From a virus, in the IMG/VR virus record IMGVR_UViG_3300042569_000544, positions 1-28,808 of that record: DNA of 28,808 nucleotides, one strand, 5' to 3'. Under the pieces are notes generated by a model. That model did no database searches, was not told the DNA's origin, and saw nothing but the letters and a program-made list of their open reading frames with translations. Position numbers and translations under genes: made by a program. Positions 1 through 28,808 of this stretch are shown here, in pieces. Numbering within the stretch: position 1 is the stretch's first letter; every line of letters starts with the position of its first letter.

Positions 1-79
1 GGCTAGTGCTAGTCCATGCGCTTAGCGCGTGAATCTCATCGTTGCCGTAATGTCCAATCAATTCTACCGTGTTGTTCAT
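1..79 (-). CDS. thyX: FAD-dependent thymidylate synthase ThyX (N-terminal fragment)
   Basis: The reverse strand from the ATG at 79-77 reads 26 codons and leaves the window. The peptide contains V-E-L-I-G-H-Y-G followed by H-A-L-S-A-W-T-S-T-S, which I recognise as the N-terminus of phage-type ThyX proteins. ThyX makes dTMP from dUMP using FAD and methylenetetrahydrofolate, and phages use it to supply thymidylate for replication. The catalytic RHR-x7-S motif would lie outside the window and cannot be checked. There is no Shine-Dalgarno sequence before the ATG. The gene is divergent from the rightward early region. The call rests on 26 residues only. Confidence 0.62.
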   Translation of the reverse strand, partial: MNNTVELIGHYGNDEIHALSAWTSTS

Positions 80-220
80 TTCTTTGAGTTTGTGCTTGCT
101 TTTGGTGTTTTCTCCTCTGTCAACCGTAAGAAAACTATGCCTTTTTTCTTACAAAAGTAAACAGTCAAGTCTAAATTATTTATTCTTTTTAATTAAGAAG
201 TTAAACATTTAAGGGTTAAA
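80..220. promoter_or_regulatory. AT-rich divergent intergenic region
   Basis: This spacer lies between leftward thyX and the rightward structured region, so promoters for both directions are expected here. It is AT-rich from about 135 to 220. On the minus strand CAAAAGTA at 152-159 reads as TACTTTTG, which fits the TAnnTTTG -7 element of Bacteroidota promoters, but no matching upstream TTTG box is seen at the usual spacing. No clear sigma-70 pair was found in either direction. The promoter role is inferred from layout. Confidence 0.3.
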
Positions 221-247
221 GGTTGAGCGTAGATCAACCGTCCGTTT

Positions 248-379
248 TCGCTTCCCTTCAGTTCCAGAGAAAGGAGGTTTAAGGAGAGAAACAAGGCTCT
301 GCCATTGGTAGTCTGACCCTTCGGCTCGCCGTATTCTTACATTCGGGCGTAATTCAGCTTTGTCTCGCTTCCCTTTCAG
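248..379 (+). repeat. Imperfect direct repeat inside the structured region
   Basis: TCGCTTCCCTTCAG at 248-261 recurs as TCGCTTCCCTTTCAG at 365-379, differing only by one extra T. The copies are about 117 bp apart. They may be duplicated structural modules of the RNA. No function is known. Confidence 0.55.
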
Positions 380-503
380 ACCTTTCGACTATCTGGTTGC
401 CATAGCAGGAATACCTCCTGACCTTGCTATGGACTTGCGACAAAACCTAGCTTCTGATGAGTATCGTGCTTTTGGCAGTATGGCCATCGGGTAAAGCAGA
501 AAT

Positions 504-586
504 CCCGTACAGGGCGGATGGAGGGGCCTGTACGGGACTAAGACCGAGCGGCGAGCTAGTGTTACCTAGCAGTTCCATCCGCTCGG
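504..586 (+). other. Tandem hairpins with a competing 9-bp helix
   Basis: Hairpin 1 pairs 504-513 with 527-536 (CCCGTACAGG/CCTGTACGGG). Hairpin 2 pairs 544-551 with 579-586 (CCGAGCGG/CCGCTCGG) and holds an inner GCTAG/CTAGC stem with a TGTTAC loop. The loop of hairpin 1 carries GCGGATGGA (514-522), exactly complementary to TCCATCCGC at 574-582, which overlaps the 3' arm of hairpin 2. The RNA can form either hairpin 2 or a pseudoknot with the loop of hairpin 1, but not both fully. Confidence 0.6.
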
Positions 587-829
587 CAAGAGCTACAATC
601 TACCACTTTGTGCAAACGTCAACTGGCAGCTACCAACTTTGTTATGTCGTAAGTGCTTGGTATTGCGACAACTCAGCCCGTAAAATCAAAATGTTGAAAA
701 AATTAGCTCGCATTTTCAACAAGCGCAAAATAGGTTTTGGGGCATGGGGCGACGAAACCCATCAACGATCCTCTTACCTAGCCATCAGGTGACGAAATAA
801 AGGTGGCGCCAACTAACACACAAAAACAC

Positions 830-1108
830 ATGACTGACACACAACTAAACGCCGAACAGGAAGCTTTTCTAGCTTTCATGGACGCATCTAAGAAAAGCCT
901 AGATGCAACAAATCAAATTAGTGAGGTTTTTCAAAAGTATATGGATGCTACTAAAAAAACTACTGAGGCTTATGCGGAATATGTCCGCCTTCAAGCAGTT
1001 GAAACAAGTGCTTATTCCGACTATGTAGAAGCATCAAAGTTTTCAAATATTCAATCCGATAATGCCAACAAGTTACACAATGAATGGGTTAAGATTAGGG
1101 GTTACTAA
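830..1108 (+). CDS. Small hypothetical coiled-coil-like early protein
   Basis: This 92-aa product is polar and rich in Ala, Lys, Asp and Thr. It has recurring spaced aromatic residues (MDASKKS, MDATKKT, YSDYVEASK) that suggest long amphipathic helices. The ATG at 830 was chosen. An in-frame GTG at 803 would add nine residues, but neither start has a Shine-Dalgarno sequence and the N-terminus MTDTQLNAEQ looks natural. It is the first protein gene after the structured RNA region, with the next gene starting one base after its stop. No family is recognised. Confidence 0.6.
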   Translation: MTDTQLNAEQEAFLAFMDASKKSLDATNQISEVFQKYMDATKKTTEAYAEYVRLQAVETSAYSDYVEASKFSNIQSDNANKLHNEWVKIRGY

Positions 1109-1109
1109 A

Positions 1110-1316
1110 ATGGAAGAACATCCACATACAAGACTTATAAATACCAAAAAGTGGGCCGCAACGCAGGATGACTGCCGGGAAGTATCAATCTTAATTGAAG
1201 ACCTTTTCTGGGCATTGGAAGAAATTGAACGCCTTCGTTTTCAACAATCCGACGCAGACTTGCAATATGACCTAGAAACCGAGTCTCGTTCTTGGCTACG
1301 GGAGGTGATCGAATGA
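1110..1316 (+). CDS. Small hypothetical protein
   Basis: A 68-aa product starting MEEHPHTRLINTKKW, acidic and probably helical in its second half (EDLFWALEEIERLRFQQSD). The ATG at 1110 follows the preceding stop by one base. An ATG at 1062 in the same frame would overlap the previous gene heavily and is not preferred. The stop TGA overlaps the ATG of the next gene (ATGA), which suggests translational coupling. I do not recognise a family. Confidence 0.55.
   Translation: MEEHPHTRLINTKKWAATQDDCREVSILIEDLFWALEEIERLRFQQSDADLQYDLETESRSWLREVIE
1301..1310 (+). promoter_or_regulatory. Near-perfect extended Shine-Dalgarno site
   Basis: GGAGGTGATC lies two bases before the ATG at 1313. It is complementary over ten bases to the conserved 3' end of 16S rRNA. 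Almost no other gene in the window has a recognisable Shine-Dalgarno, so this stands out. It also encodes residues R-E-V-I of the previous gene, so chance cannot be excluded. The core-to-start spacing is slightly long but usable. Confidence 0.5.
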
Positions 1317-1657
1317 GTAATGAACACGTAGCATCACTTTTTGCTTTTCTTAATTCAGCAAAGGTGAAAGAAAAATATGAGTTTTATCGGCGCGGTGGAG
1401 GCGCAGTAACTGGAACTTATTTACCAAAATCAAAAATTGGGTATAAGTTAACTGACAGCGAAAAACAGCAAATAATTGAACAATATCAAAAGCAGATACC
1501 GATTCAAGTAATTGCTAACAAAATTGGAAGGTCAAATGACTCTATTAGGAATGTTTTAAAAAGAGCTGGAATTTATGATGTTGATAGGGATAAACTATCA
1601 AACCTAATTGCAGGGCACGAATCAATTAAGACAACATACACAAATAAAAAACGCTAA
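1313..1657 (+). CDS. Putative helix-turn-helix DNA-binding protein
   Basis: The ATG at 1313 gives 114 aa. A longer frame from 1292 would bury the ribosome site and is not preferred. Residues about 45-85 (KLTDSEKQQIIEQYQ ... VIANKIGRSNDSIRNVLKRAG) look like a resolvase/transposase-type helix-turn-helix: a helix, the turn around I-A-N-K-I-G-R, then a recognition helix. No catalytic domain accompanies it. It could be an early transcriptional regulator or an adaptor. The exonuclease gene starts one base after its stop. The fold is inferred from pattern; targets are unknown. Confidence 0.6.
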   Translation: MSNEHVASLFAFLNSAKVKEKYEFYRRGGGAVTGTYLPKSKIGYKLTDSEKQQIIEQYQKQIPIQVIANKIGRSNDSIRNVLKRAGIYDVDRDKLSNLIAGHESIKTTYTNKKR

Positions 1658-1658
1658 A

Positions 1659-2465
1659 ATGGGACACTATTACGACAAGGACGGAAACGCTTGCCATACG
1701 CAAGCCACCAAAGCTGGTGCTAAAAACAAGACGCGCCCAACTACGGTTGCCGACGCACGCAAACTCAAGCTGCTGCCAAGTGTGACAACGGTTATGGAAG
1801 ACATAACAAAGGGTGCATTTGCTGATTGGGGGAAAAGGAATGTTCTTCGCATTGCGGGAGGAATCCCGTTAATTGGTTGCGAGAATGTTCAAGAATGGAT
1901 TGGCGAAATCCTTAAAGTTGACAATAAGGAGAAAGATGACACCTTTAAGTTTGGCACGGCTATTCACCACGAAATCGAAGTCGCCCTGAATCACGGAGAA
2001 TGGGATGAGGGACTTAATAATTATGTATGCCCTGCCTTAGATGCAGTTTGGGCTATGGACTTGCAGGAAATGGTCACTGAATCAGTCACGGTTAATTCAG
2101 AAATTGGCTACGCTGGATGCGTTGACCTTGCAGGCTGGATGCAAGACGCAGAGAGCATGGTGGAAATTCCAACAGTTCCTGTTATTGTTGACTTCAAGAC
2201 CAAGAAAACTAAGGCGGGCGAAAAGATTGACGTTAGCGAAACCTATCCTTGGCAGCTCGCAGCTTACCACGTTTCCAAATTTGGCAAGAGCCAGCGTGAA
2301 TTGCACCCTATGGCTAAGGCCGCATTGGTTTTTATTAGCTCAACGGAAGTTGGTCGCGTTGAAGTGGTATGGTTTGAACACGCAGACCTAGACTACGCAT
2401 GGGACTGCTTTAAGGCTTGCCATAAATTATGGTGCTTACGCAACGATTATTACTTGACATACTAG
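1659..2465 (+). CDS. PD-(D/E)XK exonuclease (RecB/Cas4/lambda-exonuclease-like)
   Basis: Starting at ATG 1659, just after the previous stop, the product is 268 aa. It shows the ordered motifs of the RecB-like nuclease superfamily: G-T-A-I-H-H-E at about 99-105, V-D-L-A-G with Asp156, V-D-F-K with Asp178 and Lys180 as the metal-binding and catalytic pair, and W-Q-L-A-A-Y-H with Gln199. Such enzymes resect double-stranded ends. With the ERF-like annealing protein and SSB-like protein just downstream, it would form a phage recombination or repair module: resection, strand annealing, single-strand protection. Cas4-type cysteines are not evident as a cluster, so I favour a phage recombination nuclease. 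Confidence 0.85.
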   Translation: MGHYYDKDGNACHTQATKAGAKNKTRPTTVADARKLKLLPSVTTVMEDITKGAFADWGKRNVLRIAGGIPLIGCENVQEWIGEILKVDNKEKDDTFKFGTAIHHEIEVALNHGEWDEGLNNYVCPALDAVWAMDLQEMVTESVTVNSEIGYAGCVDLAGWMQDAESMVEIPTVPVIVDFKTKKTKAGEKIDVSETYPWQLAAYHVSKFGKSQRELHPMAKAALVFISSTEVGRVEVVWFEHADLDYAWDCFKACHKLWCLRNDYYLTY

Positions 2466-2491
2466 GGTGAATACCCAACATAGAACACGAT

Positions 2492-2707
2492 ATGAATGAA
2501 CTAAATAAACATGAGGAAGAAGCACTCCACGAAGTGCTGACAGACATTACCGATTCCAGCGATGAAATTGGTCAAAACCGCGCCATTGATCGCTACCTAA
2601 AGCTCAATATGGCAGTTGCCATTCGTAACGGCACGCTGTCGGGCGAAATGTTCGATAAGGCGTTAGATACACTTAAACCCAAACAGAAAATACACGGAAA
2701 CAACTGA
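2492..2707 (+). CDS. Small hypothetical protein within the recombination module
   Basis: A 71-aa acidic, mainly helical product starting MNELNKHEEEALHEVLTDI. It sits 26 bp after the exonuclease and one base before the ERF-like gene, in the same direction. No signal peptide, membrane segment or cysteine motif is visible. The position suggests an accessory role in recombination, but no family is recognised. No Shine-Dalgarno precedes its ATG. Confidence 0.6.
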   Translation: MNELNKHEEEALHEVLTDITDSSDEIGQNRAIDRYLKLNMAVAIRNGTLSGEMFDKALDTLKPKQKIHGNN

Positions 2708-2708
2708 T

Positions 2709-3290
2709 ATGGCACCACTAGAACTAGATAAAATTGCCCCTGCACTCGTTGCAGCCCAAGCAAAAATCACGTTTGCAACTAAGGATAGCACAAATCCACA
2801 CTTTAAGAATCGTTACGCCGACTTACAAAGCGTAATTGAAGCCATTAAAGGGCCGTTGAATGAGAATGGCATTGCGTTCATTCAAACTCCTTCCAAGTCG
2901 GAAGCAGGTTTCCTTAGTTTAACCACTATGCTGATCCACACTAGCGGCCAGTTTATTAGTGACACCGCTTCCATCCCACTACCAAAGAATGACCCGCAAG
3001 GTTATGGCTCTGCCCTTACATATGGTCGCAGATATGGATTGGCTGCGATTTGCGGGCTTTTCCAAGCTGATGACGATGGAGAGGCGGCTAAGCCTGTTGT
3101 TGTGCCTGTAATGGCATCTATGGCCAATAAGGCCGACATTGCCGCTATCAACACTTTTGCTGAAGGTTCGGATACGGGCAAAGTTGTTACCGCCGCCTTC
3201 AAGCATTACGCAGTTAAAGCAGCTAAAGACCTAACGTCAGACCAAGCAGCAGCTATCATTAAACGCTGCATTGAAACCGTCCAGAAATAA
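2709..3290 (+). CDS. erf: ERF family single-strand annealing protein
   Basis: The 193-aa product has hallmarks of the ERF superfamily of phage annealing recombinases. Near the N-terminus is N-P-H-F-K-N-R-Y-A-D-L preceding a helix (QSVIEAI). At about 97-127 is the signature Y-G-S-A-L-T-Y-G-R-R-Y followed by the acidic F-Q-A-D-D-D-G-E-A. These proteins form rings that anneal complementary single strands, working with an exonuclease and often an SSB, exactly the neighbours seen here. The region after about residue 130 is less conserved and ends in a helical segment. Start at 2709 directly follows the previous stop, with no Shine-Dalgarno. Confidence 0.9.
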   Translation: MAPLELDKIAPALVAAQAKITFATKDSTNPHFKNRYADLQSVIEAIKGPLNENGIAFIQTPSKSEAGFLSLTTMLIHTSGQFISDTASIPLPKNDPQGYGSALTYGRRYGLAAICGLFQADDDGEAAKPVVVPVMASMANKADIAAINTFAEGSDTGKVVTAAFKHYAVKAAKDLTSDQAAAIIKRCIETVQK

Positions 3291-3301
3291 TAAACAAGTC
3301 C

Positions 3302-3625
3302 ATGCCTAACATCAACGTATCACTCGACATTAACGCTCTCCGCGATTTCATCAAAGAGAACCCCAGCTCCGTCTTTAAGGGCAAGAAGGACTATTTCTCC
3401 CTAACCCTGTTTGCCAATGAAGTACCCGACAAGTTTGGTAATGATTTCTCTGTTAAGCCCCGCCTTAGCAAAGAACTAAAGGAGGAGTTTAAGAAGGAGG
3501 ATAAGAAACTGCCCTTCGTTGGTAACGCCAAGATTCAAGAGGCTTACGATCCTTCCAAGTATAGCAAGCCGACCACGCCGATCAAGAACGCAAAGGTAGA
3601 GGTTGCAGAAGATTTGCCGTTCTGA
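3302..3625 (+). CDS. Single-stranded DNA-binding-like protein with acidic tail
   Basis: This 107-aa product begins with a beta-rich stretch (INVSLDINALRDF, DYFSLTLFANE) and ends in a flexible Lys/Pro region tipped by E-V-A-E-D-L-P-F. That tip resembles the acidic DDIPF-type C-terminus by which SSB proteins recruit partners. Location right after ERF supports a ssDNA-binding role in recombination or replication. It is shorter than bacterial SSB (about 150-180 aa) and the OB fold cannot be confirmed by eye, so this is a motif-plus-context call. Confidence 0.65.
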   Translation: MPNINVSLDINALRDFIKENPSSVFKGKKDYFSLTLFANEVPDKFGNDFSVKPRLSKELKEEFKKEDKKLPFVGNAKIQEAYDPSKYSKPTTPIKNAKVEVAEDLPF

Positions 3626-3638
3626 TTTAGACACACTC

Positions 3639-3960
3639 GCCCTAGGTGTTAAAATTAGGGCACCGTTCTTTTAACAAACTAGACTCCGTTCCTTGCAAGA
3701 CGAGACTTCGGAATATATCGCTGGAAATTTCCGGTGAGAAAGCTGGATCAAGTTTTGGCCTGCTAACACACGCAGAAGCGTCTGTGGCTGAAAGCGGAAT
3801 AGTGCCTGTCCTACCGATGACTAGGCTCCATCTTCCCCTAGCTCGCCTCTGTCTGGCAGCAATCGCCACGTTATGCTACTAGGGGGTTCTTCCCACCATC
3901 ATCTAACATCGAAAGATGCGCCTTGAATGTCGTAAATGCAGGCGGAAATCCTGCTGGTGG
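3639..3960 (+). ncRNA. Second candidate structured non-coding region, upstream of tRNA-Thr
   Basis: The 342 bp between the SSB-like stop and the tRNA has no convincing protein gene but several potential helices: 3639-3644/3656-3661 (GCCCTA/TAGGGC); 3767-3773/3778-3786 (AGAA loop, 2-nt bulge); 3835-3841/3879-3885 (CCCCTAG/CTAGGGG); and a possible three-way junction closed by 3893-3898/3955-3960 (CCACCA/TGGTGG) with branches 3907-3910/3915-3918 (CATC-GAAA-GATG, a GNRA loop) and 3938-3942/3950-3954 (GCAGG/CCTGC). A perfect palindrome GGAAATTTCC is at 3723-3732. The first hairpin could instead be a weak terminator after the SSB-like gene. No known RNA family was recognised. Confidence 0.4.
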
Positions 3961-3967
3961 TTCCTTT

Positions 3968-4041
3968 GCCCTCATAGCATGAAGGTCGTGCAAAAGTTTT
4001 GTAAACTTTAGGCGAGGTTTCGATTCCCTCTGAGGGCTCCA
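3968..4041 (+). tRNA. tRNA-Thr(UGU)
   Basis: A full cloverleaf folds. Acceptor GCCCTCA (3968-3974) pairs with TGAGGGC (4031-4037), followed by discriminator T and an encoded CCA (4039-4041). The D arm is GCAT/GTGC with loop GAAGGTC. The anticodon stem is AAAGT/ACTTT with loop TTTGTAA, giving anticodon UGU (Thr, codon ACA and wobble). The variable loop has 4 nt and the T-loop is TTCGATT. The last T-stem pair (T-C) is mismatched, which is unusual. Bases at 3-4 of the acceptor and the TAGC start of the D arm fit threonine tRNAs. Confidence 0.88.
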
Positions 4042-4078
4042 ATTTACTCCACAGTAAAATCTACCGATTCAGTAAAAC

Positions 4079-4375
4079 ATGAAAAAACAAATAAATAAAT
4101 TAGACCACTTCAATAAAAGCGACTTAGTGTTCTGGGCATTTAGATATATGCTAGGCCGTCAGTCTTACGCAGTTAGCGACTTTGCTGAACGTTTAGCTTT
4201 AAGCTGGAACTCACTAGATAAGCAAGTACAGCAGTTAATCAAAAAAGAGCTTGATAAAGCGTTCTTGAAAGATGATGAAACCCGTGCATTGAAATGCGAC
4301 TACAAAACTCTTGGTGGTGATTGCGACCGTAATTCATGGCAAAAGGTTAAAGACGCCTATGAAAAAGCAAACTGA
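4079..4375 (+). CDS. Conserved-looking phage hypothetical protein
   Basis: The 98-aa product contains L-V-F-W-A-F-R-Y-M-L-G-R-Q-S-Y-A-V-S-D-F followed by W-N-S-L. I associate this pattern with a widespread family of small phage proteins of unknown role, often next to DNA-metabolism genes. Directly upstream, CAGTAAAA occurs twice, at 4052-4059 and 4070-4077, just before the ATG. No Shine-Dalgarno is present. The end overlaps the HNH gene by 17 bp. Confidence 0.65.
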   Translation: MKKQINKLDHFNKSDLVFWAFRYMLGRQSYAVSDFAERLALSWNSLDKQVQQLIKKELDKAFLKDDETRALKCDYKTLGGDCDRNSWQKVKDAYEKAN

Positions 4376-4763
4376 AAAGCCTTTCAATGGCGGAAATTGG
4401 TCGATTAGCCGTATGCGTAGTTTCGCTATGTCGGCACTACGGAGGGCACAATGGCCAGCTAAATACCAAGCAATTTCACAGGCTTACATTGGTGATGGAA
4501 TTAACCCAAAGACAGGTAAGCCGTGCAAGTTACACAAATGCCCCACTTGCGAGAAAGTGTATCCAAAGGGCATGATGCACGCAGACCATAAAAATCCGGT
4601 AATACCCATTGACAAACAGTGGTCAAATGGTTTTCTCGGCTACGATTGGAATGAAGTGATGCGTAACTTATGGTGTGAGAAAGATGGATTTTCCGCAATC
4701 TGCAAGGAGTGTCATAAAACTAAAACAAAACAAGAAAACACAGAAAGAAGAAACAATAAATGA
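4359..4763 (+). CDS. HNH endonuclease
   Basis: Starting at ATG 4359 (MKKQTEKPF), the product is 134 aa. It has a zinc-finger-like HNH core: C-P-T-C, then H-A-D-H-K-N-P-V with the first catalytic His, a W-N/R-N-L-W central segment, and C-K-E-C-H-K-T-K-T with the final His and second Cys pair. HNH enzymes nick or cut DNA. In phages they act as homing endonucleases, packaging-associated nucleases or recombination nucleases. As a free-standing gene among recombination and replication genes it may be either a recombination nuclease or a selfish homing enzyme. The ATG overlaps the previous gene, and the stop overlaps the next start. Confidence 0.8.
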   Translation: MKKQTEKPFNGGNWSISRMRSFAMSALRRAQWPAKYQAISQAYIGDGINPKTGKPCKLHKCPTCEKVYPKGMMHADHKNPVIPIDKQWSNGFLGYDWNEVMRNLWCEKDGFSAICKECHKTKTKQENTERRNNK

Positions 4764-5119
4764 TTAACCTGCCAGCTCCAATCGGATACAAGCCAAGTAA
4801 GAAAAGCAAAGGAGTATTTCGCTATCCAACACAAGAAGAACGAAAGCTAATTTCTAAATTTATTCTAGTAAATGGGTCTTATAAAGCAGAAATAGAGTTT
4901 AACATTAGCAAAACATTAGCCAAATCTATTCGCAAACAGTTTGGCATTGCACCACTTAAAGTGGGACGAAGCGCAACTTATACTGATGACGATGTGAAAA
5001 AGTGGATTGCTTATTTAAAGGAAAATAAAAACAATATAAAGCAGTGTTCAAAAAACTTTAGCTGCTCACACGATACAGTTGCTCGCAGGGTTAAAGAATA
5101 TGAGTCTAAATTTAATTAA
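4760..5119 (+). CDS. Putative helix-turn-helix protein
   Basis: The 119-aa basic product appears to contain two helix-turn-helix-like segments. One is around residues 32-60 (LISKFILVNGSYKAEIEFNISKTLAKSIRKQFG); the other is near the C-terminus (IKQCSKNFSCSHDTVARRVKEY). Such doublets occur in resolvase-like or homing-enzyme-associated DNA-binding domains. The start ATG overlaps the stop of the HNH gene (ATGA), so it may cooperate with that endonuclease, for example by giving target specificity. That link is inference from coupling. No catalytic residues are visible. Confidence 0.6.
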   Translation: MINLPAPIGYKPSKKSKGVFRYPTQEERKLISKFILVNGSYKAEIEFNISKTLAKSIRKQFGIAPLKVGRSATYTDDDVKKWIAYLKENKNNIKQCSKNFSCSHDTVARRVKEYESKFN

Positions 5120-5321
5120 ACAATATTGCGAATATGTAACCAAGGCTGCAAGCGAACAGGGATGGAAACTCGCACTAGCTCTACACGGTTTCGCATGGCA
5201 AAAGGATGGTGAAACCAAACAATACATTTACGTTACCAATGATGCAAGAGACGCATTGCATCAGGCTTGTATGACACTCGATAACGACTTCCTCAAACTA
5301 CCACAATTAGAAATTAAATGA
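5100..5321 (+). CDS. Small hypothetical protein
   Basis: The 73-aa product starts MSLNLIKQYCEYVTKAASEQ at ATG 5100, inside the end of the previous gene (20-bp overlap). A longer frame from 5079 is less likely. It has a helical N-terminus and a mixed middle (FAWQKDGETKQYIYVTNDARDALHQ). Its stop overlaps the ATG of the phosphoesterase gene. Coupling to that enzyme suggests a related role. No family is recognised. Confidence 0.55.
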   Translation: MSLNLIKQYCEYVTKAASEQGWKLALALHGFAWQKDGETKQYIYVTNDARDALHQACMTLDNDFLKLPQLEIK

Positions 5322-6178
5322 AAACAGACGGACTATTCAGCGCACATTCAGTTATCATCAACGCAAAGCTCAATGAGCCCTTCTACATCATTCCCTTTGG
5401 CGACATCCACCGCGAATCAGAGGCATTTGCACATGAAGAATGGGAGCAGTTTTTAGCCTACGCAAAGAAGAAAAAGAACACCTATTTTTTCGGCATGGGT
5501 GACTACTGCGATGGTTGCAGTACGTCAGAGCGTCAAATCTTGGGCCAACTCCACGATAGCACCGTGGCAACAATGAAAGGCGTTTACAAGGGAGTTATTA
5601 AAACCTTGGCTAATGAGCTTTCCTTTATGAAGGGCAAGATCATTGGCATGTTAGGCGGAAACCACTTCTACGAGTTTGAGAATGGAGAGAATACCGATCA
5701 CATCTTGGCGCACGCATTAGGAGCAAAATATCTCGGCTGTACGTCTTTGGTTCGCCTGTCGCTAGCGTTTCCAGATCGCCCTAAATTAGCTGTTAGCCTA
5801 GACTTATTTGGCAATCATGGCAAGGGTGGTGGTCGTACCGTTGGCGCAGTGTTTAACGCCATTGAAGATATGCAAAAGGTTGCTGATGCAGACATTTATA
5901 TTCAAGGACACACGCACAGTAAGGGTATTATGCCTAGTTTTCCCCGTATGCGACTAGTGCCAAACGGAAAGAACGGCGTAACTGTTCGTGCTCGCCAGCC
6001 TTTCTTGGGCCGTACTGGTAGCTTTCTGAAAACCTACGAGAACGGCAAGAAGGCTTATGGCGTAGATGCACTCTATCCTGGCTGTTCTCTAGGCGTAATC
6101 GAGTTTGAGGTGACGCCAATTCGCGTACGAAAAGACGGGGTAGATCGCATTGAGTTGAAGATTACGGGTAAAGCATGA
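5318..6178 (+). CDS. Calcineurin-like metallophosphoesterase
   Basis: The 286-aa product carries the ordered metal-binding motifs of the calcineurin/Mre11-type fold: G-D-I-H (28-31), G-D-Y-C-D (61-65), G-G-N-H-F (113-117), G-N-H-G-K-G (165-170) and G-H-T-H (197-200). All expected Asp, Asn and His ligands are present, so it should be an active di-metal phosphoesterase. Related phage enzymes hydrolyse DNA ends or nucleotides, but the substrate is not visible from sequence. It shares an ATGA junction with the gene before, and its stop overlaps the next start, so it sits in a tightly coupled early operon. No signal peptide, hence cytoplasmic. Confidence 0.88.
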   Translation: MKTDGLFSAHSVIINAKLNEPFYIIPFGDIHRESEAFAHEEWEQFLAYAKKKKNTYFFGMGDYCDGCSTSERQILGQLHDSTVATMKGVYKGVIKTLANELSFMKGKIIGMLGGNHFYEFENGENTDHILAHALGAKYLGCTSLVRLSLAFPDRPKLAVSLDLFGNHGKGGGRTVGAVFNAIEDMQKVADADIYIQGHTHSKGIMPSFPRMRLVPNGKNGVTVRARQPFLGRTGSFLKTYENGKKAYGVDALYPGCSLGVIEFEVTPIRVRKDGVDRIELKITGKA

Positions 6179-6405
6179 ACTGGATAAACGTAAATGATAG
6201 ACTTCCAGAAATGAAGGAAGAACACCACGGTCACTTTAGCTCAAATAAAGTATTGGTTTACTCTAAAGAGGCAGGGTTATTCTTGGCATCGCTTTGCACA
6301 ACTTTTGGAAATTCTAATGGCAAGTGGTTTAAGGATGGAAGCTATAAAGTTTGCAAAGACGCCATAACCCACTGGACTATGCTACCCGATAAGCCTAAAT
6401 GCTAA
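6175..6405 (+). CDS. DUF551-like protein
   Basis: The 76-aa product begins W-I-N-V-N-D-R-L-P-E and continues with K-V-L-V-Y and I-T-H-W-T-M-L-P near the end. This is the spacing of DUF551 proteins, common in phages and prophages and of unknown function. Start ATG overlaps the phosphoesterase stop (ATGA). It is a compact cytoplasmic protein without membrane segments. Confidence 0.75.
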   Translation: MNWINVNDRLPEMKEEHHGHFSSNKVLVYSKEAGLFLASLCTTFGNSNGKWFKDGSYKVCKDAITHWTMLPDKPKC

Positions 6406-6602
6406 TCCCTAGAGACAAGCCCTTCATTGACGGTCTTCGCTATCGGGAGACTGCTAATGTAGATAACCGTAAGCTAATGCTCTACGAGGAAGACGAGAAC
6501 GGCCCATTGCAGCGTGTTTTAGGCGTTTTGGCTTGCGTAGAGGCGTTACCACCTGATAAAGTGGCAACGCCAGCTAAAAAGAAGCACGTTGGATTCTGGT
6601 AA
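6399..6602 (+). CDS. Small hypothetical protein, last gene of the rightward operon
   Basis: The 67-aa product starts MLIPRDKPFIDGLRYRETAN and ends in a Lys-rich tail (PAKKKHVGFW). Its start overlaps the end of the DUF551-like gene. It stops only 5 bp before a strong terminator, marking it as the promoter-distal gene of the rightward block. No family is recognised. Confidence 0.6.
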   Translation: MLIPRDKPFIDGLRYRETANVDNRKLMLYEEDENGPLQRVLGVLACVEALPPDKVATPAKKKHVGFW

Positions 6603-6607
6603 GACTA

Positions 6608-6631
6608 GCCCCCGTTATTGGGGGCTTTTTT
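6608..6631 (+). terminator. Rho-independent terminator ending the rightward operon
   Basis: GCCCCC (6608-6613), loop GTTATT, GGGGGC (6620-6625), then six T. The hairpin is strong and the T-tract lies on the rightward side, so it ends rightward transcription. The stop codon of the convergent leftward gene (6615-6617) lies within the loop. Leftward it has no T-tract after the stem, so it is not a good terminator in that direction. Confidence 0.93.
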
Positions 6632-9600
6632 GTTTACTCTCCTCTAGCTGCCTTACCGAACTTTCGTTCTGCATGTAAAACTGAGCACGCTGTGCAAAGT
6701 TTAGGTTGTCGAGGAATTTAGCCATCTCGCCAACAGCATCCTTGGTCTTTAAGTACCCCTCTGGATTGGCCGAGAAAAGGGAATTTACCAAAGCGTACTT
6801 ACCACGCGCAATTAGATTGGCGGCATTTCGAGTGGTTGCAGCCATTGATTGTCCCGCAACTCTAACTCCACCAATGGTTGCGGCAGTTGTACCAGCAGCA
6901 GCGGCAATACCACTACGCACGCTATCGTCACCCTTTGGTTGGCCTATAAACTTAGCCAAAACCAGCCCATCCTCGTATGACTTCCGAAGGCTCTTTAGCT
7001 GTTCCGGCGTGAACACGGCGATGGCACGTTGATACAGTGATTTATCGTCCTTGCTGGGCTTTAGTGCATCAACAAAAAGCGATAGTGCACGCTCTGGGTC
7101 GCGTCCATTAGCCGCACCCATAAGAACGTCATTCAGAAACCGTGTTTGCATTGCTTGCGCCAACAGCTTGTCCTCACGTTTGCCCCGCTGTAGCGTTGTC
7201 ATCATTGCCTTTAGGTCGGCGTTTGCCAATGGCCCCGAAGGCTCTGCAAAGGTGGAATAAAACTGGTCATAACTTTGGTAATCGCTCCTGATTTTCGCAA
7301 AGGACTGCGGCATCGCTTCGTTTCTTGCAACAAAGAGAAGCTCGTTTGCCTTCTTTTCATCCAACCCAGCTTTGGTTAAAGCCTTCCTTGCTTCATATAC
7401 AGACTTGCGTGCTTGTGGGTTATTGCCCATAGCTTCAAACAATGCAGCCTTACCAATTTGCGATTCTGCGTGTTGCGTTGCCAAGTCCTGCGTTAGCGCC
7501 TTAATCTTCGGCAAGCTAGCTAAATTACCCCTAGCGTTAGGCAGGGACATCAATGTCTCGACTTGCTGCTTGGTTAGCTTAGATGCCTCTGGATACGAGG
7601 CGATAGCATCCTCTAGCACAGCCCATGACCTAGTGTTACCAAAGCCGAACGACTGCAATGCTTCTGGGCGCTTACGCATGTCCCCAAGTGCGGATAGCAT
7701 AGTCTTAGGGTTAATTTCTCCACGCTGATTAGTCGCTAAGTCCATAACGTAAGAGCGAACAGCGTCACGCGAACGGATTTTGAGCATTTCCGCCAATTGG
7801 ACATTCCCGCTAGCACTTAGGGCCGTCTCCATCTTTGCGTATCGAGTGCCAGCACCAATACCATTGTCTTGAATGTCTTTGATTAGCGACTGCATCAATG
7901 GGGTGTTGTCGTTCTTCCCAAAGAGCATCGTTCGCACATCCCCATCCTTAAACGCCTCTATATTGCGATAATATGCGCGAGCTGCGTCCCATGCCTCTGC
8001 GCCATCTTTACCTAGAGCATTTACTTTCTGTAAGTTCATTGACTCCGTAATAGCTGACGAAGCCTTTGATAGATAGTGGTCAGAGGCAGTAGGCGCACCG
8101 CCAATCCCAATAAGATCAAAAACACCGTTTCTGGCGTTTATCAATTGGGTGCGAGTGGCGCTTGAATAAACCTTCTTACCCTCGTCGTCCAACTCAAACG
8201 GAATGTTTTTAAGCAGTGAAGAAACCTGCTTCTTAACTTCTTCAGGAGCCGCATCAATAGCGTTCTCAACAGATGAAACAATGGTCGCTGCGTCAAAATT
8301 TCCATCAGGTATAAGGTCGTGCATCGCATTGGATGTAGCCTTAAATGTTTCATAGGAAGCCTCTGCCTGCTGCGCTAAATTTGCGCGGGCCTGTTGTGCT
8401 ACAAGCGGGGACGTAGATGCGCCTCCAACTGCCTCAGCAAATTGCTTTGGCGTAAACGCAGCCAAGTAGCTATCAACCGCATATTGCGCCTCGCCATTGA
8501 GTGCATCAATCTTGGCCTGTCGTTGGGCTGAAGCAATGCCCTTTGCTTCACCAACAACCACTTTGCTTCGATTCTGTTTTGCTAACGCTAGTGCATTTGT
8601 CGCTACCCCCACATTTTCGCCCGCCTTAGTTGAAGCTTTTTCTAGCGCCGGAATAATGCCTGCACGCTTGTTTATCTGCTCCATCATAACGCTGGGTCTA
8701 GTCATTGGCGCAAACCCTCCAACCTCGCGCACTCTAGCATCATTAAAGCTAGTTAAAGCTTTTGCTACATTATCTCTTACAGCTTCATTGGAATCAACTG
8801 CTCGCATTAAATCAGGGGCATACCTAGAGTTGATAAACCCAAGCTCAACCTGTTCAGCCGGAAGGCCAGATTCAATTAGGCGTTGGCGCAAATTCATTGC
8901 AACCTTAGCTTCTTCCGCATTAGGGGCTATGCCACCAAGTACACCACTGAAACCGCTAGCACCGCCAGCAATAGCCATGCGCCGCAATGCCTCTCCGCTA
9001 TCCTCGCCTCTAATAGACGACGAAATCACTCCCTGTGATAAACCAAACACTGATGCACCCAATCCATTGAGTAGCGGGCGTGTAAGTGTACCCTTAGCCC
9101 ACGGACTAGTAAACCCCTCTACAGTAGCGGAACTAAATGAGTCGAATACGTCAGCGGCAATGTCTTTGGTCTCGTACTTTCCGATTCCTGTCACATCCCG
9201 CCTTGCTGACTTATATGTTGACCCAATGCCATAAATTAGCGCCGTTTTCGCCGCTGTGCCTAAGACCTTAGCAGCTGTCATTTCTGCTGTAACCGGATTA
9301 GAGAAAGAGGCGAGATTAACTAATGCGTCAACAGTATTATCTGCGTACTCACCGGATAACTGCTGGAGGCTTGGCGAGAATACGCCTTGCTCTCTAGCTC
9401 TATTGCGAGCTTCATCGCCAGCAAAAGCCAGTCTAATTTCCTCTATCGGCCCAGCGTTGCGAGCGCCGCTATCAGTAGTGAAGTAGGCAGGGTTTTGTTT
9501 ATCCACCTCAAACGATGGACGACGCGATAGCAATGAAGTGAAATCGTCTTCGCTAACACCAGCTTTCGCCGCTCTAGCAGCAAAGCTATTCATCTCTTCT

Positions 9601-9791
9601 TTACTAATTGCGCGACCCTCATTCTGGCGCTCCCATGCAGCAATGTATGCTGCTGACTTAGGCGCTGGAAGTTTCTGCTGTTCTGGCTGGGCTTGTTTGT
9701 CTAGCCCAGCAATAGCGGATTCCATGTCCTCAACACTAGTTCCATCAGGGAACTGAATGTCGCCATGCGTAGGGTGTTTTACGATTTGCAT
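6615..9791 (-). CDS. Large internal virion (ejection) protein
   Basis: The 1058-aa product is the longest in the window. The N-terminus (IVKHPTHGDIQFPDGTSVEDMESAIAGL) matches a short module common at the start of phage injection proteins. The rest is Ala/Lys/Gln-rich and helical, with Gly/Ala-rich membrane-prone stretches near 235-290 and 975-1000. No lysozyme or transglycosylase motif was seen. By position (last of the late block) and composition it corresponds to the large ejectosome protein that forms the DNA conduit through the host envelope, like T7 gp16. It follows the previous gene by 2 bp. The last codons read into the convergent terminator. Confidence 0.75.
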   Translation of the reverse strand: MQIVKHPTHGDIQFPDGTSVEDMESAIAGLDKQAQPEQQKLPAPKSAAYIAAWERQNEGRAISKEEMNSFAARAAKAGVSEDDFTSLLSRRPSFEVDKQNPAYFTTDSGARNAGPIEEIRLAFAGDEARNRAREQGVFSPSLQQLSGEYADNTVDALVNLASFSNPVTAEMTAAKVLGTAAKTALIYGIGSTYKSARRDVTGIGKYETKDIAADVFDSFSSATVEGFTSPWAKGTLTRPLLNGLGASVFGLSQGVISSSIRGEDSGEALRRMAIAGGASGFSGVLGGIAPNAEEAKVAMNLRQRLIESGLPAEQVELGFINSRYAPDLMRAVDSNEAVRDNVAKALTSFNDARVREVGGFAPMTRPSVMMEQINKRAGIIPALEKASTKAGENVGVATNALALAKQNRSKVVVGEAKGIASAQRQAKIDALNGEAQYAVDSYLAAFTPKQFAEAVGGASTSPLVAQQARANLAQQAEASYETFKATSNAMHDLIPDGNFDAATIVSSVENAIDAAPEEVKKQVSSLLKNIPFELDDEGKKVYSSATRTQLINARNGVFDLIGIGGAPTASDHYLSKASSAITESMNLQKVNALGKDGAEAWDAARAYYRNIEAFKDGDVRTMLFGKNDNTPLMQSLIKDIQDNGIGAGTRYAKMETALSASGNVQLAEMLKIRSRDAVRSYVMDLATNQRGEINPKTMLSALGDMRKRPEALQSFGFGNTRSWAVLEDAIASYPEASKLTKQQVETLMSLPNARGNLASLPKIKALTQDLATQHAESQIGKAALFEAMGNNPQARKSVYEARKALTKAGLDEKKANELLFVARNEAMPQSFAKIRSDYQSYDQFYSTFAEPSGPLANADLKAMMTTLQRGKREDKLLAQAMQTRFLNDVLMGAANGRDPERALSLFVDALKPSKDDKSLYQRAIAVFTPEQLKSLRKSYEDGLVLAKFIGQPKGDDSVRSGIAAAAGTTAATIGGVRVAGQSMAATTRNAANLIARGKYALVNSLFSANPEGYLKTKDAVGEMAKFLDNLNFAQRAQFYMQNESSVRQLEESKQKSPQ

Positions 9792-9793
9792 TA

Positions 9794-11119
9794 TTATTGT
9801 TCTTGCTGAATCAGCTTACCGTTCTCGTCAGGAATAAAAACAATTGGATTGCTAGTTGGGGAGAAATACTCCCCCTTAAATACCTCGATCGGGGTTTTAT
9901 TAGCATTAGCACCTTTAGTTTTGCGTGTAGGAAAATTAAATGGAGTCACCTTGACCATTTGCGACCTCTCAAACATTCTAGCCGAGTCTGATGCAGCCCA
10001 GGCGTTGTAATCGTTCATTTGCGCACGGTAAATGGAATCGCGCAGTTCAGCCATAAACTTAATTGTCTCAGGCTCCGTAAGTGCTGTGCCGCCAAAAGCA
10101 TTTCGTATGCGCTCGCCTTCCTTTTCAGTATTCATCATGCTAGAGGTAACTCCAGCCTGAGACGCAGCACTAATGCCCATTGAGGTCATTAACGCCTCCA
10201 TGATTTCAGTTGAACTTGCGCTATTCAATGCGTCCTTGTCTCCGCCAAAAACGGCGTCTGCTGCCTTTTTAACCCAAAGGCGCAGGGGCTGTACTGCACC
10301 AGTTACAGGCTTGCCCGATTCAATCAGGGCAAGAATTTCATTATTCTTCTTGATTTCGGTTGTCAGCCTTTGCCCTGTCTTATGCATTTCGTCCTGCCTC
10401 TTATACAGCGCCTCGCCAGCAATTTCATCGTATTTCTTTTGTCCGGGAGGGAGGTTTACTGTAGTGTTGGATGAACCAGCACCCTTAAATTCTTTCATCA
10501 ATGCTCTATCCGCAGGGCTTGCACCTAAAAAGGCTTTCCACTCAGGGGTTTCTTTAGCAGCCATTTTGCCTTCAAACTCCATGCGACCAACCTCGGCTGC
10601 ATCAAGAACTTCTGGGCTATAAACGCCAACGGGGTTCTTCTTTCCTAGTATTAAGGCGTTACGCGCAGATTCTATGTGCCGCTGCTTGTTTTGTTCAGCA
10701 GCCTGAGATTCAAGCATTTGCTGCTTAATTTGCCTGTCCTGAGTTTGGTATCCAAGTCCAACTAAATCGGCAAGTGTTTTGGTTGCTCCTTGGGATAAAG
10801 CAAACTTGTCGTCAACGCTAACACTAGGGTCATTTAGCTGTTGAAGTGTCTCCATGTAAGCCTTTTGTGCTTTTGGTGGCAGCGATGCAGCTATTTCCCC
10901 AAAGCCCTCTAGCTGCTTTGTGCTAGCCTTGATAGCCGACTCCTTCTGCTTATTGAGCTTCTTTTGCTCCGAGAAGTCCTTAATAGCCGCACCAATGCCC
11001 TGCCCTAGCTGTTGCATACCTTGCCCAATCGCAGCCGCTCCTTGTGCCGCTCCTTGCGTGTACGCTGAATAGTCTGTACGCCCTAATCCTGCGTTAATTT
11101 GTGAGCCTGATTGAAACAT
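9794..11119 (-). CDS. Internal virion (ejection) protein
   Basis: This 441-aa protein is rich in Ala, Gln, Lys and Gly. Its N-terminal third (AAQGAAAIGQGMQQLGQGIGAAIKDF, then a long Lys/Glu/Gln helix) is typical of phage internal head proteins. A Thr/Asn-rich linker lies near residue 215, and the C-terminal half is helical before a Lys/Asn-rich tail. Gene order (three large proteins at the end of the late operon, 2-bp spacing) supports a T7 gp15-like ejection protein. No enzymatic motif is visible. Confidence 0.7.
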   Translation of the reverse strand: MFQSGSQINAGLGRTDYSAYTQGAAQGAAAIGQGMQQLGQGIGAAIKDFSEQKKLNKQKESAIKASTKQLEGFGEIAASLPPKAQKAYMETLQQLNDPSVSVDDKFALSQGATKTLADLVGLGYQTQDRQIKQQMLESQAAEQNKQRHIESARNALILGKKNPVGVYSPEVLDAAEVGRMEFEGKMAAKETPEWKAFLGASPADRALMKEFKGAGSSNTTVNLPPGQKKYDEIAGEALYKRQDEMHKTGQRLTTEIKKNNEILALIESGKPVTGAVQPLRLWVKKAADAVFGGDKDALNSASSTEIMEALMTSMGISAASQAGVTSSMMNTEKEGERIRNAFGGTALTEPETIKFMAELRDSIYRAQMNDYNAWAASDSARMFERSQMVKVTPFNFPTRKTKGANANKTPIEVFKGEYFSPTSNPIVFIPDENGKLIQQEQ

Positions 11120-11120
11120 T

Positions 11121-12203
11121 TTATTTAGAGCTTAAATGATTAGCAATGCGACCATCCATCCACCAGCGAATTAGCTTCTTCAGCTTAGGCTTATTAGCAA
11201 TCCATAGGGCAAACTTCTCACCTCTTTTTGCGTACAGGTCATGGAACCAGCGAGGCGCGGAAACAGTGAGCCATTCACGGAACAGTAGCCACGAAGGGCT
11301 TTCCACTCCATAAATCTCGCGAGCAACCCAGCACATTGCTCCAGCAGCAGCACCACCACCACTAAGCGCACCACCAATAATCGCACCCCTCATTGCGCTC
11401 TTTGCGCCAAAAATAGAAGCCTGATAGTTAGCCTGATTTGCATTATTCTGCAATGCCAAGTTTACGCCAGCATTGGGGTCAAATAACTTCGGCCCTTGGT
11501 TCTGAGCCATACCCTGACTTTGACCCATAAACTGACTTCCCATAGCCAAAGCATTGCTAGGACGACCGAGAATAACGTTGGCAATGTCACCAGACAGCGC
11601 ACGGTTGTAACCGAAAGCCTGTTGACCTGCCATTTGTGCCATTTGCGCACGTTGAGCAAGAGCGTTCTGCCGATTGAGCATTTGCGCAGCAATTACGGAG
11701 TTACTGCCAGTACGCCCAGCCTGTTGACCAAGCATTAGGGCTTGCTGGTTAGCTGCACGCTGATCCTCAAAGCCAAGCGTTCCTGACTTATTGAAAGCAT
11801 CTAGCGCATAAGCCTGTTGAGCCTCGGCAATAGCCTTAGAATAGGGGTCTGCGTTGCGTAGGGCTTCAGTTGTCTGAGCACCATATTGACTAAGGCTGGC
11901 AATGTCCTGCTGACGCTGCATGGCTTGCGCTTCGCGGTCTAGTTCAGCCGATTTGCGTGTTGCTTGCTCAGTAAGGCCAATTACACCTTGCTGCCCACCT
12001 GTGCCAAGCATATAGGTGTTAATGTCGGCCAAGTCGAGAGCGGCATACTGAGGGCGATTTACGCGCTCTGCCTCAAGCAACTTAGCTTGCAATGTAGGAT
12101 CGGTAACGCCTTGATAGTTGGCAAACCCTTTGCCAAATAAGTATTCACCAGACGCTTGTGCGGCGTCAACTGGTGCTGGTGCTGCTGGTGCTTTTCCGCC
12201 CAT
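11121..12203 (-). CDS. Internal virion protein with conserved C-terminal domain
   Basis: The 360-aa product has two parts. Residues 1 to about 265 are Ala/Gln/Gly-rich low-complexity helices (AQRAQMAQMAGQQAFGYNR). A Gly/Ala-rich membrane-prone segment (GAIIGGALSGGGAAAGAMC) leads to a compact, basic, Trp-rich C-terminus (WVAREIYGVESPSWLLFREWL ... W-W-M-D-G-R). I recognise that C-terminal pattern from the ends of other phage internal or structural proteins. With the two genes that follow it probably forms the DNA-ejection apparatus (T7 gp14-like role). Confidence 0.7.
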   Translation of the reverse strand: MGGKAPAAPAPVDAAQASGEYLFGKGFANYQGVTDPTLQAKLLEAERVNRPQYAALDLADINTYMLGTGGQQGVIGLTEQATRKSAELDREAQAMQRQQDIASLSQYGAQTTEALRNADPYSKAIAEAQQAYALDAFNKSGTLGFEDQRAANQQALMLGQQAGRTGSNSVIAAQMLNRQNALAQRAQMAQMAGQQAFGYNRALSGDIANVILGRPSNALAMGSQFMGQSQGMAQNQGPKLFDPNAGVNLALQNNANQANYQASIFGAKSAMRGAIIGGALSGGGAAAGAMCWVAREIYGVESPSWLLFREWLTVSAPRWFHDLYAKRGEKFALWIANKPKLKKLIRWWMDGRIANHLSSK

Positions 12204-12204
12204 A

Positions 12205-12537
12205 TTAGTATCGAGTTAAAATTGTTTTGAGTTTATCCAAGTCGTAAAAACGTACATTGTCCTTACCATTAAATCCCCTGCGCCAACCAATGCGGGGTAA
12301 AGGATAGGGCAGCATCCTTATCATATCGTCCATCCTACCACTTCCGACAACAAGTTCAATGAACCATGCGTCGTGTCCATCTTCAGTAAATTCTTCGTGG
12401 TTAGCTTCACGGCAAGGGCGGGCAAAGGCAATGTAGTCTGGGCCTGTTGCTGTATGCCCGTACATGGTGTAAAGACGCTGAATACGACTAAACTCCTCAG
12501 CACCATACATAGATAGTGCTTTTACAGTTGCGTTCAT
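12205..12537 (-). CDS. Small hypothetical late protein
   Basis: The 110-aa product is mixed alpha/beta (ATGPDYIAFARPC, AWFIELVVGSGRMDDMIRMLPYPLPRIGWRRG, RFYDLDKL). Position between a fibre gene and the internal proteins invites comparison with T7 gp13-like internal or assembly proteins, some of which have acetyltransferase-like folds. No acetyl-CoA motif can be seen here. Its ATG overlaps the fibre gene stop (TAATG). The role is uncertain. Confidence 0.55.
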   Translation of the reverse strand: MNATVKALSMYGAEEFSRIQRLYTMYGHTATGPDYIAFARPCREANHEEFTEDGHDAWFIELVVGSGRMDDMIRMLPYPLPRIGWRRGFNGKDNVRFYDLDKLKTILTRY

Positions 12538-13247
12538 TAAGCTCCAAAAACAGCTACAGATATTTCTGATGCGTCGTCACCCCCAGAAATACCTCTAACA
12601 ACACACTGAACAACAAACTGTGCTGTAGTTCTACTTGTTGTGTTTATGTAGTTTCCACTGCCAGCACCGGAGCCGCCAGCATTCCCAATCGCTGAATAAT
12701 TTGCGCTAGATAAGCCAGAAGAAAAAACAACAGTGTAATTGCCTGCGCTATTTCTAGTTACAGAACTTACGTTATATGATGCTGTTGGGGCGTTTGACCC
12801 AGTTAATGTTCCATTGAATAATGCCCATGCCTTACACACCTGTGAAGAACTTTGAGTTGCAGCTGTACCAAGTCCTAGATTAGTTCTAGCAGTTGATGCA
12901 CTAGCAACATCAGACAAATTGGACGCACGTTGGCAACTAGCAGCAATTGCAGCAGCCTGTGCATCATCAGCCTCTTTCTTCGCAAAAGCAGTTGTGGCAA
13001 CAGCGGTCGTATTTGTGTCAACAGCCTGCGTTACAGCAGTGGCACCAGTTGGAATGGCTACCGTTAGCGACAACTTAGCACCAGTAATGCCACCATCCTT
13101 AACAACAATGGCACCACCAGACAAAGCAGTGGTAACACCATCTACAGCACCAGTGTCGAACGTGCCGCTATCAATTAGCTGATGCAGCTTAGGAGAAGTA
13201 ACTTGCTCTGTGCCGGTGAATGTTTTTCCTTTAACTAAAATTGCCAT
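12537..13247 (-). CDS. Tail fibre protein
   Basis: The 236-aa product starts with a small attachment-like module. It continues with a Thr/Ala-rich shaft and the segment A-S-N-L-S-D-V-A-S-A-S-T-A-R-T-N-L-G-L-G-T-A-A-T, a hallmark of phage tail fibres near the shaft-tip boundary. The C-terminal 80 residues (VCKAWALFNGT ... YNVSSVTRNSAGNYTV ... ANYSAIG) resemble small trimeric receptor-binding heads. It should bind the host surface. It ends in a TAATG overlap with the next gene. Confidence 0.85.
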   Translation of the reverse strand: MAILVKGKTFTGTEQVTSPKLHQLIDSGTFDTGAVDGVTTALSGGAIVVKDGGITGAKLSLTVAIPTGATAVTQAVDTNTTAVATTAFAKKEADDAQAAAIAASCQRASNLSDVASASTARTNLGLGTAATQSSSQVCKAWALFNGTLTGSNAPTASYNVSSVTRNSAGNYTVVFSSGLSSANYSAIGNAGGSGAGSGNYINTTSRTTAQFVVQCVVRGISGGDDASEISVAVFGA

Positions 13248-13250
13248 AAA

Positions 13251-15212
13251 TTATGTGCTTGATTGTTGAGATTTCATCGCAAGAGCAGCGCCAATTTTAA
13301 CAGCTCTTAGTTTTGGCCTGCCAGCAGTAGGAGTAAAAACCAATTGACCGGAATAGCCCCGATAGTTACCTGTGCGAGTTCGTAGCGTAGAATCTTCGCC
13401 TGCTGCCAAACTCGCCCCAAGCATTTCGTTAATGCTTTCAAGTTGAATGGAGTCATCAGGGTTAACGATTTCTAGGCTCAGACTAGCATTACTGGCAACC
13501 GCAGCAGAGCTTTCCACATGGATTTCCACGTTGTTCCACTGCTTCTTGTCGATAACACCATAGGTGTAACCACGCAAAGCCACCTCACTTGGAATAGCGT
13601 GCTGCGTCTCTGGCTGCGCCACTTCTAGGGCCAATGTGTCTTGAAAGCTATCCAATGTTTCAGCCTCATGTATTGCTCCACTTGAAGAAACATAGAACAA
13701 GCGATTAACGCTACTTGCGCCCGCCTCCAACACCCACTTGGCGTCAAATAGGGCCGTAGCGTCATCATTAACCGTGTCCACGCTTTCCCATGATTGATTA
13801 AGGAAGCTATAAACCAAAATGGAGCTATTGGTTGTCGCGCTATCCAGCGGAACGGCCAAATAGTAGCGATTGTCGTGAAACACGGCAGAAGCCTTGTCTG
13901 CATAGGCTCCATTGATACGCTTTATTACCGGACTAATAGACTCACTTAGCGGCAATCCAGCTCCACGCAAGTTATACAAGTCACCGAAATCGAGCGAGTA
14001 AACCCCGTTATCGCTAAGGAAAATAATGCTATTGCCAACCGTAACGATAGATTTGCGTGCTATACAGCCAACCTCACGGGTAAGCTCCTTAACTTGTGTG
14101 CTAGACAAATCCACCGTTCCCTGTACCAAATGGATGCTATTGCGACAGAAAACGATAATACTGTCATCAGCAAAAGACTTGAGGCCAACAATGTAATCGG
14201 CAGAGCCAGACGCGATAACAAATTGGTCTTGGATGGTGTCATAAGTGTTTTGGTCGAGAATGTCAGAGGCAATTAACTCATCTAGCGTGTTTCGGCTAGT
14301 GATAATAGGCGTACCACTGGTTCCAGCCATTGTCCATTTATACGGCATCCATAGGCGGCGACTATGATAAATAGCCCAAGGCGGCGTTGGCATGTGCGAG
14401 TAGCCAAGTCCAATGGTTACGCCTTTTGTAAACACAAAACTCTTATTTGTGTGGTTGCCTGCTTCTAAGCGAATAGTAAAAGTATTTGCAGTTGGAACTG
14501 TTTGAACGTAATAAAATCCTTTACCCTCAATAGAGGGATCATTTGTCTCGAGAACCTCTATTTTATCCCCTACAATTAAGCCATGTGAGGTTTCCGTAAT
14601 TGTAGCAACACCATTTGTTATATTGGTATTTGTGGATGTTTGAAATATCTTTGGCTGCGTGTACGCACCATTGGAAACAAGCGTAAACGCACCAGTAATA
14701 GATGCACTTGTTGCAGCCCATTGAAAGGCCACTTCACCGTCTCGCAGAATGAAGACGTAATTAAACGCATGGAGTACATCGCATTCCGCTGTTACGCCTT
14801 CAGTACCCGGATAGGATACGTCCGTACTTGTGCCGTCAGCAACTTTCACGAATACGGCCTTATTGGAGCCAGCTAAAACAATGTAGTCGTCTCCTTGGCT
14901 ATATGGGTTGCTAAACACCGCAGCACCATAGATGCCTGCTACATCATCTGATAATGACGGAGGTGTGCCAGCATCATTTAAATTAAATGGAAGCTGCAAG
15001 GCGTTGCCTGTTGCAAGAATAGGCCCAAATACGTCAATGGCCTTGCGGGGTTGCCAACTACCATCAACATCTAAGCGCCCATTCTCGCTTCGTGCTAACG
15101 TACCAACGGGGAGCTGGTCAGCACGCATACGCATGTTGAGCTTCGTAAAGCTTATGTCCGCATCGTCAATAATTTGGTCATCCCTAGGGCCGTTAGAAGA
15201 ATAGCGAGGCAT
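13251..15212 (-). CDS. Putative tail nozzle / tail tubular protein B-like
   Basis: The 653-aa beta-rich protein starts with N-M-R-M-R-A-D-Q-L-P-V-G-T-L-A followed by R-L-D-V-D-G-S-W, a layout common in podovirus tail nozzle or tubular-B-like proteins. The middle has repeating blades typical of a beta-propeller (DDYIVLAGSNKAVFVKV, SIIVFCRNSIHLVQG, SIIFLSDNGVYSLDF). In related phages this protein forms the distal tail tube below the adaptor. Its start sits in AATAAAGCCTAATG, shared with the adaptor gene start. Precise family assignment would need a structural search. Confidence 0.7.
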   Translation of the reverse strand: MPRYSSNGPRDDQIIDDADISFTKLNMRMRADQLPVGTLARSENGRLDVDGSWQPRKAIDVFGPILATGNALQLPFNLNDAGTPPSLSDDVAGIYGAAVFSNPYSQGDDYIVLAGSNKAVFVKVADGTSTDVSYPGTEGVTAECDVLHAFNYVFILRDGEVAFQWAATSASITGAFTLVSNGAYTQPKIFQTSTNTNITNGVATITETSHGLIVGDKIEVLETNDPSIEGKGFYYVQTVPTANTFTIRLEAGNHTNKSFVFTKGVTIGLGYSHMPTPPWAIYHSRRLWMPYKWTMAGTSGTPIITSRNTLDELIASDILDQNTYDTIQDQFVIASGSADYIVGLKSFADDSIIVFCRNSIHLVQGTVDLSSTQVKELTREVGCIARKSIVTVGNSIIFLSDNGVYSLDFGDLYNLRGAGLPLSESISPVIKRINGAYADKASAVFHDNRYYLAVPLDSATTNSSILVYSFLNQSWESVDTVNDDATALFDAKWVLEAGASSVNRLFYVSSSGAIHEAETLDSFQDTLALEVAQPETQHAIPSEVALRGYTYGVIDKKQWNNVEIHVESSAAVASNASLSLEIVNPDDSIQLESINEMLGASLAAGEDSTLRTRTGNYRGYSGQLVFTPTAGRPKLRAVKIGAALAMKSQQSST

Positions 15213-15259
15213 TAGGCTTTATTTAAGAGGAATTATTTACTTCTATTCTACAAAAACCA

Positions 15260-17206
15260 CTACACTGTGCGACTTAAAATAACCTTAACTTGACCAGCAG
15301 TTACCGCAGTAGTATCAGCATCAGCAGCGCCTCCCGTAATAGCCAATCCTAGTCCAAGTGGGAAGCGGTATCCGCTAAATCCGGGCGTCAACTGTTCTTT
15401 ACCCGGAACGCCAGCAATCGCCGCCGGAACTACTACCATCATCGCAGGAACATCAGTACCAACCGTTGGAGCTGTTGCTTTATTGTAAAGCTTAACATAA
15501 GCCGCAACAGCTCCAGTATTTGTTGCGTAGAGTGCTTGTAACCCAGATGTTCCAGTTAAAACAAGTTGACCGTTAGTGCTTGCAGCAGAATTTATAATTA
15601 ATGGCGTAGCTGGAACAACTGGAGCCACTGCAATACCAGCAGCACCAACGGTTGCAGTTACTGTTCCTGAATCAACAACTACGCGCTGGGAATTACCAGA
15701 CCCAGTTTGGCTAACGCCGGCGACAATTACCTTATTTATGCCGGTTTGCTCAAGGGAAAATTTACCAACAGTAAAACGAGTGGTAGATGCTGGAGCAGTG
15801 ACGCCATTAAAAACTTGAATAAATAAATAAAGCGGCGTATTTGCATCAACCAACGATTCCATACGCGAAGCGCGAGATGAAAACTGAAGGGAAGCAGCAG
15901 TTGCGGCGACGGAATCAGCTAAGTAGGATGAAGTGGTATCTCCCGAAAACTGAATTACATTTCCTGGGCTTGCGTCGGTAAAAACAGATGCAATCGTGGC
16001 GCCCGAGGCCCAGCCTTTGCGCTGGGAATCATACCAAATCAAAGTGGCACTTGTGCCGTTTTTAACAGCGGAAATCGCATTCCACCCAAACACCGTAACC
16101 GTGCCAGATGCACTTGGAGTCCAAGCCTTGGCACTCATGGTTAAAGTGAGCGTGCCTGTTGTTGCGCCAGCATTTAAACATGTAAAAGTCGTAACGCCTC
16201 CCGTTGCCTGAGTAAGTAGCGTAACGGAACCGTTGACAATGGCGGTTACGTCGGAAGATGCAGATACCGTTGCGGTTTCACCAATTGAAAAAAGCGGGTT
16301 TCCGCCAAGAAAGGAAACTGTCGCAGTTGTGGTTGCGCGAGTCCATGTTGCTGCAAATACAGGAGAAAACGTAATTACATTGCCGGAAACTTCGACAATT
16401 GCATAGCGTCCGGGCACAATGATAGCAGCGCCTTGGCCTCCTCCTAGATAGCACGATTGGCCAATATTGACAGATGTAAAACCATGTCCACTTGGCAAAG
16501 TTACGGAAATAAGTAGGCCGGTAACGTCAGTAGTAAACGAAACGTTAGAGCCAATTAAATCAGCTAAATAAATGCCAAAATGTTGATTAACTATTCTTTG
16601 ACTAAGGGTTGCTCTAATCCTAGCAATGTGTCCACCCTTGATTGAGTCAACCGAGCGCATTAAGAACTCTGAATTTGCTGTTGTCCCAGTATCGACACTT
16701 AAATTTCCATAGGATTGAGCAACAGTTATGCCGCTGCCAGTTGCCCCAATTTGAATGGCTTCATCAGCAGTCAAACCAGATCCTGTCTTGCTAAAAGAAC
16801 AATCAATAATTTTAGCGTCTGCGTTATAGATTCGCTGAGTGGTATTCGTTGTCTCACCAGAACCAAGCTGTGGTCCTCCGGTTATAAGCTTATTACTAAT
16901 TTCTGAAAGATTAGTATTTGCAGTTTCCTGATTAGACGCATTTGCGCTTTCGATGCCATCATCGTATATGATGGTTAACTCATCCGCGTTATTGTGCCCA
17001 GTTGTTGAACAAGCCAATGTTAAAATTGGACTTGCATAAGTCCCAGTAAACAGGGAACCTGCTTGCGGTTGAAAGTAAATTACGCCGCGAGTTACGTTTG
17101 TAACATGAAGAATGTGCGATGCGCTAGAAGGTATTGTTGTTGCAAAAGTAATTGTTTTTGCAGCAGCATTAAACGTAACGTTAGCAGGAGGTAAAAGTTG
17201 TTTCAT
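15260..17206 (-). CDS. Large tail fibre / virion structural protein
   Basis: The 648-aa product is Thr/Ser/Ala/Gly-rich and beta-structured. The N-terminus (VTFNAAAKTITFATTIP ... HVTNVTRGVIYF ... ELTIIYDD) is a domain I recognise from other phage tail proteins. Middle domains look immunoglobulin-like (GETATVSASSDVTAIVNGSV). The C-terminus (LYNKATAPTVGTDVPAM ... GLALAITGGAADADTTAV) is also common in phage fibres. No enzymatic motif. It follows the collagen-like gene and is probably part of the same tail-fibre assembly. Confidence 0.75.
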   Translation of the reverse strand: MKQLLPPANVTFNAAAKTITFATTIPSSASHILHVTNVTRGVIYFQPQAGSLFTGTYASPILTLACSTTGHNNADELTIIYDDGIESANASNQETANTNLSEISNKLITGGPQLGSGETTNTTQRIYNADAKIIDCSFSKTGSGLTADEAIQIGATGSGITVAQSYGNLSVDTGTTANSEFLMRSVDSIKGGHIARIRATLSQRIVNQHFGIYLADLIGSNVSFTTDVTGLLISVTLPSGHGFTSVNIGQSCYLGGGQGAAIIVPGRYAIVEVSGNVITFSPVFAATWTRATTTATVSFLGGNPLFSIGETATVSASSDVTAIVNGSVTLLTQATGGVTTFTCLNAGATTGTLTLTMSAKAWTPSASGTVTVFGWNAISAVKNGTSATLIWYDSQRKGWASGATIASVFTDASPGNVIQFSGDTTSSYLADSVAATAASLQFSSRASRMESLVDANTPLYLFIQVFNGVTAPASTTRFTVGKFSLEQTGINKVIVAGVSQTGSGNSQRVVVDSGTVTATVGAAGIAVAPVVPATPLIINSAASTNGQLVLTGTSGLQALYATNTGAVAAYVKLYNKATAPTVGTDVPAMMVVVPAAIAGVPGKEQLTPGFSGYRFPLGLGLAITGGAADADTTAVTAGQVKVILSRTV

Positions 17207-17213
17207 TTTAAAA

Positions 17214-17513
17214 TTAACCTAACGCAATTGCCAGTCCAGCAGCTAATCCAATAGAGCAATAAACCGTTGGCGTTGTCCATTGTGTGTTATAATCAGTTCC
17301 ATCTATTTTAGATAAAACTTGATTTGTTGACCCGCCAATTGGAACGCCTACACCTGTTGCTCCAGTAGGACCGGTTGCTCCAGCAGGACCGGTTGCGCCC
17401 GCTGGTCCGGTAGGTTTAATAACGGAAACAGTGACATATTCCGTAGTAGTGTTAACGCTAACAGTTACGTCATCCGTATTAAGATTGTTGGAAACTGTTA
17501 CTATGTCACTCAT
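17214..17513 (-). CDS. Small collagen-like fibre protein
   Basis: The 99-aa product has a beta-rich N-terminus (SDIVTVSNNLNTDDVTVSVN), then a run of Gly-X-Y triplets (about GPTGPAGATGPAGATGPTGATG), then a short C-terminal module ending in a hydrophobic tail (IGLAAGLAIALG). Collagen-like triplets form trimeric stalks in phage fibres. The gene lies between a small structural gene and the large fibre gene. The trimer stalk role is inferred from the repeat. Confidence 0.75.
   Translation of the reverse strand: MSDIVTVSNNLNTDDVTVSVNTTTEYVTVSVIKPTGPAGATGPAGATGPTGATGVGVPIGGSTNQVLSKIDGTDYNTQWTTPTVYCSIGLAAGLAIALG
17355..17408 (-). repeat. Three tandem 18-bp units coding Gly-X-Y triplets
   Basis: Units at 17355-17372, 17373-17390 and 17391-17408 are near copies. 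The first two are TGTTGCTCCAGTAGGACC and GGTTGCTCCAGCAGGACC; the third is more diverged. They encode GPAGAT or GPTGAT blocks of the collagen-like stalk. Such arrays can change copy number by slippage and so change stalk length. Confidence 0.8.
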
Positions 17514-17519
17514 AATTAA

Positions 17520-17846
17520 TCACGCCTCTTGTTCGCTACGCAGCATTGCAAACTTGCCCTTAATCCATGTTTTAGATATGTTACTAACAACGCAGCGAAT
17601 ATCCCACGTATAGTTTTGTTTAGACCAATCAGAAGTAACTGTGTCAGCTATTGCTGGTCTTGTTACTACGCCGCTTGCAATCGTGCAGGAAACAGGCCCA
17701 TAAACAGTTGTAGCGCCGTTTTTAACACCAAATGTTGCAGAGCTAATAGTGGGTGCCACACCGTCAACAAGAATAGAGAAATTCTCTGCTTCAATCGTGT
17801 CGCCACGAACTACTTGCTGCGATGGAAACTCACCTTGAATTGCCAT
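17520..17846 (-). CDS. Small beta-rich virion protein
   Basis: The 108-aa product (AIQGEFPSQQVVRGDTIEAENFSILVDGVAPTISSATFGVKNG) has the alternating pattern of an immunoglobulin-like fold, and ends in a charged tail. It lies among fibre genes in the same direction, 6 bp from the collagen-like gene. Probably a fibre or tail component; no family named. No Shine-Dalgarno. Confidence 0.6.
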   Translation of the reverse strand: MAIQGEFPSQQVVRGDTIEAENFSILVDGVAPTISSATFGVKNGATTVYGPVSCTIASGVVTRPAIADTVTSDWSKQNYTWDIRCVVSNISKTWIKGKFAMLRSEQEA

Positions 17847-17848
17847 AA

Positions 17849-17983
17849 TTAGCAGCCCTTACGCTTGCTAGAATGATCTTTGCGACCTCCGCCATATTCC
17901 ATTTTGCGTTCGCGTTTACTTTCGCCGCGCTCGTGCTTCATTTCCTGTTTTTTAGACTTATACTGTTCGCCAGATTTGCTCAT
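17849..17983 (-). CDS. Very small, highly basic protein (44 aa)
   Basis: Translating the minus strand from the ATG at 17983 gives 44 residues. About half are Lys, Arg, Glu or Asp (MSKSGEQYKSKKQEMKHERG, ending SSKRKGC). It starts two bases after the stop of the 59-aa gene and stops two bases before the next start, so it fills the spacing of an operon gene precisely. It has no hydrophobic segment. It may bind nucleic acid or a partner protein. No family is recognised. Confidence 0.65.
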   Translation of the reverse strand: MSKSGEQYKSKKQEMKHERGESKRERKMEYGGGRKDHSSKRKGC

Positions 17984-17984
17984 A

Positions 17985-18164
17985 TTACTTGGATTGGTTT
18001 TTACGAATTCTATCAATTACTGCCATTACACACAAAGCTACACCTGCCCAAAAAGAAATTTCGCCAACAATTCCTTTCATTATTGGATACATTGATTGTG
18101 CCCATGCCCAAAATCCTGAAAAGCTTCCAATAAAGCTTATATTGTCATTTAAGTAATGTCTCAT
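17985..18164 (-). CDS. Small membrane protein (59 aa), possible lysis protein
   Basis: The minus strand from the ATG at 18164 gives 59 residues. A hydrophobic segment (IVGEISFWAGVALCVMAVID, about 33-52) is followed by a basic tail (RIRKNQSK). The N-terminal half (SFIGSFSGFWAWAQSMYPIM) is aromatic and could be a second, weaker membrane segment. The start ATG overlaps the previous stop (ATGA). Size, membrane segment and basic tail fit holin-type or holin-accessory proteins. This is inference from architecture and context. Confidence 0.65.
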   Translation of the reverse strand: MRHYLNDNISFIGSFSGFWAWAQSMYPIMKGIVGEISFWAGVALCVMAVIDRIRKNQSK

Positions 18165-18592
18165 TTTTTAGAGTAGCGACTGCCTAGCCACCAGAAAATA
18201 GCAGTAAATGCCGCAAATTGCATTTCAGCAATCATGCCAGCTTGAACTTCCTCTGGTGCTTTGAAATAGGCAAGAGAAAGCACCCCAAGCAGTGCCCACG
18301 TAAGGCCCGGCCTGGTAAAAGCCCGTAAAGCCTCTACAATGCCCAGTAGCGAGGCCACCCAATTGGCGGCTCCATCAGGAATAGGTATAGCTTCATTAGT
18401 TTTTTGCGAAGCCGTAAAAGCATCCCACGCTGACTGTTTTTCAGCCGCAGCAACTTTGGCATTCATTAGCAGAATTTCAACTTCTGCATTTTTCTTTTTC
18501 TGCCACGTCTCAAAGAATCCTGTGCCTAAATGCAAAAGCGAACCTACTACGCCCCCTCCTGCTGCGTTAAATAGGATGTCGATAAGGCTCAT
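18161..18592 (-). CDS. Phage membrane protein, putative holin-type
   Basis: The 143-aa product has an amphipathic Gly-rich N-terminus (AAGGGVVGSLLHLGTGFF), a charged helix (QKKKNAEVEILLMNAKVAAAEKQ), and two C-terminal membrane segments (LTWALLGVLSLAYF and FAAFTAIFWWLGSRY). The I-V-E-A-L-R-A-F-T-R-P-G motif before the first, and the W-W-L-G-S-R ending, are typical of a widespread phage membrane protein family often found by lysis genes. It is a holin candidate. Stop and start overlaps with both neighbours point to translational coupling. Confidence 0.65.
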   Translation of the reverse strand: MSLIDILFNAAGGGVVGSLLHLGTGFFETWQKKKNAEVEILLMNAKVAAAEKQSAWDAFTASQKTNEAIPIPDGAANWVASLLGIVEALRAFTRPGLTWALLGVLSLAYFKAPEEVQAGMIAEMQFAAFTAIFWWLGSRYSKK

Positions 18593-19035
18593 TTTTTAAG
18601 CTTGTAAATCAAGGTTACTACTCCACGCAAGTTTTCCCTAGTTACCCTTCCCGAATCGTAAAAACCATTATAAGAACCTGAACTAATCCATCCATCTTTA
18701 TCCAGCGTATTTAATTCGTGAATGACGAATTCTCCTTTTTTATGGCTAAATACAACAACCATACCAGTCTCAAGCAGGTTAAAATCTTTAGTGCTATCCA
18801 ATAAAGCCCAAGCAACGATTTCCGTTGGTTTACCAGCGGGAATTAAAGGCTGCATTGAACCTGTGCCTTTTACGGCAACTACGTTTTTGTGTTCACGCAA
18901 AACTGAATCCACTTCAAATAAATTAATTTCAACAACTTTGGGATGGTTTTTCACCGCTTCAACTTGATTTAAATGAAATAATGTAACTGCAATTATTGCA
19001 AGCACAAGTAGCCCACAAATCAACATTTTAATCAC
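18589..19035 (-). CDS. Membrane-anchored S26/S24-like serine peptidase
   Basis: A GTG at 19035 (overlapping the previous stop) gives 148 aa. An ATG three codons later is equally plausible. Residues 4-22 are a hydrophobic anchor. V-K-G-T-G-S-M-Q-P-L at 55-64 places Ser60 in the S-M-x-P motif of signal peptidase I and LexA-type peptidases. Residues 91-96 (GMVVVF) and F-V-I-H-E-L around His106 resemble the following box of Ser-His type signal peptidases. The final beta strands (GVVTLIYKLKK) complete the small fold. It may process a phage or host envelope protein. The Lys-dyad of classical SPase I is not clear. Confidence 0.7.
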   Translation of the reverse strand: MIKMLICGLLVLAIIAVTLFHLNQVEAVKNHPKVVEINLFEVDSVLREHKNVVAVKGTGSMQPLIPAGKPTEIVAWALLDSTKDFNLLETGMVVVFSHKKGEFVIHELNTLDKDGWISSGSYNGFYDSGRVTRENLRGVVTLIYKLKK

Positions 19036-19496
19036 GAGTAAGAGGAAGCCAAAGCAAAAATATCATCTACTTGTTCCGAAGTTAGGCCAAGAGCAGATGC
19101 CATTGCACACAAAGTAGCATCATCGCGTTTAACTTCGCTTGCAAACTCCCATGCGTCTTTGGCGTCTTGCGGAGCAGAAACAAGTGCTGCTTCAACCATA
19201 TCTCTAAGGCCTGCTGCATTAAGAGCCCGGCGCAATTGAAGCGGAGTAACGGGTGATGGAGGAGGAATTGGCGGAATAAATGGAGTTGTCCACAAAACAG
19301 GAAGTTCGTCCTCTACGTTATCTTCGCTAGCTGTAGTTGGAGACACAAAGCCAATGGCCGCGCCATCGCGGAGAACCACGTAACTATTGCCGGAGATTCC
19401 AGTGACGGTAACAATAACTTCTGGTTCGGTAGATACCGTGACCGACATTGGCCAAGGAGAAAGTTCTGTGTTAGGCTGTTGGGTTAAATCGCTCAT
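19032..19496 (-). CDS. Tail-fibre-associated protein with chaperone-like C-terminal domain
   Basis: The ATG at 19496 overlaps the fibre stop (TAATG) and gives 154 aa (MSDLTQQPNTELSPWP). The C-terminal half (VTPLQLRRALNAAGLRDMVE ... KDAWEFASEVKRDDATLCAM ... GLTSEQVDDIFALAS) is a helical domain I recognise as recurring after phage fibre genes, where it is thought to aid fibre assembly. The first half is a beta-rich segment followed by a Pro-rich linker (PFIPPIPPPSP). Position directly after the fibre gene fits an assembly role. Confidence 0.7.
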   Translation of the reverse strand: MSDLTQQPNTELSPWPMSVTVSTEPEVIVTVTGISGNSYVVLRDGAAIGFVSPTTASEDNVEDELPVLWTTPFIPPIPPPSPVTPLQLRRALNAAGLRDMVEAALVSAPQDAKDAWEFASEVKRDDATLCAMASALGLTSEQVDDIFALASSYS

Positions 19497-20896
19497 TAAA
19501 TGTATTCCCACTGAATGGTGTGTTTAAGGGTTGCGGTTGTGCTGGAATTGCACCAAAGGTTTCCGGTGGGAGTAAATGGAGTGAGAAGCGTGATTTGGTT
19601 GCCTCCGGCGACAACGGCGGCAGAAGCGCGGTACTGTGCGCCCCCTGAAACGTTGCCGAGCGTGACGTTGGGCGTGCCGTTTGCGTTGATGACCCAGCTC
19701 GAAATGCGGGCATTGGTCGGGATGATGACTTGTGAGCCGCCAATCTGCTGATTGCCCGAGATGTTGGTGGTGAAGCGAATTGTGCCGCGCTGGGCGGGAT
19801 CTATGACCGAGACGCCCGTTGCTGGCAGGATGAGGTCGGCGTTGTTGCCTGACGTATCGCGCACCATGTACCCTGCGTTGCGCTGGCCGCTGTCCTGCTC
19901 GAACAGGGTGCCGAGGGGGATGATGGAGATGCCCGTAAACGCCGTAGATATTCCGCTTCCTGCGTGTTGAACTCGGAACTCCACCGATGTGGTGTCGGTG
20001 TTGGTCTGGTACTCAAATGAATAAGACCCAGCCGAAGTGGGGAGGCTGAATATCTGCTCATTTGCCCCATAGTTTGGATTAGATTCAAGTGCGCTGAGAC
20101 TGTAACCAGAAGCAATTCCAGCGTGGGTAACGCTAAAGCGATACCTCTTTGGCCTTCCGCCTATTACGGTAATAGTAGTGCCCACCGCGCCCGCTGTGGG
20201 GTTTGCCGTGAAGGTCTGAGCCGTCGCCGTGTTCAACGATTGAGTTGAATTTAATGCGGTCCATGCACTCGTATTCAGCGCCGTCATACTCCCACCACGT
20301 TGCTCCGGCAGGGTGACCAGACCGCGACCGATTAGGGCCGTGATCTCGGACTGGGTTAGGGCGTAGTTGGCGAAACCCGAACGGGTTAACGACCCAGATG
20401 ATAAAGCTGACCCATCGCCGCGAGCCATCAGCGTCGTAGATGCTGCGCTATACGAGTTTGTGTCAGCCTGTGCGGTGCCGTAAGCGGCCCCATTTACATA
20501 CCACTGCGCCATTCCAGCAGACCGGACGTAGGCGATGAATGTTTTTTCGGTAAGCGTGATTGTGCACGATACTCCACCGGATACATAGACTTTGTTTACG
20601 CCTAAAATAGTACCGACATAATATAACCCAAAAGCGTTAGTTGATCCAGAGATTAAATCCCCGTTGGTCGAACCAGGGTAAAATATGGCATACGCCGTAA
20701 AATCCCCCGTCCCCACAGCCGGAATACCACCGTTGCCAATCACCGCGCCCGCCGTGCCGTCGAACCGCAGACCCTCGCGCTCGATGAAGGCGGCTGTTTG
20801 CGCCAAATCCAATGCGTTAGCCGTAGCACTTGCCGTAGCCAAGTAATTACCTTGAAACGGAATACTGCAAAGTGTGTTTTCAAATATGCCGCTCAT
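19496..20896 (-). CDS. Lectin-like tail fibre / receptor-binding protein
   Basis: The 466-aa product has an N-terminal region (residues 1 to about 195) resembling a concanavalin/LamG jelly-roll (LRFDGTAGAVIGNGG, FTAYAIFYPG, TFIAYVRSAGMAQWYVNGAAYG, FANYALTQSEITALIGRG). Then come a linker and beta-rich C-terminal domains. Such proteins bind host glycans. Base composition varies sharply inside the gene: 40 of 60 bases are G/C at 19621-19680, and 20 of 60 at 20581-20640. This suggests domain exchange with other phages, as expected for a receptor-binding gene. Confidence 0.75.
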   Translation of the reverse strand: MSGIFENTLCSIPFQGNYLATASATANALDLAQTAAFIEREGLRFDGTAGAVIGNGGIPAVGTGDFTAYAIFYPGSTNGDLISGSTNAFGLYYVGTILGVNKVYVSGGVSCTITLTEKTFIAYVRSAGMAQWYVNGAAYGTAQADTNSYSAASTTLMARGDGSALSSGSLTRSGFANYALTQSEITALIGRGLVTLPEQRGGSMTALNTSAWTALNSTQSLNTATAQTFTANPTAGAVGTTITVIGGRPKRYRFSVTHAGIASGYSLSALESNPNYGANEQIFSLPTSAGSYSFEYQTNTDTTSVEFRVQHAGSGISTAFTGISIIPLGTLFEQDSGQRNAGYMVRDTSGNNADLILPATGVSVIDPAQRGTIRFTTNISGNQQIGGSQVIIPTNARISSWVINANGTPNVTLGNVSGGAQYRASAAVVAGGNQITLLTPFTPTGNLWCNSSTTATLKHTIQWEYI

Positions 20897-20901
20897 GGTT
20901 T

Positions 20902-21228
20902 TTAGACAGTAGTGTTGTGCTGCGAAAGAGTAAGAACACCATCTGTCGCACCTTCACGAATGGCCTTTAGCGCATTAGCAAAGCGGAACGGCCAAACACC
21001 ATTTGTGCCGTCTGGAATTTGGTGTCCATACGATGCCGTTGGCGTACTGCCATCAGTTGTTATACGCAGGTTTCCACCTGTTAGCGTAAACCACACATGG
21101 GTTGTGTTTGAATCCAATGCAGCAACAATAACATTGGCTGACGTGTTGGAAATTGTGACCGTGCGCATGGCAACATTGCCATTAGGAACTAGCTGCATTG
21201 GGCCGTTGACTATACGTGCGGAAGACAT
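20902..21228 (-). CDS. Small virion structural protein
   Basis: The 108-aa beta-rich product (VTISNTSANVIVAALDSNTTHVWFTLTGGNLRIT followed by D-G-S-T-P and P-D-G-T-N-G-V-W) matches a pattern I have seen in podovirus proteins near the head-tail joint or fibre base. It follows the adaptor gene and precedes the fibre gene. Likely a tail or head decoration piece. No enzymatic motif, no Shine-Dalgarno. Confidence 0.6.
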   Translation of the reverse strand: MSSARIVNGPMQLVPNGNVAMRTVTISNTSANVIVAALDSNTTHVWFTLTGGNLRITTDGSTPTASYGHQIPDGTNGVWPFRFANALKAIREGATDGVLTLSQHNTTV

Positions 21229-21243
21229 AATTTTTAAGCGCGA

Positions 21244-21852
21244 TTAGCGTGATTGACGAGACAGGTGTGTTGAAATGCGACGAACTGTGATATTGTTATT
21301 ACGCTGACTCTCTGCCTTCTGCAACTCAGAAGCCAAATAACCTTGCGCAACGGTTTCCTCTGCCATTGCCTTATCTAGTTGACCATCCATACGCAGGAAG
21401 TCGGCAAAGGTGGCGTGTGCTGCAAAATAGAAAAACTCCATTGGGACATCCGTGCGGCTAACGTCATACGGACCGTCCCAAACCTTTTTATAGGTGGCAA
21501 ATGCCGTAGTTGGAGAATTGTCCGTGGGATTAAGGATGTTAGCCCCAGCCTGATCTACATAAAACTCATACTCAACCGCACTAAGATTGAGGAAAGGCTG
21601 AGTGCGATGAATACGAAGAAAGTCTGCAATAGTGTCCAAACCCGTTTCCGTAAAAGGAATAGACTGCGAAACAAGTGTACGCTCTTCTCCAACAACCAAA
21701 TAGCGAGTCCAGCTTTGGCTTTGATTATATGCTTCATAAAGGCGGCGATTAGCCAGCGCAATAACCTTGCTGCTTTCAGCAGGAGTAAACGAATCGACGC
21801 CAGCTAACGCTTGCACCAAGTCGAATAGGTCTGTGAATAGCTTGTCTTGCAT
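21244..21852 (-). CDS. Head-tail adaptor (gp4 / tail tubular A-like)
   Basis: The 202-aa, mostly helical product has F-T-P-A-E-S-S-K-V-I-A-L-A-N-R-R-L-Y-E-A-Y, W-T-R-Y and later Y-D-V-S-R-T-D-V-P-M-E-F-F-Y-F-A-A-H-A. These patterns and the length fit the adaptor ring that joins portal and nozzle in short-tailed phages. Gene order after the capsid block agrees. Start ATG overlaps the previous stop (TAATG), within AATAAAGCCTAATG, identical to the nozzle-like gene start context. Confidence 0.75.
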   Translation of the reverse strand: MQDKLFTDLFDLVQALAGVDSFTPAESSKVIALANRRLYEAYNQSQSWTRYLVVGEERTLVSQSIPFTETGLDTIADFLRIHRTQPFLNLSAVEYEFYVDQAGANILNPTDNSPTTAFATYKKVWDGPYDVSRTDVPMEFFYFAAHATFADFLRMDGQLDKAMAEETVAQGYLASELQKAESQRNNNITVRRISTHLSRQSR

Positions 21853-22160
21853 TAGGCTTTATTAGGGGAAAGCTCAGGAAACTTACGGTTGAAATACTGC
21901 ATGAACTCCTCGCTGTGCAAAACCTGTGCGCCATACTTGGCTTGAAGGCGGAAGAACTCGCGTGCGGGAAATACACCAACGCACTTGCCTAAGCCGGGAA
22001 CCGTCTTGTGGTTCTTCATAGCAGCAGCATGACCACGCATCAAAATCTCGCGCTCTGCTTGCGTATCAAGCTCGTCCTTTAACGACTTACGGATTTCATC
22101 ATTGATAGCAGAATCAATTTGTTCATCAGTAAATTGCTCCGACTTCTGGATAATTTGCAT
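21852..22160 (-). CDS. Small hypothetical late protein beside a terminator
   Basis: The 102-aa product is helical and charged (EQIDSAINDEIRKSLKDELDTQ), with a compact C-terminus (GKCVGVFPAREFFRLQAKYGAQ). Its ATG follows directly after seven T of the terminator at 22161-22201, leaving no room for a ribosome site. Translation therefore depends on read-through RNA with the hairpin right upstream. It overlaps the adaptor gene by one base. Function unknown; a head-completion role is possible by position. Confidence 0.6.
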   Translation of the reverse strand: MQIIQKSEQFTDEQIDSAINDEIRKSLKDELDTQAEREILMRGHAAAMKNHKTVPGLGKCVGVFPAREFFRLQAKYGAQVLHSEEFMQYFNRKFPELSPNKA

Positions 22161-22201
22161 AAAAAAAGAGGGAGAAGACCCTTGTTAGAGCCTTCCCCCT
22201 C
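22161..22201 (-). terminator. Rho-independent terminator after the capsid genes
   Basis: On the minus strand GAGGGGGAAG (22201-22192) pairs with CTTCTCCCTC (22177-22168) over ten pairs including one G-U, with possible further pairing inside. It is followed at once by seven T (22167-22161). This is a strong leftward terminator 26 bp after the stop of the capsid accessory gene. It probably lowers expression of tail genes compared with capsid genes. Confidence 0.9.
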
Positions 22202-22226
22202 AAGTTACCACTTAGGTCAAACGCTA

Positions 22227-22682
22227 TTAGGCGAAGCGACCAAGGTTGATAACGCGGAAACCAATTACAATTTCACCAGCAGTGATGGATGCCAAGTTAG
22301 CATCAGTCACTTTGATAACAATGTCAGTGTTGGCCGAAACAGCCTTTGCTGGCTTAGAACCAGCAAGGGTCGTAGTTGTAGCAGCGGTCTGAGCAAGCAG
22401 CGTACCAGTGTTAAACACAGGAAGCATTGGGGTAAGCGCATCAACGTCAGTTGCGGCGAGAAGCTCAGTGGTAGCACCAGCAACACCAACCTCAACAGAC
22501 AGGGTGGACGAACCGACGATGTCCACGGTGTTAATAAGGCCAACGAGGTCGATAGCTGCACCAGCAGGAAGAGTAAGCAATTTCTTGTTAAGGCCAGTTC
22601 CAACGGCTTGCAGCTCGCGAAAATCTAGTTTAACAATATGCGTAAAATCGCCAATAGATTCATTAACAGTAAGGATAGGCAT
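22227..22682 (-). CDS. Putative capsid accessory/decoration protein
   Basis: The 151-aa product is beta-rich (GDFTHIVKLDFRELQA ... LLTLPAGAAIDLVGLINTVDIVGSSTLSVEVGVAGA), with the L-P-A-G-A pattern seen in small phage head proteins. It lies just after the major capsid gene and before a terminator, so it is likely made at high level together with capsid protein, fitting a decoration or stabilisation role. The start region contains two CCTAATAA-type sequences and no Shine-Dalgarno. Confidence 0.65.
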   Translation of the reverse strand: MPILTVNESIGDFTHIVKLDFRELQAVGTGLNKKLLTLPAGAAIDLVGLINTVDIVGSSTLSVEVGVAGATTELLAATDVDALTPMLPVFNTGTLLAQTAATTTTLAGSKPAKAVSANTDIVIKVTDANLASITAGEIVIGFRVINLGRFA

Positions 22683-22703
22683 ATTAGTGGTTATTAGGGG
22701 TTA

Positions 22704-23687
22704 TTAGGCGATTTGGGTGATTTTGCCGTGTGCGCCGGGATGCTTAACAAGCAAAGTAAGGGTTGTATCTACATAGCCTCGCTCGCCACCGCCAAAGTTA
22801 GGGAGACGTGTAGAACCAAGAGGGATTAATTCAGCAACCCCGTAATAATCGGGATTAATCAAATAACCAGTGTCCTTGTTGGTGGTATCAGGAGCACAAT
22901 CGGGATTCATGTTAACAACAGAAACCAAACCGTGGTCGCTCTGATACATCTCAACCGAAAGCTTGATTGTCGAGTTACCCATGTCAGTGTTTACATTGCG
23001 CACGGTATAATCGGTCGAACCAGAGGTGCGGGCAAAATCGGTGATGCGACGACGCAGCGCGGTATCAGCAACCAGTGTCAGGTTATTGGTGGAGCCAGTA
23101 ACGCGATAGATGGAGGTGATAAGGTCATTAAACACAGTCTCCGTAAACGCAGTAGAAGCGTAAATGGAAGCTGAAGGAGTGCGGTAGGCAGCAGGAACAT
23201 CCGAGCCGGGTGCAGTATCAATCCACTTGCCAAGACCACGGAGGCCGTAAACAGTGCCCGCGCCATCTTCGATGGAACGGTCATTATTGGAGCAGAGCGT
23301 AGCTTCAATGTCGCGTTTAATCTCGCGCACGGCCTTGGCTTCAGCTTGGGCAATTTTAGCTGGGCCAACGCTATCAACGGCATTCTGAAGGTCAGAAACC
23401 ATGAAATCGCGGCGAAACTTTTGCACGTAATTGCCAAGGCGAGCACGGCCACTAAACTTGTCAGTGAATGTAGTTACATCAGCGCCTTCAGCAACACCAG
23501 TGGTGCTAGGGGCCGATAGCGAGTCAACAGTCCACTCAACAAAAGTAGCGGAAGCTTTGGATTTAGAAGCACTCGAAAGGACGGGAGTCTCTTCGGGAGC
23601 AAGAATAGTAAGAACGTCGAGCAATTGCTCTCGGTTGGAGACAGCGGAACCAGGATTGGTTGTGTCGTAGGTATCTGAAAAGGCCAT
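22704..23687 (-). CDS. Major capsid protein (DUF5309/SU10-like)
   Basis: The 327-aa product starts with T-Y-D-T-T-N-P-G-S-A-V-S-N-R-E-Q-L-L, followed by L-A-P-E-E-T-P-V-L-S-S and F-V-E-W-T-V-D-S-L. Next comes G-A-D-V-T and N-Y-V-Q-K-F-R-R-D-F. I recognise this series from the HK97-fold capsid proteins of the SU10/DUF5309 group in podovirus-type phages. Later segments (KAVREIKRDIEATL, LVADTALRRRITDF, GYLINPDYYGVAEL) fit. Its neighbours, scaffold before and accessory protein after, agree. No Shine-Dalgarno; the start context is TAATAACCTAATACA-ATG. Confidence 0.9.
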   Translation of the reverse strand: MAFSDTYDTTNPGSAVSNREQLLDVLTILAPEETPVLSSASKSKASATFVEWTVDSLSAPSTTGVAEGADVTTFTDKFSGRARLGNYVQKFRRDFMVSDLQNAVDSVGPAKIAQAEAKAVREIKRDIEATLCSNNDRSIEDGAGTVYGLRGLGKWIDTAPGSDVPAAYRTPSASIYASTAFTETVFNDLITSIYRVTGSTNNLTLVADTALRRRITDFARTSGSTDYTVRNVNTDMGNSTIKLSVEMYQSDHGLVSVVNMNPDCAPDTTNKDTGYLINPDYYGVAELIPLGSTRLPNFGGGERGYVDTTLTLLVKHPGAHGKITQIA

Positions 23688-23716
23688 TGTATTAGGTTAT
23701 TAAGGGTTTTCTGACG

Positions 23717-24760
23717 TTAAGAGCGTTTAGATAATTGAAGTGCACGCATTGCTGCATAGTCACTAACACTGCCTGTTGAACTAAAGCGTTTGACGGTTTC
23801 TGAAATAGCTTTGGAGCTTCGCGCCTCTGGTTTTTCCGAAGAACCAGTTGAGCTAGTCGGGCTAGATGGGGGAGTAATCTTTGGTTTAGCGTCCGTGAGG
23901 GGAATGGATTTGCGGCCATACATAGAGTTGGCTGCGTGAGCCAAAATGTAGGGAAGCTGTGGAGCAGTGTCGGGATCGGCTTCCAAAAGCTTAATCAGCC
24001 GCTTGTCTCCAAGCATAGCCTCATATTGCTTACGGGTGTCGTTGTCCTCGCCATTGAGCCAGTCTAATTCCTTGCGGGCGGTTTCGTCGAAGTTCTTTTT
24101 TAATTGAGACCGATTCTCACGCGCTTGCAACTCTTGGAGTTGGGCGGGCAAAAACTTGTCCTTAGCTTTACGGGCATTTTTGAGAGCAGCTTTAATATCT
24201 GCTTTCGTCATGTCCCTACCATCGACGGTTGTAACGATGTCATCGTGTGCAAGGTGGTCAGCCTGATCGAGTTTATCCTCGGCCCATTCGATAACGTCTG
24301 TAACCTCGCGGGCCTTAGCCTGCAAAGACTCAACGGTGTCCAAAGCGGCGTATGGATTCTTCTCAACCGACTTCACTTCAAGCGGAGACTCTTGATTGCG
24401 TTTATTCAGTTCGGACTGAAGGGCGGCAATTTGCTCCTCTGCTTGTTTGCGTTTTGCTGTGAGTTCACCGAAGCGAGCTACGGCACGGGAGCCTAGCTTG
24501 TCCGATAATTCACGCAATTCCACATCTGACATCTCACCAAGATCAAACTTAGAAAGAACGTCTTTTTCCTTCGGCTGTTCGGGTTCAACCTTCGGTTCCT
24601 TTTCGGGTTCCGGCTGGTTGTCCTTAATAGCTTTAGGTGCTTCTACGGGAACCTTGGGGGTTCCGAGTCGGCGAGCGGCAAGCTCGGCAACTGTAATGTT
24701 CGACTTTTCCACTGTTTTGATTTCGGAGCCAGCGTTCTCCGTAGTAACTTCATTAGACAT
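23717..24760 (-). CDS. Scaffolding protein
   Basis: The 347-aa acidic, helical product has a Pro/Glu/Lys-rich N-terminal region (QPEPEKEPKVEPEQPKEK), long coiled coils (TAKRKQAEEQIAALQSELNK), and a Ser/Pro linker near 290-315. Its basic C-terminus (ALQLSKRS) is typical of scaffolds that bind capsid protein. It sits directly upstream of the capsid gene. No protease motif is visible, so scaffold removal is probably by exit rather than self-cleavage. Its mRNA leader (24761-24861) is strongly structured. Confidence 0.8.
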   Translation of the reverse strand: MSNEVTTENAGSEIKTVEKSNITVAELAARRLGTPKVPVEAPKAIKDNQPEPEKEPKVEPEQPKEKDVLSKFDLGEMSDVELRELSDKLGSRAVARFGELTAKRKQAEEQIAALQSELNKRNQESPLEVKSVEKNPYAALDTVESLQAKAREVTDVIEWAEDKLDQADHLAHDDIVTTVDGRDMTKADIKAALKNARKAKDKFLPAQLQELQARENRSQLKKNFDETARKELDWLNGEDNDTRKQYEAMLGDKRLIKLLEADPDTAPQLPYILAHAANSMYGRKSIPLTDAKPKITPPSSPTSSTGSSEKPEARSSKAISETVKRFSSTGSVSDYAAMRALQLSKRS

Positions 24761-24826
24761 ATTTTACGCTCATTAACGCCTGAGACGGTGGGCGATAATT
24801 CATTATTACCACCCCCGTCAATTGGC

Positions 24827-24861
24827 TTGCTCTAGCAACATTACCAATGTTACCAGAGCAA
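24827..24861 (-). promoter_or_regulatory. 16-bp RNA hairpin between the 70-aa gene and scaffold gene
   Basis: On the minus strand TTGCTCTGGTAACATT (24861-24846) pairs with AATGTTGCTAGAGCAA (24842-24827) along 16 positions with a 3-nt loop. Two pairs are G-U in the minus RNA; in plus RNA they would be mismatches, so the helix is complete only in the late transcript. It starts right after the stop codon of the upstream gene. There is no T-tract, so it is not a usual terminator. It may be a processing site (RNase III-like) or stabiliser of scaffold and capsid mRNA. Confidence 0.75.
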
Positions 24862-25074
24862 TTATTGCGTATGGCGACGGATAAGCTCCTCTGCGTTAAT
24901 CATGCTAAGCAAGTCATTATACGCTAGGATTCGTCCGCTAATCTGCATTACCTTTTCCGCCGATGCTTCGTGAAGCGTGGAAATGGTATGCTCCCGTTGC
25001 TCCACTAGCACCTTTGCTAGATGGGCAAACTGAGGATGGTTACTAAGCCACTTCAAGTCTTGTTCTAAGTTCAT
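24862..25074 (-). CDS. Small helical late protein
   Basis: The 70-aa product (W-L-S-N-H-P-Q-F-A-H-L-A-K-V-L then I-S-G-R-I-L-A-Y-N-D-L-L) has a pattern shared by small proteins often coded after the portal gene in podoviruses. It is helical and without cysteines. Its start overlaps the portal stop (ATGA), implying coupled translation with portal. The function is unknown. Confidence 0.65.
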   Translation of the reverse strand: MNLEQDLKWLSNHPQFAHLAKVLVEQREHTISTLHEASAEKVMQISGRILAYNDLLSMINAEELIRRHTQ

Positions 25075-27155
25075 TTAGACATTCCTTGTGTTGTCATGCC
25101 ACCCATGCTCGCGGGCGCGGTACCAAACTTCCCGATCTCAGCGTTCTGAGCCTGCTGCATCATAAATGTATACTGACTGTGGTATTTCTCCAAGCGTTCC
25201 TTAAATGCCTCGTCTTGCGCCAAGCGTTGCTGAACGTCAGGCTGCTGGGTGTACTGCTGAATCACCTGCATTGCCACTTGTGCGCCGTTAGGACGGGCGG
25301 GCATCTCAATGGATGCACTAATCTTCGTTAAGTCGTCTGTGACTTGTTTAACGATTTGCTCTTGGGCTTGCTGCGCAGGTTGCAAAATGGTAGAAGCAAG
25401 AACGGGATCAATAGAAGCGGCGATAACATCAAGCAAAGCGTCAACATTAATACGGCCATTACGATCCAACTGAATAAGCGACACAAGCTGCTGGAGTTTG
25501 GTTTCTTGACTTTCCGGATCGTGATTGAGTACATCGTAGGAAATAGTGGTGTCGTAATTCTCGTCTGGATTACCCTTACTGAATTGCTGCGGGTCTGCAA
25601 CACCTGTTACTTGGAAAAATACGTTATCTGGGCCGAAGCGTTGGAAGGCGCGGTAGCATTGGCCTAAAACCTCGGCTGCGTGGCTAAGGAACTTGTCCAC
25701 CATAAACTGCTGCTTCACTTGCGACAGCGGGTTATCAACGTCTAGGCCAACAAGACGGTCTGCCTGCGCCTGCATTGTCTGTTCCATTTCCACGGAACCA
25801 GCGTTAAATGCGGGTACAGGGCCAAACTGAAACTCGCCCGCACGCTTGTATGGAACGTAGCGTCCCGGCCCCCAATCGCTAGGAGCGTTGCCAATGGGGT
25901 GCATAATTGGCGGAAGTGTCGCCAAGCTATTGCGGTCAATACGCGAATCTCGCTCAATTTTGACCTGCTGCTGAATGCCGCGAAGGAGGTCGGGTATGGT
26001 CTGGATGTCGTACAGGCGCTTTGAGTCTTCGCTAAGACGGGTAACGACAACGGGGTAGTCTTCGTAACCGTTTAGAAGCTCAAACTTAGCATAGCCATTA
26101 ACTGAATCTGTACCACTGAAATCACGGTGGAAAACCGTGCAATAAATCCCCTCACTGTTGTCATCCTCGTCGATCAAGCGTTGGTATCCGTATATAACTT
26201 CGATTAAATCGCTGTCGCCATTGTGAACTGTCGTAAGGGAAATTGATTTGCGACCGTCAACGTAGCTGTCAACGGAGTCGGAGCCTAGGCCGCGATGACG
26301 CGCAATGACGTAATCGACCCACTCCTCATCCCAATCGTCCGTGCTCACCTTATTCTTCAACTCTTGGGCCGTATAGAACGTCTTCCAGAAGCAATAGGGG
26401 GCGCGTTGGGGGTCTGTAACGTAAGGAGGGAAGAAGAAATCACCGTCCGGCGAAAGGGTCTTCACCATTGGTGCATCAACTTGGCGGCGGACAATGGGCA
26501 AGTCGGCTTTACCTGTTTTGCGCAGTTGGGCTAAGGCTTTCTTGGCCCGCTTATCTTGCACGGTAGGAAACGACTGCTTCAGGAGCTGAATCACTTGGTC
26601 ATCCTGATTGCCTGCCAAAATAGCATTGGCTAAATCGGGAGCTGCTTGCGCAATTTGCTCTAAGCTAAACTGCTGTAAATAGGTGCGGTCTTCACGGTGC
26701 CAACCAACATAAGTGATTAACAGGCCACGCTCAAAGAAGTAGTTGGCCCCAAGCTCCATCTCACGCTTGAAGCGCGGAATGTAGCCACTGGTGCTCATCC
26801 ATTTCATGAACGAGGAAACAATCTTGGCACGGGCAATGTCGGACGCTTCCGTTGGGTAGGCTCGCACATTCGCCCGATTGAGCGAAGACATTACGAGAGC
26901 TACGAGACGGTTAATACGCTCGTCAATAACGTGCGCTTCGGTATCAGAAGCACCTTCCCACGGAAAAGCATCGCTACCGTGTCGGCGCAAGTCACGGCTT
27001 TTTCCCGGCCAGTAGTTACGACGATCATCATAGCTAGTTCGGCACAAGTCGATGTAAGACGCAAGTTCGAGAGTGGTTGACGCATACGCTTTACGCAGCG
27101 TATCTACATCTGGCTCTTTCGATACATAGGTAAGCGATTCGTGAGTATTATCCAT
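25071..27155 (-). CDS. Portal protein
   Basis: The 694-aa product has an N-terminal segment R-R-N-Y-W-P-G-K-S-R-D-L and F-P-W-E-G-A-S-D-T, with later L-D-V-D-N-P, typical of podovirus-type portals. It is followed by a long helical C-terminus rich in Gln (QVAMQVIQQYTQQPDVQQRLAQ), which would form the barrel. Portal rings of 12 subunits sit at one capsid vertex and carry DNA in and out. Length and position between terminase and scaffold fit. No Shine-Dalgarno at the ATG (context AAAACTA-ATG). Confidence 0.9.
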   Translation of the reverse strand: MDNTHESLTYVSKEPDVDTLRKAYASTTLELASYIDLCRTSYDDRRNYWPGKSRDLRRHGSDAFPWEGASDTEAHVIDERINRLVALVMSSLNRANVRAYPTEASDIARAKIVSSFMKWMSTSGYIPRFKREMELGANYFFERGLLITYVGWHREDRTYLQQFSLEQIAQAAPDLANAILAGNQDDQVIQLLKQSFPTVQDKRAKKALAQLRKTGKADLPIVRRQVDAPMVKTLSPDGDFFFPPYVTDPQRAPYCFWKTFYTAQELKNKVSTDDWDEEWVDYVIARHRGLGSDSVDSYVDGRKSISLTTVHNGDSDLIEVIYGYQRLIDEDDNSEGIYCTVFHRDFSGTDSVNGYAKFELLNGYEDYPVVVTRLSEDSKRLYDIQTIPDLLRGIQQQVKIERDSRIDRNSLATLPPIMHPIGNAPSDWGPGRYVPYKRAGEFQFGPVPAFNAGSVEMEQTMQAQADRLVGLDVDNPLSQVKQQFMVDKFLSHAAEVLGQCYRAFQRFGPDNVFFQVTGVADPQQFSKGNPDENYDTTISYDVLNHDPESQETKLQQLVSLIQLDRNGRINVDALLDVIAASIDPVLASTILQPAQQAQEQIVKQVTDDLTKISASIEMPARPNGAQVAMQVIQQYTQQPDVQQRLAQDEAFKERLEKYHSQYTFMMQQAQNAEIGKFGTAPASMGGMTTQGMSK

Positions 27156-27195
27156 TAGTTTTTCGGTGCGTCTTAGTTAAAACCTAGCATTTTGG

Positions 27196-27564
27196 TCAAG
27201 CTTTGACAAATTGGTAGCTCACCTCTGTACCATGCACCAATTTCTCAACTAAAATGCGCTTTTTATCGAGCTTTCCGCGATAGCGATTGGGGATTTTGAC
27301 TGTGACCTTGCCTTCTTGACCCGCAACTGTGGCGTAAACAAAGCGAGGGTTGGGGCATTGACCAATGACGACACCTTGCAGCGTAGAAGCCTCAACGTGA
27401 GGGCCGGAAAAGTGCTCCTTGATTGCCTTAACGCCTTCTAAGGTGAACCAAGTGCGCTTACCGACGCCCGTATAGAGGTCTGGATTCATGCTCTGCTGGT
27501 AAACCATGAGGTCATTCACGGATACCATAATTTCGTTTGCGAGTTCAGTGATTAGTACTTTCAT
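27196..27564 (-). CDS. Small protein with possible winged-helix N-terminus
   Basis: The 122-aa product starts MKVLITELANEIMVSVNDLM, then WFTLEGVKAIKEHF, a MerR/excisionase-like helix-turn-helix pattern. A beta-rich second half follows (RFVYATVAGQEGKVTVKIPN ... RILVEKLVHGTEVSYQFVK). It lies between terminase and portal. It might bind phage DNA or regulate late genes. It is not a typical small terminase by size or position. Family not recognised. Confidence 0.6.
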   Translation of the reverse strand: MKVLITELANEIMVSVNDLMVYQQSMNPDLYTGVGKRTWFTLEGVKAIKEHFSGPHVEASTLQGVVIGQCPNPRFVYATVAGQEGKVTVKIPNRYRGKLDKKRILVEKLVHGTEVSYQFVKA

Positions 27565-27603
27565 AAAGATACTTAAATTGAGCGTAATGGCTGTTTTATT
27601 GAC

Positions 27604-28808
27604 TTAATAGCCACCGGAACGGCGCTTAACGTGCTTGAAGTCTTTCGGGTCAACGTAGTAAATGTCACTAACAGCCGCATAACGCAGGCAGTTTCCGCAA
27701 ACAAGTGGAGTCATGTTTCTCCTTACGATAAGCGTTCCATTTGGAACAGTTACGCAATAAACCATGCCGTCGTAATCAATTTCATTTACTAGCATACGCT
27801 TATCCTTTGTAGTAACAGTAGCCTTACGGGTCTTACGCTGCGGAATGTGGTAAAGCGGAGTTGTTGATATGCGACTCCCGCTATCAAGCATCCTCCAATT
27901 GACTAGTCCTTGAGCAAGGCCAAGCAACTGCATAATGACTGTGACTTGGTTGGCCAGAACAGGGGAAACAGTAGCGTAAGTTGCAGTGTTTTCGTATTTG
28001 CGCCAGCCATCGCCCAGAACCATTGCCTCCCACATCTTCGCCAAAGCGCATTTCGGAAACTCGATAAAGTTGGACGGAAGCATTTTGTCGTAGCTATTTC
28101 CTAGTGGAAGCAAAATCTCCCACAGTGATTGATTGGAGATAACATAGGAAACTCCGCGATATGCCCAATTAAACCCAATTCGGTCAAGCAATGCCTCTAT
28201 CCTGAGACATTTTTCTGGGTTCGCTGTTTTGCTTTGAGATATGTAAATTGAGTATCCCCTACCGGGCACTTGTATTTTTCCTCCCTTGGTTCCGGTCGCG
28301 CTTCCTTCAGCTACATACCAGCCAAGGAACTCAGCCCAATCAGAAACCATCATTTTCCTGCCTGCAATCTCAATCTCGTAATCATCGGAATCCTTAACTC
28401 CATTGGTTACAATTAGGAATGTGTCCTGCCTGCAAATATCTTTAGCCAACCTAAATTTCAGATTCTTTCCCTGTTTAAAAGTAAGCATACGGTGATTTGG
28501 GGTTACCGCAAAATCAATGCTGTTTGATTTGGCTGTAATCAGTTTGCCTGAAAAATGGCGCTCATGGTATTCGGTTGGAACTTGCCACTCCATAAATCCG
28601 TCTTTATCCATTGTTGCCACTGGCTCCAATTTTGATAGATCGCAAAACTTAACCCATCCGCTTTTAGTCAGTATTTCCGTCTCTACGTCATAGCAATCCA
28701 CAGGGTCTTTCGCTTGCTCGTCTGGGCCTTGCGCACCCGTGTACTCCTGTAAGGCCCAAATGATGTTCTCACATCGTTCGGAGACGTAAAAATGGGGTCT
28801 GTTAATTG
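27604..28808 (-). CDS. Terminase large subunit, C-terminal part, interrupted by an intein
   Basis: The reading frame is open from the right edge (frame from base 28806) to the stop at 27604. The flanking (extein) parts join as ...R-P-H-F-Y-V-S-E-R-C-E-N-I-I-W-A-L, then ...A-K-D-P-V-D, then C-L-R-Y-A-A-V-S-D-I-Y-Y. The D-P-V-D-x-L-R-Y stretch is the last conserved motif of the TerL RNase H-like nuclease, with the predicted metal-binding Asp, which cuts DNA during packaging. The ATPase domain lies outside the window. An internal GTG at 28701 is not a start. The 335-residue insertion in the middle is an intein. Confidence 0.85.
   Translation of the reverse strand, partial: INRPHFYVSERCENIIWALQEYTGAQGPDEQAKDPVDCYDVETEILTKSGWVKFCDLSKLEPVATMDKDGFMEWQVPTEYHERHFSGKLITAKSNSIDFAVTPNHRMLTFKQGKNLKFRLAKDICRQDTFLIVTNGVKDSDDYEIEIAGRKMMVSDWAEFLGWYVAEGSATGTKGGKIQVPGRGYSIYISQSKTANPEKCLRIEALLDRIGFNWAYRGVSYVISNQSLWEILLPLGNSYDKMLPSNFIEFPKCALAKMWEAMVLGDGWRKYENTATYATVSPVLANQVTVIMQLLGLAQGLVNWRMLDSGSRISTTPLYHIPQRKTRKATVTTKDKRMLVNEIDYDGMVYCVTVPNGTLIVRRNMTPLVCGNCLRYAAVSDIYYVDPKDFKHVKRRSGGY
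27691..28695 (-). mobile_element. LAGLIDADG intein in TerL
   Basis: 335 residues from Cys1 (C-Y-D-V-E-T-E-I-L, block A) to terminal Asn, followed by Cys+1 of the host protein. Block B is V-T-P-N-H-R-M-L with Thr65 and His68. Two LAGLIDADG motifs are at about 123-133 (F-L-G-W-Y-V-A-E-G, acidic Glu130) and 218-230 (L-A-K-M-W-E-A-M-V-L-G-D-G, acidic Asp229), so the homing endonuclease looks intact. Block F is V-Y-C-V-T-V and block G is L-V-C-G-N|C. The residue before Asn is Gly rather than the usual His. Excision would restore D-P-V-D-C-L-R-Y. Confidence 0.92.

Follow-up and report, generated by a model that had tools for sequence, protein, structure and literature searches.

In the autogenous translational operator of gene 32 in phages T4 and RB69, a pseudoknot serves to nucleate gp32 on the less structured segment next to it (PMC535899). 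At the tisB standby site, a pseudoknot is needed for binding of S1 and the 30S subunit (PMC7708055). ACA motifs enhance translation and are present in pseudoknot ligands of S1 (PMC3879156). GOLLD and ROOL are large, pseudoknotted, phage-encoded RNAs of unknown function, which share the formation of a homo-oligomeric RNA cage. Structured RNA also stands at the head of the early transcript in phage HK022, where put comprises two hairpins in less than 100 nt. To our knowledge, few phage leader RNAs are known outside the T4 and lambda groups, and in most phages whose hosts are uncultured there has been hardly any search for them.

Here, we describe a non-coding element with a layout similar to that of the gene 32 operator. 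As in T4 and RB69 (PMC535899), an H-type pseudoknot (774-807) is followed by a weakly structured, A-rich segment (808-829) and the start codon (AUG 830), in what would be a phage mRNA leader. Unlike in T4, the downstream gene encodes a 92-aa protein not recognizable as an ssDNA-binding protein, the leader is far longer, and spacing and repeats differ, with UUAAA in T4 and ACA here. The element thus falls outside the gene 32 family, as it does not precede a recognizable phage ssDNA-binding protein gene. What it has in common with the tisB standby site is a 5' leader combining a pseudoknot with a single-stranded region (PMC7708055), but here the gene is a phage gene, a Shine-Dalgarno sequence is lacking, and no sequestered ribosome-binding site is evident.

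Genomic setting and relatives

The window, that is, the whole stretch of DNA analyzed (28,808 nucleotides), is a linear phage record of 28.8 kb with both ends cut. Its left end holds the 5' part of a minus-strand thyX gene (ATG at 81), the product of which is intact in relatives L002 and L003 (206 aa), and its right end lies inside a terminase-like gene bearing an intein. This large subunit gene (27604-28806, minus strand) carries the intein in its middle, where the similarity is to intein-bearing proteins that are functionally unrelated (ThyX, RNR, and PhoH-type PHROGs, NF045703). Late genes occupy the minus strand (28806-6615) and early genes the plus strand (830-6602). The early block includes genes for the 92-aa protein without assigned role, an HTH protein, an exonuclease, an Erf annealing protein, an ssb-like protein (3302-3625; C terminus EDLPF, no family match), and tRNA-Thr, among others. 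A Shine-Dalgarno-like motif precedes only 4 of the 33 predicted gene starts; thus, the phage mostly initiates translation without Shine-Dalgarno sequences, which suggests a host group making little use of them.

The element lies in the intergenic region 82-829, between opposite-facing gene blocks. An earlier note on this DNA had placed it between a divergent promoter region and the first early gene, and the flanks bear this out: minus-strand thyX lies on one side and the plus-strand early gene starting with ATG 830 on the other. No convincing match to a sigma-70 promoter for the RNA was found upstream of the element.

Querying with the exonuclease found 39 loci, three of which (L003, L038, and L002) have the element in common with the window, and the downstream protein as the query gave the identical trio. 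Identity to the window amounts to 93% in L003 (1-1100), 94% in L038 (249-1100), and 70% in L002 (595-873). Over approximately 620-1690, identity among the window, L003, and L038 is 95-100% and then falls sharply, indicating a recently exchanged block in which identity proves nothing. Informative variation is found at 250-450 (L003 and L038), 490-620 (L003), and 590-830 (L002). Since the comparison covers only four sequences and three of these are nearly the same over 620-1690, most of the conservation reflects recent exchange, and the small number of homologs is the main weakness of this analysis. The element holds its place ahead of the early operon while the upstream genes change. In L038, the space between thyX and the element has taken up a cytosine methyltransferase gene and an HNH-like gene (3227-4411), which suggests a hot spot of gene exchange. 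L002 has two small genes at this place, and there the 5' half of the element is replaced.

No match to the element was detected by blastn against 50,697 phage and 72,556 plasmid records. Pattern scans of IMG/VR returned the same trio as the only true relatives, with L044, L045, and L053 rejected as chance or coding matches, and the single match in genome contigs, in Flavihumibacter coding DNA, was dismissed as chance. Neither phage C75C1 (66% portal identity) nor Methylophilaceae phage P19250A (57% Erf identity) has a homolog of the 3' domain. Searched over 529 kb, a covariance model built on the 3' domain, R1, matched none but the four phages, and the records of L002, L003, and L038 each have a single copy.

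Pseudoknots and helices of the element

Table 1. Features of the element and its flanks (positions in the window; PK1 and PK2, pseudoknots; S, stem; L, loop)
Feature	Position	Strand	Description
Divergent control region	140-245	.	AT-rich, between thyX (minus strand) and the RNA; TTAA-rich stretch 179-228 partly kept in L038; promoter(s) presumed
Structured RNA element, putative leader	245-829	+	Non-coding; block conserved in L038 begins at about 249
AGGAGGU	272-278	+	Proposed pairing with loop 413-419 (ACCUCCU); GGGAGGU/ACCUCCC in L003 and L038, one compensatory change, alone not significant
Hairpin CCAUAGCAGG/CUUGCUAUGG	400-432	+	U403-A429 pair missing from both arms in L003 and L038; one mismatch in L003 (G426A)
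PK1 stem 1 UCCCGUACAGG/CCUGUACGGGA	503-537	+	11 bp, invariant
PK1 stem 2	512-523 with 573-584	+	Core 514-522/574-582; A518G and U578C compensation in L003
Alternative hairpin CCGAGCGG/CCGCUCGG	544-586	+	544-551/579-586; overlaps PK1 stem 2 at 579-582; restored in L003 by indels
Hairpin 645-652/663-670 with loop pairing	601-670	+	Loop UGGUA (658-662) can pair with UACCA (601-605); both strands of the pairing invariant down to L002
Hairpin UGUUGAAAA/UUUUCAACA	692-721	+	9-bp stem unchanged in every relative; loop varies
PK2, predicted H-type pseudoknot	774-807	+	S1 774-779/787-792; L1 A780; S2 781-786/802-807; L3 793-801 CGAAAUAAA; three compensatory pairs in L002
Segment between PK2 and start codon	808-829	+	22 nt, ACA-rich, without Shine-Dalgarno sequence; same length in L002
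First early gene	830-1108	+	Encodes 92 aa; no Pfam match above the family cut-off; 46% identity in L002

The earlier note had proposed a large structured RNA at 221-770, dense in local helices, with a direct repeat and without a plausible gene. Many helices are indeed present, with exact arms at 503-513/527-537 (11 bp), 514-522/574-582 (9 bp), 692-700/713-721 (9 bp), 400-407/425-432 (8 bp), and 544-551/579-586 (8 bp), and TCGCTTCCCTT is repeated directly at 248-258 and 365-375. Dense structure is true locally but not across the full 550 nt. The fold energy of 221-770 is barely below that of shuffles on both strands (z of -1.4, p about 0.08), and the wider 215-830 behaves similarly (z of -1.6). 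It is clearly low at 440-590 (z about -3.5; -3.45), moderately low at 395-440 (z of -2.5), and ordinary at 245-440 (z of -0.45). A structured region exists where it was proposed, but the best-supported element, PK2, lies just past 770. The boundaries are better set at roughly 245-829, a non-coding stretch of approximately 560 bases in which 400-432, 503-586, and 774-807 stand out as the strongest elements. It consists of a variable 5' part, with the hairpin 400-432 and PK1 (503-584) plus its competing hairpin, and a better-conserved 3' domain (590-807) ending in PK2. Whole-region folding energy is a poor guide here: the decisive element is modestly stable and was found by comparison alone.

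The sole long reading frame in the region (457-792, 111 aa) was rejected as a gene, in line with the earlier note. In L003, one stop codon and two frame shifts interrupt it, and L002 does not keep it; Pfam gave no match either, so no conserved protein-like frame was found. We also regard it as very improbable that the region is the residue of a small protein gene in this frame. Two short same-frame stretches are alike in L002 (IYHFVQ.S.G and VSxWY), but an 11-base gap in L002 shifts the frame between them.

The strongest evidence for a conserved RNA structure is provided by PK2. As predicted, it fits the H type, which is defined by two stems with crossing pairs, a short L1, an L2 of 0-1 nt, and an L3 long enough to cross stem 1. 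The geometry of PK2, 6 + 6 bp with an L1 of 1 nt, an L2 of 0, and an A-rich L3 of 9 nt (CGAAAYAAA), is found in the window, L003, L038, and L002. Between the window and L002, S1 changes from UUACCU/AGGUGA to UGUCCU/AGGACA, which involves two compensations, and S2 from GCCAUC/GGUGGC to GCCAGC/GCUGGC, adding a third. At the given register, 100% of the PK2 cells are paired, compared to 35-55% in slid controls. Block shuffling (n = 3,000) yielded a conserved pseudoknot of any kind once (1/3000) and three compensations never (0/3000). A blind scan ranked PK2 first on the plus strand of the window, with about 0.23 candidates of this strength expected per whole shuffled window. Across 476 kb of related phage DNA, both strands included, 15 candidates reached the threshold, the non-coding ones being mostly PK2 and a sister at 3633. 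As a positive control, the same method recovered the tRNA stems at 3968-4041.

Read on the minus strand, PK2 would have its loop lengths swapped, leaving a loop of 1 nt that is hardly able to span the stem, and this geometry argues that the RNA is probably that of the plus strand. It also bears on the quite improbable reading that the structure acts as DNA, as a replication origin or as protein-binding palindromes between divergent operons. The site is intergenic between divergent gene blocks and both strands are hairpin-rich, but PK2 is compensated in both stems, its loop lengths fit plus-strand RNA only, and iterons are absent among the repeats found.

In PK1, the loop of the hairpin 503-513/527-537 pairs downstream in a helix of 9-12 bp. 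Of the helices showing a compensatory change between the window and L003, 512-523/573-584 is the longest, at 12 bp, and no pair in it is broken. When columns were shuffled within 60-column blocks, a helix as long appeared in 0.5% of shuffles (P about 0.005). The hairpin 544-551/579-586 is a possible switch partner of, or alternative to, PK1 stem 2. Transcriptional control by these mutually exclusive pairings, or a cis antitermination element serving the early operon, comparable with HK022 put, appears improbable to us. In L003, a double substitution preserves one alternative and indels preserve the other, but no U-run terminator follows either hairpin, and the 5' half is not conserved in L002. 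The likeness to put and other cis antitermination RNAs, compared through Rfam, consists in the position at the head of the early transcript, put being smaller with its two hairpins. Regarding longer-range contacts, the pairing 423-428/585-590 is compensated in relatives; the block-shuffle null yields one to three stems like this one or 272-278/413-419 per alignment, and both, being no commoner than under the null, are only possible.

L002 contains a look-alike of PK1, a hairpin CCUCCGG/CCGGAGG with the loop pairing GUACCAG/CUGGUAC. It may serve the adjoining minus-strand gene by covering its GGAGG and was left out of the evidence. At 4784-4850 of L002, the GGAGG Shine-Dalgarno sequence of this neighboring gene lies inside the strong hairpin CCGGAGG/CCTCCGG, which is possibly a translational switch of that gene.

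An exact 20-mer, CGTAAGTGCTTGGTATTGCG, corresponding to window positions 648-667 in the hairpin with the conserved loop, occurs at 4031-4050 (minus strand) of L054 (IMGVR_UViG_3300017605_000353). In this unrelated phage, the site is non-coding and precedes genes on the same strand; by chance, roughly 0.1 such matches are expected, and L054 has no similarity beyond the 20-mer and no R1 match.

Proposed role at the head of the early operon

With Rfam 15 at the gathering threshold, the tRNA at 3968 was the only match in the window. At an E value of 10, nothing convincing matched window positions 1-1100, the best sub-threshold hit being Pseudomon-1 on the minus strand (25.7 bits versus 50). At this E value, GOLLD and ROOL models gave no match, and riboswitch or ribozyme models were not among the matches. 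Hence, as far as the models tell, the element is not GOLLD, ROOL, or a known riboswitch or ribozyme. A hammerhead ribozyme, considered for CUGAUGAG near 454-461, was rejected by the misfit of stem II and GAAA, the latter being lost in L003, and a pistol ribozyme by the lack of room for P2 and P3.

The element therefore stands outside the named families. The earlier note, too, could not match it to one, and its proposal of an undescribed phage RNA gains support from the compensatory changes in relatives, three in PK2 and one in PK1, and from the lack of coding constraint. The likeness to GOLLD and ROOL drawn in that note did not hold up. The conserved 3' and variable 5' parts recall GOLLD (PMC12286853), although this is not a membership criterion. 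GOLLD and ROOL are often, but not obligatorily, found near tRNA islands, whereas this site has no tRNA island, the only tRNA being 3.1 kb away. The element, about 560 nt long, sits immediately upstream of a start codon, and no terminator was seen in between.

We conclude that this is a real structured phage RNA without a previous model, supported by few but good compensatory changes, and that it most likely acts as a leader in cis. With moderate confidence, we propose 245-829 as the structured 5' leader RNA of the early operon, with PK2 and the 22-nt segment setting translation of the operon's first gene. Conservation, compensatory changes, fixed spacing, and lack of coding are observed; we infer that the element is transcribed and acts in cis, presumably with a protein partner, and any sign of regulation is likewise conjectural. 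The distance from PK2 to the AUG is exactly 22 nt in both the window and L002, though the sequences there differ, and no plus-strand terminator is predicted between the two, which makes a cis-acting leader the simplest reading.

It is conceivable, if unlikely, that the element is instead a stable trans-acting non-coding RNA of approximately 300-560 nt, processed from the leader in the A-rich segment after PK2 and acting outside the operon on ribosomes, RNA polymerase, or other RNAs, like large phage RNAs. Several pseudoknots, long structure-only stretches, the conserved 3' and variable 5' domains, and the modular swapping of neighboring genes around the element in L038 and L002 are consistent with this; however, the fixed spacing and the missing terminator argue for a role in cis, and the 5' half is replaced in L002.

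As a cis-acting leader, the RNA would start in the divergent region at approximately 140-245 and fold into the variable 5' part and the conserved 3' domain closing with PK2. PK2 and the unstructured-looking ACA-rich segment would then most likely form a protein- or ribosome-binding platform setting translation of the first early gene, either by 30S/S1 loading or as a repressor site for a phage protein. Other early genes start with neither a Shine-Dalgarno sequence nor a pseudoknot of this kind, so translation in itself does not require PK2. Since the first gene is not ssb-like, strict autoregulation of the gene 32 type is not indicated; between action of the gene 32 type and of the tisB type, if either applies, sequence does not decide. 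Such a leader would extend the few known phage leader RNAs by a testable model of ribosome loading on, or repression of, the first gene.

A second non-coding region ahead of tRNA-Thr

Directly 5' of tRNA-Thr, the window contains a second conserved non-coding region (3626-3967, plus strand), with an identity of 85% to L003 and, over the first 214 nt, of 86% to L002. Rfam gave no match in this region. It opens with an H-type pseudoknot, ACACU c GCCCUA GGUGU uaaaau UAGGGC (3633-3661), kept in all three, and further contains a compensated stem (3753-3760/3786-3793) and a hairpin resembling a tRNA T arm near 3937-3953. This region may be another undescribed structured RNA. It is tempting, though doubtful, to place the element in an undescribed class of large multi-pseudoknot phage RNAs, acting both as leader and as stable RNA at the head of the early operon of a largely Shine-Dalgarno-free phage, with the region beside tRNA-Thr as its sister RNA.
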